Shown here: positions 1 through 64,000 of the stretch, piece after piece | Layout: the number at the start of each line of letters is the position of its first letter | Numbering within the stretch: position 1 is the first letter of the stretch | DNA from: Novosphingobium sp. | Lineage (GTDB): Bacteria > Pseudomonadota > Alphaproteobacteria > Sphingomonadales > Sphingomonadaceae | Direction of reading: 5' to 3' | Assembly (NCBI GenBank): GCA_016719755.1 | Contig: JADJYM010000011.1 | Coordinates: 372,001 to 436,000, forward strand | DNA: 64,000 bases | Position numbers and translations under genes: made by a program | Notes under the pieces: generated by a model | What the model was told of the DNA's origin: nothing | The model's database searches: none | The model's input: the letters and a program-made list of their open reading frames with translations, nothing else

Positions 1-212
1 AGGATCAGGGGAGCCGCGCCGGTCCGATCAAGACCTGGTCGCGTCGTTCGACGATCCTGCCGCAGTTCGTTGGTCTGACGTTCAACGTCTACAACGGCCA
101 CAAGTTCATCCCCGTCTCGGTCAACGAAGACATGGTCGGCCACAAGCTTGGTGAATTCGCGCCCACGCGCACTTTCCCCGGCCACGCCGCCGACAAGAAG
201 GGTAAGCGCTAA
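1..212 (+). CDS. rpsS: 30S ribosomal protein S19, 3' part
   Basis: The reading frame is open from the window edge (first full codon at base 3) to a TAA at 210-212. The last 69 residues match the S19 core and C-terminus, including the [11 protein letters not shown] and [11 protein letters not shown] stretches that contact 16S rRNA in the small-subunit head. The stop overlaps the rplV start by one base (TAATG), so the two are probably translationally coupled. The 5' end lies outside the window. Its place before rplV fits the standard S10 operon order. Confidence 0.97.
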
Positions 213-589
213 TGGGCAAGGCAAAAGCTCCGCGCCGCGTAGGCGAAAAGGAAGCCCTGTCGGTCGGCACCACGATCCGTGGTTCGGCCCAGAAGCTTAA
301 CCTGGTCGCGGCGCTGATCCGCGGCAAGAAGGCCGAAGAGGCCATGAACATCCTCGCCTTCTCGAAGCGGGCGATGGCGGTTGATGCGCGCAAGGTTCTC
401 GCTTCGGCGATCGCCAACGCGGAAAACAACCACAACCTGGATGTCGACGCCCTCGTGGTGGCCGAAGCCAGCGTCGGCAAGTCGATCACCATGAAGCGGT
501 TCCACACGCGCGGCCGTGGCAAGTCCACGCGCATTCTCAAGCCGTTTTCGCGGCTGCGCATCGTTGTCCGCGAAGTCGAGGAGGCCTGA
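212..589 (+). CDS. rplV: 50S ribosomal protein L22
   Basis: This 125-residue protein has the usual L22 length and fold signature. The [12 protein letters not shown] region is followed by the long hairpin that ends near [22 protein letters not shown], which in known ribosomes lines the peptide exit tunnel. It starts on the A of the upstream stop codon, and rpsC follows after 3 bases. Nothing about it is unusual. A long antisense open frame over this region is a composition artefact. Confidence 0.98.
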
Positions 590-592
590 TCC

Positions 593-1288
593 ATGGGTCA
601 CAAGAGCAATCCGATTGGCCTGCGCCTCCAGATCAACCGCACCTGGGACAGCCGCTGGTACGCCGAGGGGAAGAACTACGGCAAGCTGCTTGAGGAAGAC
701 CTCAAGATCCGTAAGTTCATCGTCGAGACCCTGCCGCAGGCGGCCATCTCGAAGGTGGTGATTGAACGGCCGGCCAAGCTGTGCCGCGTGTCGATCTATG
801 CCGCTCGTCCGGGCGTCATCATCGGCAAGAAGGGCGCGGACATCGAAAAGCTGCGTTCGCAGCTCGCCAAGATGACCGACAGCGACGTCAAGCTGAACAT
901 CGTCGAGATTCGCAAGCCGGAAATCGACTCCAAGCTTGTCGCCCAGGGCGTGGCCGATCAGCTGATCCGCCGTGTTGCGTTCCGTCGTGCGATGAAGCGG
1001 GCGGTGCAGTCCGCGCTGCGCCTTGGTGCCGAAGGCATCAAGATCACGTGTGGCGGCCGTCTTGGCGGCGCTGAAATTGCCCGCGTCGAATGGTACCGCG
1101 AAGGCCGCGTGCCGCTGCACACCCTGCGCGCCAATGTCGATTACGCCGAAGCCGAAGCCCACACCGCCTACGGCATCATCGGCATCAAGGTGTGGATCTT
1201 CAAGGGCGAAATCCTCGGTCATGACCCGATGGCGCAGGACCGGTTGATGATGGAGGCTCAGACCTCCGGCGTCCGCCCGGCGCGTTGA
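593..1288 (+). CDS. rpsC: 30S ribosomal protein S3
   Basis: The 231-residue product matches S3. The N-terminus is [18 protein letters not shown], the type-II KH domain carries the [17 protein letters not shown] loop (about residues 70-90), and the C-terminal domain contains the [17 protein letters not shown] motif. S3 forms part of the mRNA entry tunnel and helicase centre of the small subunit. It lies between rplV and rplP as in the canonical S10 operon, with only 3 bases from rplV. The start is fixed by the conserved MGHK sequence. Confidence 0.98.
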
Positions 1289-1309
1289 GCCTAGGATAGA
1301 GTAAGCACC

Positions 1310-1744
1310 ATGCTGCAACCGAAAAAGACCAAGTTCCGCAAGGCCTTCAAGGGCCGGATCAAGGGCGACGCCAAGGGCGGCACCGATCTCAACTTCGGAT
1401 CCTACGGCCTGAAGGCCATGGAGCCGGAGCGGATCACCGCCCGCCAGATCGAGGCGGCTCGCCGCGCGATCACCCGGCACATCAAGCGCCAGGGGCGTCT
1501 CTGGATCCGCGTGTTCCCGGACGTGCCGGTTTCGAAGAAGCCTGCCGAAGTCCGTCAGGGCAAGGGCAAGGGTTCGGTGGAATACTGGGCCGCGCGCGTC
1601 AAGCCGGGCCGGATCCTGTTCGAGCTCGACGGCGTTGCCGGTCCGCTCGCTGCCGAGGCGTTCAGCCGCGCAGCGATGAAGCTGCCGGTCAAGACCAAGG
1701 TCGTTGCCCGCCTGGGCGATACCAGCCACCTGGGAGGCGAATGA
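1310..1744 (+). CDS. rplP: 50S ribosomal protein L16
   Basis: The 144-residue product has the L16 N-terminus [11 protein letters not shown] and the [19 protein letters not shown] and [17 protein letters not shown] motifs. In other bacteria L16 organises tRNA-binding parts of 23S rRNA near the peptidyl-transferase centre. A good ribosome-binding context lies upstream. The TGA stop overlaps the start of rpmC, which points to coupled translation. Length and order are normal for this operon. Confidence 0.98.
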
Positions 1745-1947
1745 TGGCCAAGAAGTCTGAAGATTTTCGCGCGAAGAGCGACGATCAGCTTTCGGCTGAC
1801 CTGGGTAACCTGAAGCGCGAGGCATTCAATCTCCGCTTCCAGGCTGCGACCAACCAGCTGGAACGCCCGGCGCGCATCAAGGAAGTGCGTCGCGACATTG
1901 CCCGCATCCAAACGTTGCAGGGCGAACGCGCCCGCGCGTCGAAGTAA
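1741..1947 (+). CDS. rpmC: 50S ribosomal protein L29
   Basis: This small 68-residue helical-hairpin protein matches L29, with the [18 protein letters not shown] and [14 protein letters not shown] core. Two ATG codons stand one after the other (1741 and 1744). The second overlaps the rplP stop by one base, the first by three, so either could serve and the protein would differ only by one methionine. L29 sits next to the tunnel exit, where it helps dock SRP and trigger factor. rpsQ follows after a TAAGGAG ribosome-binding site. Confidence 0.96.
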
Positions 1948-1960
1948 GGAGCCCACGACG

Positions 1961-2230
1961 ATGCCCAAGCGTATCCTGATCGGGACCGTGGTTTCCGACA
2001 AGACCGACAAGACCGTGGTCGTGAAGGTCGAGCGCAAGGTGAAGCACCCGCTCTACGGGAAGATCATCCGTCGTTCGAAGAAGTATCACGCCCACGACGA
2101 AGACAATTCGTTCAAGATTGGTGAGATCGTGCGGATCGAAGAGACCCGCCCGCTTTCCAAGTTGAAGAACTGGAAGGTCATCGAGCGCGTCACTGCTGGC
2201 AAGACTGCCGCGGTTGAAGCCGACGTCTGA
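1961..2230 (+). CDS. rpsQ: 30S ribosomal protein S17
   Basis: The conserved S17 start [19 protein letters not shown] fixes initiation at the ATG at 1961, although the frame is open further upstream through the rpmC tail. The 89-residue product carries the OB-fold core with [19 protein letters not shown]. An AAGGAG ribosome-binding site lies 10 bases upstream. S17 is a primary 16S rRNA-binding protein needed early in assembly. A 55-base spacer separates it from rplN, the traditional border between the S10 and spc operons. Confidence 0.97.
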
Positions 2231-2285
2231 CAAATTTGGAACTGCCGGACAGGTTCCGGCAAGCCAGTAAGAAGGAACCGGATCA

Positions 2286-2654
2286 ATGATCCAGATGCAA
2301 TCCCAGCTCGACGTCGCTGACAACAGCGGCGCCAAGCGCGTCCAGTGCATCAAGGTGCTGGGCGGATCGAAGCGCCGGACTGCCGGCGTGGGCGACATCA
2401 TCGTCGTCTCGGTGAAGGAGGCCCAGCCTCGCACCAAGGTGAAGAAGGGTGACGTGCACCGTGCAGTCATCGTTCGCACCCGCAAGGACGTGCGCCGCGC
2501 CGATGGCAGCGTGATCCGCTTCGACAGCAACGCTGCCGTGCTGATCAACAAGAACGCCGAGCCCATCGGCACCCGCATCTTCGGCCCCGTGGTTCGCGAA
2601 CTGCGCGGCAAGGGCTACATGAAGATCATTTCGCTCGCTCCGGAGGTGCTGTAA
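2286..2654 (+). CDS. rplN: 50S ribosomal protein L14
   Basis: The 122-residue product begins [18 protein letters not shown], the invariant L14 N-terminus, and contains the VVRTRK-like strand and the [14 protein letters not shown]-terminal motif. L14 contacts S12 at the subunit interface. A GAAGGAACC ribosome-binding site precedes the start. The TAA overlaps the rplX start by one base. Gene order and length are canonical for the first gene of the spc operon. Confidence 0.98.
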
Positions 2655-2974
2655 TGGCCGCCGCGAAGATCAAGAAGGGCGACAGCGTCGTCGTCCGTTC
2701 GGGCAAGGACAAGGGCCGCACCGGCACTGTCCTCCAGGTCATGCCCAAGGAGGGCAAGGTCGTGGTTTCGGGCGTGAACGTCGCCGCCCGTCACCGCAAG
2801 CCGAGCCAGACCAACCCGCAGGGCGGGATCGACCGCCGCGAGGCACCGATGCACGTCTCGAAGGTCGGCCTGGCCGATCCCAAGGATGGCAAGGCCACCC
2901 GCGTCCGCTTCGAGGAGCAGGACGGCAAGAAGGTCCGCGTGGCCGTCAAGTCCGGGGAGAAGATCGATGGCTGA
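2654..2974 (+). CDS. rplX: 50S ribosomal protein L24
   Basis: The 106-residue product has the KOW motif of L24 near residues 5-35 ([20 protein letters not shown]) and the [18 protein letters not shown] segment. L24 is an assembly initiator that binds the 5' end of 23S rRNA. It overlaps both neighbours: its start uses the last base of the rplN stop, and its own TGA lies within the first codons of rplE. This tight overlap suggests stoichiometric coupled translation. Confidence 0.98.
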
Positions 2975-3548
2975 AAAGTACGTACCCCGTTTGAAGTCGC
3001 GTTATGACGAAGTTGTCGCCAAGGCGATGACCGAGCGCTTCGGCTACAAGAACGTGATGGAAGTGCCCAAGATCGAGAAGATCACGATCAACATGGGCGT
3101 CGGCGAAGGCAGCCAGGACAAGAAGAAGGTCCAGACCGCCGCCGCCGAAATGGCGCTGATTGCCGGCCAGAAGCCGGTCATCACCAAGGCGAAGAAGTCG
3201 ATCGCGCAGTTCAAGCTGCGTGAAGGCATGCCGATCGGTTGCAAGGTAACTCTGCGCCGTGAGCGGATGTACGAGTTTCTCGATCGCCTGATCACCGTCG
3301 CAATGCCCCGGATCCGCGACTTCCGCGGTCTGAATCCGAAGTCGTTCGATGGTCGTGGCAACTATGCCATGGGCCTGAAGGAGCAGATCATCTTCCCGGA
3401 GATCAGCTACGATCAGATCGACAAGGTGCGTGGGATGGACATCATCGTGACCACCACTGCCAAGACCGACGACGAGGCGCGCGAGCTGCTGCGTCTGTTT
3501 GGTTTCCCGTTCCCGCAGGATGCTGCCGACGCGCAGCAGGCCGCGTGA
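2967..3548 (+). CDS. rplE: 50S ribosomal protein L5
   Basis: The conserved start [16 protein letters not shown] places initiation at 2967, overlapping the end of rplX by 8 bases. The frame is open further upstream, but that part is read from rplX in another frame. The 193-residue product shows the [13 protein letters not shown] and [11 protein letters not shown] motifs that bind 5S rRNA and contact P-site tRNA. It is a little longer than the roughly 180 residues typical of the family because of an alanine-rich tail. Confidence 0.97.
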
Positions 3549-3577
3549 CCCAGGTTTGAGGAAGAGAGCTTAAGTCC

Positions 3578-3883
3578 ATGGCGAAACTGAGTTCCATCAA
3601 CAAGAACGAGCGGCGCAAGAAGCTCGTGAAGAAGTACGCGGCGAAGTACGCGAAGCTCAAGGCGATTGCCGACGACAAGTCGCTCGATGATACCGAGCGC
3701 CTGATTGCGCGCCTGAAGCTGGCGGAAATTCCGCGCAACGCGAACCCCACCCGGGTGCGCAACCGCTGCGCCACCACCGGCCGCCCGCGCGGCTACTATC
3801 GCAAGTTCGGCCTTTGCCGCATCGAGCTGCGTGATCTTGCCAACAAGGGCATGATCCCGGGCGTGACGAAGTCGAGCTGGTAA
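3578..3883 (+). CDS. rpsN: 30S ribosomal protein S14 (zinc-free long form)
   Basis: The 101-residue product is the long C-minus form of S14. It has the [17 protein letters not shown]-terminus and the [20 protein letters not shown] motif, which lacks the two CxxC pairs of zinc-binding S14. The absence of a second zinc-type copy here is normal. An AGGAAGAG ribosome-binding region precedes the start. It lies between rplE and rpsH as in most proteobacterial spc operons. Confidence 0.98.
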
Positions 3884-3893
3884 GGATCAAGCG

Positions 3894-4289
3894 ATGGCAC
3901 TGACCGATCCCCTGGGTGATATGCTCACCCGCATCCGCAATGGCCAGCGCGCGAAGAAGGATTCCGTCCTTTCGCCGGCCTCCAAGCTTCGCGCAAACGT
4001 GCTCGAAGTGCTCCAGCGCGAAGGCTATATCCGCGGCTTTTCGGAAGACGCCACCGGCGCTCATCCGCAGCTGCGCATCGAGCTGAAGTATTTCGAAGGC
4101 GAACCGGCGATCAAGCACGTCGCTCGCGTCTCCAAGCCGGGCCGCCGCGTCTACTCGGGTTCCAAGGAACTGCCGGTGGTGCGCAACGGTCTTGGCATCA
4201 CCATCGTCTCGACGCCGCGCGGCGTGCTTTCGGATGCCGAAGCCCGCGCGCAGAACGTCGGTGGCGAAGTGCTGGCGGAGGTGTTCTGA
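3894..4289 (+). CDS. rpsH: 30S ribosomal protein S8
   Basis: The 131-residue product begins [18 protein letters not shown] and ends with the [12 protein letters not shown]-type motif of S8 (here [19 protein letters not shown]). In enteric bacteria S8 is the translational repressor of the spc operon as well as a central 16S rRNA binder. Whether that feedback works here cannot be judged from the sequence. The TGA overlaps the rplF start (ATGA-type junction). Confidence 0.98.
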
Positions 4290-4822
4290 TGAGCCGCATC
4301 GGTAAGCGTCCGGTTGCCATCCCGAGCGGCGTCAGCGCCGAGATCGCGAATGGCACCCTCACCGTCAAGGGGCCGAAGGGCACCCTGACCCTGAGCATGC
4401 GCGATGAGATCAGCTATACGGTCGAGGGTAATACCATCCTCGTTCGTCCGGCGAACGACAGCAAGCAGGCGCGGGCCTTCTGGGGCATGCAGCGGACGCT
4501 GGTTGATAACCTCGTGACTGGTGTGACCCAGGGTTACACCAAGGTTCTCGAGATCACCGGTGTCGGCTATCGCGCCAACTCGCAGGGCAAGAACCTCAAG
4601 CTGCAGCTTGGTTACAGCCATGATGTCGACTTTGCGGTGCCGGAAGGCATCGAGATCAAGACGCCGGACAACACCACGATCGAGATCAGCGGCATCGACA
4701 AGCAGAAGGTCGGCCAGGTGGCTGCCGAAATCCGTCGCTGGCGCAAGCCCGAACCCTACAAGGGCAAGGGCATCAAGTATCGCGGCGAGTACATCTTCCG
4801 CAAGGAAGGGAAGAAGAAGTAA
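4289..4822 (+). CDS. rplF: 50S ribosomal protein L6
   Basis: The 177-residue product has two L6 repeats. It begins [15 protein letters not shown], and its C-terminal repeat carries [22 protein letters not shown], the signature that binds 23S rRNA near the factor-binding centre. It starts within the rpsH stop and its own TAA overlaps the rplR start. Both junctions are one-base or four-base overlaps, as in the rest of this operon. Confidence 0.98.
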
Positions 4823-5163
4823 TGGCCAAGCTCTCTCTTTTCGAGCGCCGGCGTCGGCGTGTCCGCACTTCGCTGAAGGCGCGTTCGGGCGATCGTCCCC
4901 GCCTGTCGGTTCACCGTTCGGGTCGGCACATCTACGCGCAGATCATCGACGACACCGCTGGCCGTACCCTGGCTGCGGCTTCGACGCTGGGCAGCAAGGG
5001 CGGCTCGAACGTCGATGCTGCCGCCAAGGTGGGATCGGCTCTGGCCGAAGCCGCCAAGAAGGCTGGCGTGACCGCCGTCGTGTTCGATCGCGGCGGCTTC
5101 CTGTTCCATGGCCGCGTCAAGGCGCTGGCCGACGCCGCGCGTGAAGGCGGGCTGGAGTTCTGA
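4822..5163 (+). CDS. rplR: 50S ribosomal protein L18
   Basis: The 113-residue product begins [19 protein letters not shown] with the arginine-rich 5S rRNA-binding tail. It continues with the [18 protein letters not shown] and [19 protein letters not shown] motifs of L18. L18, L5 and L25 together bind 5S rRNA in bacteria. Only 2 bases separate it from rpsE. Length and sequence are ordinary. Confidence 0.98.
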
Positions 5164-5165
5164 AG

Positions 5166-5885
5166 ATGGCTGACGAAACCAACATTGAAGCCACCGGCGT
5201 CGCCGTCGAGGCTGCTGCCCCCGAGGGTGGCGAACAGCGCGAAGGTCGCGGTCGTGGCCGTGGCCGCGGTGGTAACGACCGTGGCGGTGATCGTGGGGGC
5301 CGTGGCCGCCGTGACGATCGCCGCGGACGTGGCGGGGACGAGGAAGGTGGCGAGGAGCTGATCGAAAAGCTCGTGCACATCAACCGCGTTTCTAAGACTG
5401 TGAAGGGTGGCAAGCGCTTTGGCTTTGCTGCACTGGTTGTGGTTGGCGATGGCAAGGGCCGCGTCGGCTTCGGTCACGGCAAGGCCCGCGAAGTGCCGGA
5501 AGCCATCACCAAGGCGACCGCTTCGGCCAAGAAGAAGATGATCCGCGTTCCGCTGAAGGAAGGCCGCACCCTGCATCACGACGGCAAGGGCCGTTTCGGC
5601 GCGGGCAAGGTCAACGTCCGTTCGGCTCCTGCAGGTACCGGCATCATCGCCGGTGGCCCGATGCGCGCCGTCTTCGAAAGTCTGGGCGTTGCTGACGTGG
5701 TGACCAAGTCGGTCGGCACTTCCAACCCCTACAACATGATCCGTGCCACGTTTGACGCGCTGGGTGAGCAGACTTCGCCGAAGTCGGTTGCGCAGCGTCG
5801 CGGCAAGAAGGTCGCTGACCTGCTGGGTCGCGGCGGTGCGAGCGTGGCGGAGGCCCAAGCGGCCGCCGACGCGATTGTGGAGTAA
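5166..5885 (+). CDS. rpsE: 30S ribosomal protein S5 with RG-rich N-terminal extension
   Basis: The core from about residue 65 ([20 protein letters not shown]) onward matches S5, including [13 protein letters not shown] and the [13 protein letters not shown] region. S5 contributes to decoding fidelity and the mRNA entry helicase. The product is 239 residues against roughly 165 in E. coli. The extra N-terminal part is acidic over residues 1-25 and then dense in RG/GR repeats and Asp over about residues 26-60. A short Ala/Glu-rich tail follows the core. The frame is continuous with a consistent start 2 bases after rplR, so the extension is probably translated. From memory, similar extensions occur in other sphingomonads. 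Confidence 0.97.
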
Positions 5886-5890
5886 TCGAC

Positions 5891-6067
5891 ATGGCGAAGA
5901 TCAAGATCAAGCAGATCGGTTCGCCGATCCGTCGCCCCGAAAGCCAGAAGAAGATCCTGATCGGTCTGGGCCTCGGCAAGATGCACCGCGTGGTCGAACT
6001 GGAAGACACTGCGGAAGTGCGCGGCGCGATCGCCAAGCTGCCGCATATGGTCGCCGTGATCGACTGA
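5891..6067 (+). CDS. rpmD: 50S ribosomal protein L30
   Basis: A 58-residue frame starts 5 bases after rpsE. It begins [20 protein letters not shown] and ends [10 protein letters not shown], with the [19 protein letters not shown] core of L30. It is short and easy to miss in gene calling. In the usual spc operon the next gene is rplO. Here about 2.8 kb of foreign-looking DNA follows first. Confidence 0.96.
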
Positions 6068-6093
6068 CCTCGGCTGCCTTTACCGACCATTGG

Positions 6094-6122
6094 AAGGGCC
6101 CTGGCGAAAGCTGGGGCCCTTT
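6094..6122 (+). terminator. Strong hairpin just after rpmD, possible terminator
   Basis: An 8-bp perfect stem (6094-6101 with 6114-6121) is extended inward by two G-U and two G-C pairs to a GAAA tetraloop. It is followed by TTTGACTTTC rather than a clean run of T. It lies 27 bases past the rpmD stop and before the acyltransferase remnant. It could terminate or attenuate the spc transcript, in which case rplO-secY-adk would need read-through or a promoter further down. Confidence 0.55.
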
Positions 6123-6317
6123 GACTTTCAGGAACGGCAAGCCTTGGCAGGGGGCGGCACGCGTCCTAACGTTGCTTGGGGCAATCAGGTATGTACGGCG
6201 GGTCACAAGCAATGTCGCATGCGATTGTTCCTGCTCCACGGGGCGCTTTCTTCTGGGCTGATGTGCTGCGCTTTGTCGCGGCCATGCTGGTTGTCATGGA
6301 GCATTCTCGCGATCTTC

Positions 6318-6325
6318 TTTTTTTT
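6318..6325 (+). other. T8 run where the acyltransferase frame breaks
   Basis: Before this run the acyltransferase frame reads HSRDLLFF. After it, the homologous frame (LALVEVSNLSVPWKVFYFLTG) is shifted by one base. Loss of a single T would restore the gene. Such runs are prone to slippage in replication and transcription, and to sequencing error. Confidence 0.75.
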
Positions 6326-6673
6326 GGCGCTGGTCGAGGTCAGCAACCTCTCCGTTCCTTGGAAGGTGTTCTATTTTTTGACCGGGTTCGGTAACGAGGC
6401 GGTCATTGTCTTCTTTGTGCTTTCGGGGTTCTGGATCACTTCGGCAGTGTCCCGGCGGATAGAGCGGACAGACTTCTGGCGCACTTATCTGATTGACCGT
6501 CTATCCCGCCTCCTGATCGTGTTGGTACCGGTGCTGATGCTGGGCGCGGTTCTTGACCTGACATCGATCCACCTTCTTGGTTCTCAATACGTCGACGTGA
6601 CATCCGGGGCTCTGACCGTGCAGCGACCTGTGATCGACAGTCTTGGTCCTGGCGTGCTTATTGGGAATCTGTT

Positions 6674-6697
6674 GTTTCTGCAAAAGTTGGTTTTTCC
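6674..6697. repeat. 24-bp direct repeat, left copy (target-site duplication)
   Basis: These 24 bases are identical to 8170-8193 and lie directly against the left end of the insertion element. The base just outside differs between the two copies (T versus A), so the repeat ends there. In the acyltransferase frame it encodes the FLQKLVFP region, present once in the reconstructed gene. This is the pattern of a target-site duplication. Confidence 0.9.
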
Positions 6698-6723
6698 TGT
6701 CCGTCGTCAGAACATTTGGCACA
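6698..6723. repeat. Left terminal inverted repeat of the insertion sequence
   Basis: This end starts TGTCCG and matches the reverse complement of 8144-8169 at 20 of 26 positions. The best-conserved parts are the outer 13 bases (one mismatch) and the inner TGGCACA. It abuts the 24-bp target repeat exactly. Confidence 0.85.
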
Positions 6724-6771
6724 ACTCGCGGCGTAAATTAGCGGAGTGCGGGCCTCGTCCTGGGGTTGATA

Positions 6772-7733
6772 TTAAGCGGCGATCTTGCGGTGGAGCAAGC
6801 GGCGATGTTCGATGGTCTTCCGTTTGATCCTTTCGCGCTGTTTATGATGGCACGGCCCCGCCGAAGTAGGCGTCGGCGGGCGTCACGTTGTTCAGGCTCT
6901 CGTGGTAACGTCGGTGGTTATAATGCTCGACGAAGGCTTCGATCTGGGCCTCAAGGTCACCGGGCAGGAAGTAATTTTCGAGCAGGATGCGATTCTTGAG
7001 GGTCTGATGCCAGCGCTCGATCTTGCCCTGGGTCTGGGGATGCATCGGAGCGCCGCGCACATGGCTCATTTTCCGGGCCTCGATATATTCCGCCAGTTAC
7101 CCGGATGTAGCTCGGGCCATTATCCGACAGCAGCCGAGGCTTGTGCAGCACCTGCGCTGTCGCAACCCGAGGCCTCGAGCGCGAGGTCCAGCGTGTTGGT
7201 GACATCCTCGGCTCGCATGTTGGTGCACAGCTTCCAGGCGATGATGTAGCGCGAGAAGTCGTCGAGCACGGTCGACAGATAGACCCAGCCCCAGCCAATG
7301 ATCTTGAAGTAGGTGAAGTCGGTCTGCCACATTTCGTTCGGCCGCGTCGTCTTGGTGTGGAACGCATCGGCTGCCCTGATCACGACGAAGGCCGGGCTGG
7401 TAATCAGATCATGGGCCTTGAGCAGGCGATAAACCTGGCCTCCGACACGAAGTAGCGCTTCTCGTCGGTGAAGCGCACCGCCAGTTGCGGGGCGACAGAT
7501 CGGTTGTATCCAGCGCCATGTCGATGATCTGCTGCTGGATATCGTCGCCATGCGGTTCCACACCCGGCGCGGGGCCGATGGCCGATCCTCCAACGCCCCG
7601 GGCCGCCTTCGAGATAGCGGTCGTACCAGCGATAGAAGGTCCGGCGCGGGATGCCCAACTGCTCCAGCGTGCGCCAGGCCGGAGGTGCGACTGTTCGACG
7701 ATCCGGGATCTCCACCGATGCAGGGTATCTCAT
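6772..7733 (-). pseudogene. Transposase orfB (DDE/rve domain), multiply frameshifted
   Basis: The protein pieces join into an IS3-type transposase. The N-terminus MRYPAS leads into the HTH segment GIPRRTFYRWYDRYLEGG, then VYRLLKAHDLITSPAF. The catalytic core follows: first Asp in MWQTDFTYFKIIGWGW, second Asp in PRLLSDNG, and Glu in HPQTQGKIERWHQTLKNRIL. The end is YHESLNNVTPADAYFG and a basic tail ending HRKIAA. These pieces occupy different frames, so at least four single-base indels separate them. The catalytic residues survive, but no intact enzyme can be made. Confidence 0.85.
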
Positions 7734-8061
7734 TCGTCGCGCCCCATCCGGATCAGCTTTTTTAAGCAGCGGTCAGGGTCAGGTCGGCCACGCATTCCTT
7801 CAGCCACGGGCTTCCCGGCGCAGTCCTGACCTCGCCGGTGTTGCGGCACGGGCGGTACGCCGGCGAGCCGGCGCTTGCCCGCTTCCATGAACTCCTTCGA
7901 CCAGGTGTAGTACAGGCTCTGGGCGATCCCTTCCTTGCGGCACAGTTCAGCAATGCTGTCATCGCCGCGCAGGCCTTCAAGCACGATCCGGATTTTATCC
8001 TCGGCGAGAAGTGCCGGCGTGTCGCCCGCCGGATGTCCTTCACCACCCCCGCGGAGCCCAC
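7734..8061 (-). pseudogene. Transposase orfA (helix-turn-helix), frameshifted
   Basis: The frame opening KDIRRATRRHFS breaks after about 18 codons. It continues in another frame as EGLRGDDSIAELCRKEGIAQ and SLYYTWSKEFMEAGKRRLAG, then returns as LKECVADLTL. This is the HTH_Tnp-type domain that in IS3 elements binds the ends and precedes orfB. At least two indels are present. It lies upstream of orfB in the same direction, as the family requires. Confidence 0.75.
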
Positions 8062-8143
8062 CGATTTTAAGGAGGATTTGGGCTCATCTTCGTTCCTTCG
8101 TCACTACGACGAAGCCCAACTCCTTAATTCACAACCTCAAATC

Positions 8144-8169
8144 TGTGCCATTGGCGCTGACGCCGGACA
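8144..8169. repeat. Right terminal inverted repeat of the insertion sequence
   Basis: This is the partner of the left end. Read on the minus strand it begins TGTCCGGCGTCAG. It ends exactly where the second copy of the 24-bp direct repeat begins, which fixes the element boundary. Confidence 0.85.
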
Positions 8170-8193
8170 GTTTCTGCAAAAGTTGGTTTTTCC
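8170..8193. repeat. 24-bp direct repeat, right copy (target-site duplication)
   Basis: Identical to 6674-6697 at all 24 positions. After this copy the acyltransferase frame resumes with TFGSNGPLWSL. The shift of 1496 bases between copies preserves the reading phase of the original gene once the element is removed. Confidence 0.9.
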
Positions 8194-8866
8194 GACATTC
8201 GGCTCCAATGGTCCGCTGTGGAGTCTGACATATGAGTTCTGGTATTACATCTGGTTCGCCCGCCTTATGGTTCTGGTGAAGCGGCGCAGCTTTTCGCTTG
8301 GATTGCTAACGCTCGGGTTCGGTTTTCTGTCTGTCGAACTGGTTGTTGGATTTGGCGTCTGGTTGATGGGCAGTTCTCTGTTTTACCTCGACAGGCGCGC
8401 GGTAGCGGCGAAGGACAGGGGTGGGGCCAAGGCAGTCGCGGCCCTGATCTGCTCGGTTGTCATTCTTGGCTGCGCATTGATTGCCAGCCGCCTTGCGGTT
8501 CCCTGGTTTGGCGGTTCGCTGGTATTGGGTGCCGCGTTCTCGCTTTATGCGGTTCATTTTCCTTTGGTTCTTGTTCTCGTCAGCGCCATTGCTCCTGGCG
8601 TCCGCGCCGCACCCGATGGCATCCGGCTCATGCATTGGTTCGGTGTGGTTCTTGCTGCAACGCTGGCTTCGTGGTTGTTCTCCCGGGTAACCGAAGCACG
8701 GACCGGCGGGCTTCGAGCTTGGCTGCGCCAACGATTTTTTGGCCGAAACGGCAACGGCTCAACAAGGTTGAAATGCCCTGCTGCAAAAAGTGGTGACAAA
8801 TCCTGGTCGGACGATTAATGGCGCCACTCCTATCAGCGCGACTAAAAGCGAAAGCGAGTGCAAGCT

Positions 8867-9346
8867 ATGAAACTGAATGACATCCGCGACAACGATGGTG
8901 CCCGCAAGTCCCGCATGCGCGTGGGCCGGGGCATTGGCTCGGGCAAGGGCAAGACCGCGGGCCGCGGCCAGAAGGGCGCAAAGGCGCGCTCTGGCGTCAG
9001 CGTCAATGGCTTCGAAGGCGGCCAGATGCCGCTGCACATGCGGATCCCGAAGCGTGGTTTCAATAACATTTTCGCCAAGGACTATGCCGAGGTGAATCTG
9101 GGCCTGGTTCAGAAGGCGATCGACGCCGGCAAGCTGGATGCCAAGGCTGTGGTCGATCACGCCGCTCTCAAGGCGGCCGGTCTGGCCCGTGGCGGCAAGA
9201 ATGGTGTGCGTTTGCTCGGCAAGGGCGAGTTCTCGGCCAAGGCCAGCTTCCTGGTTGCTGGCGTGTCCAAGGGCGCGCGCGAGGCAGTCGAAAAGGCAGG
9301 CGGCTCGGTCGAAGTGCCCGCTGCCAAGTCTGACGCAGCCGAATAA
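8867..9346 (+). CDS. rplO: 50S ribosomal protein L15
   Basis: The 159-residue product begins [20 protein letters not shown] and has the glycine/lysine-rich [21 protein letters not shown] stretch that threads into 23S rRNA. A GTG nine bases upstream could add three residues, but the ATG matches the family start. In a standard spc operon it follows rpmD directly. Here it is the first intact gene after the broken acyltransferase/IS block, 48 bases past the acyltransferase stop. L15 and the downstream secY are normally essential, so some transcript must reach them. Confidence 0.97.
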
Positions 9347-9467
9347 TTCCGGAAAAGGCCGGGCGGGGGTTAACCGATCTCCGCCCGCGCCCTATATGGG
9401 CTCCTCCTGACTATGGGGGGAAGGGCCGGTCCGGCGACCGGCGCCCAAGCGAAGGCTCAGTACCGCA

Positions 9468-10835
9468 ATGGCATCACGCGCCGATAATATCGCGAGCAAC
9501 CTAAGTCTCGCCAACTTTTCGAAGGCGACCGAGCTGAAGAACCGCATCTGGTTCACGATCGGTGCGCTGATCATTTTCCGGTTCCTGAGCTTCGTTCCGC
9601 TGCCCGGCGTCAATCCTCTGATCCTGCAGGATCTCTACAAGCAGACCCAGGGCGGCATTCTCGACCTGTTCAACACCTTCTCTGGCGGCAGCCTTGAGCG
9701 GATGAGCATTATCGCGCTCGGGGTCATGCCCTATATCACGGCCTCGATCGTGGTTCAGCTGGCCGCATCGCTTCATCCGGCGCTCAGCGCGCTGAAGAAG
9801 GAAGGCGAAAGCGGCCGGAAGAAACTCAACCAGTATACCCGCTATGGCGCGGTTGTGCTTACGGCGGTCCAGGGCTGGTTCATCGCATCGGGCCTTGAGG
9901 CTTATGGGGCGTCCAGCGGCATCCAGGCTGTGGTCATGCCGGGCCTCATGTTCCGCGTGGGTGCGGTTATCAGCATGATTGGCGGAACCATGTTCCTGCT
10001 TTGGCTGGGCGAGCAGATCACCTCCAGGGGGATCGGTAACGGCACATCGCTGATCATCATGGCCGGCATTGTCGCCCAGATGCCCACCTTCATCGTCAAC
10101 ATGTTCGAAGGCGGGCGTTCGGGTTCGGTCTCGGCGTTCACCATCGTGCTGCTGATCGTGCTGCTGGTTGGCATGGTTTTGATGATCTGCTTCATGGAGC
10201 GGGCAACCCGCCGGCTGCTGATCCAGTATCCCAAGCGCGCGAGCCAGCACGGCATGATGCAGGCGGATCGCAGTCATCTGCCGCTCAAGCTCAATACTGC
10301 CGGTGTAATTCCTCCGATCTTTGCCAGTTCGCTGCTGTTGCTGCCGCTGACGATCAGCCAGTTCGCCGGCAATTCGATTTCGCCGGATACCACCGTTGGC
10401 AGCTTCGTGGTCACGTTGAACCAGTATCTGGCTCATGGTCAGCCGGTCTACATGCTGCTCTATGCGGCCGGGATTATCTTCTTCAGCTTCTTCTATACTG
10501 CGGTTGTCTTCAATCCTGAGGAAACCTCGGAGAACCTGAAGCGCAATGGTGGCTTCATTCCGGGCATCCGTCCGGGCAAGAACACCGCGACCTATCTCGA
10601 CTACGTTCTGACCAGGATCACCGTGATCGGTGCGATATATCTCACTGTGGTCTGTGTGGTTCCCGAATGGGTCATGGCATCGACTGGCATGACCATGTTT
10701 TTCCTCGGCGGCACCAGCCTTCTGATTGTGGTCAATGTTACCGTGGATACCATCACGCAGATCCAGTCACATCTGCTCGCCCACCAGTACGGCGATCTGA
10801 TCAAGAAGGCCAAGCTCAAGGGCAAGCTGCGCTGA
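9468..10835 (+). CDS. secY: Sec translocon channel subunit SecY
   Basis: The 455-residue inner-membrane protein has the ten hydrophobic helices of SecY. The plug-region motif FNTFSGGSLERMSIIALGVMP lies near residues 63-85 and the conserved cytosolic loop near NPEETSENLKRNGGFIPGIRPG. It forms the protein-conducting channel with SecE and SecG and works with SecA or ribosomes. A GC-rich spacer of 121 bases separates it from rplO. A moderate ribosome-binding site (GAAGG) precedes the ATG. The C-terminus is basic, as usual. Confidence 0.98.
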   Translation: MASRADNIASNLSLANFSKATELKNRIWFTIGALIIFRFLSFVPLPGVNPLILQDLYKQTQGGILDLFNTFSGGSLERMSIIALGVMPYITASIVVQLAASLHPALSALKKEGESGRKKLNQYTRYGAVVLTAVQGWFIASGLEAYGASSGIQAVVMPGLMFRVGAVISMIGGTMFLLWLGEQITSRGIGNGTSLIIMAGIVAQMPTFIVNMFEGGRSGSVSAFTIVLLIVLLVGMVLMICFMERATRRLLIQYPKRASQHGMMQADRSHLPLKLNTAGVIPPIFASSLLLLPLTISQFAGNSISPDTTVGSFVVTLNQYLAHGQPVYMLLYAAGIIFFSFFYTAVVFNPEETSENLKRNGGFIPGIRPGKNTATYLDYVLTRITVIGAIYLTVVCVVPEWVMASTGMTMFFLGGTSLLIVVNVTVDTITQIQSHLLAHQYGDLIKKAKLKGKLR

Positions 10836-10864
10836 GAGCGCAATTTCCATAGGGGGAGCGCAAC

Positions 10865-11512
10865 GTGAACATCATCCTGTTGGGGCCTCCGGGCGCAGGC
10901 AAGGGGACCCAGGCCCAGCGTCTGGTTGAGCGGCATGGCATGCGCCAGCTTTCAACCGGCGATATGCTTCGCGCGGCGGTAAAGGCGGGCACGCCGGTTG
11001 GACTGCAGGCCAAGGCCGTGATGGAGCGCGGAGAACTGGTGTCTGATGCGATCGTTTCCGCGTTGATCGGTGAAGAACTTGACCAGATGGGCCCTCAGGC
11101 TGGCGCTATCTTCGATGGTTATCCGCGCACCGCAGCCCAGGCCGAATCGCTGGACGAGATCCTGGCGGTCCGTGGCCGCAAGCTTGATCACGTCATCGAA
11201 CTCGACGTCGATGAGGATGCCTTGGTCGAGCGGATCACCGGTCGCTTCACCTGCGCCAATTGCGGCAAGGGTTATCACGACACGTTCGAACAGCCGCGCG
11301 AACCGGGCGTTTGCGACAAGTGCGGAAGCCGCGAGTTCAAGCGCCGTCCCGATGATAATGCAGAGACGGTCCGTACTCGCATGGCCGAATACCGGGCCAA
11401 GACAGCGCCAATCCTCCCGATCTATGAGGCTCGGGGCATTGTCAGCCGGGTGAACGGTATGGCCGAACTCGATGGAGTGACAGCAGCGATCGAACGGATT
11501 ATTTCCGGCTGA
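10865..11512 (+). CDS. adk: Adenylate kinase with zinc-type lid
   Basis: The 215-residue enzyme interconverts ATP + AMP and 2 ADP in the cytosol. The P-loop GPPGAGKGTQ lies at residues 7-16, the AMP-binding STGDMLRAAV follows, and the lid carries four cysteines (FTCANCGKGYHD and GVCDKCGSREF). These are typical of zinc-binding long-form kinases. A GGGGGAG ribosome-binding site precedes the GTG/ATG region, and the ATG is at the conserved MNIILLGPPG. Its place after secY is common in alphaproteobacteria. Confidence 0.98.
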   Translation: MNIILLGPPGAGKGTQAQRLVERHGMRQLSTGDMLRAAVKAGTPVGLQAKAVMERGELVSDAIVSALIGEELDQMGPQAGAIFDGYPRTAAQAESLDEILAVRGRKLDHVIELDVDEDALVERITGRFTCANCGKGYHDTFEQPREPGVCDKCGSREFKRRPDDNAETVRTRMAEYRAKTAPILPIYEARGIVSRVNGMAELDGVTAAIERIISG

Positions 11513-11532
11513 TCCTGCCGGGAGGGTCGCTT

Positions 11533-12114
11533 ATGTATCGTTCCTTGTTTGGCGCCTGTCTGGTTCTCAGCGCGGCCCCGGCGGCCGCTGAAGTTGTTTC
11601 GACGACGGATGCCGGCTTTGTGATCAAGCTGTCGGCCGACGCACAAGCTGATAGGTCCGAAGCCTGGAAGGTGCTGATCGCGCCTTCTCGCTGGTGGTCT
11701 GGTGACCACACTTACAGCGGAGACGCGGCCAACCTGTGGATCGACGCCCAGGCGACCGGCTGCTTTTGCGAGAAAATTCCCCGGCCCAAGGATGCGCCCG
11801 AGACACAGCGGATCGGCAGCGTCGAACATATGCACGTGGTTTACTCTGACCCTCAGGCTGGCGTTCTACGGATGACTGGCGGGCTGGGGCCGTTGCAGCA
11901 GGATGCGGGCAGTGGGACGCTCACCATAAAGCTCAATCCGACCGGGCAGGGTACCCGGTTCGACTGGGTGTATGTCGTCAGCGGACTGGTTGTGCTCAAG
12001 CCGCAGGAGATTGCGGCGCAGGTCGATAAGGTGCTGGGTGAACAACTTGGTCGCCTCGCATCAAAGGCTGTGCCAACGACACCTCAGGAAGATAAGGCCA
12101 AAGCTGAGGATTGA
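11533..12114 (+). CDS. Secreted SRPBCC (START-like) family protein
   Basis: The 193-residue product starts with a signal peptide ending near AAPAAAEV. The remainder resembles the SRPBCC/polyketide-cyclase fold that binds hydrophobic ligands: AWKVLIAPSRWW at the first helix, and a final helix running through QEIAAQVDKVLGEQLGRL. The ligand is unknown. It follows adk by 20 bases with a GGAGGG ribosome-binding site, so it is probably cotranscribed with the ribosomal genes. It lies upstream of rpsM. No ribosome role is implied by its sequence, and the periplasmic signal argues against one. Confidence 0.8.
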   Translation: MYRSLFGACLVLSAAPAAAEVVSTTDAGFVIKLSADAQADRSEAWKVLIAPSRWWSGDHTYSGDAANLWIDAQATGCFCEKIPRPKDAPETQRIGSVEHMHVVYSDPQAGVLRMTGGLGPLQQDAGSGTLTIKLNPTGQGTRFDWVYVVSGLVVLKPQEIAAQVDKVLGEQLGRLASKAVPTTPQEDKAKAED

Positions 12115-12132
12115 TCCGGCGGCCAACCGCCG

Positions 12133-12161
12133 TTGACAGTTGGTGCGAATCGCCCTAAGCG
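12133..12161 (+). promoter_or_regulatory. Candidate promoter for the rpsM-rpsK-rpoA-rplQ (alpha) operon
   Basis: A perfect TTGACA (12133-12138) is followed after 17 bases by TAAGCG (12156-12161). This fits a sigma-70-type promoter with a strong -35 and a weak -10. It lies in the 186-base gap before rpsM, the only sizeable gap in this half of the ribosomal cluster. No gene is seen in that gap. Confidence 0.45.
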
Positions 12162-12300
12162 CGCGCTTCAACCGAAAAGCGGGCTTAGTCCGGACGGCGT
12201 ATGCCATTGTGCTCGCCAGCCGGACCTTTTGCCGTTTTATGGTTGGAGCGTTGAGATGGGAAGCCGCTGTCGCTGCTTTCTGTGGAGCATGGAGAATTAA

Positions 12301-12669
12301 GTGGCTCGTATTGCCGGGGTAAATATCCCCACCAACAAGCGCGTGATCATCGCGCTCACCTACATCCATGGTATCGGCCCGTTCAAGGCCCGCCAGATTG
12401 CTGACAAGCTGGGTATCGACCACGCGCGCCGGGTTGCGGACCTTTCCGACCAGGAAGTGCTGCATATCCGTGAAGCGATCGACGCGGAGCATACGGTTGA
12501 GGGTGATCTTCGCCGCGAAACCGCGATGAACATCAAGCGCCTGATGGACCTCGCCTGCTATCGCGGCCTGCGTCATCGCAAGGGCCTGCCGGTGCGCGGC
12601 CAGCGCACCCACACCAACGCCCGTACCCGCAAGGGCAAGGCCAAGCCCATCGCCGGCAAGAAGAAGTAA
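12301..12669 (+). CDS. rpsM: 30S ribosomal protein S13
   Basis: The 122-residue product begins with a GTG codon at [15 protein letters not shown]. The invariant S13 N-terminus starts here, so the GTG is taken as the initiator. It continues with [12 protein letters not shown] and ends in the basic [17 protein letters not shown] tail that touches P-site tRNA. S13 forms inter-subunit bridges. A GGAG lies upstream. It opens the alpha operon after a gap that may hold a promoter. Confidence 0.97.
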
Positions 12670-12725
12670 GCGCCGGTCTCAGGACCAGCGCTTTTCCTTC
12701 CCGATACTCGACAGGATAACAAACC

Positions 12726-13115
12726 ATGGCACGCGAACCCCAGCGCATTAAGCGCCGCGAGCGTAAGAACATCACCAGCGGCATCGCGCATGTGAACGCC
12801 AGCTTCAATAACACCATGATCACCATCACCGACGCGCAGGGCAATGCGATCAGCTGGTCCTCGGCCGGCATGATGGGCTTCAAGGGTAGCCGGAAGTCGA
12901 CCCCCTATGCCGCTCAGGTGGCTGCGGACGACGCTGGCAAGAAGGCTGCCGAACACGGCGTGCGCACCCTTGAAGTCGAAGTGAAGGGGCCCGGTTCGGG
13001 CCGCGAAAGCGCGCTTCGTGCCCTGCAGGCAGTCGGCTTTACCATTACCTCGATCCGCGATGTCACTCCGATTCCGCACAATGGTGTGCGGCCTTCGAAG
13101 CGTCGCCGCGTCTGA
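12726..13115 (+). CDS. rpsK: 30S ribosomal protein S11
   Basis: The 129-residue product carries the S11 motifs [20 protein letters not shown] and [15 protein letters not shown], and the C-terminal [19 protein letters not shown]11 forms part of the small-subunit platform near the mRNA exit. It lies between rpsM and rpoA as in other alpha operons, which in alphaproteobacteria lack rpsD at this position. An AGGATAAC ribosome-binding context precedes the start. Confidence 0.98.
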
Positions 13116-13221
13116 TCGTGCCGCTCGCGGTTGGGTCCGGGCCCCGCCGCAGTTTCGGATCGGCCGCGGTTCCCACGGGAGCAGCGGCCGTTGCCGCCAG
13201 AACATACCCTAGGGGAAGTCA

Positions 13222-14280
13222 ATGACTGTCAACATCAAGAACTGGCAGGAACTCAAGAAGCCCAACGCCCTCGAGGTGAAGCCGGGCAACGACCCCAAGC
13301 GGCGCGCTACCTTCGTCGCCGAACCGCTGGAGCGCGGTTTCGGCCTGACGCTCGGCAACGCGCTGCGCCGTGTGCTGCTCTCCTCGCTGCAGGGCGCAGC
13401 AATCACCTCGATCAAGATCGAGAACGTGCTGCATGAATTCTCGTCGCTGGCTGGCGTGCGCGAGGATGTCACCGACATCGTCCTTAACGTCAAGCAGATC
13501 GCGCTGCGCATGCAGGGCGAAGGCCCCAAGCGGCTTCAGCTTTCGGCGACCGGTCCCGGTGCTGTCACGGCCGGTGACATCGCCGTTTCGGGCGACATCG
13601 AGGTGATGAACAAGGATCTGGTGATCTGTCATCTCGATGAAGGCGCGACGCTGAACATGGAACTCACCGCCGACACCGGCAAGGGCTACGTCCCGGCTGT
13701 GTCGAACCGCCCGGCCGACGCGCCGATCGGTCTGATCCCGGTCGACTCGCTCTATTCGCCGGTTCGTCAGGTCAGCTACAAGGTCGATAACGCGCGCATC
13801 GGTCAGGAGCTTGACTACGACAAGCTCAGCCTTTCGGTCGAAACCGATGGCACTGTTACGCCGGAAGACGCCGTGGCCTATGCCGCACGCATCCTTCAGG
13901 ACCAGCTTTCGCTGTTCGTGCACTTCGAGGACGCTGTGCCGATGGGCAGCTCGCCCATGATCGGCATGGCGGCCCCGGCTGCGGAGGAAGGCGATACCAA
14001 CCAGCTCAACCGTTACCTGCTCAAGAAGGTCGACGAACTGGAACTGTCGGTTCGCAGCGCCAACTGCCTCAAGAACGACAACATCATCTACATCGGCGAC
14101 CTGGTCCAGAAGACCGAGGCCGAGATGCTCCGTACGCCGAACTTTGGCCGCAAGTCGCTCAACGAGATCAAGGAAGTGCTCTCGTCGATGGGCCTGCGCC
14201 TCGGCATGGACATCCCGGGCTGGCCGCCTGAGAACATTGAGGAAATGGCCAAGAAGCTTGAGCAGGAACTGCTCGGCTGA
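13222..14280 (+). CDS. rpoA: DNA-directed RNA polymerase alpha subunit
   Basis: The 352-residue protein shows the alpha N-terminal dimerisation domain (about residues 1-235, with [21 protein letters not shown]). A linker precedes the C-terminal domain (about 265-330, with [13 protein letters not shown] and [14 protein letters not shown]), which binds UP elements and activators. Start choice follows the conserved [11 protein letters not shown] and an AGGGGAAG ribosome-binding site. A 106-base gap before it has no gene. It ends just before a GC-rich hairpin. Confidence 0.98.
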
Positions 14281-14287
14281 TCGGTTC

Positions 14288-14309
14288 AGGGGCGCTTTCG
14301 GGCGCCCCT
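14288..14309 (+). terminator. GC-rich hairpin between rpoA and rplQ
   Basis: A perfect 8-bp stem (14288-14295 with 14302-14309) closes a six-base loop directly after the rpoA stop. There is no T run behind it. It may slow or partly end transcription, or protect the rpoA mRNA end, before rplQ. Confidence 0.45.
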
Positions 14310-14390
14310 TCACGGCAAGGGGCAGCCGCCGCGAGTGCTGCCGGGTCTGGGGTACCTGACACGGCCCCATAACGAACGAAGGAAAGAACG

Positions 14391-14798
14391 ATGCGTCACA
14401 AGTACGGCGGCCGCAAGCTCAACCGCACCTCCAGCCACCGCAAGGCCCTGTTCCGCAACATGGCGGCGGCGCTGATCAAGCATGAGCAGATCACCACCAC
14501 GCTGCCCAAGGCTCGCGAACTGCGCCCCTACGTCGAAAAGCTGATCACGCTTGCCAAGCATGGCGGCCTTTCGAACCGCCGTCTGGCTCATGCCCGTCTG
14601 CTTGACGATGCGCAGCTGGTGAAGCTGTTCGACGTGCTGGCTGCGCGCTACGCCGACCGCGCCGGCGGCTATACCCGCGTGATCAAGGCTGGCATTCGCG
14701 CCTCGGACGCGGCTCCACTGGCCGTGATCGAGCTGGTTGATCGCGACACCTCGGCCAAGGGTCAGGATTCGGGTCCGGTCCTTACCGAAGAGGATTGA
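14391..14798 (+). CDS. rplQ: 50S ribosomal protein L17
   Basis: The 135-residue product begins [20 protein letters not shown], the L17 signature, with [19 protein letters not shown] following. L17 lies near the tunnel exit. The acidic tail ends in TEED. An AAGGAAAG ribosome-binding site lies just upstream. It is the last gene of the alpha operon and is followed by a clear terminator. Confidence 0.98.
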
Positions 14799-14842
14799 TC
14801 GCCAGCACTGATCGACGAACGCCATTCGTCGAACGGCAAATT

Positions 14843-14884
14843 GCAAAGGCGGGGGCAGGCGTTAGGCTTGCTCCCGCCTTTTGC
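14843..14884 (+). terminator. Rho-independent terminator of the ribosomal cluster
   Basis: A stem of about 11 bp (GCAAAGGCGGG at 14843-14853 with CCCGCCTTTTGC ending at 14884) closes a 19-base loop and runs into TTTT. It ends the ribosomal cluster 44 bases after rplQ. The symmetric A/T flanks would also let it work on the other strand. Confidence 0.75.
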
Positions 14885-14900
14885 ATTCGGGGAGTAGTCC

Positions 14901-17072
14901 GTGCCGTTTCGATTTCGCGCCCTTGCTGGTGCTCTGTTTGCCATTGCTGTGCCTGCGAGCGCCCAGGACATGAAACTGACTTATCCCGAAACCCGCAAGA
15001 CCGACCTGGTTGAAACCCGCTTTGGCGCTGCGGTGGCGGATCCCTACCGCTGGCTTGAGAATGACGTTCGGACCGACCCCGAAGTGGCCGATTGGGTGCA
15101 GCGGCAGGACGGACACACTCGCAGTTACCTGAACACTCTGCCGCAGCGGGGCTGGTTCGGCAGGCGGATCAAGGCGTTGATGAACTATGAACGGTTCGGC
15201 CTGCCGGTGAAGGCGGGCAAGCGCTATTTCTACACCCGCAATTCCGGCTTGCAAAACCAGTCGCAGCTGTTTGTGCGCGATGGGCTCGATGGGCAAGCAC
15301 GCTTGCTGCTTGATCCCAATGCCTGGGCGAAGGACGGTGCTACTGCGCTGGCGGACTGGGAGCCTTCGCACAGCGGCAGGCTGCTCGCCTATGCCGTGCA
15401 GGACGGTGGCAGTGACTGGCGGTCGATCCGGGTCAAGGATGTACGCAGCGGCAAGGCTCTGGCCGACGAAATCAAGTGGGCGAAGTTTACCGCGATCGCC
15501 TGGATCGGCGACAAGGGCTTCCTCTATTCACGCTTCCCGGAGCCGCAGCCGGGGCAGGCTTTTCAGCAGCTCAACAAGAACCAGGAGATCCGGTTCCATC
15601 GGATCGGTACTCCGCAGTCGGCGGATGAACTGGTTTATGCGACGCCGGAGGATCCGGAACTGGGCCATGTTGCGCGGGTGACCCATGACGGGCGCTGGGT
15701 GGTCATCACTACCTCGCGCGGGACCGATGCCAAGCATGCCGTGCATGTGATCCGCCTTGGTCGCGGTGGAGGCTGGTCGACGATCCCGCTGATCGGGAAG
15801 CTGGAGAATGACTGGCGGCTGATCGAGGGTATTGGCGATACGCTCTACTTCTCGACCAACCTGGATGCGCCAAAGCTCAAGGTGGTCAAGGTTGATCTGG
15901 CGAACCGGGCGCGCGATTTTTCTGTTTCCGAAGTCGTGGCTGAACGTGCCGAAACGCTTGATCGGGCGCAGATTGTTGGCAACCGGCTGGTGCTGTCCTA
16001 CCTTAAGGACGCGGCTTCCACTGCCGAGGTGCTGTCGCTCGACGGCAAGCCGGTTCAGCGGATAGAACTCAATGCCATCGGTACGGCCTCGGGCTTTACC
16101 GGGCGGCCAGGCGATCCGGAGACCTTCTTCGCGTTTTCAAGCTTTGCCCAGCCCAGCGCAATCTATCGTTATGACAGCCTGACCGGCGCAACGACGCCCT
16201 TTGCGCTGCCGAAGCTGACTTTCAATCCTGCCGACTACGCGGTCGAACAGCGCTTCTATGCCTCGAAGGACGGCACGCGGGTGCCGTTGTTCCTGGTGCG
16301 CAAGAAGGCGCTGACGGGCAAGCCTCTGCCAACTTTGCTTTACGGCTATGGCGGATTCGATGTGTCGCTCACGCCCGGCTTCTCAGCGGTGCGGATGGCC
16401 TGGCTGGAGGCGGGCGGGGCCTTCGCCATGGCCAACCTGCGTGGCGGCGGCGAGTACGGCAAGGCCTGGCACGATGCTGGGCGACTTCACAACAAGCAGA
16501 ACGTTTTCGACGATTTCATCGCGGCGGGCGAGTTTCTGATCGCACAAGGCATCACGGCCAAGGATGGCCTGGCCATCCAGGGCGGTTCCAACGGTGGATT
16601 GCTGGTGGGGGCGGTGGTCAACCAGCGGCCGGACCTGTTCGCCGCCGCCAATCCGGCGGTCGGAGTGATGGACATGCTGCGCTTCGATCGCTTCACTGCC
16701 GGGCGCTATTGGGTTGACGATTACGGCTATCCCGACCGAGAAGCCGATTTCCGCGTGCTGCGCAGCTATTCGCCTTATCATAACGTCCGGGCAGGGGGGG
16801 ACTATCCCGCTATCCTGGTGACTACTGCGGATACTGACGACAGGGTGGTCCCGGGCCACTCGTTCAAATATGCCGCTGCATTGCAAGCTGCTCCGCTTGG
16901 CCCCAAGCCTCGGCTGATCCGGATCGAGACGCGCGCCGGACACGGAGCAGGCAAGCCGACCGACAAGGCCGTTGCGGAAGGGGCTGACGTTCTGGCTTTC
17001 CTGGCGCAATGGAGCGGACTGGCGGTTCCAGCAAACGGCGTTCAGGAAATTGTCGAAAAACCTGAACGGTAG
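14901..17072 (+). CDS. Secreted prolyl oligopeptidase (S9A family)
   Basis: This 723-residue serine peptidase starts with a signal peptide cleaved near AVPASAQD, so it should work outside the cytoplasm. The N-terminal PRWLEN-like motif (DPYRWLENDV) and a seven-bladed propeller (about residues 80-430) precede the alpha/beta-hydrolase domain. There the nucleophile Ser563 lies in GGSNGGLL, the acid is Asp646 or Asp647 in DTDDRVVPGHS, and His681 lies in AGHGAGKP. Members cut short peptides after proline. The GTG start is supported by a GGAG six bases upstream. It stands alone after the ribosomal terminator. Confidence 0.93.
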   Translation: MPFRFRALAGALFAIAVPASAQDMKLTYPETRKTDLVETRFGAAVADPYRWLENDVRTDPEVADWVQRQDGHTRSYLNTLPQRGWFGRRIKALMNYERFGLPVKAGKRYFYTRNSGLQNQSQLFVRDGLDGQARLLLDPNAWAKDGATALADWEPSHSGRLLAYAVQDGGSDWRSIRVKDVRSGKALADEIKWAKFTAIAWIGDKGFLYSRFPEPQPGQAFQQLNKNQEIRFHRIGTPQSADELVYATPEDPELGHVARVTHDGRWVVITTSRGTDAKHAVHVIRLGRGGGWSTIPLIGKLENDWRLIEGIGDTLYFSTNLDAPKLKVVKVDLANRARDFSVSEVVAERAETLDRAQIVGNRLVLSYLKDAASTAEVLSLDGKPVQRIELNAIGTASGFTGRPGDPETFFAFSSFAQPSAIYRYDSLTGATTPFALPKLTFNPADYAVEQRFYASKDGTRVPLFLVRKKALTGKPLPTLLYGYGGFDVSLTPGFSAVRMAWLEAGGAFAMANLRGGGEYGKAWHDAGRLHNKQNVFDDFIAAGEFLIAQGITAKDGLAIQGGSNGGLLVGAVVNQRPDLFAAANPAVGVMDMLRFDRFTAGRYWVDDYGYPDREADFRVLRSYSPYHNVRAGGDYPAILVTTADTDDRVVPGHSFKYAAALQAAPLGPKPRLIRIETRAGHGAGKPTDKAVAEGADVLAFLAQWSGLAVPANGVQEIVEKPER

Positions 17073-17166
17073 CTAACGCGCAAGTTCAGCTTCGGGCCAA
17101 GGTCGATTCGGTATTCCGTCTTCATGGCCGGACAACCTGTTCGGTTCGATTGAAGGATGAATAGCC

Positions 17167-17742
17167 ATGAAGACTCTGTCCAAAGCTCTGGTCGGAACCG
17201 TCGCGGCTGGCGCGATGGCGATTTCTTCGGCAACCCCCGCGTTCGCGGAAAGCCGTCACCACGACCGTGATGGAATCAGTGCCGGTGATGTGATTGCCGG
17301 CGCGCTGGTGATTGGCGGGATTGCGGCGATCGCCTCGGCCGCGAGCAACAACGACCGCTATGACCGTGATTATCGCTATGACCGGGCCGGCTATGGCTCC
17401 AATCGCGGCTACGGCTTCCGCGACAACCCGCGTCAGGCAGTGGAACAGTGTGTCCGCGCCGCCGAACGTCAGGCCAGTCGCTTTAGCTACGGCAACGCGG
17501 ACGTGACCGACATCCGCCAGGTTCGCGATACGCGTTATGGCCTGGAAGTGAAGGGACGCATCGCGGTCAACTCGATGGGACGCGGCTGGCGCGGTGGAGA
17601 CGGCTATTATGGCAGGGGCTGGGGCGGCGACTATCGCGGCTGGAACAGCAACCTGCGTGGTTACGACAGCGGCAGCTTCAAGTGCCGCTATGACCGGGGC
17701 CGGGTGGTCGATATCGACTTTAGCGGCATCCGCGGTCTCTGA
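17167..17742 (+). CDS. Secreted protein of unknown function, first of a tandem pair
   Basis: The 191-residue product has a signal peptide ending near TPAFAES. A Gly/Ala-rich hydrophobic stretch follows (DGISAGDVIAGALVIGGIAA and IASAAS), then a Tyr/Arg/Gly-rich linker. The C-terminal domain contains two cysteines, one in AVEQCVRAAER and one in SFKCRYDRGRV, which could pair. The same layout is seen in the next gene, so the two look like diverged duplicates. No enzymatic motif is visible. A role in the envelope is only inferred from the signal and hydrophobic segment. Confidence 0.8.
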   Translation: MKTLSKALVGTVAAGAMAISSATPAFAESRHHDRDGISAGDVIAGALVIGGIAAIASAASNNDRYDRDYRYDRAGYGSNRGYGFRDNPRQAVEQCVRAAERQASRFSYGNADVTDIRQVRDTRYGLEVKGRIAVNSMGRGWRGGDGYYGRGWGGDYRGWNSNLRGYDSGSFKCRYDRGRVVDIDFSGIRGL

Positions 17743-17778
17743 CGCAAAGGCACGGCCAGACGTGTCGGAATGACGATG

Positions 17779-17810
17779 GGCGGTTCAGGACAATGAAAGC
17801 CTGAACCGCC
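17779..17810 (+). terminator. Perfect 11-bp hairpin between the paralogous genes
   Basis: GGCGGTTCAGG (17779-17789) pairs fully with 17800-17810 around a 10-base loop. No T run follows, so it is a weak intrinsic terminator at best. It could also stabilise the upstream mRNA end. Confidence 0.5.
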
Positions 17811-17889
17811 TAGTCACAGGTCTATGTGGGGCAGGTGGGCTGTCGGCGGGTGCCAGGGCTTGAAGCTTCCCCGTGGAGGGTTCGCAGAG

Positions 17890-18432
17890 ATGTTCAGCAA
17901 GTTTCAGCGCGGCGCGGCAGTTCTTGCATCGGCCGCAGTCCTTACTCTGGCGGCAACACCGGCCCTGGCCCGCGATCGCGGCTGGGGTGGGCATTACGGG
18001 CGCCATCACGACGATGGCGTTTCGGCGGGCGATGTCCTTGCCGGTGTTCTGATCATCGGAGGCATCGCCGCCATCGCCAGCGCCGCGAGCAAGAGCAAGA
18101 AGGACCGCGAGGCGCGCGAGCAGGCTGGTGACGAATACCGTTATCCTGGCCAGCAGGGCGATCCTCAGCGCAACGATTCTGGGGGTTACGGCAATTCCGG
18201 CTCGGATAACCGGCCTGAATGGCGCGAAGGCAACGGGATCAATGGCGCGGTCGACCGCTGTCTTGAAGAGTTGGAGCGCGGCTCGACCAAGGTTGAAGGC
18301 GTCGATTCGGTAAACCGCGAGGGTGCGGGCTGGCGTGTTGCCGGGCGCACCGGTGGCGGCCAGGATTTTGCCTGCACCGTCGACACCGATGGCAGGATTC
18401 GCTCGGTCAGCATCGACGGCCGCGCGATCTGA
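17890..18432 (+). CDS. Secreted protein of unknown function, second of a tandem pair
   Basis: The 180-residue product is a paralogue of the preceding gene. Its signal peptide ends near TPALARD, and the same hydrophobic block appears (DGVSAGDVLAGVLIIGGIAA and IASAAS). A Gln/Asp/Asn-rich linker leads to a C-terminal domain with AVDRCLEELER and DFACTVDTDGRI. The two cysteines, the GWRVAGR strand and the final DGRA match positions in the first copy. The frame is open 66 bases further upstream, but the ATG at 17890 gives a proper signal peptide and has GGAGGG 10 bases before it. Function unknown. Confidence 0.8.
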   Translation: MFSKFQRGAAVLASAAVLTLAATPALARDRGWGGHYGRHHDDGVSAGDVLAGVLIIGGIAAIASAASKSKKDREAREQAGDEYRYPGQQGDPQRNDSGGYGNSGSDNRPEWREGNGINGAVDRCLEELERGSTKVEGVDSVNREGAGWRVAGRTGGGQDFACTVDTDGRIRSVSIDGRAI

Positions 18433-18454
18433 TCCTGAAACCTGCACCAACAAC

Positions 18455-18486
18455 GGGCCGCGTGCTTCACCAGGAGCACGCGGCCC
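18455..18486. terminator. Bidirectional hairpin terminator between converging genes
   Basis: A perfect 12-bp stem (18455-18466 with 18475-18486) with an 8-base loop lies in the 67-base gap between the converging secreted-protein gene and the esterase gene. TGCTGTTTCC follows on the plus strand. It probably serves both transcripts. Confidence 0.6.
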
Positions 18487-18499
18487 TGCTGTTTCCGCT

Positions 18500-19447
18500 T
18501 TATGGAATCCTGAGCAAACGTGCGATGGCGCCCAGCTGATCACGGGCGAAGGCCTTGGCTATCCGGCTTTCCGCGACCGCGTTGAACGCGTGGATCGCAC
18601 CCGGATAGCAGTGCAGTTCAACCTCGACCCCGGCCGCGACAAGGCGGCGAGCGTAATCCAGATCCTCGTCGAGGAATAGATCGAGGGCTCCGGTGCCGAT
18701 CCAGGTGGGCGGCAGGCCCGACAGGTCTTCGGCCAGGGCAGGCGAGAACCAGCCTTTGCGAACATCGTCCGCTGCATAGTCGCCGCGCAGTGCCTCCCAC
18801 CCAAACACGTTCGATTCGCGGTTCCAGATGAACTCGCCGGTCGTGGGGTTGTGCCAGGGGCAGTTCTGACCGCCGGTGCGGTGATCGAGCATCGGGTAAG
18901 TCAGGAACTGCGCGGCAAGCGCAGGGCCGCCTGTATCGCGCGCCATCAGTGCCGTCGCCGCCGCGAGACCGCCACCGGCGCTTTCTCCGATGATGCCGAT
19001 CCGGGCCGGATCGATTCCCAGTTCGTCCGCGCTGCCCGCCAGCCATGCCAGCGCGGCCAGGCAATCCTCCTGAGGGGCCGGGAACGGGTGCTCTGGCGCG
19101 AGCCGGTATTCGACCGAGGCGACGGGGATGCCCAGCGCCGCCGCCGTGCCCGAAGGACCGTGCTGCATCGATTTCGCCGATCCGATGATCATCCCGCCGC
19201 CATGGATGTGGAGCAGAGCGGGGCGGTCCCGCGCATCGGGCGAGGGATCGTACCAGTAGATTTCGAGTACTCCTCCTGGGCCGGCAATTGTCTTGACCTG
19301 GGGCGCCAGCGGTGGCTCGCCGAGGAACGCAAAGCGCTCGGCCGAAGCCACCCGTGCTGCGGGCAGGCTTTCGCGCGTGAACCCGGTGAAGGGCATCAGA
19401 TCGATCAGCGGCAGGATCTCCGGATCGACAAGGTGGCGAGTGGTCAT
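18500..19447 (-). CDS. Alpha/beta hydrolase of the hormone-sensitive lipase group (esterase)
   Basis: The 315-residue protein shows the HSL-family oxyanion motif HGGG (residues 82-85) and the nucleophile in GESAGG (Ser156). Further on are an acid in LDLFLDEDLDYA and a histidine in PGAIHAFN. There is no signal peptide, so it should be a cytosolic carboxylesterase acting on short acyl or aryl esters. The physiological substrate cannot be read from the sequence. It diverges from uvrC and converges on the secreted-protein pair. Confidence 0.9.
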   Translation of the reverse strand: MTTRHLVDPEILPLIDLMPFTGFTRESLPAARVASAERFAFLGEPPLAPQVKTIAGPGGVLEIYWYDPSPDARDRPALLHIHGGGMIIGSAKSMQHGPSGTAAALGIPVASVEYRLAPEHPFPAPQEDCLAALAWLAGSADELGIDPARIGIIGESAGGGLAAATALMARDTGGPALAAQFLTYPMLDHRTGGQNCPWHNPTTGEFIWNRESNVFGWEALRGDYAADDVRKGWFSPALAEDLSGLPPTWIGTGALDLFLDEDLDYARRLVAAGVEVELHCYPGAIHAFNAVAESRIAKAFARDQLGAIARLLRIP

Positions 19448-19546
19448 GGCATCCCCTGCATATTTTCTCCGGCATCAGGCTAACACCCGGGGAAAGCTGC
19501 GAACAAGGCGCTTTTGTCGCACGCGGACAATCCCTATCTCTCGCTC

Positions 19547-21481
19547 ATGCCCCGCAACCCCACACCGCCAGACCGGCAGAGCGAGGAACGCTTCAATGAG
19601 GAGCGGGCGACCTATACCATGAAGGGCAGCCAGCCCGACCTGGAGACCGGCATCGCAGCGATCCGCGAGGTTCAGGCCACATTGAAGCCCAAGCCCGGCG
19701 TTTACCGGATGATCGATGCGCGCGGCGACGTACTCTATGTTGGCAAGGCGCGGGCACTCAAGAATCGGGTCGCCAACTACACTCAGGTGGAGCGTCTGCC
19801 GCTCAGGCTGAAGCGGATGGTCGCGCAGACGCGCTCCATGACCATCGTCACCACCAATTCCGAGGCCGAGGCGCTGCTGCTGGAGGCGCAGCTGATCAAG
19901 CGCTACCGCCCACCCTACAACGTGCTGCTGCGCGACGATAAATCGTTTCCCTTTATCCTGCTGCGTGCGGACCACGACTTTCCCAGGATTACAAAGCATC
20001 GCGGCGCGCGCCGGGCCAAGGGCAATTACTATGGTCCCTTCGCCAGCGCCGGTTCGGTCAACACGACGATCAATGCGCTGCAGAAGCTGTTCCTGCTGCG
20101 CAGTTGCACCGACAGCTTTTTTGCCCGGCGCGACCGGCCCTGCCTGCTTTACCAGATCAAGCGCTGCTCCGCGCCCTGTGTCGGCCGGATCGACGCTGCG
20201 GGCTATGCCGAGCTGGTGGGCGAGGCGAAGGACTTTCTCGGCGGGCGCTCCTCGGCCGTCCAGGCGAAGATCACCACACAGATGGAGGAAGCGGCCGGGG
20301 CACTCGATTTCGAGCGCGCCGCCATGCTGCGCGACCGGCTGCGGGCGGCGACCTTCATCCAGGGCAGTCAGGCCGTGAACGCCGAAGGTGTGGGCAATGC
20401 CGACGTGTTCGCGGTCGCCCAGCGTAATGGCCAGTTCGGCGTGCAGGCCTTCTTCATTCGCGGCGGCCAGAATTGGGGGCATCGCGCCTTCTTTCCCGCC
20501 CATACCGAGGGGCTGGACGAAGCCGAGGTGCTGACCAGTTTCCTAGCCCAGTTCTACGAGGAAGTGCCCCCGCCGCGCCTGATCCTGACTGACCGGGAAC
20601 TGCCCGAAGGTGAGCTGCTGGCCGAGGCTCTGGCTGGTGCAGCGGGGGGCAAGGTCGATATTTCGGTGCCCCAGCGCGGCGATCGTCGCCGCCTGATCCA
20701 GCAGGCCCACCGCAATGCCGAGGAAGCGATCGAACGGCGCCAGGCGGAAACCGGGAGCAAGGCCCGGCTGAACCGCGAACTCGCCGAATTCCTCGAGCTG
20801 CCCGAGCCGCCGGAGCGGATCGAGGTTTACGACAACAGCCATGTCCAGGGAGCCCATGCGCTGGGTGCGATGATCGTGGCAGGACCGGAAGGTTTCGTGA
20901 AGGGCCAGTACCGTAAATGGAACATCAAGGCGGCGCAGACCAACGATGACTTCGCGATGATGCGAGAAGTGTTCCAGCGCCGCTTTGCCCGCGCCCAGGA
21001 CGAGGACCCGGACCGTGATGGCGGGATGTGGCCCGATCTGGTGCTGATCGATGGCGGTAAGGGCCAGATGAGCGCGGCGCGCGATACGTTGGAGGAACTG
21101 GGGATCGAGGATGTGCCGCTGATCGCCATCGCCAAGGGCCCGCACCACGGGCGTGATGGGCGGGAAGTGTTTCATTTCCCCGATGGGCGGGAAAAGATGC
21201 TGCCGGTCAATTCACCGCTGCTGTTCCACCTCCAGCGGCTGCGCGACGAAGTCCACCGCTTTGCTATCGGGGCGCACCGCGAAAAGCGCAGCCGGGCGAT
21301 CACTGCCAGTCCTCTGGACGAGATTCCTGGCATCGGCCCGGCGCGCAAACGCGCGCTACTTCTGCACTTCGGGACGGCTGGAAAGGTCCGCGCAGCGGCG
21401 CTGGAAGACCTGCAACGCGCTCCCGGCGTCAGCGCTGCGGTGGCGCAGGCGGTTTACGATTTCTACCATCCGGGCGGCTAA
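19547..21481 (+). CDS. uvrC: Excinuclease ABC subunit C
   Basis: The 644-residue protein makes both incisions in nucleotide-excision repair with UvrA and UvrB. A GIY-YIG nuclease domain at the N-terminus (GVYRMIDARGDVLYVGKARA) is followed by the UVR motif (about residues 210-245, QMEEAAGALDFERAAMLRD). The RNase-H-like endonuclease half contains EVYDNSHVQGAHALGAMIV and DLVLIDGGKGQ, and the protein ends in a helix-hairpin-helix pair (IPGIGPARKRALL). A TTG 33 bases upstream is possible, but the ATG fits better. Length is normal. Confidence 0.97.
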   Translation: MPRNPTPPDRQSEERFNEERATYTMKGSQPDLETGIAAIREVQATLKPKPGVYRMIDARGDVLYVGKARALKNRVANYTQVERLPLRLKRMVAQTRSMTIVTTNSEAEALLLEAQLIKRYRPPYNVLLRDDKSFPFILLRADHDFPRITKHRGARRAKGNYYGPFASAGSVNTTINALQKLFLLRSCTDSFFARRDRPCLLYQIKRCSAPCVGRIDAAGYAELVGEAKDFLGGRSSAVQAKITTQMEEAAGALDFERAAMLRDRLRAATFIQGSQAVNAEGVGNADVFAVAQRNGQFGVQAFFIRGGQNWGHRAFFPAHTEGLDEAEVLTSFLAQFYEEVPPPRLILTDRELPEGELLAEALAGAAGGKVDISVPQRGDRRRLIQQAHRNAEEAIERRQAETGSKARLNRELAEFLELPEPPERIEVYDNSHVQGAHALGAMIVAGPEGFVKGQYRKWNIKAAQTNDDFAMMREVFQRRFARAQDEDPDRDGGMWPDLVLIDGGKGQMSAARDTLEELGIEDVPLIAIAKGPHHGRDGREVFHFPDGREKMLPVNSPLLFHLQRLRDEVHRFAIGAHREKRSRAITASPLDEIPGIGPARKRALLLHFGTAGKVRAAALEDLQRAPGVSAAVAQAVYDFYHPGG

Positions 21482-21508
21482 GCCGTCCTTCGCAAAGGAG
21501 AATCCGAC

Positions 21509-22336
21509 ATGAGCAACAGTCCCTGGACCCATAGCCGCAGCGCCGGTGCGGCCGATGACATCGACTTCGAGATCAAGGGGCAGGAACTCCAGTTCCTCGA
21601 GATCGAACTCGATCCTGGCGAAAGCGCCGTGGCCGAAGCCGGCGCCATGGTCTGGAAGGATTCAAGCGTGCAGATGAGCACAGTGTTCGGCGACGGGCGC
21701 GGCGCTGAAGGCGGCTTCATGGGCAAGCTGCTGGGCGCGGGCAAGCGGCTGGTGACGGGTGAAAGCCTGTTCACCACGGTCTATACCCATCAGGGCCAGG
21801 GCAAGGCGCGTGTTGCCTTTTCGGCGCCGGTGCCGGGCGCGATCCTGCCGATCAAGCTGGATCAGGTCGGTGGCGCACTGATCTGCCAGAAGGACAGCTT
21901 CCTCGCCGCCGCGCGCGGCGTGTCAATCGGCGTCCACTTCCAGCGCAAGATTCTTACCGGACTGTTCGGCGGTGAAGGGTTCATCATGCAGCACCTGTCG
22001 GGCGACGGCTGGGTCTTCGTCCAGATGGGCGGCACCATTGTGGAACGCCAACTGGCGCCCGGCGAGGAGCTCCACGTCGATACCGGCTGCATCGCGGCGA
22101 TGACCGCCGATGTCGATTTCGACATCCAGACCGTCGGCGGCGTCAAGTCGATGCTGTTTGGCGGGGAAGGGCTGTTCTTCGCGCGGTTGCGCGGCCCGGG
22201 CCGTGTGTGGATCCAGTCGCTGCCGTTCTCGCGCCTGGCCGGACGGATGCTCGCGGCGGCGGGCAGCACTGGCGGCGCGAACCGCGGCGAAGGATCGCTG
22301 CTCGGCTCGCTTGGCAACCTGCTCGACGGCGACTGA
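21509..22336 (+). CDS. AIM24 / TIGR00266 family protein
   Basis: The 275-residue protein matches the AIM24 (formerly DUF124) family. It has the early LEIELDPGESAVAEAGAMVW motif, a glycine-rich centre (GEGFIMQHLSGDGWVFVQ) and the GEELHVDTGCIAAM repeat. Members form beta-rich structures, and their molecular role in bacteria is not settled. It follows uvrC by 27 bases with an AAAGGAGAA ribosome-binding site, so it is probably cotranscribed. No signal peptide or membrane helix is seen. Confidence 0.85.
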   Translation: MSNSPWTHSRSAGAADDIDFEIKGQELQFLEIELDPGESAVAEAGAMVWKDSSVQMSTVFGDGRGAEGGFMGKLLGAGKRLVTGESLFTTVYTHQGQGKARVAFSAPVPGAILPIKLDQVGGALICQKDSFLAAARGVSIGVHFQRKILTGLFGGEGFIMQHLSGDGWVFVQMGGTIVERQLAPGEELHVDTGCIAAMTADVDFDIQTVGGVKSMLFGGEGLFFARLRGPGRVWIQSLPFSRLAGRMLAAAGSTGGANRGEGSLLGSLGNLLDGD

Positions 22337-22342
22337 CCCGGT

Positions 22343-23530
22343 TTACTGCCCTGCGTCGACCAGGGCCTGGACCTGACGATAGAACGCCTCGCGCGCGTCA
22401 GGTTCCGGGCCCTTGGTGGCGCGGGTCCAGTCGGCATTGCTGGCGATGACCAGGCGGCGCTTGGGATCGATGAAGATGCCCTGGCCGAAAATCCCCTGCG
22501 CCGCGACCGAGCCATCGTCATAGGTCCACCACTGGTAGCCATAACCCTTGCCCGGTTCGCCGATGTCTTTTTGCTTGATGGTTGCCTGGGCGAACCAGCC
22601 CTCGGGGACGATCTGCTTCGAGCCTGCCTTGCCACCCGCCAGAACGAACAGGCCAAAGCGCGCATAGTCGCGGGTCGCGGCCTGGATGCAGCAGCCGGCA
22701 ATCTCGTGACCCGTCTTGCCTAGCAGCCATGTTGCGGGCGCTTCCATGCCTGCAGGTTGCCAGATCTTTTCCTTAAGATACTGGGCCAGCGGCTTGCCGG
22801 TAGCCGAACTGACAAGCACGCCAACCAGGTTGGTTTCCCCGGTATTGTAGTGCCAGACTTCGCCCGGCGGATGGGCGCGCGGCAACTTGCGCATATAGCT
22901 GACTGTCGCGTCCATGCCGGGTTCGGGCTCGGCATTGTTGAACATGGCCACGTCCGATTTCGGATCCTCGTAGTCCTCGTTCCAGCGCACGCCTGAACTC
23001 ATCGTCAGCAACTGGCGGACGGTCACGTCGTCATAGGCAGACCCCCGCAGACCAGGAACATAGACGCTGACCTTGTCCTCAAGGCTCTTGATCTTGCCGT
23101 CCTGGATCGCCGCGCCGACCAGTGTCGAGGTGAACGACTTGGCCACCGAGAAACTGGTCCAGCGGCCCTTGGCATCGAAACCCAGGCCGTAACGCTCGAA
23201 CCGCACCTTGCCGTCCTGCACAATCACGAGTCCGGCGGCGCGCTGCTGGGCCATGTACTGATCGATGCCCGGAATGGTGAGCGGCTTGCCAGCTGGCAGG
23301 GGCCGCGGCGTTGCCGATGGGGCAATCGTACTGGCTTCGGCAAGGAAGGGCAGGCGGTCCATCGCCCGGAACGCGGCATCGCGTTGGTCCTGCTGCCACA
23401 TCAGCACGTCACGATCGGTTGGCAAGGCGGCCAGCAGTCCGCGCGTTTCCTTGTCGAGACTGCCCAGCCAGGCCCCGCCCGCCACCAGTGCGGCGGCCAG
23501 CGTTCCAAGCAGGATTGTGCGCTTCCTCAT
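22343..23530 (-). CDS. Serine hydrolase of the beta-lactamase class C / esterase group
   Basis: The 395-residue protein has an N-terminal membrane anchor or signal (residues 5-22). It carries the SxxK catalytic motif SVAK (Ser128, Lys131) and the tyrosine motif HYNTGE (Tyr228). This fold covers class C beta-lactamases, DD-peptidases and esterases. Housekeeping esterases or peptidases of this type are common, and nothing here shows true antibiotic hydrolysis. It probably acts in the periplasm. It is followed by tesB in the reverse direction of transcription order (tesB upstream, 25 bases). Confidence 0.88.
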   Translation of the reverse strand: MRKRTILLGTLAAALVAGGAWLGSLDKETRGLLAALPTDRDVLMWQQDQRDAAFRAMDRLPFLAEASTIAPSATPRPLPAGKPLTIPGIDQYMAQQRAAGLVIVQDGKVRFERYGLGFDAKGRWTSFSVAKSFTSTLVGAAIQDGKIKSLEDKVSVYVPGLRGSAYDDVTVRQLLTMSSGVRWNEDYEDPKSDVAMFNNAEPEPGMDATVSYMRKLPRAHPPGEVWHYNTGETNLVGVLVSSATGKPLAQYLKEKIWQPAGMEAPATWLLGKTGHEIAGCCIQAATRDYARFGLFVLAGGKAGSKQIVPEGWFAQATIKQKDIGEPGKGYGYQWWTYDDGSVAAQGIFGQGIFIDPKRRLVIASNADWTRATKGPEPDAREAFYRQVQALVDAGQ

Positions 23531-23555
23531 TATGCCTCTCCCTCTCCCCCTGGGG

Positions 23556-24446
23556 TCAGCCCTTCGGCTTGATCTCCCGGATCAGTCCTTCCTGCGCCGT
23601 TTCGGCTACCAGTCGGCCATCGGCCGTGAAAATCCGCCCGCGGTTAAGGCCGCGCGCGCCGCCGGCCCAGGGGCTATCGGTGGCATAGAGCAGCCAATCG
23701 TCAGCGCGGAAATCGTCGTGGAACCATACGACGTGGTCAAGGCTGACCCCCATCAGGTTGCCGACTGTCCACGACAGACCATGTGGCAGCGTGCAGGTGC
23801 CCAGCAGCGACATGTCGCTGGCATAGGCAAGCACGGCCCGGTGGATGCGCGGATCGTCGGGCAGGGGCGCGCAGGCACGGAACCAGGTGTGAGCCCTCGG
23901 CTCGCTGGGCTCGGCGCCCATCCAGTGACGCTTTTCGACCGGACGAAGTTCGATCGGACGCGGCGCGATCATCTGCGCGCGCTTGTCCTCGGGGACGAGG
24001 TGAAGGTACTGGCGGCGCAGCTCCGCTTCGCTTGGCAGATCGTCCGGCAGCGGAACGTCCGGCATCGCGTCCTGGTGACGCGGCCCGTCCTCGCGGCGGT
24101 GAAACGAGGCGACGAGGTTGAGGATCGGCGTGCCGAGCTGGCTTGCCACCACGCGCCGGTTGGAGAAGCTTCCTCCGTCAAGATCGCGCTCGACCTTGAA
24201 GTCGATTTCGTGATCCTCGCTCCCGCCGCGCAGGAAGTAGGCGTGAAGCGAATGGACCGCACGGTCTTCGGCGACGGTGCGTTCGGCAGCGGCGAGGGCC
24301 TGGGCAATCACCTGTCCGCCAAACACCCGGCCAACGCCGCCGCGCTTGCGCCGTCCGGCAAAGTGGCCTTCCTCCTGCCCGGGCTTGACGTCGAGCAGCT
24401 TGACCAGCCAGCGGACCAGTTCTTCCGAAGTCGGTTGCTTTTCCAT
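23556..24446 (-). CDS. tesB: Acyl-CoA thioesterase II
   Basis: The 296-residue protein is a double-hotdog thioesterase that hydrolyses acyl-CoA to free acid and CoA in the cytosol. It has FGGQVIAQALAAAERTV in the first half and the catalytic elements of TesB in the second: Asp in AYASDMSLLGT, the SLDHVVWFHDDFRADDW strand, and Gln near LVAETAQEGL. Length is normal. It lies 25 bases upstream of the serine hydrolase gene and 33 bases downstream of the GNAT-like gene, all on the minus strand, so the three may be one transcript. Confidence 0.93.
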   Translation of the reverse strand: MEKQPTSEELVRWLVKLLDVKPGQEEGHFAGRRKRGGVGRVFGGQVIAQALAAAERTVAEDRAVHSLHAYFLRGGSEDHEIDFKVERDLDGGSFSNRRVVASQLGTPILNLVASFHRREDGPRHQDAMPDVPLPDDLPSEAELRRQYLHLVPEDKRAQMIAPRPIELRPVEKRHWMGAEPSEPRAHTWFRACAPLPDDPRIHRAVLAYASDMSLLGTCTLPHGLSWTVGNLMGVSLDHVVWFHDDFRADDWLLYATDSPWAGGARGLNRGRIFTADGRLVAETAQEGLIREIKPKG

Positions 24447-24479
24447 ACCCTTCGCCTTTGCGGCGCGGGAAGGGCGGCG

Positions 24480-25760
24480 TCAACCGGTCTGGCGGTCAAT
24501 TCCGGTGGGATTGCGGCCCAGTTCGGCGCGCACCAGCTGACCGAACAGCGCGCGCCGCAGGCCTCCCCCGATGGCGATAGACAGGCGTCCGACCAGCCGC
24601 CGCTCGCGCCAGATGTGGTCGATCATCGGGTGATCGGCTGCGGCGCAGCTGTCGCACCAATCGATCCCGTCGCGGTCCAGCAGGGCAAGGTTCTCGCGCT
24701 GGAGCAGTACCCCCGGGGAGAAGCGTGCGTAGCGCTCATCGAAGGCGGTCTTGTAGGAATAGGAACCCGGCGGGGAGATGAAATTGGCCAGCATGGCGAT
24801 GGGCTCGTCATCCAGCGAAAGGGTGAGACGCTCGAGCCGACCCTGCGCGGCAGCGCCCGACAGGGCCTCGCGGAACATCCGTGCCGTCGCCTGGTGCGAG
24901 GCAAGCGCGGAACCTGCCGCGCCTTTCCAGCCCGAGTGTTCAAGTGCCAGAAAGTCATCGATCCATCTCGCCAGGCGGTGATCATCGTCGCGGCGCTCGA
25001 ACGTCAGTTCGCCTAGCTCGCCAAGGCGGTTGTGCTGACGGCGCAGTTCCTTGCGCTTCTTTCCGGAAAGGGAGGATTCGAAATAATCCGGCGCGGACAG
25101 AGAAGATGCGAGCATCGCCCGCTCTTCGCCGTGAACCAGCGCTGCGGAGCGGCCCTGCTCGGCGAGCACGGCCTGCAGTGCGGCGTGAAGCGGTCCGTCC
25201 AACGGCATTTGTGCAAGGTGCAGAAACAGGCCGGCACCGGCATTCTGGTCGAGCCAGTTGAACAGCGCGCGCCAGAAGGGCCGTTCGAGTCCGGCGGCGA
25301 CCAGCGGTGCGCCGAGGAAACAATTGCCGTGAACCCAGTTGCACCACTGCGGTATCGGCCAGCGGTAATAGCGGGGCTCGCGCCGCAAGGGAAGGATCCC
25401 GGCCAGTTCCCCGTCATGGTCAAAGCGCAGGATGGCGACGCTGCCCTGCGGATCAAGCGCGCGCAGCGCGGCGAGCAGGTACCAGCTTTCGTGGAACGGA
25501 TTTGGCTCGCTGGCCCATTGCGCCAAGGCATCCCAGGCGAGGCGGAACTCGGGCGTGTCCAGGCTTCGCCATGGCGCAAGCCGTGCACAGGACTGCCTGG
25601 CGGCTTCTTCATTCGAAGGAGCCGCCGAACTGTCACGCCGCATCGTAGCCGCAATGGCCAATAGGGTATTCCCGCAACCGATCTGGGGCCGAAGTGGCCG
25701 TCTTCCGGGAAGGAGCTTAACGGCCAATCGCCAAGGAATGGCTAACAGCAATGCCGACAT
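24480..25760 (-). CDS. GNAT-fold (CelD/BioF2-like) acyltransferase
   Basis: The protein resembles the CelD/FemAB-like GNAT group: a first half with NPFHESWYLLAALRALDP, a KKRKELRRQHNRL helix, and a second half with LTLSLDDEPIAMLANFISP and GVLLQRENLALL. Such proteins transfer acyl or aminoacyl groups in envelope polysaccharide or glycan pathways. The substrate here is unknown. The frame starts at a far ATG (426 residues), but an internal ATG at 25643 would give 387 residues and a less odd N-terminus. I therefore regard the first 39 codons as uncertain. Confidence 0.72.
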   Translation of the reverse strand: MSALLLAIPWRLAVKLLPGRRPLRPQIGCGNTLLAIAATMRRDSSAAPSNEEAARQSCARLAPWRSLDTPEFRLAWDALAQWASEPNPFHESWYLLAALRALDPQGSVAILRFDHDGELAGILPLRREPRYYRWPIPQWCNWVHGNCFLGAPLVAAGLERPFWRALFNWLDQNAGAGLFLHLAQMPLDGPLHAALQAVLAEQGRSAALVHGEERAMLASSLSAPDYFESSLSGKKRKELRRQHNRLGELGELTFERRDDDHRLARWIDDFLALEHSGWKGAAGSALASHQATARMFREALSGAAAQGRLERLTLSLDDEPIAMLANFISPPGSYSYKTAFDERYARFSPGVLLQRENLALLDRDGIDWCDSCAAADHPMIDHIWRERRLVGRLSIAIGGGLRRALFGQLVRAELGRNPTGIDRQTG

Positions 25761-25774
25761 GCGCCTGGCTGCAA

Positions 25775-25808
25775 AGCAAAACCCCGTCCGGATCGCTCCG
25801 AACGGGGC
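25775..25808 (-). terminator. Rho-independent terminator of hppA
   Basis: Read on the minus strand, a GC-rich stem (AGCCCCGTTCGG pairing with CCGGACGGGG around AGCGAT) is followed by TTTTGCTTT. It begins 30 bases past the hppA stop. Confidence 0.75.
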
Positions 25809-25837
25809 TTGCCTTCAGCCATTGGGTCGGCGCGGGA

Positions 25838-27964
<2,127 letters not shown>

Positions 27965-27998
27965 AGGACCTCCCCCCTTTTTTCCAAGACATTTGAAA

Positions 27999-28018
27999 AG
28001 CCCCGCGCGTGCGGGGCT
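27999..28018 (-). promoter_or_regulatory. Terminator-like hairpin in the hppA leader
   Basis: On the minus strand AGCCCCGC pairs perfectly with GCGGGGCT around a 4-base loop and is followed at once by TTTT. It ends 35 bases before the hppA start codon. No gene lies upstream on this strand, so it is not a terminator for another gene. It could attenuate hppA or protect the 5' end of the mRNA. Confidence 0.5.
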
Positions 28019-28028
28019 CACGGGAGAG

Positions 28029-28055
28029 GCTATAGGGGGATTCGGGGTAATGCAA
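28029..28055 (-). promoter_or_regulatory. Candidate hppA promoter
   Basis: On the minus strand TTGCAT (28055-28050) and TATAGC (28034-28029) lie 15 bases apart, a short spacer. If used, the transcript would begin a few bases before the leader hairpin. This is a weak consensus match only. Confidence 0.3.
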
Positions 28056-28191
28056 CGCTTTCGGGACGGTTGGGCGAAGCTGGCCCGGCAGGTAGCGTCG
28101 CGCCCGTCCGTTTCAGTGCGGGACAGGCGCCGGATTGCCGGCAAACGACGGATTCTTGCCAGACACAATGGTTTGTGAGAGGTTAACGCCC

Positions 28192-28386
28192 ATGCAAACC
28201 GCACTCAGGCAACTGTTCCACTGGATGCCCTTCCTGTTCGGGATCGGCTTCATCGCCCCGCTTATCGCCCAGACCATGGCCTATTGGGAGATTCCGGCGC
28301 CCTTCGGGATCAGCCGGATCGCGTTTGGCCTGATGATCGGGGCGCCCTGGGGACTCTATGCGACGTTGAGGGGGCGCTGGCTGTGA
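28192..28386 (+). CDS. Small membrane protein of unknown function
   Basis: The 64-residue product has one or two hydrophobic segments ([20 protein letters not shown] and [15 protein letters not shown]). It is preceded by a GAGAGG ribosome-binding site. The frame extends upstream, but the ATG at 28192 is the plausible start. Its stop overlaps the start of the desaturase-like gene (GTGA), so the two are probably translated together and may act together at the membrane. I do not recognise a family. Confidence 0.65.
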
Positions 28387-29345
28387 ACGAGATGACGACG
28401 CTTCAACCTGGCACTGTCCAGTCGCCTGGCACCGGCCCCGCGATCACGCTGGGGGAGGGCGACGGGCTCGACGCCCACACCCGCCGCACCCTGTTGCAGC
28501 AGGAGCGCGCGATCGCCCGCAAGTATTCCTCAAGCGGCAAGGCGATGTGGCCCTACACAGTGGCCACCCTGGGCTGCTTCGCGCTGTGGCTGGCATTCTG
28601 GCCGCTGGCGATGCTGGACATCATGCCACTGTGGATCGGTTTTCCGCTGTCGTGCATTTTCGCGGCTGGCGGCTACATCACCAGCCACGAGGCGATGCAT
28701 TCCAATATCGGCCGCCCGGGCACTCCGCAGCGTTTCTGGAACGAGGCGGTGGGCGAAGTGGCAACGATCATCCTGATCTTCCCGTTCTCGATGGCGCGGA
28801 TGATGCACCTGCATCACCATTACTACACCAACGATCCCGAGAAGGATCCGGACTATACCGATGCCGCGCCTGGCAAGTATTCGGCGTGGTACAAGACCTG
28901 GCTGAACCGCCAGCCCGGCGTCGATGGCTCGATCCATCACTACAAGCGCGTACTGGAGCGGATCGGCACCCCCGCCGCCAAGAAGGCGCTGCGCGACACG
29001 ATGCTGCTCCAGCTGTTCTCGATGGCGTTTTTCTTTGCCATGTCGTGGGCGGGCTACGCGATGGAAGTGGCGCTGCTGTGGTGGCTGCCGCGCCATCTCG
29101 GACTTTCGTACATCCGCTATTGGCTGAGCTGGGCGCCGCACCATCCGCGCACCGGCACCGGGCGCTATGACAACACGCGCGTGTTCAAGACCTGGATCGG
29201 TCACTGGCTGTCGATGGGAATGCAGTACCACGTCGTTCATCACCTCTATCCCGAGGTTCCGAACCATCTGACCCGCTCCGCCTACCGCGAAATGAAGCCG
29301 ATCCTGGAAGCGCGCGGCGTGGATTGCTCGGCGCTCAAGGACTAG
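28383..29345 (+). CDS. Fatty-acid-desaturase-like di-iron membrane protein
   Basis: The product (320 residues from GTG, 317 from the ATG at 28392) carries three histidine boxes of membrane di-iron oxygenases: HEAMH, HLHHHYY and HVVHH. Four hydrophobic helices surround them. This family covers acyl desaturases and carotenoid hydroxylases or ketolases, and the boxes alone do not decide which. The GTG overlaps the upstream stop and has a G-rich ribosome-binding site, so it is preferred, though not firmly. It converges on the thiL operon, whose stop overlaps its end by 4 bases. Confidence 0.82.
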   Translation: MNEMTTLQPGTVQSPGTGPAITLGEGDGLDAHTRRTLLQQERAIARKYSSSGKAMWPYTVATLGCFALWLAFWPLAMLDIMPLWIGFPLSCIFAAGGYITSHEAMHSNIGRPGTPQRFWNEAVGEVATIILIFPFSMARMMHLHHHYYTNDPEKDPDYTDAAPGKYSAWYKTWLNRQPGVDGSIHHYKRVLERIGTPAAKKALRDTMLLQLFSMAFFFAMSWAGYAMEVALLWWLPRHLGLSYIRYWLSWAPHHPRTGTGRYDNTRVFKTWIGHWLSMGMQYHVVHHLYPEVPNHLTRSAYREMKPILEARGVDCSALKD

Positions 29346-30208
29346 GAATGCTGGTACCCGAGTGAGCCGGAAGGCGGGGCACCATCGATCAGGAGCGCGG
29401 TGTCCCGGCGCGCGGTGACCTCGCCGATCCGGTGCGCCGGTACAGGCAGGGCTGTTCCGGCAGGCGCGGTAAACAGCAACTGATAGTCGTCGCCCCAGCG
29501 CAGCGCTTCGCCGCGGCGCGCCTCGGGCGCGGCAATCGGTACGGCCTGAGCGTCGATGGTGAAGGTCATCGCAGAGGCATCCGCCATCCGTGCCGCATCG
29601 AGCAGCAGACCGTCCGACACGTCCATCATCGCCGTGACCAGTGGGGCCAGTGCCTGCCCTTGCGCCAGCAGTGCGGCGGGGCGGCGATAGGCGGCGCTGT
29701 CGCCATGCCCGGCCTGGAGGGCCTCGAACCCGATCATCGCACCGCCGACCGGTCCGGTCAGCCAGAGCCCGTCTCCCACCCGGGCGCCGCTGCGCGCGGG
29801 GACCGGTCGGCAGGTTGCGCGGCCCAGCGCGGTCAGCCCCAGCACCTGCGAACCCGGCCCGCCGATGGTGTCTCCGCCCAGCAGAGGCACGTGGTAATGG
29901 TCCAGTACCTCGCGCAGCCCTTCAACGAAGCGCGTGTCATCGCCGCCAAAGCGGTAGCCCAGCAGCACGCCGAGTGGTTCCGCGCCCTTGGCGGCAAGAT
30001 CTGAAAGGTTGGTAGCGACCAGCTTCCAGGCGACGTCCGCCGCGTCCTGTCCGGGCAGGAAATGTACGCCTTCGGCCATCGCGTCGTGGGTCAGGACCAG
30101 CGTTTCGTCGCCGATATCCAGCACCGCGCAATCATCGGCAAGGCCGCGCGCGGCGGGATGCGTCGCCAGCGCGCGCAGCGCCTCGACGAAGGCAGCCTCG
30201 GTGCTCAG
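29342..30208 (-). CDS. thiL: Thiamine-monophosphate kinase, probably starting at CTG
   Basis: The enzyme phosphorylates thiamine monophosphate to the diphosphate, the active cofactor. The fold shows DDCAVLDIG, LVLTHDAMAEGVHF, the ATNLSDLAAKGAEPLGVLLG core, and DVSDGLLLDA. The first ordinary start (GTG at 30124) would drop the conserved N-terminal Asp-Asp ligand motif. Reading upstream gives a good ThiL N-terminus (STEAAFVEALRALATHPAAR) beginning at a CTG that overlaps the nusB stop as CTGA, just like the ATGA junctions in this operon. No ATG, GTG or TTG is available in that stretch. Total 288 residues. Confidence 0.85.
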   Translation of the reverse strand: MSTEAAFVEALRALATHPAARGLADDCAVLDIGDETLVLTHDAMAEGVHFLPGQDAADVAWKLVATNLSDLAAKGAEPLGVLLGYRFGGDDTRFVEGLREVLDHYHVPLLGGDTIGGPGSQVLGLTALGRATCRPVPARSGARVGDGLWLTGPVGGAMIGFEALQAGHGDSAAYRRPAALLAQGQALAPLVTAMMDVSDGLLLDAARMADASAMTFTIDAQAVPIAAPEARRGEALRWGDDYQLLFTAPAGTALPVPAHRIGEVTARRDTALLIDGAPPSGSLGYQHS

Positions 30209-30648
30209 CGCACCGCCTTGGCAATGGCATCCAGCACGCCGTTGACGAATTTTGCCTCGCGCTTCTCAAAGAAGGCGTGGGCCACATCGACATATTCGCT
30301 GATCGCCGAGCCGGTTGGCACGTCGGGACGGGCCATCAGCTCCCACGCGCCCGCGCGCAGGATTTGCAGCATGGTCTTGTCGATCCGCTCCAGCTTCCAG
30401 CCTTCGGCCAGCTTGCCGCCCACCAGTGCGTCGATTTCATCGAGGCGGGCGTGAACTCCGCTGACCACCGCGTCAAAGAAGGCGACTTCGGCCTTGGCGT
30501 ACTGCGCGCCTTCGATCTCCGCACCAAGCCGGTGGCGGTGAAACTCGTCGAGCAGCGAAGTCAGGGGCGTGCCCTCCATCTCCAACTGGTAGAGCGCCTG
30601 GACGGCGGCAAGCCGCGCGGCGGCGCGGGCCTGGGCAGTGGACTTCAT
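30205..30648 (-). CDS. nusB: Transcription antitermination / ribosome biogenesis factor NusB
   Basis: The 147-residue all-helical protein matches NusB: the opening ARAAARLAAVQALYQLEM, and the C-terminal DVPTGSAISEYVDVAHAFFEKREAKFVNGVLD. With NusE (S10) it binds boxA RNA during rRNA transcription. It overlaps hisD upstream by four bases and thiL downstream, so the operon hisG-hisD-nusB-thiL is tightly coupled. Pairing nusB with thiL is common; adding hisGD is less so. Confidence 0.95.
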   Translation of the reverse strand: MKSTAQARAAARLAAVQALYQLEMEGTPLTSLLDEFHRHRLGAEIEGAQYAKAEVAFFDAVVSGVHARLDEIDALVGGKLAEGWKLERIDKTMLQILRAGAWELMARPDVPTGSAISEYVDVAHAFFEKREAKFVNGVLDAIAKAVR

Positions 30649-31937
30649 ATGCCGAGCCTCGTTTCGATGGAGCGGGCGTGGGCCGGCAGGCCTTCGGCCT
30701 CGGCCAGCGCGATGGCGGCCGGGCCGACCGCCTGTAGCGCCGCCTCGTCAAGCTGGATGAAGCTGGTGCGCTTCATGAAATCGAGCACTGACAGCCCGGA
30801 AGAGAACCGCGCGCGCCGCCCGGTGGGCAGGACATGGTTGGGCCCGGCGACATAATCGCCGACCGCTTCGGGGGTCATTCGGCCCAGGAACACCGAGCCC
30901 GCATGGCGGATCCGGTCAAACAGCCCCTGGGGATCATCGGTTGCGACCTGGACGTGTTCGGCGGCAAGCGCGTTGGCGAGCTCGGGGGCCTCGTCAAGGC
31001 TCGCCACCTCGATGATCACGCCGTGGTTCTTCCAGCTCTCGCTCGCCACCCGGGCGGAGGGGAGCATGGCGAGTTCCACGCCGACCCGGTCGGCAACGGT
31101 ATCGGCGAAGACCGGATCATCGGTGATCAGGATCGACTGGGCGGCAGGATCATGCTCGGCCTGGCTGAGCAGGTCGGCGGCGGTCCATTCAGGGTTGTTC
31201 CTGCCGTCCGCGATCAGCAGGATTTCGCTCGGCCCGGCAACCATGTCGATCCCGACGACGCCGTAGAGCTGGCGCTTGGCTTCCGCCACCCAGGCATTGC
31301 CAGGGCCAGTGACGACATCGACCGGGCGGATGCGCTGCGTGCCATAGGCAAGCGCGGCAATGGCCTGGGCTCCGCCGACGCGCCAGACCTCGTCCACTCC
31401 GGCAAGATGCGCGGCGGCCAGCACCAGCGGATTGACTTGCCCCTTGGGTGTGGGGGTCACCACGGCGAGTCGTTCGACCCCAGCCACCTTCGCGGGAATG
31501 GCGTTCATCAGCAGCGAGGACGGATAGGCCGCGCGCCCACCCGGGACATAAAGCCCGGCAGCATCCACGGCGCGCCAGCGCGCACCCATCCGCACGCCCA
31601 CGGCATCGGTTGCATCACGGTCGGTGGGGAGTTGGGCTTCGTGGTAGGCGCGGATGCGCTGCGCGGCGAACTCCAGCGCGGCGCGCAGGGTGGGGTCCAG
31701 CGCTTCGAAAGCATCGCGGCAGGTCTCGGCGGGAATCCGCCAATCATCCTCGCCCGCCAGAGTGTGGCCATCGAACTTCGCGGTCAGTTCGGCCAGTGCC
31801 TCGTCACCGCGCTTGCGCACATCGTCGAGGATCAGCGCAACGTCGCGCGCGACATTCTCGTCGCTCTCGCGCCGGTCAGCGACGAGGCGGCGGAAGGCGC
31901 GGTCGAAATCGGGCGAGGCGGTGGAAAGGCGCAGCAT
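30645..31937 (-). CDS. hisD: Histidinol dehydrogenase
   Basis: The 430-residue enzyme oxidises histidinol to histidine with two NAD+, the last two steps of histidine synthesis. It contains the family stretches AGLYVPGGRAAYPSSLLM, VVTGPGNAWVAEAKRQLYG and DMVAGPSEILLIAD. The zinc-site region LLSQAEHDPAAQSILIT is also present. The C-terminal LPTGRRARFSSGLSVLDFMK is intact. The start overlaps the hisG stop by one base. Length is normal. Confidence 0.97.
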   Translation of the reverse strand: MLRLSTASPDFDRAFRRLVADRRESDENVARDVALILDDVRKRGDEALAELTAKFDGHTLAGEDDWRIPAETCRDAFEALDPTLRAALEFAAQRIRAYHEAQLPTDRDATDAVGVRMGARWRAVDAAGLYVPGGRAAYPSSLLMNAIPAKVAGVERLAVVTPTPKGQVNPLVLAAAHLAGVDEVWRVGGAQAIAALAYGTQRIRPVDVVTGPGNAWVAEAKRQLYGVVGIDMVAGPSEILLIADGRNNPEWTAADLLSQAEHDPAAQSILITDDPVFADTVADRVGVELAMLPSARVASESWKNHGVIIEVASLDEAPELANALAAEHVQVATDDPQGLFDRIRHAGSVFLGRMTPEAVGDYVAGPNHVLPTGRRARFSSGLSVLDFMKRTSFIQLDEAALQAVGPAAIALAEAEGLPAHARSIETRLGI

Positions 31938-32593
31938 CAGGCGGCCTTGTCCGCCGCGACCATCGCCCGGAAGCGTTCGACCAGTGCGCCAACGCGCGGA
32001 TCGGTCTTGAGCGCGGCGCGGTTGACGATCAGCCGGGCCGACACATCGAGGATCCGGCTGGTTTCGATCAGGCCGTTATCCTTCAGCGTGCGCCCCGTTG
32101 AAACGAGATCGACGATCCGGCTGGCCAGGCCAAGTCCGGGTGCCAGTTCCATAGCCCCGTTGAGCTTCACCACTTCCGCCTGAATGCCGAGGCCTTCAAA
32201 GTGCTTGCGGGTGAGGTTGGGATACTTGCTGGCAACGCGCAGGTGGCTGACGCGGGCACCATCTCCGGCTTGCTCGGCAGGCTCCGCGACCGACAGGCGG
32301 CAATGGCCGATGTCGAGATCGACCGGGGCATAAAGGTCGGAGTAGGCGAACTCTTCCACCACGTCGGAGCCGACGATCCCGGCCTGCGCCGCGCCGTGGG
32401 CGACAAAGGTGGCCACATCGAACGCGCGCACTCGGATCAGGCGCATGTCCGGGTCTTCGCAGGCGAAGGAAAGGGCGCGGTTGCCCTTGTCGTGAAAGCC
32501 CGGTTCGGGCACCACACCGCCACGCGCCATCAGCGGCAACGCCTCATCGAGGATACGGCCCTTGGGCACGGCGAAAGTCAGCGGTCGGGTCAT
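31937..32593 (-). CDS. hisG: ATP phosphoribosyltransferase, short form
   Basis: The 218-residue enzyme catalyses the first step of histidine synthesis (ATP + PRPP). It shows [25 protein letters not shown], and the PRPP-binding stretch [20 protein letters not shown]. It ends without the C-terminal ACT-like regulatory domain, so it is the short form that in known cases needs the HisZ partner for activity and feedback control. No hisZ is seen in this window. It is first in the minus-strand operon with hisD, nusB and thiL. Confidence 0.95.
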
Positions 32594-32642
32594 GGCTGGG
32601 CGCGTTTAAGCGGGGCGGGGCGAAAGGGCAAGGAGCGGACGC

Positions 32643-33725
32643 ATGGCAGACGAATACCAGTTCATCGATATCAATGCGAGCGGTCCGGGAATAGTCGTTG
32701 CCGCCTTCGACAATCAGGTGGCCTATTGCCGCAAGGCCGGGGCCACGGTGACCGCCCGAGTGGTCGCGGCGCTGCGCGACCTGCTGGAACGGGGCGAAGG
32801 CGGAAAGCTGTTTGATACGGTCCGGGCATGGCCCGGCGCGCCGCTGGCCGATGCCCTGCCACTGCGGGTCTCGGGCGGGATCCACTCCCTGTACCTCAAG
32901 GGCAGCGCCCCGGCGCTTGGCGCAATCTATCGCGACGAACCGGGTGTTGACGATACGGCCCTTGTTGCGGCCGCAGTCCATGCGCACGAGGCGGAACTGA
33001 TGCCCTGGCTGGATGGCCCCCCGCAGACCAATGAGGCCGGGCGATCATCCGGCTTCATCGCTGCCATGCTGTGGCTGGCGGAACAAGGTCTGTCCCCGCG
33101 TTTCCAGTGCCTGGAAATCGGATCGAGTGCCGGGATCAACCTGATGCTGGCGCGTTACCGCTATGAACTGGGTGGGGTAAGCGTCGGGCCGGAGCCGGGC
33201 GCAATGCGCTTCGAGCCGCGCTGGAAGGGCAACCCGCCGCCGGACCGGGCGATCGAGATCGTCTCTACCCGGGGGTGCGACGTCGCCCCGGTCGATCTGG
33301 CTGATCCCGCCCAGGCGCTGCGACTGAAAGCCTTTATCTGGCCCGAACATGCCGAGCGGTTCGAGCGGATGGAAGCCGCGATTGCCGAAGCCGCCAAGCA
33401 GAGGCCCGACCTTGTTCATATGAATGCCGCCGACTTCATGGAAGCGGAACTGGCCAGGCCGCAAGAGGCTGGAACCACCCGGCTGCTGATGCATTCGATC
33501 GTCTGGCAATATGTACCCGCCGACCAGCAGGAGCGGATCACCGCGGCCATGGAAGCGGCAGGGGCGCGGGCCACGGCGGAGCGGCCGCTAGCCTGGATCG
33601 CGCTCGAGGCTAACCGCATGCTCCACCTGCACGAACTTGTCGTGCGTTACTGGCCGGGAGGGGGAGAGCCGGTCATGCTCGGCCGCGCGCACCCGCACGG
33701 CATGATGATAGACTGGCAGGTCTAG
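32643..33725 (+). CDS. DUF2332 family protein
   Basis: The 360-residue cytosolic protein matches the uncharacterised DUF2332 family. Recognisable segments are the SSGFIAAMLWLAEQ helix, the GSSAGINLMLARYRY motif that resembles a glycine-rich nucleotide or SAM-type loop, and the C-terminal RLLMHSIVWQYVP. The loop and the following acidic strand suggest a methyltransferase-like fold, but that is inference. It diverges from hisG with a 49-base gap and converges on the LtrA gene, overlapping its end by 4 bases. Confidence 0.75.
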   Translation: MADEYQFIDINASGPGIVVAAFDNQVAYCRKAGATVTARVVAALRDLLERGEGGKLFDTVRAWPGAPLADALPLRVSGGIHSLYLKGSAPALGAIYRDEPGVDDTALVAAAVHAHEAELMPWLDGPPQTNEAGRSSGFIAAMLWLAEQGLSPRFQCLEIGSSAGINLMLARYRYELGGVSVGPEPGAMRFEPRWKGNPPPDRAIEIVSTRGCDVAPVDLADPAQALRLKAFIWPEHAERFERMEAAIAEAAKQRPDLVHMNAADFMEAELARPQEAGTTRLLMHSIVWQYVPADQQERITAAMEAAGARATAERPLAWIALEANRMLHLHELVVRYWPGGGEPVMLGRAHPHGMMIDWQV

Positions 33726-35050
33726 CCGGATTCGCCTTCGCGTCGCCGCCGCTCGAACCGCTCGCGCACGCGCTGCGGATAGGGCAGGCCCAGGCGTTCC
33801 ATTCGCTCCATCCAGCCGCCGTGGTAGGATACCCATTCCCACACTGCCGCGCCCAGCAGGATGGCGACGCCGGTGGCGGCGAAGGCGAGCGATCCCATCG
33901 GCGTCATCCATGCCCGCAGTCCCAGGGCCAGGAACGCGGCAATCGCCACCATGTGCGATAGCGGGAAGTTGCGGATCGTGTTGGCGAAGCGCTTGAACAG
34001 GCCAAGACCAGCCAGGAACAGCACGGTTCCCCCGGTCTGGACCAGCACAAGTTCGCGGCTGGCAACCTCATGCCAGTGCTCCAGCAGCAGGGCATCGCCA
34101 ACCGCGGCAATTACGACACCCAGCACGATCGGCATGTGCAGGTAGGTATAGGCGTTGCGTGCCATGCGCCCCACTTGCTCATGGCCCGAGATCAGCTGCG
34201 CGCCGCGCTGCGCGCCAAGATCGAAATAGAGCCACCACAGAAGCGCGGACCCGGCAAAGGCAGTTGTCAGCGCCAGCGCCAGTCCTGCGCCCCACGGTGC
34301 GTCGGCCACGCTGGCCCCGGTCACGACGATCCCTTCGCCCAGCGCAATGATGATGAACAGGGCGCAGCGCTCCGCCATGTGGCTGCCGGAGATGTCCCAG
34401 TCGCTCCCGCTCGAGCGACCGAGGAGCGGGGTGCGGAACATCGTCATCGGCCCGACGTATTCGATCCCCAGCGCGGCAAGCCAAAGCAGCAGCCGCAGGT
34501 CCGGATTGGCCGTCAGCGCCCCGCCGATCCATAGCGGGGCGGAGGCGGCAAACCACGCGGCGATTCGCGCCATGTTGCGCATCCGCGCCGCGCCCTCGCG
34601 CCGGAAGATCAGCATCGCGATGAACGAGCGGCCCAGTTGCAGCGCCACATAGCTGCCCGCGAACAGCAGGCCGTGCTCCGAGAAGGCGGCGGGGATGGCC
34701 ACCGCCATGGCCAAGCTGGCCAGCATCACGCCCAGCAGCAGCAGGCGAATGGGCAGGCGATCCGGATCGGCCCAGTTGGAGACCCAGGCGGTGTAGATCC
34801 AGCCCCACCACACGGAAAGGAACAGCACGGCGCTTTCAGCCAGGCCGTGCCAGGTCAGGTGGTGGTGCAGGCTGTGCGAAATCTGGGTGATCGCGAAAAC
34901 GAAGACCAGATCGAAGAACAGTTCCAGATAACTGACCGGCGCGTGTCCACCCCCGTGATTGCGCAGGACCGAACCGCGGGCGCGCTGGTTGGCGGCGGCG
35001 ACGGCCGCGCCGATCCCGCCCGCAGGCTGGCCCTCAGCCGGTGCGGCCAA
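33722..35050 (-). CDS. Low-temperature-requirement A (LtrA) family membrane protein
   Basis: The protein has about 11 membrane helices and the family N-terminal motif HAPVSYLELFFDLVFVFAI. LtrA proteins were named for growth of Listeria at low temperature, and their transport or enzymatic role is unknown. No ATG precedes the motif. The nearest in-frame start is a TTG at 35050 overlapping the upstream hydrolase stop (442 residues), and a GTG at 35110 would give 462. The preceding residues are low-complexity, so the exact start is uncertain. It is coupled to the upstream hydrolase gene. Confidence 0.8.
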   Translation of the reverse strand: MAAPAEGQPAGGIGAAVAAANQRARGSVLRNHGGGHAPVSYLELFFDLVFVFAITQISHSLHHHLTWHGLAESAVLFLSVWWGWIYTAWVSNWADPDRLPIRLLLLGVMLASLAMAVAIPAAFSEHGLLFAGSYVALQLGRSFIAMLIFRREGAARMRNMARIAAWFAASAPLWIGGALTANPDLRLLLWLAALGIEYVGPMTMFRTPLLGRSSGSDWDISGSHMAERCALFIIIALGEGIVVTGASVADAPWGAGLALALTTAFAGSALLWWLYFDLGAQRGAQLISGHEQVGRMARNAYTYLHMPIVLGVVIAAVGDALLLEHWHEVASRELVLVQTGGTVLFLAGLGLFKRFANTIRNFPLSHMVAIAAFLALGLRAWMTPMGSLAFAATGVAILLGAAVWEWVSYHGGWMERMERLGLPYPQRVRERFERRRREGESG

Positions 35051-35939
35051 GGAACCCGTCCATCGCCGCGTTGACCGCTGCCGGAGCCTCCCACGGCACG
35101 AAGTGGCCACTGCCCGGCACCTTCACCAGCGTCAGGTCCTTGACCAGTTCGTCGATCCCCTCGAGGTTTTCCGGCGGCAGGGCGAAATCCTCCAGCGCCC
35201 AGATCACCAGCGTCGGGATGGTCAGCGGCGGGACTGCGGGTAGCGGGCGATCAGCCGGAATTTCATAAGGTTCGTCCATCGCCGGCACATAGAGCGGGCT
35301 CGCGCGGTACCAGTTGAGCATGCCGAACGCGGCATCGCGGTCCAGCCAGTCCTGAGTGAGTGCCGCGCGCTCCTCGGGCTCCATCTTGTCCTCGCCGCCG
35401 TTCAGGCGGTCGCCGAAGGCCAGCAGCAGCATCCCGCCAAGGCCGTGTTCGCGCACCAGCGCATCGTGGGACGTGTCCTTGAACGTGCGCATATACTGGC
35501 TCGCCTCGCGCTGGTGGCGGTTGAGCCAGACCAGACGCGAAAAGCCCAGCGGATGCGGGGCATTGGCGATTACCGCGCGGGTGACCCGGCCATTCATCTG
35601 CCCCATCAGGGCCACGCCCCAGGCAATCGCGCCGCCCCAGTCGTGGCCGACGATCGTGAACTTATCCACCCCCAGCGCGTCGGCCAGCTGAAAGATGTCG
35701 CCGATCAGCTTGTCGGGCGAATAGCTTTCGACGTCTTGCGGCTTGGACGAACCGCGATAGCCGCGCTGGTCGGGCGCGATACAGCGATAGCGATCCGAAA
35801 GATGGGCGATCTGGTGGCGCCAGGTGCGGTGGCTTTCGGGAAAGCCGTGGAGGAAGATCAGCACGGGCGCATCACGCGGCCCCTGGTCCACCACGTCCAG
35901 TTCAATCCCGCTGGCCAGCTTTACGCGTTGCATGTTCAT
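35034..35939 (-). CDS. Alpha/beta hydrolase, epoxide-hydrolase-like
   Basis: The 301-residue protein has the HGFPESHRTWRHQ oxyanion motif and the nucleophile elbow GHDWGGAIAW with Asp as the attacking residue. A late acid follows, and the final histidine lies in KVPGSGHFVPWEAP. Asp at the elbow is typical of soluble epoxide hydrolases and haloalkane dehalogenases, so the former is more likely. The start overlaps the upstream SDR stop as ATGA. A second ATG two codons on is also possible. Confidence 0.88.
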   Translation of the reverse strand: MNMQRVKLASGIELDVVDQGPRDAPVLIFLHGFPESHRTWRHQIAHLSDRYRCIAPDQRGYRGSSKPQDVESYSPDKLIGDIFQLADALGVDKFTIVGHDWGGAIAWGVALMGQMNGRVTRAVIANAPHPLGFSRLVWLNRHQREASQYMRTFKDTSHDALVREHGLGGMLLLAFGDRLNGGEDKMEPEERAALTQDWLDRDAAFGMLNWYRASPLYVPAMDEPYEIPADRPLPAVPPLTIPTLVIWALEDFALPPENLEGIDELVKDLTLVKVPGSGHFVPWEAPAAVNAAMDGFLGRTG

Positions 35940-36754
35940 TGTCCCCCCGCATTCATCTTCTCGGCATAGCCTGCCGCCATCATCGCCGCGACCTGATCGA
36001 GCAGCGCATCTGGCATCCGGCGAAGCTCGCCCATGTCCTTCTCCACGCCCACGGCGACGACAATTTCGCGCTCGTCGCGGGCCATGGCGGCAACCATCGC
36101 GGAAGCAGCCTCATCAGGATCGATCCCGTTGTCGATGGCCTTGTCACTGACCCCGCGCGCTGAGCCGTCGGCGGTCAGGGCATTGCGCGAAACTCCGGTG
36201 CGGATCGAGCCGGGGTAGATGTTGTGGACCTTCAACCCGAGGTGAGCCGTTTCCGCCCGCAGCGCGTCGGCATAGCCCGCCAGCCCGAACTTCGCCGCGC
36301 AATAGGCCGTGCGCATCGGCACGCCGACCTTGCCCGCGACCGACGAGATCATCGCGATCCGGCCAGAGCCGCGCGCCACCATGCGTGGCAGCAGTTCCTG
36401 GGTCAGGGCAATCGGCGCCAGCAGATCGACATCGACGATCCGGTCATAGACTGCCATCGCCGTGTCCACGGCCAGCGAACGCTGCGATATGCCCGCGTTG
36501 TTGACCAGCAGGTCGATCCCGCCGGACCAGTTCCACACCTGCTCGACGGCCGGGGGGAGGGCTGCGCGGTCGGTCGTCTCGAACGGCAGGATCAGCGGTT
36601 CGCCGCCGCACTGCGCGCCGACGTCCTCAAGCGCGGCGGTATTTCGGCCCGACAGCACCAGGCGGGCGCCCTGCGAGGCAAGCACCCGCGCAAGCGCCGC
36701 GCCAATGCCTGATGAAGCGCCTGTTATCCAGGCGGCCTGTCCTGCGAATGTCAT
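35936..36754 (-). CDS. Short-chain dehydrogenase/reductase
   Basis: The 272-residue protein is a classical SDR. The NAD(P)-binding TGASSGIG lies at residues 11-18, NNAGIS follows, and the catalytic Ser, Tyr and Lys lie in MISSVAGKVG and AYCAAKFG. The active-site YxxxK is intact (YCAAK). The substrate cannot be inferred. The frame is open far upstream, but the ATG at 36754 begins the fold and leaves 26 bases to the pirin stop. It is coupled to the epoxide-hydrolase-like gene downstream. Confidence 0.92.
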   Translation of the reverse strand: MTFAGQAAWITGASSGIGAALARVLASQGARLVLSGRNTAALEDVGAQCGGEPLILPFETTDRAALPPAVEQVWNWSGGIDLLVNNAGISQRSLAVDTAMAVYDRIVDVDLLAPIALTQELLPRMVARGSGRIAMISSVAGKVGVPMRTAYCAAKFGLAGYADALRAETAHLGLKVHNIYPGSIRTGVSRNALTADGSARGVSDKAIDNGIDPDEAASAMVAAMARDEREIVVAVGVEKDMGELRRMPDALLDQVAAMMAAGYAEKMNAGGQ

Positions 36755-36780
36755 GTCCTCTCCTGCATCGTTGTTCTGGT

Positions 36781-37662
36781 TCAGTCGCTGTTGGTCAGCG
36801 GCACGTCGGGTATAGGAATGAACTCGGCCTCGTCTCCCGGCACCTTGGGGAAGCACCCGGCGGTCCAGTCGGCCTTGGCCTGATTGATCCGCTCGCGCGA
36901 GGAGTGGACGAAGTTCCACCAGACGTGGCGCGGGGTGCGGAAGGCCTCGCCGCCCAGCAGCATGACTCGCCCGCCCACCGCCGAATCGAGCCGAATGGCC
37001 GCGCCCGGGGCGAGCACCGCCAGGGAATAGAGCTCCAGCGGCTGGCCATCGACGCTCGCTTGGCCGCCGACCAGCATCACCGCGCGCTCGTCTGCCTCGG
37101 CGTCGATGGGAATCGAACCGCCCGGCGCCAGCACGATCTCGGCATAGATCGTCTCGGCATGGCAGGTGGTTGCCGCGCGCTTGCCCCACAGCGATCCCAT
37201 GATGACGCGGGCAGAGGCGCAATTGTCCTCGATCAGCGGAAGGTCGGCATGGGATTCAAAGGCGGGCGCGATGTCTTCCTGGCCGTCGGGCAGGGCCAGC
37301 CAGGTCTGCATCCCGTAGATCGGCTTGGGTTGGTCAAGCTCGGCGGGCAGGCCGCGCTCGGAATGGACGATGCCTTGCCCGGCGGTCATCAGGTTGACCT
37401 GCCCGGGCCGGATCGTGGCGAACGAGCCCAGGCTGTCGCGGTGGTCGATCGCGCCCTCGAACAGCCAGGTAACCGTGGCCAGGCCGATGTGCGGATGCGG
37501 GCGCACGTCCATCGCCTGTCCGGCAGGGATCACTGCCGGGCCGAACTGGTCGACGAAAATGAACGGTCCGACCATTATCCGCCCCCGCGAGGGCAACACG
37601 CGGCGCACCTGAAAGGCGCCCAGATCGTGCGTGACGGGGTGGATCGTGGCGAGCGAAGTCAT
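36781..37662 (-). CDS. Pirin family protein
   Basis: The 293-residue bicupin protein has the N-terminal cupin metal site of pirin (GQAMDVRPHPHIGLATVTWL, with the two histidines, and SERGLPAELDQPKPIYGMQTWLA region). The MTAGQGIVHSE motif is also present. Bacterial pirins include quercetin dioxygenases and regulators of central metabolism, and which applies here is unknown. Its start overlaps the bolA stop by 4 bases. It lies in a minus-strand run bolA-pirin-SDR-hydrolase-LtrA that may be a single transcript. Confidence 0.9.
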   Translation of the reverse strand: MTSLATIHPVTHDLGAFQVRRVLPSRGRIMVGPFIFVDQFGPAVIPAGQAMDVRPHPHIGLATVTWLFEGAIDHRDSLGSFATIRPGQVNLMTAGQGIVHSERGLPAELDQPKPIYGMQTWLALPDGQEDIAPAFESHADLPLIEDNCASARVIMGSLWGKRAATTCHAETIYAEIVLAPGGSIPIDAEADERAVMLVGGQASVDGQPLELYSLAVLAPGAAIRLDSAVGGRVMLLGGEAFRTPRHVWWNFVHSSRERINQAKADWTAGCFPKVPGDEAEFIPIPDVPLTNSD

Positions 37663-37943
37663 GGCGTTTCGCCCGGCGCGCGGGCCTTGATCGCCAGCGC
37701 GTGGACCCGCGTTCCTGGAATATCGCCCAGCGCGCGATTGACCATGCGCTGCCTTTCGAGCCGGGAAACGCCAGCAAAAGCGGTGCTCTCGATCTCAACG
37801 GTGAAGTGCGATTCGCCCGAACCGTCATCTCCTGCATGGCCGTGGTGGCGTGCGGTGTCGTTGATTACCGCGAGGCGCCGGGGGGCAAAGGCAACAGTCA
37901 GCAGTCGTTCGATCTCTGTGGCAACGGGGCCGGTCATGGTCAT
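37659..37943 (-). CDS. bolA: BolA family protein
   Basis: The 94-residue protein has the BolA fold: an N-terminal helix, HFTVEIESTAFAGVSRLERQ, and the RMVNRAL helix leading to HALAIKARAP. The BolA group works with monothiol glutaredoxins in Fe-S and stress control. Which BolA subgroup it belongs to is not resolved here. It overlaps pirin downstream. It diverges from the J-domain protein gene with a gap of 47 bases. Confidence 0.9.
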   Translation of the reverse strand: MTMTGPVATEIERLLTVAFAPRRLAVINDTARHHGHAGDDGSGESHFTVEIESTAFAGVSRLERQRMVNRALGDIPGTRVHALAIKARAPGETP

Positions 37944-37990
37944 GCTCCTTGGTCTTTCCTTCTAGCCGAACAATCGCCATGTGAAAGGGT

Positions 37991-38569
37991 GTGAAGCACG
38001 ATCGGTTCCATGGGCGCGTCCACCGCGCCGGTCAGCGATGCGAGCGCCCGGGCTGCGGCGAGGCGGGTGAATTCCGCGCGCCCGGAGCGCGCAGCAGCGG
38101 GTTCGACGGACCTGGCGATTACCGCTGGTTCTGTCTCGACCATGTCCGTGAATTCAACGCGGGCTACGACTGGTTCGAGGGGATGAGTCCGGAAGAAATC
38201 TTTGCCGCGCAATCCCCGGTCCACGGCTGGGAGCGGCAGACCCGCGCCTTTTCCCCCACCGCCGGGATCGACACCGCGCCGCGCTGGGCTGACTTCAAGG
38301 ACCCGCTTGAAGCGATTTCCGCGCGGGCGCGGGCACGCAAGCCCGCCCAGCGCCAGGACGGGCGCGCGGTGACGCCAGAGGAACGACGCGCCTTTGATCT
38401 GCTGGAACTGCCGATCGATGCGACCCGGCACGATCTGCGCACACGCTATACCACGCTGGCGCGGCGCTATCACCCGGACATCAACCAGGGCGACCGCTCG
38501 ATGGAAAAGCGCTTGCAGGCGGTGGTCGAGGCCTATCAGCTGCTCCGCAAGTCCGCGCTGTTTGCCTGA
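37991..38569 (+). CDS. C-terminal J-domain protein with cysteine-containing N-terminal module
   Basis: The 192-residue protein ends in a J-domain (about residues 125-188: AFDLLELPIDATRHDLRTRY, then the HPD motif in RRYHPDINQGD). J-domains stimulate DnaK-type chaperones. The first 60 residues contain CERPGCGEAGEF and YRWFCLDHVREFN, a pattern of three cysteines and a histidine that could bind a metal. The glycine-rich and zinc-finger domains of DnaJ are absent. The GTG start is chosen because the cysteine module follows. Its 3' end overlaps the converging membrane-protein gene by 34 bases. Confidence 0.85.
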   Translation: MKHDRFHGRVHRAGQRCERPGCGEAGEFRAPGARSSGFDGPGDYRWFCLDHVREFNAGYDWFEGMSPEEIFAAQSPVHGWERQTRAFSPTAGIDTAPRWADFKDPLEAISARARARKPAQRQDGRAVTPEERRAFDLLELPIDATRHDLRTRYTTLARRYHPDINQGDRSMEKRLQAVVEAYQLLRKSALFA

Positions 38570-39009
38570 AGCACCTTGCGTTTTGCCATGTAGAAGACCG
38601 GCAGGCCGACCAACAGGACATGCGGCACCAGGCCGATGAAGAGGCTCAGCCGGTCGGGATTCGGGAAAGGCACACCAAAGCGCCACGGCAGCACCAGGCC
38701 GTACATCGCCATGTAGAGGGCAAGGCCATAGAACGTCCCGGCCTTCCATGGCGCGATCTCGCCAAGGATTGTCAGTCGCGCGAGGACGAGCCCGCCCCCG
38801 ATCATTGCCGCCGTCAGCGCGAAATGGACGAGCAGTCCCAGGACCACGCCGCCCGGTGCCCAGTCACGCGCCGCATCGCCCAGCGGCCCGGCGGCGATCA
38901 TCGTCAGGGTTGCACCGGCGTTGCCGCCAGCAAACTTGGCGGCAAGAAGGTTATAACCAAGCACGGCCAGTCCGCACAGCGCGGTTATCCGCAGCCACAG
39001 GCCGGTCAC
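38536..39009 (-). CDS. Four-helix membrane protein of unknown function
   Basis: The 157-residue product has about four hydrophobic helices (ITALCGLAVLGYNLLAA, GGVVLGLLVHFALTAAMIGG, GTFYGLALYMAMYGLVLPW and LFIGLVPHVLLVGLPVFYM). I do not recognise a named family. It ends inside the converging J-domain gene and lies 4 bases from the SRPBCC gene upstream on the same strand, so it is probably cotranscribed with it. Confidence 0.75.
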   Translation of the reverse strand: MTGLWLRITALCGLAVLGYNLLAAKFAGGNAGATLTMIAAGPLGDAARDWAPGGVVLGLLVHFALTAAMIGGGLVLARLTILGEIAPWKAGTFYGLALYMAMYGLVLPWRFGVPFPNPDRLSLFIGLVPHVLLVGLPVFYMAKRKVLQANSADLRSS

Positions 39010-39013
39010 GCCG

Positions 39014-39454
39014 TCAGCCCGCCTCGCACAGTGCCTTGAGCTGATCGGCGCAAATCCCCCAGCCCTCCGCGAAGCCCATCTCGCGGTGGTGGGCCATGCT
39101 TTCGGGTGTCCAGTGGCGGGCGCGGGCGGTGTAGCGGGTGCCGGTGCCTTCAGGCTCGATTTCCCAGATGCCGAGCATGAAGGGGCCGGCCGGTTGCAGT
39201 CCTTCCTGGATCGCGTCGGTCATGGCGAAGCGCCGGCCTTCGTCCCAGGCGAGCAGGTAGCCGGGATGGCGATTCACTTCGCCGTCGGGGCCGTACATGA
39301 CTGCCATCGAGTATCCACCGGGCTGGCGCGATCCGAAATCCATTTCCGCGCGCCACGGCGCGGGACACCACCATTCATTGGTGCGGTTGACCATCGCGTC
39401 CCACACTTTCGCTGGCGGGGCGTCGATCAGGCGGGTTACGGAAAGTTCGTGCAT
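39014..39454 (-). CDS. SRPBCC domain (AHSA1-like) protein
   Basis: The 146-residue protein begins MHELSVTRLIDAPPAKVWDA, the AHSA1-type SRPBCC start, and ends with a helix around GWGICADQLKALCE. These small proteins bind or modify hydrophobic ligands, or act near Hsp90. The partner here is unknown. The frame is open a further 42 codons upstream, but the conserved beginning and a GAGAGG ribosome-binding site support the ATG at 39454. Confidence 0.85.
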   Translation of the reverse strand: MHELSVTRLIDAPPAKVWDAMVNRTNEWWCPAPWRAEMDFGSRQPGGYSMAVMYGPDGEVNRHPGYLLAWDEGRRFAMTDAIQEGLQPAGPFMLGIWEIEPEGTGTRYTARARHWTPESMAHHREMGFAEGWGICADQLKALCEAG

Positions 39455-39631
39455 TGGCTGGTCCTCTCGCAGTCCTGCTCCGGCGTGCCGGGCGGAAACA
39501 CCGCAGGATAGGGGCGCACGGCTACGACGCAACGGGCAACTGGCGGCATCGGCCGACTCGTTGGTGAATTGGTAGGTCAACGCGCGGCGATCTTAACCAT
39601 ACCTTTGCTTTGGCCGCTTATTCCGGGTGCG

Positions 39632-41329
39632 ATGGAGCGGGCTTTTAAACTGCTGGGGTGGGTGGTCGCGGCACTGCTGCTGGCCTGCGGCATGGCTGGC
39701 ACGGCCAGCGCGGCCGTGCCGCTTCAAGCCTGCGTCGCGCGGCTTCCGGCCGCCGCGACAGAGGCCGAACGCCTGCTGGCCGCGCCGCGCCAATACGACT
39801 GTACCACCCGCCAGAACGAGCACGGCCCTGGCAACTATGCGGTGCGCTTCGCCTTCGATCCTGTCAGCCCGGCCGCCGGTGATCCATTGGTCTTGCGGAC
39901 CACCAGCGTCTGGCAGGACGCGCAGCGGATTGTCTTCCGCTATGGGGACGGCACCACCGAAACGCTGGAATGGAATTCGGCAAACGCCTCGCGCTACATG
40001 ACCATCGGCGCGATTTTCGAATTTCCCGTCCCGACCCATGCCGCCCCCTTGCAGGCGATCCACATCGAGGTGACGAACAGCGCCAACCTGCGCGGGGTGG
40101 TGCTGGGCGCGGAACTGATGACCCGCAGCGAATCCTTTGCGCTCAAGGCGTGGCTGGTCGCGCTCTATGCGGGCTTTGCCGGATTGAGCCTTGCGCTGCT
40201 GACCTACAATTCGGCGCTGTGGGTGGCGCTGGGACACCGCTTCCAGCTGGCCTATTGCGGTATGGTGGCCTCGCTGATGGCCTATACCTTTACCTCGTCG
40301 GGGCTGGCGCTGCTGGCTTTTCCATCGCTGGACAACAACGACCGGCTGCGGATCAACTATGTCCTGCTGGGGCTGACCGCGCTGGCGGCGGTGCTGTTCG
40401 TGCGAGATTTCTTCAGCGATGCCGCGCGTGACCGGCGGGTTCGTCATTTCACGATTCTGGGCGGAGCGGCGATGATGGTTACCGCGCTGCTGTTCGCGCT
40501 GCTGGCGCCGTGGCAGATTCACCTGCTCGACCGGCTCTACTACATCGGCGGAGTGCTGCTGCTGGCCACGGTCGTCCCGGTGCTGTGGACGGCACGGAAG
40601 CAGGGCGACGCCTATCTGGGCCTGTTCCTGCTGGCCTGGTCGCCGCCGATCCTGACCACGGCGGCGCGCGCCGCCTATGGCTTCAATCTGCTGCCCTACA
40701 GCTTCTGGCTGGACAACGGCAACCTGATCGCGCTGGCGGTGGAATCGCTGCTTTCCAGCCTGCTGATCATCGCCCGCCTGCGCGTGCTGTCGAGCGAGCG
40801 CGACCTGGCGCGCGAGGGCGAGCAATCGGCGCTGCGGCTGGCGAGCAGCGATCCGCTGACCGGGCTGCTCAACCGCCGGGCCTTCATCGGCCGCGCTGTC
40901 GGACGGTCCGGCGTGCACCGGCTGATGCTGATCGACATCGACAGCTTCAAGGCGATCAACGACCGCATGGGCCACGATATCGGCGACGAGGTGCTGTGCG
41001 AGATCGCCCGCGCGATCCAGTCGGTGCGGATTCCCGGCAGCCTCGCGGTCCGGATGGGCGGCGAGGAGTTCGCGCTGCTCGTGCCATTGGCGCGGCAAGG
41101 CGAATGCCTGCCGGAACAGGTGCTCGATGCGATCCGGACCCACACCATGCCGCACGCGCTGAAGGTAACCGCCAGCCTTGGCTTTGCCGATGGCCCGGTG
41201 GGCTCGCACGATGAATGGAAACGGCTCTACCGGCTGGCCGATGCCGCGCTCTACCGGGCCAAGGCGGACGGGCGCGATCGCACCTGCCGGGCGACCGGCT
41301 TTGCCGGGGGCATCGCGGCGCGCGCCTGA
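39632..41329 (+). CDS. Diguanylate cyclase with 7TMR-DISM sensory region
   Basis: The 565-residue protein makes cyclic di-GMP from two GTP. A signal peptide (ends near SAAVPLQ) leads to an extracellular DISM-type domain. Seven hydrophobic helices (about residues 180-380) follow, and a short coiled segment leads into a GGDEF domain with [13 protein letters not shown] and the active site RMGGEEF. The usual RxxD product-inhibition site is not seen before it (RIPGS in that position), so feedback by c-di-GMP may be missing. The start at 39632 gives a proper signal peptide. Confidence 0.9.
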
Positions 41330-41417
41330 CCAGGCGTCACCGGTTTGCAGCAAGTCGCGATTTGCAACGCAAAGCCTGTTGCAGGGCGGCGCGCGCGCGT
41401 ATAGGCGGATGGGCGCG

Positions 41418-42410
41418 ATGACTGACATTCCGAACCTGCAAGCCGACACCCGCGACAACACCATCCTGGCCGCTCCGGACCGGGAAATCGACGTGCGCGA
41501 GATGTTCGGCATCGATATCGACATGAAGGTTCCGGCCTTCAGTGTGGCCGATGAACGCACGCCCGATGTGGACGAGGCCTATGTGTTCGATCCGGACACC
41601 ACGCTCGCGATTCTTGCGGGCTTTGCCTTCAACCGCCGCGTCATTGTCCAGGGCTATCACGGCACCGGCAAGTCGACTCACATCGAACAGGTAGCGGCCC
41701 GGCTCAACTGGCCCTGCGTGCGGATCAACCTTGATGCGCACATCAGCCGCATTGACCTGATCGGGCGCGATGCGATCGTGCTGCGCGATGGCCTGCAGGT
41801 CACCGAATTCCGCGAAGGGCTGCTGCCCTGGGCGCTCCAGCACCCGGTGGCGCTGGTGTTCGACGAATATGACGCGGGCCGCCCGGACGTGATGTTCGTG
41901 ATCCAGCGCGTGCTGGAAACCGAAGGCAAGCTGACCCTGCTCGATCAGAACCGGGTGATCCGTCCGAACCGCAATTTCCGTCTGTTCGCCACGGCCAACA
42001 CGGTCGGTCTTGGCGATACCTCGGGCCTGTATCACGGCACGCAGGCGATCAACCAGGCGCAGATGGACCGCTGGAATATCGTCGTCCAGCTGAACTACCT
42101 GCCCGCCCAGGTCGAAGCCGAGATCGTCCTCAAGAAGGTGACCGACGCCGCGCCGGACGTGGTCGCCAACATGGTCAAGGTTGCCGACCTGACCCGTCAG
42201 GGCTTCATCAACGGCGATATCTCCACCGTGATGAGCCCGCGCACCGTCATCACCTGGGCCCAGAACACCGCGATCTTCAAGGATCCGGGCTTCGCCTTCC
42301 GTCTCTCGTTCCTCAACAAGTGCGACGAGACGGAACGGATGCTGGTGGCCGAATATTACCAGCGCGTGTTCGGCACCGACCTGCCCGAAAGCGTGGTCGC
42401 CAAGGCGTGA
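41418..42410 (+). CDS. cobS: CobS-type AAA+ cobaltochelatase subunit
   Basis: The 330-residue protein has the CobS features: an N-terminal [16 protein letters not shown], Walker [10 protein letters not shown], Walker [17 protein letters not shown], and a late arginine-rich [11 protein letters not shown] region. With CobT and CobN it inserts cobalt in aerobic B12 synthesis, and relatives also serve as general MoxR-like ATPases. An ATG nine bases upstream is an equal option. No cobT follows in this window. Its stop overlaps the GTG of the thioredoxin-like gene. Confidence 0.9.
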
Positions 42411-42910
42411 GGCTGACCGGCCTGGCGCCGCTGTTGCTGGCGCTGGGCGCGGCTTCGCCCGCGTTATCCGCGCCCGCGCCGTCGGGTGCGGCGGCGACGG
42501 AGACGGCCTATTATCCCGCCAGCATAGATGCCGGGGCCACGCTCGATGCGGCGCTTGCCGCTGCCGCGCGCGAGGGCAAGACGCTGCTGGTCGTGTTCGG
42601 GGCAGACTGGTGTCACGATAGCCGCTCGCTTGCCCGGGTGCTGACGTCGGAGCGGTTCCGCCGCGATTATGCGGCGCGCTACGCCTTGGTGTTCATCGAT
42701 GCCGGCAAGCCGCAGACCGGGCAGGGCCACAACGAATCCCTGCTGCCGCGCTTTGGTGTTGAGCGGCTGAAGGGCACGCCCGCGATGTTCGCGCTTGGTC
42801 CTGACGGGCGCCAGCGAAACAGTCGCAAGGATGCGCTCAGCTGGCGCAATGCCGATAGCCGGGGTGAAACGGCAGTCTTCATCTGGCTGGACAAACTGAA
42901 ATCCCAATAA
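42407..42910 (+). CDS. Secreted thioredoxin-fold protein with a single active-site cysteine
   Basis: The 167-residue product starts at a GTG that overlaps the cobS stop. A signal peptide ending near SPALSAP is followed by a thioredoxin fold with [12 protein letters not shown]. At the CxxC position it reads CHDS, so the second cysteine is replaced by Ser. Such CxxS proteins can bind thiols but do not make the usual disulfide. It should lie in the periplasm or envelope. Linkage to cobS may be positional only. Confidence 0.8.
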
Positions 42911-42994
42911 CGTCGCCCGGACCTGATCCGGGACCGGTGGCCGTCCGGCACTGCGCAACACGGCCAGCGGTCCCGGGTCGAGCCCGGGACGACG
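42911..42994. repeat. Palindromic repeat element, intergenic copy (REP-like)
   Basis: Two imperfectly inverted arms of about 33 bases (42911-42943 and 42961-42994) frame a 17-base centre. The arms resemble the element inside fmt, beginning with CGTCG and containing CCCGGACCTGATCCGGG-type and CCCGGGTCGAGCCCGGG-type sub-palindromes. It fills the gap between two converging genes and may end both transcripts. Confidence 0.7.
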
Positions 42995-43000
42995 TCTGGA

Positions 43001-44101
43001 TCAGGGAACGACCAGATACTTCTCGCCCGTGCGCCGCGCGTTGTATTCGCTTACCGCTTCCTTGGTCAGCATACCTTCCAGGCTGACCCGCGCCTTGTAG
43101 TGGCTGGCGAAAGTGGTGGTCAGGTCCTTCATCACCCGCGCGCGCATCCGGCCCACCACTTCCATCCCGGCCTTCATCATGAACGGGGTGAGCAGCCAGC
43201 CAGCCAGATCCCAGGTGAGGCCGAAGGCGCGGTTGAGGATCGTCGGCCCCAGATCGAGCGCGCCGTAGATGTAGACCTTCTTCGCCTCTGAAGAGCCATA
43301 GCGGCTGAAGGCGGCGCCCCGGCTTGCGGCGGCTTCCATCGCGGTGAGGATCTGCCCGGCCAATGTGCCTCCGCCGATCGGATCGAAGCCCAGCATCGCC
43401 TTCGTCTCGGCAATCGCGTCGATCAGCCGGGGCATGAAATCCGCGTCGGTCATGTTGAGCACATGGGTCGCGCCCAGATCCTTGAGCAGCTTCACCTGCG
43501 CTTCGCTGCGCACGATGTTGACCAGCGGCACGCCGTCCTCAAGGCAGATCTTGACCAGCATCTGGCCCAGGTTGGAGGCAGCGGCGGCGTGGACGATGCC
43601 AGTGAAGCCTTCCAGCTTCATCGTCTCGACAAAGCCCAGCGCGGTCATCGGGTTGACGAAGGAACTGGCGGCCTGTTCGGCGGTCACGCTGTCATCCACC
43701 GCGAAGGCCATCTGCGCTTCGGCAATGGCATAGCTGGCATAGGCCGTTCCGGGAACGCAGGCGATCCGCTTGCCCATCAGGTGCTCGGCCCCTTCGCCCG
43801 CCGCAACAACGATCCCCGCCGCCTCGTTGCCCGCCGGCATGGCCAGCCCGTGGCGTGCCTTCATCGCGCGGGTGGCATTGTCGGGCATCTTCGCCACGAC
43901 CTTGCCGGGCGAATAGACCGCGTTGTCGGTATCGGCCGAAGCGAACAGCAGGCCCAGGTCAGACGGGTTGATCGGCGTTGCCTCGACCTTGATCAGCACC
44001 TGGCCCGCCTTGGGTGCGTCCCAGGTCTTGTCGTTCAGCTGGACGGTCAAGGTGCCGTCGGCGTCGAGCTGGGTGGTGAGCTGCTTGCCAGTGAAAGTCA
44101 T
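43001..44101 (-). CDS. Medium-chain dehydrogenase/reductase, quinone-oxidoreductase-like
   Basis: The 366-residue protein has the MDR layout: the N-terminal half with VLIKVEATPINPSDLGLL and GNEAAGIVVAAGEGAE, and a Rossmann half with GFTGIVHAAAASNLGQMLVK. The cysteine cluster of a structural-zinc alcohol dehydrogenase is absent, so it resembles the zinc-free quinone-oxidoreductase group using NADPH. The substrate is not evident. It stands alone, with 57 bases to the truA stop upstream. Confidence 0.88.
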   Translation of the reverse strand: MTFTGKQLTTQLDADGTLTVQLNDKTWDAPKAGQVLIKVEATPINPSDLGLLFASADTDNAVYSPGKVVAKMPDNATRAMKARHGLAMPAGNEAAGIVVAAGEGAEHLMGKRIACVPGTAYASYAIAEAQMAFAVDDSVTAEQAASSFVNPMTALGFVETMKLEGFTGIVHAAAASNLGQMLVKICLEDGVPLVNIVRSEAQVKLLKDLGATHVLNMTDADFMPRLIDAIAETKAMLGFDPIGGGTLAGQILTAMEAAASRGAAFSRYGSSEAKKVYIYGALDLGPTILNRAFGLTWDLAGWLLTPFMMKAGMEVVGRMRARVMKDLTTTFASHYKARVSLEGMLTKEAVSEYNARRTGEKYLVVP

Positions 44102-44158
44102 GGTCGTCTCCCGAATCCTGCCGTGTGGTCACGGCGTTGCGGATTGCAACCTAATGCC

Positions 44159-44905
44159 TCAATCGCCGGGGTAAAGCGCACGCACGAAATAGAGTCCCGC
44201 GCTGGGCGCGTTGAAGCCCAGCGCCTGCCGGTTGCGCGCGGCCAGTGCCTGCGCGATTCGTTCTTCCGGCCAGCGGCCCATGCCAACCAGCGCGAGGCAG
44301 CCGACCATCGAGCGGACCTGATGGTGCAGGAAACTGCGCGCCTCGGCGCGGATATGGACCTCGTCGCCCGCGCGCTCCACGCTGAGAAGGTCCAGCGTCT
44401 TGACCGGATCGGCGGCCTGGCACTGGACCGAACGGAAGGTGGTGAAATCGTGCCGTCCCACCAGCGCCTGCGCGGCGCGGTGCATCGCCGTCTCGTCCAG
44501 CGGCTGCGCCACTTGCCAGGCGCGGCTGCGATCCAGGGTGAGCGGAGCGCGGCGGTTGGCGATTCGGTAGAGATAGCTGCGCCCAAGACACGAAAACCGG
44601 GCGTGCCAATCATCGCTCTTTACCTCACAGGCCAGCACGGCGATCGGATCGGGCTTGAGGTGATGGTTAAGCGCTTCCATCAGCCGGAACGGGGCGATGT
44701 CCTTTTCGATATCGACATGAACCGGCATGGCGAGGGCATGGACCCCGGCATCGGTGCGCCCGGCGGCGTGGAGGGTCACCCGCTCGCCGGTCACGCGCTC
44801 GACCGCTTCTTCCACCGCCTGCTGGACCGATGGCCCGTGCGCCTGGCGCTGCAGCCCATGGAACGGCGTGCCGTCGAATTCGAGAGTGAGGGCAAAGCGG
44901 GTCAA
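44159..44905 (-). CDS. truA: tRNA pseudouridine(38-40) synthase
   Basis: The 248-residue enzyme isomerises uridines 38-40 in the tRNA anticodon arm. Its catalytic aspartate lies in the conserved [14 protein letters not shown] (near residue 52), and [15 protein letters not shown] and the late [17 protein letters not shown] are also standard. The start overlaps the fmt stop by 4 bases, so truA and fmt are coupled. Length is normal. Confidence 0.97.
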
Positions 44906-45876
44906 CAGAGCCGCGTCCCCGCCGGGATCGACCGCCCGCGCAGCAGTTCGGCCACGCTCATCACCGGACGGCCAGCGCGCTGGATAAGGACGGGACGAAT
45001 CGCGCCGTTCCCACAGGCAATGGTCAGGCTGTCGTCGAGCGTGGTGCCAAAGTCGTCCCGGACCTGATCCGGGGCCGCTGGCGGGCTGGGCTCTGCATCT
45101 GCCATCGGCCCTGGATCGAGTCCGGGACGACGTACGACTTCGGCGCTCAACACCCGGTAGCGTTCGCCCTCAAGCTCGAACCAGGCCCCCGGCGAGGGCG
45201 CAAAAGCGCGAATCTGGCGTTCGATTGCGGCCGCGTCCTGCGTGAAGTCGATCCGTGTCTCGGCCTTGTCGATCTTCTTCGCATAGGTCACGCCATCGTC
45301 GGGCTGGGGGCGCGGCGGATAGGCGGAAAGATCGGCCAGCACCTTCACGATCAGCCGCGCGCCGATCTGGGCCAGTTCCTCGGTCAGCTCGCCCGCTGAC
45401 TTGTGGTCAATCGGCGTGCGGCCTTCCAGCAGCACCGGCCCGGTATCGAGCCCCGCCTCCATCCGCATGATATCGACGCCGGTTTCGGCATCTCCGGCCA
45501 GGATCGCGCGCTGAATCGGCGCCGCCCCGCGCCAGCGCGGCAGGATTGAGCCGTGGAGGTTGAGGCAGCCGTGCCGGGGCGCGTCCAGCACGGCCTGCGG
45601 CAGGATCAGCCCATAGGCCGCGACCACGGCGATATCGGCCCCCAGCGCGGCAAATGCCGCCTGTTCTTCCGTGCCTTTCAGGCTGGCCGGGTAGCGTACT
45701 TCGATCCCCAGTGCTTCGGCCGCCCGGTGCACCGGGGTGGGGGTCAGTTCCTTGCCTCGCCGCCCGCCGGGGCGGGGGGGCTGGGTATAGGTGGCCACCA
45801 CCTCATGCCCCGCCGCCACCAGTGCCTGCAGCGCCGGGACGGCAAAATCGGGGGTTCCCATGAAGATCACGCGCAT
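44902..45876 (-). CDS. fmt: Methionyl-tRNA formyltransferase with an in-frame palindromic insertion
   Basis: The 324-residue enzyme formylates initiator Met-tRNA. The start [16 protein letters not shown], the catalytic [20 protein letters not shown], and the C-terminal [19 protein letters not shown] are intact. Residues about 249-275 (starting [14 protein letters not shown]) do not belong to the family. They are encoded by an 81-base palindromic repeat like one found between genes nearby. The insertion keeps the frame and lies in the C-terminal tRNA-binding domain, before the DDSLTIACG strand. The protein is probably still functional. Confidence 0.95.
45052..45132. repeat. Palindromic repeat element inside fmt, 81 bp, in frame
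   Basis: The two arms (about 30 bases each, 45052-45083 and 45103-45132) form an imperfect inverted repeat similar to the intergenic copy at 42911-42994. It starts GTCGTCCCGGACCTGATCC and ends GTCCGGGACGACG. It is 81 bases, a multiple of three, and reads through fmt without a stop. Translation gives a proline/aspartate-rich segment. Confidence 0.8.
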
Positions 45877-45919
45877 GGTGGCTTTGCCTTTCCTGAATGC
45901 GCGCCCTATCTGTCGCGCC

Positions 45920-46517
45920 ATGGCATCGCAAGAGATCGAGACGCTGACCCAGGCCTTGGCGCGCCTGCCCGGCCTTGGGCCGCGCTCGGCCCGCCGCGCG
46001 GTGCTGTGGCTGATCAAGCGGCGCGAAACCGCGCTGGTGCAGCTGCTCGGCGCGCTGGAGGGCCTGTCGCAGCGACTGGTGGAATGCCAGACCTGCGGCA
46101 ATATCGACACCGCCAACCCCTGCGCAATCTGCGCCGATCCGCGCCGCGACGCGCGTTCGCTGTGCGTGGTGGAGGACGTTGCCGACCTCTGGGCGCTTGA
46201 CCGGGCGCGGCTGTTCACCGGGCGCTATCACGTGCTGGGTGGGCGGCTCTCCGCGCTGGAAGGGGTGCGGCCCGAAGACCTTTCGATCGGCCCGCTGATC
46301 GAGCGCGTCCTCGCAGGGCGGGATCGACGAGGTGGTGCTGGCGATGAACGCCACGCTGGAAGGTCAGACCACCGCGCATTACATCGCCGAGCGGCTGGAA
46401 GGCTATCCGGTGCGGATCACCCAGCTGGCTCACGGACTGCCTGTCGGGGGTGAACTCGACTATCTTGATGAAGGCACCCTTGCGCAAGCGCTGCGCGCGC
46501 GGCGTCCGGTGGGTTGA
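45920..46517 (+). pseudogene. recR: Recombination protein RecR, frameshifted by one extra G
   Basis: RecR works with RecF/RecO in loading RecA at gaps. The first 132 residues are RecR: the helix-hairpin-helix [16 protein letters not shown], the zinc motif [18 protein letters not shown], and the start of the Toprim domain ([14 protein letters not shown]). At the GGG of 46316-46318 one extra G shifts the frame. The remaining conserved part ([20 protein letters not shown] and [20 protein letters not shown]) continues in the next frame to 46517. Without the extra G the product would be 198 residues, the normal size. Either the gene is broken or this is a sequence error. Confidence 0.9.
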
Positions 46518-46549
46518 GATTCGCGGCCAAGCACCCTATCTGGCCGCTC

Positions 46550-47116
46550 ATGGCCATTCGCGAAATCCTTGAAGTCCCCGATCCCGTGCTCAAGCAGGTC
46601 TCGGCACCCGTCACCCGGTTTGACGACGAGCTCAAGACGCTCGTCGACGACATGTTCGAGACGATGTACGATGCCCCGGGCATCGGCCTTGCCGCGATCC
46701 AGGTCGGCGTGCCGCTGCGTGTGCTGGTGATCGATCTCCAGCCCGACGATCCCGATGCCGAGCCGGTCGCCTGCGACCACGACGGCCATCACCATCATCA
46801 CCAGCCCACCAAGCGCGAGCCCCGGGTGTTCATCAACCCCGAGATTCTCGATCCCTCGGACGATTGCAGCGTCTATTCGGAAGGCTGTCTGTCGGTCCCC
46901 GAAATCTATGCCGAAGTCGAACGTCCGGCCCGCATCCGCGCGCGCTGGCAGGATCTGGAAGGCACGGTGCACGAGGAAGAAATGGAAGGCCTGATGGCGA
47001 CCTGCCTCCAGCACGAGATGGACCACCTTGAGGGCATTCTGTTCATCGACCACCTGAGCCGCCTCAAGCGGCAGATGGCGCTGAAGAAGCTGGAAAAGCT
47101 GCGCAAGGCGGCGTGA
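46550..47116 (+). CDS. def: Peptide deformylase with a histidine-rich insertion
   Basis: The 188-residue metalloenzyme removes the formyl group from new proteins. All three catalytic motifs are intact: [10 protein letters not shown] (residues 44-53), EGCLS (111-115) and HEMDH (155-159). Between strands, about residues 66-89 are extra compared with E. coli and contain a five-histidine run (80-84) beside Asp and His ([10 protein letters not shown]). The surrounding VLVIDLQ and RVFINPEIL align with the family. A TTG 36 bases upstream opens the same frame, but the ATG at [11 protein letters not shown] matches the family start. Confidence 0.95.
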
Positions 47117-47244
47117 ACAAGGCCATCCCGGCCCGGGGCCGCTTGCCGTTTGACCTGGCGCCTGTGGGAAGCGGCGCGGGCGCTCTTGTGCAAGCGGGGT
47201 AGGCGGTATAAGTTCGCGTTTCGTTCCATTTTTGCGCGAGTCCC

Positions 47245-48579
47245 ATGGACCAGACCATTGCCATCGTCCTGCTGCTTGCCGCCCTGTTGGCCGGGGCCGG
47301 TCTCGGCTGGTTCGCCGGATCCCGACCGGTCGCGGAACTGCGCGCTCGCCTGGCTTCGGGCGAGGCGCAGGCGGGCGAACTCGACGCCCGGTTCCGCGCG
47401 GCGGTGAAGGAACTGGGCGATGCCTCGATCGAATTGGCCACGCTGAAGGCCAATGCCGCCCACTTCGAGGATCAGAAGGCGTCGTTGCTGACCGCGCAGG
47501 AAAGCCTCAAGCGCGAGTTCGAATCGGCGGGGGCCAAGGTCCTGGCCCAGGCGCAGGAGGCATTCCTTACCCAGGCGCAGCAGCGCTTCACTCATTCGGA
47601 AGAGAAGAGCGCCGAGCGGCTGAAGGCCATGCTCGCGCCGGTCGATCAGCGGCTCAAAAGCTATGAGGAGCAGGTCCGCACGCTGGAACAGCAGCGGGTC
47701 AACGCCTTTGGCGAGCTCACCGGCCTGATCCAGTCGATGCGGGAAGGGCAGCAGGCGGTGCGGGACGAAGCGATGCGGCTGTCCAGCGCGCTGACCAACG
47801 CCCCCAAGGCGCGCGGGCGCTGGGGCGAGCAGCAGCTCAAGAACCTGCTCGAGAACTGCGGGTTGTCGCAGCACACCGATTTCCTGATGGAACACTCGAT
47901 CGATACCGAGGACGGGCGACTTCGTCCCGACGCGATCGTGCGGATACCGGGCGGCAAGATGCTGGTGATCGATTCCAAGGTTTCGCTCAACGCCTATCAG
48001 GAAGCTTTCGCCGCCAGCAACGACGAGGCGCGCGATCTGGCACTGGCAGCGCACGTCCGCTCGATGAAGAACCATATCCAGGCACTCGGCGCGAAGAGCT
48101 ATCAAAGCCAGTTCGAGGAAGCTCCGGACTATGTCGTGATGTTCGTGCCGGGCGAGCATTTCGTCGCCGCCGCGCTCGACCACGACCCGGACCTTTGGAA
48201 CTTCGCCTTCGAGCGCAAGGTGCTGCTGGCGACCCCGACCAACCTTGTTGCCATTGCCCGCACCGTGGCGCAGGTCTGGCGGCAGGATGCGCTGGCCGCT
48301 GAAGCGCGCGAGATCGGACGGATCGGGACCGAAATCTACGACCGTATCGCCACGGCCGCGGAACATTTGCGCCGGGTCGGTGGAGGTCTGGAAAGCGCGG
48401 TAAGCAACTACAACAAGTTCGTCGGCAGCTTCGAACGCAACGTGCTCACTTCCGCGCGCCGCCTGCGTGACAAGGGTATAGAAATCGGCAAGCGCGAGGC
48501 AGAGGACGTGCAGTTGGTCGAATCCGCGCCCCGCCATAGCGACACGGCGCTGACCGCTCCCGATCCGACGAGCGACTAG
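47245..48579 (+). CDS. rmuC: DNA recombination protein RmuC
   Basis: The 444-residue protein has an N-terminal membrane helix (residues 5-25), a long coiled coil (about 30-180) and the RmuC nuclease-like core with KARGRWGEQQLKNLLENCGL and DSKVSLNAYQEAF. In other bacteria RmuC limits certain DNA inversions and rearrangements. It is probably inner-membrane anchored. It follows def by 128 bases with no gene between, so it may have its own promoter. Confidence 0.93.
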   Translation: MDQTIAIVLLLAALLAGAGLGWFAGSRPVAELRARLASGEAQAGELDARFRAAVKELGDASIELATLKANAAHFEDQKASLLTAQESLKREFESAGAKVLAQAQEAFLTQAQQRFTHSEEKSAERLKAMLAPVDQRLKSYEEQVRTLEQQRVNAFGELTGLIQSMREGQQAVRDEAMRLSSALTNAPKARGRWGEQQLKNLLENCGLSQHTDFLMEHSIDTEDGRLRPDAIVRIPGGKMLVIDSKVSLNAYQEAFAASNDEARDLALAAHVRSMKNHIQALGAKSYQSQFEEAPDYVVMFVPGEHFVAAALDHDPDLWNFAFERKVLLATPTNLVAIARTVAQVWRQDALAAEAREIGRIGTEIYDRIATAAEHLRRVGGGLESAVSNYNKFVGSFERNVLTSARRLRDKGIEIGKREAEDVQLVESAPRHSDTALTAPDPTSD

Positions 48580-48596
48580 GCAGCGGCCTCCTGATC

Positions 48597-49331
48597 ATGA
48601 CCCGCCTGGCTCTCGTCCTCCTGTCAGCCGTGTTGCTGGCGGGCTGCGGGCGGGAAAGCGGGCGGATTGTATTGCCCGCCGCTGAAGCAAGGCCCCCGTC
48701 CGCTGCCCCCGCGTCGACTGCGGCTGCGTCATCTGCTGCACCTTCGATTCCCGAGATCGTGGGCCGCTTCGCGCCGCGCGATGAATGCGGTGGATCGCCA
48801 GGTTGGGATGCCTTTTTTCTTCGTCTTGGCAGGGCAATCGGGCAGCGGGACGCGGCCGGTCTGGTAGCCCTGGCCGATCCTGGAATCGTGCTCGATTTCG
48901 GCGGTGGGAGCGGTGCGGCGGAACTGCAGCGCCGGCTCTCCGGCAGCGACGGCATCAAGCTCTGGGCAGAGCTTGATGCGATCCTGAAGCTTGGCTGTGC
49001 TGCGGGACCGGAAACCGGAAATGCCGTCCTGCCGTGGTTTTTCGGTCAGAGCCTTGGCGCGGCGGATCCCTATCAGGTGCTGCTGGTGGCGGGCGAAAAG
49101 GTGCCACTGCGTGCTGTTCCAGACTCCGCCTCGCCGGCCATCGCGCTGGTGACATGGGATATTGTCGACGGCATCGAAGAACGCGGCGCGTTCCGCAAGG
49201 TTTCGCTGCCGGGTGGCAGGCAACAGGGCTATATCGCCAGCGGCGCGCTGCGCAGTCCGCTCGACTACCGGCTCGTCGTGCAGCGGCAGCGCGGCGAATG
49301 GCGGCTTATGGCCTTCGTGGCGGGGGACTGA
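48597..49331 (+). CDS. Lipoprotein of unknown function with SH3-like C-terminus
   Basis: The 244-residue product begins with a lipoprotein signal peptide (LLAGC lipobox, Cys17), followed by an Ala/Pro/Ser-rich linker. The C-terminal half (about residues 160-235) has the character of a bacterial SH3-like domain: GEKVPLRAVPDSASPAIALV, then RKVSLPGGRQQGYIASGALR. This is the usual cell-wall binding fold, though the match is by eye. Its 3' end overlaps the converging META-domain gene by 26 bases. Confidence 0.75.
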   Translation: MTRLALVLLSAVLLAGCGRESGRIVLPAAEARPPSAAPASTAAASSAAPSIPEIVGRFAPRDECGGSPGWDAFFLRLGRAIGQRDAAGLVALADPGIVLDFGGGSGAAELQRRLSGSDGIKLWAELDAILKLGCAAGPETGNAVLPWFFGQSLGAADPYQVLLVAGEKVPLRAVPDSASPAIALVTWDIVDGIEERGAFRKVSLPGGRQQGYIASGALRSPLDYRLVVQRQRGEWRLMAFVAGD

Positions 49332-49713
49332 CCCGCACCAGCACCGCGCGGTGTCCGGCGGCCTGAAGCTCCAGCCGGTTACCCGCCATCCGCCAGGCTG
49401 GAGACGCCGATAGCAGTTCGCTGACCGCGCGTTCCTGGTCCATCAGGCCTTCGCAATACATCCGCGTCGACATGAACGGACCGGTGACGATGCGGCTCCC
49501 CTCCAGGCGCCATTCGCCACCCAGCCCATTGCAGCCCGCGCTCGCGGAGATCCTGCCCGGCAGGAATTCCAGCCGGGCCCGGTTGGACACCGGAGCCGCG
49601 CCGTCGATCCGTTCGAAGCGCCACGCGGTGTTCTCAAGCGGGGGAGGGGCGGGCGATGCGGTTGCGCAAGCGCCCAGCAGGGCCAGCGCGGCGGGGATGA
49701 AGAGGTGTTTCAT
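49306..49713 (-). CDS. META/HslJ-domain lipoprotein
   Basis: The 135-residue product has a lipobox (LLGAC) and a META domain: LENTAWRFERIDG, NRARLEFLPGRISASAGCNGLGG, and the MYCEGLMDQERAVSELL helix. META domains occur in HslJ and in heat-inducible envelope proteins; the function is unknown. The frame is open upstream, but the ATG at 49713 gives a proper signal. It overlaps the converging lipoprotein gene. Confidence 0.85.
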   Translation of the reverse strand: MKHLFIPAALALLGACATASPAPPPLENTAWRFERIDGAAPVSNRARLEFLPGRISASAGCNGLGGEWRLEGSRIVTGPFMSTRMYCEGLMDQERAVSELLSASPAWRMAGNRLELQAAGHRAVLVRVSPPPRRP

Positions 49714-49757
49714 GGCCCAGATACTGAACCTGCCACGCTGATCGCAGGCTGAACGCC

Positions 49758-50564
49758 TCAGTCGCCGAGCGCCGCCAGCACTTCGTAGGCCAGAACTGCA
49801 CCGGCAACCGCGGCGTTGAGGCTGTCGGCGCGGCCCTTCATCGGCATGGTGACGCGCAGATCGCAGGCGGCCTCGTAGGCTTCGGGCAGGCCCCGGCTTT
49901 CGTTCCCGACCATGATGAAGCACGGCGCCGCATAGGGCGCGCCGCGATAGGGCACTGCATCGCGGAGCGAGGCCGCGACCAGTTGGCCCGGGCCGGCGCG
50001 CAGCCACGGCAGGAACTCGTCCCATCTCGCCTGGGCTATGCCTTGCGTGAACACCGCGCCCATGCTGGCGCGCACCGCCTCGACCGAGAAGGGATCGGCG
50101 CAGTCATCGATCAGGATCAGCCCGCCCGCGCCGACCGCATCGCCGGTGCGCAGCATCGTGCCCAGGTTGCCTGGATCGCGCAGCGCCTGGGCGACCAGCC
50201 AGATGCTCGCGCCGGAACGGTCGAGCGCGGCAAGGCTGGTATCGAACTCGGCAAAAACCCCCGCCACGGCCTGGGGATTGTCCTTGCCGGTGATCTTGGA
50301 GAGCAGGTCCGGCGCCATTTCCAGCACTTCGCCGCCCGCCGCCAACACATCCGCTTCCAGCGCTTCCAGCAAAGGGTGCGGGTCGCGCGTGGTCGACATG
50401 ACCAGCACCTGCGGCAGCTTGCCGGACTCGCGCGCATCGGTCAGCAAGCGCAGGCCTTCTGCCAGGAACTGGCCAGAGGCCTTGCGATGCTTCTTCTCGC
50501 GCAGCGCCCGCAGCGCCTTCACCGCAGGGTTGGAAAAACCGGTGATGGTGCGGCGCGCGGTCAC
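49758..50564 (-). CDS. SPOUT-family RNA methyltransferase (TrmH/RlmB-like)
   Basis: The 268-residue protein shows an N-terminal substrate-binding part (REKKHRKASGQFLAEGLRL) and the SPOUT methyltransferase core: ALRDPGNLGTMLRTGDAVGA, CFIMVGNESRGLPE, and the C-terminal MPMKGRADSLNAAVAGAVLAYE. These trefoil-knot enzymes methylate the 2'-hydroxyl of tRNA or rRNA. The exact RNA target is not certain. The GTG start lies 4 bases downstream of the ptsH stop, so it may be cotranscribed with the PTS genes. Confidence 0.9.
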   Translation of the reverse strand: MTARRTITGFSNPAVKALRALREKKHRKASGQFLAEGLRLLTDARESGKLPQVLVMSTTRDPHPLLEALEADVLAAGGEVLEMAPDLLSKITGKDNPQAVAGVFAEFDTSLAALDRSGASIWLVAQALRDPGNLGTMLRTGDAVGAGGLILIDDCADPFSVEAVRASMGAVFTQGIAQARWDEFLPWLRAGPGQLVAASLRDAVPYRGAPYAAPCFIMVGNESRGLPEAYEAACDLRVTMPMKGRADSLNAAVAGAVLAYEVLAALGD

Positions 50565-50568
50565 GCCA

Positions 50569-50847
50569 TCAATCCTCGCCGAAGCCGTCCTTGACCAGCC
50601 CGACCAGCTTCAGCAGCGCCGCATCCGCGCCTTCGCCGGTGACGACGATGTCAACGCTGTCGCCTTTGGCCGCGCCCAGCATCATCAGCCCCAGGATTGA
50701 TCCGCCGGCCGCTTCGGCTCCGTCCTTCCAGACGGTTACAGCCACGCTGTCGCCCAGCTTGGCCACGGCGTTGACGAACTTGGCGCTGGCCCGGGCGTGA
50801 AGACCCCGGTTATTGACGATCTCGACGCATTCGCGTGCCTCGGTCAT
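50569..50847 (-). CDS. ptsH: Phosphocarrier protein HPr
   Basis: The 92-residue protein has the active-site histidine motif NRGLHARASAKFV (His near residue 16-17). The regulatory serine region GGSILGLMMLGAAKGD follows, the target site of HPr kinase. It passes phosphate from EI to EIIA, and in alphaproteobacteria it works mainly in a regulatory PTS. The ATG at 50847 fits the family length. EIIA lies 37 bases upstream on the same strand. Confidence 0.95.
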   Translation of the reverse strand: MTEARECVEIVNNRGLHARASAKFVNAVAKLGDSVAVTVWKDGAEAAGGSILGLMMLGAAKGDSVDIVVTGEGADAALLKLVGLVKDGFGED

Positions 50848-50884
50848 CGGCTTTCCCCCCCTTGATACGCTTATGCCATGCTGT

Positions 50885-51289
50885 TCAGGCGTCCTGGCCG
50901 AGGAACTCCGAAGCGATGGTGATGTAATTGCGCCCCGCATCGCGCGCCGCAACGGTTGCCTTGGCCAGGTCCATGCAGCCACGCGCCTTGGCGAGGCGGA
51001 TCAACATCGGCAGGTTGATCCCGGCAATCACTTCGACCTTGCCGGCTTCCATCAGCGAGATCGCGAGATTGGAAGGTGTGCCCCCGAACAGATCGGTGAG
51101 GATGATGACGCCCTGGCCGGAGTTGACCGCCTTTACCGCATCCGAAATCTCGCGGCGGCGGGCCTCCATGTCGTCATTGGGGCCGATGCACACGGTCGCC
51201 ACGGCTTCCTGCCGGCCAACCACATGCTCCATGGCATGCTTGAACTCTTCGGCCAGCTTGCCGTGAGTGACCAGAATGATGCCGATCAT
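50885..51289 (-). CDS. PTS EIIA, mannose-family (ManX/EIIA-like)
   Basis: The 134-residue protein has the mannose-type EIIA fold: MIGIILVTHGKLAEEFKHAM with the phosphorylated His near residue 9, VIILTDLFGGTPSNLAIS, and GINLPMLIRLAKAR. No EIIB or EIIC is encoded nearby, so it is probably a regulatory branch rather than a sugar transporter. It is followed by ptsH and preceded by rapZ, as in many alphaproteobacteria. A 106-base gap before it on the minus strand has no gene. Confidence 0.93.
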   Translation of the reverse strand: MIGIILVTHGKLAEEFKHAMEHVVGRQEAVATVCIGPNDDMEARRREISDAVKAVNSGQGVIILTDLFGGTPSNLAISLMEAGKVEVIAGINLPMLIRLAKARGCMDLAKATVAARDAGRNYITIASEFLGQDA

Positions 51290-51395
51290 GTCGACGCTTC
51301 GTTCCTGTGCTGCGGCCCAGTGCCAGTTACCTATGTAGGCAGGTCGAATCCCGCTGCAAGGTGACGCGCGGCCATGCCGCCGAAGTCCCGCGCGG

Positions 51396-52316
51396 TCAAT
51401 GTTTTCCTTCGACCAGATCGGCCGCCCGGGCCGACAGGTTGCGGTGCAGGACTGTGGGCGAATAGCCCGCTCCGCGCAGCGCCGCAGCGATCTGTTCGGT
51501 CACGAAAACAGAGCGATGGCGCCCGCCGGTGCAGCCGAAGGCGATGTTGAGATAGGCCTTGCCTTGGGCCTGGTAGCGCGGCAGCAGCATCAGAATCAGG
51601 TCGCGGATCCGGGCGAAAGCCTCGTCAAAGGCCGGGTCCTTGGCGATATAGACGCCTACGCCGCGATCCAGCCCGGTTTGCGGGCGCAGCTGTGCATCCC
51701 AGTGCGGATTGTCGAGAAAGCGCATGTCGAACACCAGGTCGGCGAGCGGCGGCGTACCCCGCGAAAAGCCGAAGCTGGTGACGGTGATTGTCATGGTCCG
51801 CGGCGCATCGGGCAGGAACCGCTCGCGGATCGCGAGCTGAAGATCGTTCGATGTGAAGCCGGTGGTGGAAATCACCATGTCTGCCCAGCGGCGGAGCGGC
51901 TCCATCACTTCGCGCTCGGCGGCGATCCCGGCACTGACCGGCAGATCCTGCGCCATCGGGTGACGGCGGCGGGTTTCGTTGTAGCGGCGTTCCAGCTCGG
52001 CGCCGGAGCAGTCGAGGAACAGGGTGGTAAGCTCAAGGTCCGGACGATCAACCAGCCGCTTCACCCGCTCGATCACCTTGTTGGGATCGAACCCCCGGGT
52101 GCGCGAATCGAAGCCGATCGCCAGCGGCGCACGGACTTCGCTGGCTGGCGCATCCGGACTGTCGATCAGCCGGTCGAGCAGGCGGATCGGGAAATTGTCG
52201 ATCGTTTCCCAGCCCAGGTCCTCCAGCACCCGAAGGGCGGTGGTCTTGCCGGCGCCAAGCAGGCCAGTGACGAGCAGGACGCGCTGGCGCGGGGCGGCGG
52301 GGGAAGATTCGGGCAT
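51396..52316 (-). CDS. rapZ: RNase adapter protein RapZ (nucleotide-binding)
   Basis: The 306-residue protein has a Walker A (TGLLGAGKTTAL), a Walker-B-like stretch (LELTTLFLDCSGAELERRY), and the C-terminal GVYIAKDPAFDEAF and FGCTGGRHRSVFVTEQIA. RapZ binds small RNAs or second-messenger-like ligands in other bacteria, and in Proteobacteria links to PTS phosphorylation. The target in this organism is unknown. It lies between hprK and EIIA. Confidence 0.93.
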   Translation of the reverse strand: MPESSPAAPRQRVLLVTGLLGAGKTTALRVLEDLGWETIDNFPIRLLDRLIDSPDAPASEVRAPLAIGFDSRTRGFDPNKVIERVKRLVDRPDLELTTLFLDCSGAELERRYNETRRRHPMAQDLPVSAGIAAEREVMEPLRRWADMVISTTGFTSNDLQLAIRERFLPDAPRTMTITVTSFGFSRGTPPLADLVFDMRFLDNPHWDAQLRPQTGLDRGVGVYIAKDPAFDEAFARIRDLILMLLPRYQAQGKAYLNIAFGCTGGRHRSVFVTEQIAAALRGAGYSPTVLHRNLSARAADLVEGKH

Positions 52317-52325
52317 CGCCCGCGC

Positions 52326-52766
52326 TTATGGCGCAGGCACGGGAGGAAAGGAAAGGCCCCAGCGCATCAGGGCCAGTTCTGCCTTCAGTGGCAGGATTGC
52401 GCCATCGGGCCAGAGCTGGACCAGCGGCAGGACAATCCCTTCGATTTCGCGCTGTGCGGGGGCGTCGATGAAGCGGGGTGCCTCCCCGTCGAGTCGCAGC
52501 ACCAGTGCAACCGGCACCTGGGCAGCGGTTGGCAGGTTCACAAGCCCGACATTGCGGACCTCGATCAGCCCGGCGATTCGTTCCGCGGGGCTAGCGAACA
52601 GGCACCCGGAGCGGGCCGCGAGGCACAGTCCGTCGTCGCCGACCAGCACCGCGCCCCGGTCGATCAGGGCGAGGGCTAGGCTCGACTTGCCGCATCCCGG
52701 TGGCCCTTCGATGATCACCGCGCGGCCATCTTTCGCCACGCAGGAGACGTTGGCGAGCAGGCTCAT
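52326..52766 (-). CDS. hprK: HPr kinase/phosphorylase, alphaproteobacterial truncated form
   Basis: The 146-residue protein contains the P-loop (IIEGPPGCGKSSLALALID) and the catalytic Asp-Asp in VLVGDDGLCL, i.e. only the kinase core. Classical HprK has an extra N-terminal domain and is about twice as long. This short type is known from alphaproteobacteria, where it phosphorylates HPr on the regulatory serine. It overlaps the chvG stop by 4 bases and precedes rapZ. Confidence 0.93.
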   Translation of the reverse strand: MSLLANVSCVAKDGRAVIIEGPPGCGKSSLALALIDRGAVLVGDDGLCLAARSGCLFASPAERIAGLIEVRNVGLVNLPTAAQVPVALVLRLDGEAPRFIDAPAQREIEGIVLPLVQLWPDGAILPLKAELALMRWGLSFPPVPAP

Positions 52767-54337
52767 TCCTCGCCTTCCTCCACCGCTGGAAGATCGACGA
52801 CAAGGCAGGCGCCTGAGTGGCCATCCTCGCGGCCGGTCGCGATCAGGGTGCCGTCATGGGCGGAAACGATGGTGCGGGCGATGGCAAGACCAAGCCCGGA
52901 ATGGCTGCCGAACGCCTCTTCGGACGGGCGTAGCGAATGGAACCGTTCGAACACCTTCTCACGCGCTTCAAGCGGGATTCCGGGGCCTTCGTCGATCACC
53001 GTCAGCTCCACCCGGTCGCCGTGATGCTCCAGCCGCACCGTGATCCGTCCGCCTTCGGGGGAGAACGAGGCGGCATTGTCGATCAGGTTTTCCAGCACGC
53101 GTTCCAGCCGGGCCGCGTCGCCGGGCACTTCCCACGGACCTGGCCCCAGCGGTTCCAGCACCAGCTGGCAGCCCCGGTTCTCGCCGCGCTGCTCGCGCGC
53201 GCTGACCAGTGCGGCAGCCAGTGCATGAAGGTCGACGGGCACGAATTCGGTGCGGCTGAGTTCCGCGTCGATCCGGCTGGCCTCGGAAATCTCGCTGACC
53301 AGCCGGTCGATCCGGCGCACATCGTGGTTGGCGATTGCAGTCAGCTGGCGTCGCAGATCGGCATCCTCCACCCGTTCCAGCGTCTCGAGCGCAGAGCGCA
53401 GCGAGGCCAGCGGATTCTTGATCTCGTGCGCGACATCGGCCGCGAAGCTTTCCACCGCGTCGATCCGGCTGCGCAGCGCTCCGGTCATGTCAGACAGGGC
53501 GCGCGCCAGCAGACCGATCTCGTCGCCCCGGTCGGGCAAGCGCGGCACCACCACCTCGCGGTCGCGCCCCAGCCGCACCCGGATCGCGGCGCGCATCAGC
53601 GCCCGCAGCGGCTGGACGATGGTGCGGGCGAGGAACAGCGAGAGCTGGATCGAGATGATCAGGGTGGCGGCAAGGACGATTGCCAGGGTGCCGCGCGCGT
53701 CGCGCACTTCCTTGGTTATGTCGCGCGCGTTGCGGGTGGTCAGCAGCATCGCCCCGCTGCCGGGGATCGCAACAGCGGCGTTGATCACGGGCGTCTCGTC
53801 GGGGGCGGCGCGCAGCATCACGCGGGTGCCGCCGCCGTGCTGCGCGGCGGCAAGCTCTGGCCAGGCGGCGATGCTGTCGCTAGCGGGATCGCGGTAGGCT
53901 GGGACCGGATCGGCGCCGAGCACGAAGTTCATCGCCCGGTCGAGCCGCCGGGCAGAGCGCAGCAGGAACGGCTCGCCCGCGGGGTCAACGAACGTGAAGG
54001 CCGGCGGGCCAAGGGCATTGCTGTCGAGGATGGGCAGCCCATCGGCATGGTAGATCCGCACCCGCAGCTGCTGATGCGCCGCGACTCGCCGGGCGAGAGT
54101 CTGCTTGCCCTGCCAGTCGGCCTGATCCAGCCCGTCGGCAAGGATTTCCGCCTCTGCCGCCGCCAGCTTGAAACGCTGGTCGAGCAACTGCTTGCGGTAG
54201 GAATCGAGGTAAAACAGACTGCCCGCCATCAATGCCAGGGCAATGATGTTGACCGCCAGGATGCGCACCGTCAGCGAGGTGCGCCGGGTCCATTGCCGCC
54301 GGGCGGAACCAGTGCGGGGCGCGGCGCGATCAGCCAT
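52763..54337 (-). CDS. chvG: Sensor histidine kinase of the ChvG/ExoS type
   Basis: The 524-residue membrane kinase has a first helix (about residues 25-45), a large periplasmic sensor domain, a second helix near residues 225-245, and a HAMP. The dimerisation domain with [20 protein letters not shown] carries the phospho-acceptor His. The ATPase domain has [14 protein letters not shown] and DEGPGIPLE. In Agrobacterium and relatives ChvG responds to acid or envelope stress. The ATG at 54337 follows the family; the frame is open further upstream. It overlaps chvI by 8 bases. Confidence 0.93.
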
Positions 54338-55106
54338 CGGCAAAGGAATAGCCTGCGCCGTAGAGCGTTTCGATCGCCGCAAAGCCGGGATCGACGCTGC
54401 GGAACTTGCGGCGCAGGCGCTTGATGTGGCTATCGACCGTCCGATCATCGACGAACACGTCGTCATCGTAGGCCGCATCCATCAGCTGGTTGCGGGTGCG
54501 GATCACGCCCGGGCGGCTGGCCAGCGCCTCCAGAATCAGGAATTCGGTGACGGTCAGGGAAACCGGCTCGCCGGCCCAGGTCACCTCGTGGCGGAGCGGA
54601 TCCATCGTCAGCCGCCCGCGGCGGATCGGCTCGGGCTGCGGTTCGCTCTGTGCTTCGCCGGCAGCGGCGCGGACGAAGTCGCTGCGCCGCAGGATCGCGC
54701 GGATGCGGGCCACCAGCAGGCGCTGGCTGAACGGCTTGGTGATGTAATCGTCCGCGCCCAGCGCCAGGCCGAGGGCCTCGTCCGGTTCCTCGTCCTTGCT
54801 GGTCAGGAAAATCACCGGCAGGGCGCTCTTCGCGCGCAGTTGGCGCAGCAGCTCGAAACCGTCCATGCGCGGCATCTTGATGTCGCAGACCGCAAGGTCG
54901 GGCGGATTTTCCAGCAGGGCCTTCAGCGCGGCGGCGCCATCCGAATAGAGCCGGGTAGCAAAGCCTTCCGCCTGGAGCGCGATCGACACCGTGGTCAGGA
55001 TGTTGCGATCGTCATCGACAAGCGCGATCACCTGCGGCCCGGACGCGGGGCCGGCAGGCTCGGGGCCGGATGGGGTGGGGGCATTCGGGGCAGGCGGCTC
55101 GGCCAT
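54330..55106 (-). CDS. chvI: Response regulator of the ChvI type (OmpR family)
   Basis: The 258-residue protein has a Pro/Ala-rich N-terminal extension (about 25 residues). A receiver domain follows with the acidic triad in IALVDDD and [18 protein letters not shown] (the phosphorylated Asp lies here) and Lys in DDYITKPFS. The winged-helix DNA-binding domain includes EAPxTxTEF-like [19 protein letters not shown] and [13 protein letters not shown]. It pairs with ChvG. It diverges from pckA across about 180 bases. Relatives are known to affect pckA in rhizobia. Confidence 0.94.
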
Positions 55107-55317
55107 CGGAAATCCGGCTTGGTCGGACAGAAACAGCGCCACGGGTAGCCGCTCCCGGGCAGGGCGGCAAGGCGCACGGGGCGCAAGCCACCAGCCTTCC
55201 AAATGCGTGATTTGACGGAATCAGCCCGGTCGACTATGCGCCCCCTCGACTCCTGCCGCATAGGTATGCAGCGCCATTCACGGGGGCGTGTCCGCGTCTT
55301 CGTCCACGATCATGGAG

Positions 55318-56925
<1,608 letters not shown>

Positions 56926-56982
56926 CCGGGTCCGGAATAGGCGGGTCTGCCAATGGCCCGGCGTGTTCTGGATGACGAAAAG

Positions 56983-57017
56983 AGCGCCGATGCGGCTGAC
57001 CGCATCGGCGCTTTTTT
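56983..57017 (+). terminator. Rho-independent terminator of pckA
   Basis: A perfect 13-bp stem (56983-56995 with 57000-57012) with the loop CTGA is followed by TTTTT. It lies 58 bases past pckA, and with its A-rich left flank it also suits the converging DUF885 gene. Confidence 0.92.
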
Positions 57018-57019
57018 CG

Positions 57020-58861
57020 TCAACTCTTGAGCGTGCCGTCGATATAGGCCGCGACGTTCGCCCCCAGCACGTCAAGCGGCACATTGCCGCCGGTTACCAC
57101 CGCATCGTTGAAATCACGCAGATCATACTTCGCGCCCAGCGCCGCCCTGGCCCGTTCGCGCTGGGCAAGGATTTCGCTGTGCCCCATCTTGTAGCCGCAA
57201 GCCTGTCCTGGCCACGAACAATAGCGGTCAACCTCGGGCGCGACTTCGGTCACGCTTGATCCATTAGTGCTGGAAAACCATTCCACTGCCTGATCGCGGG
57301 TCCAGCGCTTGGCGTGGAGGCCGGTGTCGACCACCATGCGGCAGGCGCGGAAGGCGATCGATTGCAGATAGCCCAACTGGCCAACGGGATCGCCGTCGTA
57401 GGCGCCCAGTTCGTCGCCCAGCGTCTCGCCGTAGAGCGCCCAGCCTTCGGAATAGGCGTTGAAGGCCAGGATCGAGCGGATCAGCGGCAGGCGATTGGCA
57501 TATTCACCCTGCCAGACATGGCCCGGAATGCCTTCGTGAAAAGCAAGCGTCGGCAGGCTGTAGCGGCTGTGCAGCGCCGTGTTGCCCAGGTTGATCCAGA
57601 TCTTGCCGGGAATCGTCCCGTCGATCGAACCCGCCCCGCCATAGGCGCCGGGTGCGCCAGCCTCCTCGGCCGGAGGCAGACGGCGGATCTCCAGCTTGCC
57701 GGGGACCAGGGTGCGAAACGCGTCGGGCATGCGGGTGCGGATGTAATCGACCTTGGTCTGCATCAGGGCGATGATCTCGGCGCGGCCCTTGTCGTCGTTG
57801 TTGAACTGGAAGCGCTGGTCCCGGCCCAGCGCGATCATCCGCTCGCCAACCGTCCCGCTGGTGAAACCAAGCTTTCGCAGGATCGGGTCCATGCGCGAAT
57901 GGAGCTGCGCCAGCTGGTCCAGCCCCATGGCGTGAACCTCATCCGGGGAATGGCGGGTGGTGGTGCTGGCGCGCAGACCCCAGGCGTACCATTCATCGCC
58001 GCGCGGGCGCGCCCACAGACCGGCGTCATCGTTCGCCCGGCTCCGCTGGGCCTTCAGTTCAGCCAGCTGGCGCTCCAGTGCCGGGGCCACGCTGCCCGCA
58101 GCAATGTCCCGGGCGCGGGTTTCCCAGGCCCCGGGGATCGCGCCGGTGCGACGGACCAGGGATTTCACGAGACCGCCGCCCTGCCGTGCGTCGGCCAGGC
58201 TCATTTCCATCTGCCGGATCGCCTTGTCGAGCAGGAACGAGGGCGCGATGGCGCCGATCCGTCCGGCGCTGGTCAGGCGCTCCAACTCGCCATCAAGCTG
58301 GACCGGCATTTGCGCCAGCCGTGCAAGATAGGCTTCGGCATCGGCGGCATCGCGGACCGGATGATCGCCGTCGAGGAAACGCGGGGTATCGAGATAGGCA
58401 CCGACGTTCTGGATCACGACATAGGGCGTGTTGCGCCAGCCCCCGACGGCAACGTCGCCATAGGGCAGGGCAAAGCCATCCAGCGCCACGCCGAATGCGC
58501 TTTTCACCACGGCCAGCGAAACGGCGGTGGGCGCGTCGAGTTCGGCTGGATCGATTGCCGCCGCCCGGGCCAGCCCCTTGCGGAGCACTTCGGCCAGCGC
58601 GCGCTGGCCGGCGGCGGAGCGATCCTCCAGCCGGCTGCGCAGGCCCGCGCGCGCGCCGGTATCGACGCCGAGCGAAGTGGCCTGTTCCGGGTCGGATTCG
58701 ATCAGTTGCCAGGCGAGCGCATCAAGCAGTCCGGAGGCCGATGCGGGGGCGGTCGGGGAGGCTTCTGCAAGGGTCCGGCAGCCGGGCAGAGCCAATGCGG
58801 CACCCGATGCGCCAAGCAGCGAAAGCGCCCTGCGGCGCGAAACCTGGGGGAAGATTTCCAT
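57020..58861 (-). CDS. DUF885 family putative metallopeptidase, exported lipoprotein
   Basis: The 613-residue protein starts with a twin-arginine-like signal (SRRRALSLLG) and a lipobox-type Cys near residue 28 (ALPGC). The C-terminal half holds the DUF885 zinc-type motif FHEGIPGHVW (HExxGH) and a later VEWFSSTNGSS region. DUF885 proteins are predicted metallopeptidases of unknown substrate. The ATG at 58861 is preferred over the ATG seven codons upstream because it begins the signal. It converges on pckA, sharing its terminator. Confidence 0.88.
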   Translation of the reverse strand: MEIFPQVSRRRALSLLGASGAALALPGCRTLAEASPTAPASASGLLDALAWQLIESDPEQATSLGVDTGARAGLRSRLEDRSAAGQRALAEVLRKGLARAAAIDPAELDAPTAVSLAVVKSAFGVALDGFALPYGDVAVGGWRNTPYVVIQNVGAYLDTPRFLDGDHPVRDAADAEAYLARLAQMPVQLDGELERLTSAGRIGAIAPSFLLDKAIRQMEMSLADARQGGGLVKSLVRRTGAIPGAWETRARDIAAGSVAPALERQLAELKAQRSRANDDAGLWARPRGDEWYAWGLRASTTTRHSPDEVHAMGLDQLAQLHSRMDPILRKLGFTSGTVGERMIALGRDQRFQFNNDDKGRAEIIALMQTKVDYIRTRMPDAFRTLVPGKLEIRRLPPAEEAGAPGAYGGAGSIDGTIPGKIWINLGNTALHSRYSLPTLAFHEGIPGHVWQGEYANRLPLIRSILAFNAYSEGWALYGETLGDELGAYDGDPVGQLGYLQSIAFRACRMVVDTGLHAKRWTRDQAVEWFSSTNGSSVTEVAPEVDRYCSWPGQACGYKMGHSEILAQRERARAALGAKYDLRDFNDAVVTGGNVPLDVLGANVAAYIDGTLKS

Positions 58862-59005
58862 CGCCGGCTTGTGGCGCGGCATTGAAAACGTGTCAAATTC
58901 GGACAGGTGGGCGCACTAGGTCCAAAATGGACTGGAACTGGCAGGTCAAGCTGCGGTAGACATATGGTTAAAGTCCGAAGGGTCGCGCCTCAGGAGAGCC
59001 AGAAC

Positions 59006-59602
59006 ATGGCGGATGCAAGTCTGCTCGATATGCTGCGGCGCAGCGGCGGCATAGAGGCCGTGTCCAAGCAACTGGGCGTTCCCCCCGGCGTTGCCGCGCA
59101 GGGAGTCGAGGCGCTGTTGCCGGCGCTGGTTGGCGGCTTTGCCAAGCGCGGCGAAGCGGCGGGCGGCGGAGAGACCGGGCTTGGCGCGCTGGTTGGCATG
59201 CTGGGCGGGCTGGGCGGCGGCGGGCTTGCCGCCAATGTGCTTGGCCCTGACGAAACCGACACCGGACGTGGCAATGCGGTGCTGGGCGAAGTCTTCGGTT
59301 CGAAGGATGTCAGCCGTTCGGTTGCGGCCGATGCTGCAGCACGCACGGGAATCGATCCCGAAGTGCTGAAGCAGATGCTGCCGCTGCTTGCGATGCTGGT
59401 CGGCGGCTATCTTTCGGCCCGCGCCGGTGGCAGCGGCGCCGAAGGCAGCGGCGGGCTGGGCGGGCTGGGCTCGATCCTTGGCTCGGTGCTTGGCGACAAG
59501 CAGGGCGGCGGCCTTGGTGGAATCGGTTCGCTGCTCGACATGGACGGGGATGGCAACGCGCTGGATGACATCATCGGCCTGGGCCGCAAGTTCATCCCCT
59601 GA
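59006..59602 (+). CDS. DUF937 family protein
   Basis: The 198-residue protein has the DUF937 pattern: ADASLLDMLRRSGGIEAVSK, the GVEALLPALVGGFAKRG segment and a Gly-rich repeated tail with VLGDKQGGGLGGIGSLLDMD. The family is probably a secreted or cell-associated structural protein; function unknown. The frame is open 33 codons upstream, but the ATG at 59006 with a CAGGAGAG site fits the family. Its stop is one base from the next gene's start. Confidence 0.8.
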   Translation: MADASLLDMLRRSGGIEAVSKQLGVPPGVAAQGVEALLPALVGGFAKRGEAAGGGETGLGALVGMLGGLGGGGLAANVLGPDETDTGRGNAVLGEVFGSKDVSRSVAADAAARTGIDPEVLKQMLPLLAMLVGGYLSARAGGSGAEGSGGLGGLGSILGSVLGDKQGGGLGGIGSLLDMDGDGNALDDIIGLGRKFIP

Positions 59603-59796
59603 TGTCGACCGTTCTTTCGATTCTGGTTCTGGCCGCCATCGCCATGCTGCTTGGCGCGGCGATGATGTGGCGCAAGGGCGATCGCAAGCGCGCGATGCTG
59701 ATGATCATTCTGGCAATGATCGCCGCAATCAATGTCGCGATCTGGACCCTGCCCGACGCCTCGGGAGAGGCGCCGGTCAGCAAGGCGGTGCGCTAG
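59602..59796 (+). CDS. Small two-helix membrane protein of unknown function
   Basis: The 64-residue product has two membrane helices (VLSILVLAAIAMLLGAAMMW and AMLMIILAMIAAINVAIW) joined by a KGDRKR loop. It overlaps the DUF937 stop by one base (TGATG-type junction), so it is translated with it. I recognise no family. It converges on the alpha/beta hydrolase gene with 1 base between the stops. Confidence 0.7.
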   Translation: MSTVLSILVLAAIAMLLGAAMMWRKGDRKRAMLMIILAMIAAINVAIWTLPDASGEAPVSKAVR

Positions 59797-59797
59797 C

Positions 59798-60454
59798 TCA
59801 GCGGATCGGGCAATCGGGCGAGAGGCGCATGTCGAGGTAGTTGTCGACCGAGCGCATCAGGTCATCCATTTCCGTTTCATAGAAATGGTTCGCACGGGGA
59901 ATTTCCTCGTGGTGGATGGTGATGTGCTTCTGGGTGCGCAGCTTGTCGACCAGCTTCTGCACCGCGTTCGGCGTCACCACCGTGTCGGCCGCGCCCTGGA
60001 CGATGATGCCCGAAGCCGGGCAGGGCGCAAGGAAGCTGAAATCGTACATATTGGCTGGCGGGGAGACCGAGATGAAGCCGCGGATTTCCGGGCGGCGCAT
60101 CAGCAGCTGCATGCCGATCAGCGCCCCAAAGCTGTATCCCGCGATCCAGGTGGTCGAGGCTTCCGGGTGGATCGACTGCACCCAGTCAAGCGCGGCGGCG
60201 GCATCGCTCAGTTCGCCGATGCCGTTGTCGAAGCTGCCCTGGCTGCGACCGACGCCACGGAAGTTGAAGCGCAGCGTGGCAAAGCCGCGCGCCTGGAAGG
60301 TGCGATAAAGCGCCTGGGTGATCCGGTCGTTCATCGTTCCCCCCGCCTGCGGGTGCGGGTGAAGGATCATGGCCACCGGCGCGCGGGCGCGGCTGGCGGG
60401 CTGGAAGCGGCCTTCGAGGCGGCCTTCGGGACCGGGGAAAATCACTGAGGGCAT
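59798..60454 (-). CDS. Alpha/beta hydrolase (dienelactone/dipeptidyl-peptidase-like)
   Basis: The 218-residue protein shows VAMILHPHPQAGGTMNDR, RFNFRGVGRSQG, the nucleophile elbow GYSFGALIG, GAADTVVTPN, and the histidine in RANHFYET. This layout matches small serine hydrolases related to bacterial YtmA/CocE-like enzymes. The substrate is unknown. The ATG at 60454 gives the family start MPSVIFPGPEG. It diverges from the cysteine desulfurase operon. Confidence 0.88.
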   Translation of the reverse strand: MPSVIFPGPEGRLEGRFQPASRARAPVAMILHPHPQAGGTMNDRITQALYRTFQARGFATLRFNFRGVGRSQGSFDNGIGELSDAAAALDWVQSIHPEASTTWIAGYSFGALIGMQLLMRRPEIRGFISVSPPANMYDFSFLAPCPASGIIVQGAADTVVTPNAVQKLVDKLRTQKHITIHHEEIPRANHFYETEMDDLMRSVDNYLDMRLSPDCPIR

Positions 60455-60585
60455 GTTCTGGTACCTGCTCTGCAAGAGGCTCCACTCGCGGCGCTTGGTT
60501 TTCAGCAGGCCGGACCGGATGGGGCTATGATCGGGAAGCCAGCGCTATATAGAAACGCGGGTCCGAAAAGCAATGATTTGCGAGC

Positions 60586-61620
60586 ATGACCGCGTTGCCA
60601 CTCTATCTTGACCATGCCGCAACCACTCCGCTGCTGCCTGCGGCGCGCGAGGCGATGCTGGAAGGCTTCGCGATCTGGGCCAATCCTTCCAGTCCCCACG
60701 CCCCCGGGCGCCGTGCTCGCGCCGCGCTGGAAGATGCCCGCACGCGGATCAGGGCAGCGCTGGAATGGGACGGCGAAGTGATCCTGACCAGCGGGGCGAG
60801 CGAGGCCATCGCCATCGCGATCCAGCGCTGCGTTCAGCCGCTTGTCGCGGTCAGCGCGGTGGAGCACGAGGCGGTGCTACGCCACGCAGGCCAGGCAAGG
60901 CGCCTGCCGGTCGACCCTCTCGGACTGGTGCTGTGCGGCGAATGCGCTTTGCCGGGTCTGGTCGCGGTGCAGCAGGCGAACAGCGAAACCGGCGTGATGC
61001 AGGCGCTGGAGCGGGTGGCGGACGAGGTTCACGAGGCGGGCGGCCTGCTGCTGGCCGATTGCGCGCAAGGGGCAGGCAAGCTTTGCACACCCTCTGGTGC
61101 CGACCTGATCGCGCTGTCCGCGCACAAGTTCGGCGGCCCGATCGGGATCGGCGCGCTGCTGGTGCGGGAATGGGGTTTGCTCAAACCCAGCGGCGGGCAG
61201 GAGCGCGGCTATCGCGGCGGGACGGAGAACCTTCCCGGCGCCATGGCCATGGCTGCCGCGCTGGAGGCGGAGCGCGGCTGGCTGGACACGGCGGTGGCTC
61301 TGCGCGACCGGCTGGATGCGGAAATCACGGCGGCAGGGGGCATTCCCATCGCCGAGGAAACCGCCCGCGTGCCCAGCATCGCCGCCTACCGGATGCCCGG
61401 CAAGTCGGCCAATGCCCAGTTGATCCGCTTCGATGCGATGGGCATCGCGGTTTCGGCGGGCAGCGCCTGTTCGTCGGGCTCGCTGCGGACCAGCCATGTC
61501 CTTTCGGCGATGGGCGTGGAAGGAGCGAACGAGGTGATCCGCGTCAGCATCGGCCGCGAAACCACGCCTGATGGGATCGAGCGCTTCATCGCTGCCTGGC
61601 GCGAGGTGGCGGGGGCATGA
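60586..61620 (+). CDS. Cysteine desulfurase, first of a tandem pair
   Basis: The 344-residue PLP enzyme matches the NifS/IscS family. The N-terminus reads LYLDHAATTPLLPAARE, the PLP lysine lies in ALSAHKFGGPIG, and the active-site cysteine lies in SAGSACSSGSLRTSH. It is shorter than IscS (about 400), and its loop around the catalytic Cys resembles the SSG type. It should release sulfur from cysteine as alanine and a persulfide. It is followed after 4 overlapping bases by a paralogue and then by a ferredoxin. Confidence 0.92.
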   Translation: MTALPLYLDHAATTPLLPAAREAMLEGFAIWANPSSPHAPGRRARAALEDARTRIRAALEWDGEVILTSGASEAIAIAIQRCVQPLVAVSAVEHEAVLRHAGQARRLPVDPLGLVLCGECALPGLVAVQQANSETGVMQALERVADEVHEAGGLLLADCAQGAGKLCTPSGADLIALSAHKFGGPIGIGALLVREWGLLKPSGGQERGYRGGTENLPGAMAMAAALEAERGWLDTAVALRDRLDAEITAAGGIPIAEETARVPSIAAYRMPGKSANAQLIRFDAMGIAVSAGSACSSGSLRTSHVLSAMGVEGANEVIRVSIGRETTPDGIERFIAAWREVAGA

Positions 61621-62684
61621 TCTACCTCGATTATCAGGCGACCACGCCGCTGGCGCCCGAGGCCCGCGCGGCGATGCTGCGCTGGCTGGCCGACGATGGC
61701 TTTGCCAATCCGCACAGCGCCCACCGCATGGGCCGCGCGGCGGCGGCGGCGGTGGAAGTGGCGCGAGAGCAGGTGGCGGCGCTGTTGCCGCCGGGCGGCA
61801 GGGTGGTGTTCACCGCCAGCGCGACCGAGGCCCTGAACCTGGCGATCCGGGGCGGGCAGGGCGGCCCGGTTGCAGTTTCTGCGATTGAACACGCGGCGGT
61901 GCGCGATACGGCGCGCTGGCAGGGCATTGATGTGGAGCTTCCAGTCGGCAGCGACGGGGTGATCGATCCGGAGGCCGTGCTGCCTGACGGGGCACGGCTG
62001 GTAGCGGTGATGCAGGTCAACAACGAGATCGGCACCATCCAGCCGGTCGCGCGACTGGCCGAGCGGGCCAAGGCTGCAGGAGCCTTGTTCCTGTGCGATG
62101 CGGTGCAGGGCGGCGGCAAGCTGGCTCCACCCCGCGGCGCGGACCTGATCGCGCTGTCGGCGCACAAGCTCCACGGCCCCAAGGGGATTGGCGCGCTGTG
62201 GGTCCGCGATGGGGTGAACCTGACCCCGCTGATCCATGGCGGCGGGCAGGAAGGCGGCCTGCGTTCCGGCACGCTCAGCCCCGCGCTTTGCGCCGGGTTC
62301 GGCGCGGCGGCGGCGCTGGCGGCGGCAAGGATGGAGGAGGACGCAGCCCATGTGTCGGCGCTGTGGGATGCTGCGCGCGAGGTTCTCTCCCGCTGGACGC
62401 TCAACGGATCGGAGACGTTGCGCTGGAAGGGCAATCTCAACCTGCGGCTGGACGGGCTCGACGTGTCCCGCCTGATGAGCGAGTGCCGCGGCGTGATGTT
62501 CTCCGCCGGATCGGCGTGCGCCAGCGGGTCGGGGCGGCCCAGCCATGTGCTGCGCGCCATTGGCCTTGGCGATGCGCAGGCGAAGACCTCGATCCGCTTG
62601 GGATTCGGGCGCTACACGACTAGGGAAGAAGTGGTTGAAGCCTGCCGCGCGCTTGATGCCGCGGCCAAAGCACAGGGTGCATGA
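61617..62684 (+). CDS. Cysteine desulfurase, second of a tandem pair
   Basis: The 355-residue paralogue has the same parts: YLDYQATTPLAPEARAAML, VSAIEHAAVRDTARW, the PLP lysine in ALSAHKLHGPKGIG, and the catalytic Cys in SAGSACASGSGRPSH. It overlaps the first copy by 4 bases and the ferredoxin start by 4 bases, so all three are coupled. The two copies are clearly diverged, which suggests different partners or substrates rather than recent duplication. Confidence 0.93.
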   Translation: MIYLDYQATTPLAPEARAAMLRWLADDGFANPHSAHRMGRAAAAAVEVAREQVAALLPPGGRVVFTASATEALNLAIRGGQGGPVAVSAIEHAAVRDTARWQGIDVELPVGSDGVIDPEAVLPDGARLVAVMQVNNEIGTIQPVARLAERAKAAGALFLCDAVQGGGKLAPPRGADLIALSAHKLHGPKGIGALWVRDGVNLTPLIHGGGQEGGLRSGTLSPALCAGFGAAAALAAARMEEDAAHVSALWDAAREVLSRWTLNGSETLRWKGNLNLRLDGLDVSRLMSECRGVMFSAGSACASGSGRPSHVLRAIGLGDAQAKTSIRLGFGRYTTREEVVEACRALDAAAKAQGA

Positions 62685-63016
62685 TGGTTCGCGTGGTGTT
62701 CGTGACCGCCAATGGCGACAGGGTAGAGGCAAAAGCCGAAGCGGGGCAGCGCCTGCTGGAGGTTGCCCAACTGGCCGACATGCCGCTGGAGGGCACCTGC
62801 GAAGGGCAGATGGCCTGCTCCACCTGCCACGTGATCGTGGCGCCCGACTGGTTCGCCCGGCTCCCCCGCGCGAGCGAGGACGAGGAGGATATGCTCGACC
62901 TTGCCGCCGGAGTGGCTCGCACCAGCCGCCTGTCCTGCCAGATCGTGCTGGACGAAGGGCATGACGGACTGGAAGTGCGGATTCCGGGGGAAAGCCGGGA
63001 TATGCAACGGCGTTAG
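62681..63016 (+). CDS. fdx: 2Fe-2S ferredoxin
   Basis: The 111-residue protein has the adrenodoxin-type cluster motif: CEGQMACSTCHVIV with three cysteines, and the fourth in TSRLSCQIVLDE. It should carry electrons for Fe-S assembly or for an oxygenase. The ATG at 62681 overlaps the desulfurase stop, and a second ATG follows at 62684. Coupling to the two desulfurases suggests a role in iron-sulfur cluster biogenesis. This is inference. Confidence 0.92.
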   Translation: MMVRVVFVTANGDRVEAKAEAGQRLLEVAQLADMPLEGTCEGQMACSTCHVIVAPDWFARLPRASEDEEDMLDLAAGVARTSRLSCQIVLDEGHDGLEVRIPGESRDMQRR

Positions 63017-63062
63017 GTCTAGGCGCGCCGCAGCCTCACCTGCTAGCGGTGGCGCCCACAGC

Positions 63063-63128
63063 CCGTTCGTGTCGAGCGCAGTCGAGACACGTTGCGCGGC
63101 GTGTCTCGACTGCGCTCGACACGAACGG
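63063..63128. repeat. Perfect 29-bp inverted repeat between fdx and parC
   Basis: The 29 bases at 63063-63091 are the exact reverse complement of 63100-63128, with an 8-base loop. The arms contain TCGAGACACG, a sequence that seems characteristic of sphingomonad genomic repeats (from memory). It begins 46 bases past the ferredoxin stop and ends 17 bases before the parC start. It can act as a terminator or as a repeat element. Confidence 0.85.
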
Positions 63129-63145
63129 ACAATGCTTCAGGTACG

Positions 63146-64000
63146 ATGACTGATATCGACACGACCGAACCCGATCCCTTCGACGCGATCGTCGATGCGC
63201 CGTTCGATTCCGCGCTGTCGGAACGATACCTGGTCTATGCGCTCTCCACGATCACCGCGCGCTCGCTGCCCGATCTGCGCGACGGGCTGAAGCCGGTCCA
63301 CCGCCGCCTGCTGTGGGCGATGCGGCAGTTGAAGCTCGATCCGGGGCAGGCCTTCAAGAAATCGGCGCGCGTGGTCGGCGACGTGATCGGCAAGTATCAC
63401 CCGCACGGCGATGCCTCGGTCTATGACGCGATGGTCCGCCTCGCGCAGGATTTCTCGCTGCGCTATCCGCTGGTCGAGGGGCAGGGCAATTTCGGCAATA
63501 TCGACGGCGATAACGCCGCCGCCTACCGCTATACCGAAGCCCGCCTGACCAAGACCGCGATCCAGCTGATGGCCGGGCTGGACGAAGGCACGGTCAACTT
63601 CATCCCGACCTACAACGGCGAGGAGGAAGAGCCGGAGATCTTCCCCGGGCTGTTCCCCAACCTGCTGGCCAACGGGTCCAGCGGGATCGCGGTGGGCATG
63701 GCCACCAACATTCCCAGCCACAATGTGGCCGAGATCATCGACGCCACCCTGCTGCTGATCGACAATCCCCATGCCGAACACGAACAGCTGATGGAGCTGT
63801 TCCACGGCCCGGATTTCCCCACCGGCGGGATCGTGGTCGATAGTCCGGCGGTGATTTCTGCCGCCTATGCCAGCGGCAAGGGCGCGCTGCGCGTGCGCGG
63901 GCGCTTTTCCATCGGGCGCAATCCCGACGGCAGCTGGGAGGAAACCGGGATTGAGAAGCTGGGTGGGGGCCAGTGGCAGCTCGTCATCAGCGAGATCCCT
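63146..64000 (+). CDS. parC: DNA topoisomerase IV subunit A, 5' part
   Basis: The frame is open to the window end (285 codons). It shows the type IIA topoisomerase A pattern: [35 protein letters not shown], and the DNA-cleavage region [19 protein letters not shown]. The catalytic Tyr lies in [10 protein letters not shown]. GyrA is the alternative, but [20 protein letters not shown] and [15 protein letters not shown] favour the ParC type. At the position of the quinolone-sensing Ser the sequence has Ala (GDAS). The 3' end is outside the window. Confidence 0.9.

Follow-up and report, generated by a model that had tools for sequence, protein, structure and literature searches.

A 24-bp target duplication at a decayed insertion sequence of the ISSsp2/ISPko4 group, in which most surveyed copies have no duplication

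The length of the target duplication is a feature by which insertion sequences are sorted, and is commonly taken to mirror a constant geometry within the transposase complex. In the window (the whole stretch of Novosphingobium sp. DNA analysed here, 64,000 nucleotides) an acyltransferase gene is interrupted by an insertion sequence flanked by a 24-bp direct repeat. Is the repeat a true target duplication, what type of element carries it, and do other copies of the element duplicate stretches of similar length?

The interrupted gene and the window element

The 24-mer GTTTCTGCAAAAGTTGGTTTTTCC is found at positions 6674-6697 and 8170-8193, abutting both ends of the element. The two copies are 100% identical, in keeping with the perfect repeat described in the sequence-only reading; the left copy is defined by the direct repeat and by orthologue alignments, the right copy by the direct repeat. 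Once the element and one 24-mer are removed, the acyltransferase protein aligns gaplessly over the junction in four orthologue alignments (L210-L213) and, for this reason, the 24-mer is, as judged from these alignments, a true target duplication. The restored frame had been claimed from the first inspection of the DNA, and the claim holds. In each of five further orthologues (L214-L218) a single tblastn stretch crosses the junction, as measured by match extent rather than by residues. That the repeat is native to the gene, or stems from a later copying event, may find favour in the fact that 24 bp are seen in only 1 of 149 surveyed copies; this origin is highly improbable, as the segment is single-copy in the four orthologue alignments and the frame is restored over the junction.

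The acyltransferase gene (6067-8867) belongs to a ribosomal protein operon, where its neighbours are rpmD and rplO. Its part before the element (6195-6697, plus strand) is identified by a domain match and by orthologue alignment. The part after the element (8194-8818, plus strand) gives no Pfam match alone, and is assigned by alignment to orthologues. The gene is decayed too: about 30 codons near residue 277 are absent with respect to L211 and L210, and the N-terminal part appears from its sequence to lie in another frame. The same placement between rpmD and rplO was found in 1 of 29 other acyltransferase loci (1.5 kb fetched at each side), that of the distant homologue L226.

The element measures 1,472 bp (6698-8169, transposase on the minus strand) and is assigned, by similarity to relatives, to the ISSsp2/ISPko4 group. 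Its nearest relative in the family genome sample, L002, is 97% identical; a search of its own genome retrieved this single copy and no second one. Identity along its length is 84.5% to ISSsp2 (pCAR3) and 84.2% to ISPko4 (pKON1), names which are annotations of plasmid records, where the elements are labelled IS3-like. The ends TGTCCG...GGACA, the similarity over the whole query (H10, 84.5%) and the OrfA/OrfB plan are those of ISSsp2 and ISPko4, from which the window copy differs in being decayed and flanked by 24 bp. Terminal inverted repeats of 26 bp had been described. They are present at 6698-6723 (left) and 8144-8169 (right), read TGTCCG.../...CGGACA, and are imperfect, matching at 20 of 26 positions.

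The transposase is split across several frames, all remnants residing on the minus strand. The OrfA remnant (7730-7984), whose intact form is L069:1968-2354, matches HTH_Tnp_1 below the gathering score. OrfB is left as a helix-turn-helix part (7404-7733), identified by reading frames and domain search, and as two parts identified by reading frames and domain or model search, the first part of the rve/DDE core (7120-7593) and a C-terminal rve_3 part with the region of the catalytic E (6842-7069). Compared with its nearest relatives L002 and L031, the window copy features 38 and 40 substitutions, respectively. As deduced from its sequence the copy is dead, because 21 deletions and no insertion separate it from these relatives. 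Every indel in 6698-8169 is a deletion with respect to the two.

Duplication lengths among 149 copies

The flanks of 149 distinct copies, drawn from 286 loci chosen by similarity, were compared. Copies were kept if full-length (1,350-1,700 bp) and flanked on each side by 40 bp or more; partial, nested and contig-edge copies were dropped, and those sharing identical 40+40 flank bases were counted as one. The nested locus L241 is counted twice in the 149. An earlier version of the survey, with 60-bp flanks, comprised 126 copies. Exact flank matches measure 0 bp in 93 copies, 1 bp in 29, 2 bp in seven, 3 bp in four and 4 bp in one; longer matches measure 7 bp in three copies, 8 bp in four, 9 bp in two, 10 bp in four, and 14 and 24 bp in one each. 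When flanks of different copies are paired at random, exact matches of at least 7 bp occur about 0.1 times per 149 pairs, and matches of 0-4 bp are at chance level. No duplication above chance is thus found in 134 of the 149 copies, and 15 have duplications of 7-24 bp, the 24 bp being restricted to the window copy and 7-14 bp found in the other 14. The suggestion that IS3-like enzymes cut with a stagger of this size finds no support, as a rule, in these copies. Duplications of 3-5 bp at other copies with the same ends, which would have counted against the earlier interpretation, were not found among the 149, the 0-4 bp matches being at chance level.

Duplications are scattered. Placed on a FastTree tree built from all 149, the 15 positive copies need 13 changes; a copy of ISPko4 (L240) has a 10-bp duplication, a copy of ISSsp2 (L239) none. 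Nine genomes have clusters of near-identical copies (99% identity or higher, at least two per cluster), comprising 52 copies, of which 5 have a duplication of at least 6 bp and 47 do not. Two such clusters reside in genome G071: one includes copies with 10 and 8 bp and four without duplication, the other two copies with 8 bp and three without, one of which has a 4-bp match. Slow mutation does not explain the missing duplications, since so few of the 52 near-identical copies have 6 bp or more.

Miscalled ends do not account for the result. Shifting the ends by up to 3 bases in the first 110 loci, or outward by up to 2 bases in all 149 copies, gave no further exact match of at least 7 bp. An inexact repeat at L022 (9 of 11 positions), which may be a decayed duplication, was counted as none. 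Duplications longer than 24 bp were not found in searches extended to 1.5 kb where flanks allowed. Swapped or inverted ends, or cointegrates, were sought among 131 ends in 12 genomes, a comparison which omits most partial copies and includes one end (of L113) without flank; no match of at least 7 bp was found between ends of different copies.

Duplications that exist are picked up by the method, because the same kind of script, applied to one IS256-type element, revealed a constant 8-bp duplication at 6 of its 8 copies. This control is of limited size, and belongs to a family other than IS3. Its ends were set from copy L323, which counts by construction (5 of 7 for the others), and moving the right end by one base after a first look raised the score from 1/8 to 6/8. 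In copy L327 an 8-bp repeat is seen only if the left end is shifted by one base, and the copy was counted as none. Two copies of an IS256-type element, L327 and L356, reside in the same genome as the window (contig C12), and are 100% and 99.9% identical to a Sphingopyxis macrogoltabida plasmid copy; with the ends as called, a duplication (8 bp) is present at L356 and absent at L327.

Affiliation of the group

Relatives are widespread. DNA matches, fragments included, mark 143 of 397 genomes in the family sample, and 61 of 385 in the class sample, searched with the intact relative L069. Matches were found in 297 plasmid records, 167 of which match along 80% or more of the element, and 10 relatives reside in viral contigs. 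Among the best 5,000 plasmid records, 242 encode an OrfB with identity of 60% or higher, and OrfB identity falls from 69% to 26% across 60 rows taken along this ranking; these figures agree with the earlier suggestion of a lesser-known group. Of two distant relatives outside the 149, L358 has ends matching at 17/26 positions and no duplication, and the ends of L359 were not recognised. A literature search found no paper on ISPko4 or on an unusually long target duplication; ISSsp2 is mentioned in one paper, whose passages on this element give no duplication.

In L069, OrfA (1968-2354; 128 aa, HTH_Tnp_1) overlaps OrfB (2279-3331; 350 aa, rve), and the overlap includes an A7 run from 2316, a putative frameshift site as in the IS3 family. 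OrfB is of the DD35E type (35 residues between D and E), with K at E+7. It scores 204.2 bits against the NCBIfam IS481 model, the best-scoring one, yet below the cut-off of 224; 183.2 bits against the IS3 model, above the cut-off of 160; and 46.6 bits against ISNCY_2, whose cut-off is 250. The intact relatives, ISSsp2 and ISPko4, have IS3-type OrfA/OrfB, with a DD35E OrfB fitting slightly better as IS481 than as IS3, and the group is best read as standing at the IS3/IS481 border. IS3 ends are TGA, those of the group TGT; IS481 elements have a single transposase frame, L069 two overlapping ones. The IS3 family (IS150, IS407 and other groups) shares the HTH_Tnp_1 OrfA, the DD35E OrfB, K at E+7 and the overlap with an A7 run. 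According to passages of PMC10045372, IS3 groups have duplications of 3, 4 or 5 bp, in contrast to the 7-24 bp of the real ones here. The same passages give 2-15 bp, mostly 6 bp, for IS481, a range into which 7-14 bp fits and which 24 bp exceeds; the IS3-like OrfA and the score below cut-off also set the group apart from IS481.

Some eukaryotic elements of parabasalids (IS481EU) resemble the group in having several duplication lengths in one family (about 4, 15 and 25 bp, in the passages of PMC10045372 devoted to them), and differ in that lengths fall into discrete classes and most copies have a duplication. The IS1202 family, noted for its 16-28 bp duplications, was defined by Harmer et al. 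2023 (PMC10132070) by one large transposase with Q at E+7, and is placed inside IS481 in PMC10045372. Passages of PMC10132070 describe subgroups with 3-5, >15 and 0 bp duplications, so that duplication-free members exist; these, the TGT...ACA ends of 24-26 bp, a repeat length near 26 bp and the occurrence of a long duplication might suggest that the window element belongs there. Such membership is scarcely credible. The residue at E+7 is K, not Q; two overlapping frames replace one transposase of 394-507 aa; and the ISNCY_2 score is far below cut-off. By the features tested, IS1202 membership was rejected. Duplication length, moreover, follows the subgroup in IS1202, as far as those passages go, and varies here among copies of one element: 134 of 149 copies without duplication and one with 24 bp might fit its length classes, but 14 have 7-14 bp.

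A proposed loose spacing of the target joins, and possible later deletions

We favour, at odds only slightly better than even (about 0.55), the reading that this IS3/IS481-borderline group joins its ends to the target with loose spacing, 24 bp being the extreme. An ISSsp2-group element entered the acyltransferase gene between rpmD and rplO; the two strand joins of its ends to the target would have been made at a distance of 24 bp, and gap repair would have produced the duplication, the element then decaying by small deletions and substitutions, as its sequence indicates. The DD35E transposase, probably made as OrfA plus OrfAB via a frameshift at the A7 run, may move the element by IS3-type copying, and would keep no fixed spacing between its two strand transfers. 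Joins made 7-24 bp apart in the overlapping sense would give a duplication of equal length. More often, joins would be made further apart, or at existing breaks, target DNA being lost or rearranged and no duplication formed. Loose spacing is suggested by the 15 exact duplications in 149 copies, against about 0.1 expected by chance, and by lengths differing between copies at least 99% identical. The scatter of positive copies over the tree, the lack of swapped or inverted ends among those compared, the 14-bp duplication at L303, the target DNA missing at L305, L306 and L321, and the different gene families around six duplication-free copies (all detailed above or below) also count in its favour. 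More tentative, falling somewhat short of an even chance, is the proposal that a gap is normally captured or created on insertion, by target loss or break capture, and that a 7-24 bp duplication is sometimes left. The 24 bp were seen once, and a rare separate event may be responsible for them.

A serious rival, which we regard as possible though rather doubtful, is that every insertion duplicates 7-24 bp, and that most duplications are lost later via adjacent deletion or recombination between copies. Insertion followed by deletion would leave the same final sequence as loose spacing. Passages of Ngan et al. 2024 (PMC11708052) make such a course conceivable, as each of 14 IS150 movements linked there with large deletions is explicable as insertion plus adjacent deletion. 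The same passages report duplication-free movements of IS5 and IS481, seen at a large deletion and at a large duplication, and the entry of insertion sequences into DNA breaks is proposed; those are two laboratory events, whereas here most natural copies of a group are concerned. Flanking genes count for later loss as well as for loose spacing. Reading frames around 20 copies, chosen for long frames on both sides, were scanned with Pfam; in 7 of them each side carries a recognized family, and the two families always differ. No duplication of at least 7 bp is present in six of the 7: TonB plug and acyl-CoA dehydrogenase (L129), integrase and TonB barrel (L158), sulfatase and AMP-binding (L167), TonB plug and oxidoreductase (L198), MFS and response regulator (L141), methylase and helicase (L071, which could be one multi-domain gene). 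In L043 two neighbouring genes of different families flank a copy with an 8-bp duplication. The other 13 have a family on one side or none, and are uninformative; four more copies submitted to Pfam lie among accessory genes and were set aside.

Empty sites were sought for 13 other copies, and four (L303, L305, L306, L313) allowed a usable comparison, clean for L303 only. L303 has a clean 14-bp duplication with respect to the near-identical empty site of NZ_CP115459.1. At L305 roughly 55-70 bp are missing with respect to NZ_CP010957.1, 85-90% identical. L306 and L321, compared only with each other, lack 563 and about 640 bp, respectively, which the other has, and the two element copies are 86.6% alike. 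They are different copies near one site beside gph, in related Sphingopyxis plasmids. L313 (NZ_CP013265.1) lacks 4,211 bp present in NC_015595.1. Its left flank is identical to NZ_CP010956.1 and 97% identical to NC_015595.1, its right flank identical to NC_015595.1 and 95% identical to NZ_CP010956.1; because the flanks are identical to different plasmids, L313 is, on these sequence comparisons, a junction (mosaic) of two plasmid lineages, as later loss would have it. With respect to NC_015595.1, L313 is without virB4, the end of virB3, a further type IV secretion gene and a portion of yet another. In two plasmids, the 32-36 kb fetched past the counterpart of the left flank of L304 did not include its right flank, and no usable empty site was found for L243, L242, L315, L309, L129, L141, L017 and L122. 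Against later loss, 47 of the 52 near-identical, hence young, copies already lack any duplication reaching 6 bp, the comparison of ends, which took in a minority of the partial copies, gave no pair that was swapped or inverted, and a second event would be required at almost every new copy.

The 24-bp duplication in the window is thus genuine, and the element behind it belongs to a group whose surveyed copies lack a duplication as a rule. If a common group has duplications of variable length, or none, even where its copies are young, the geometry of the transposase complex can be loose. If the loose-spacing or break-capture reading of the ISSsp2 group is true, its members would provide a natural system to study insertion into existing DNA breaks, and whether insertion sequences drive deletions.
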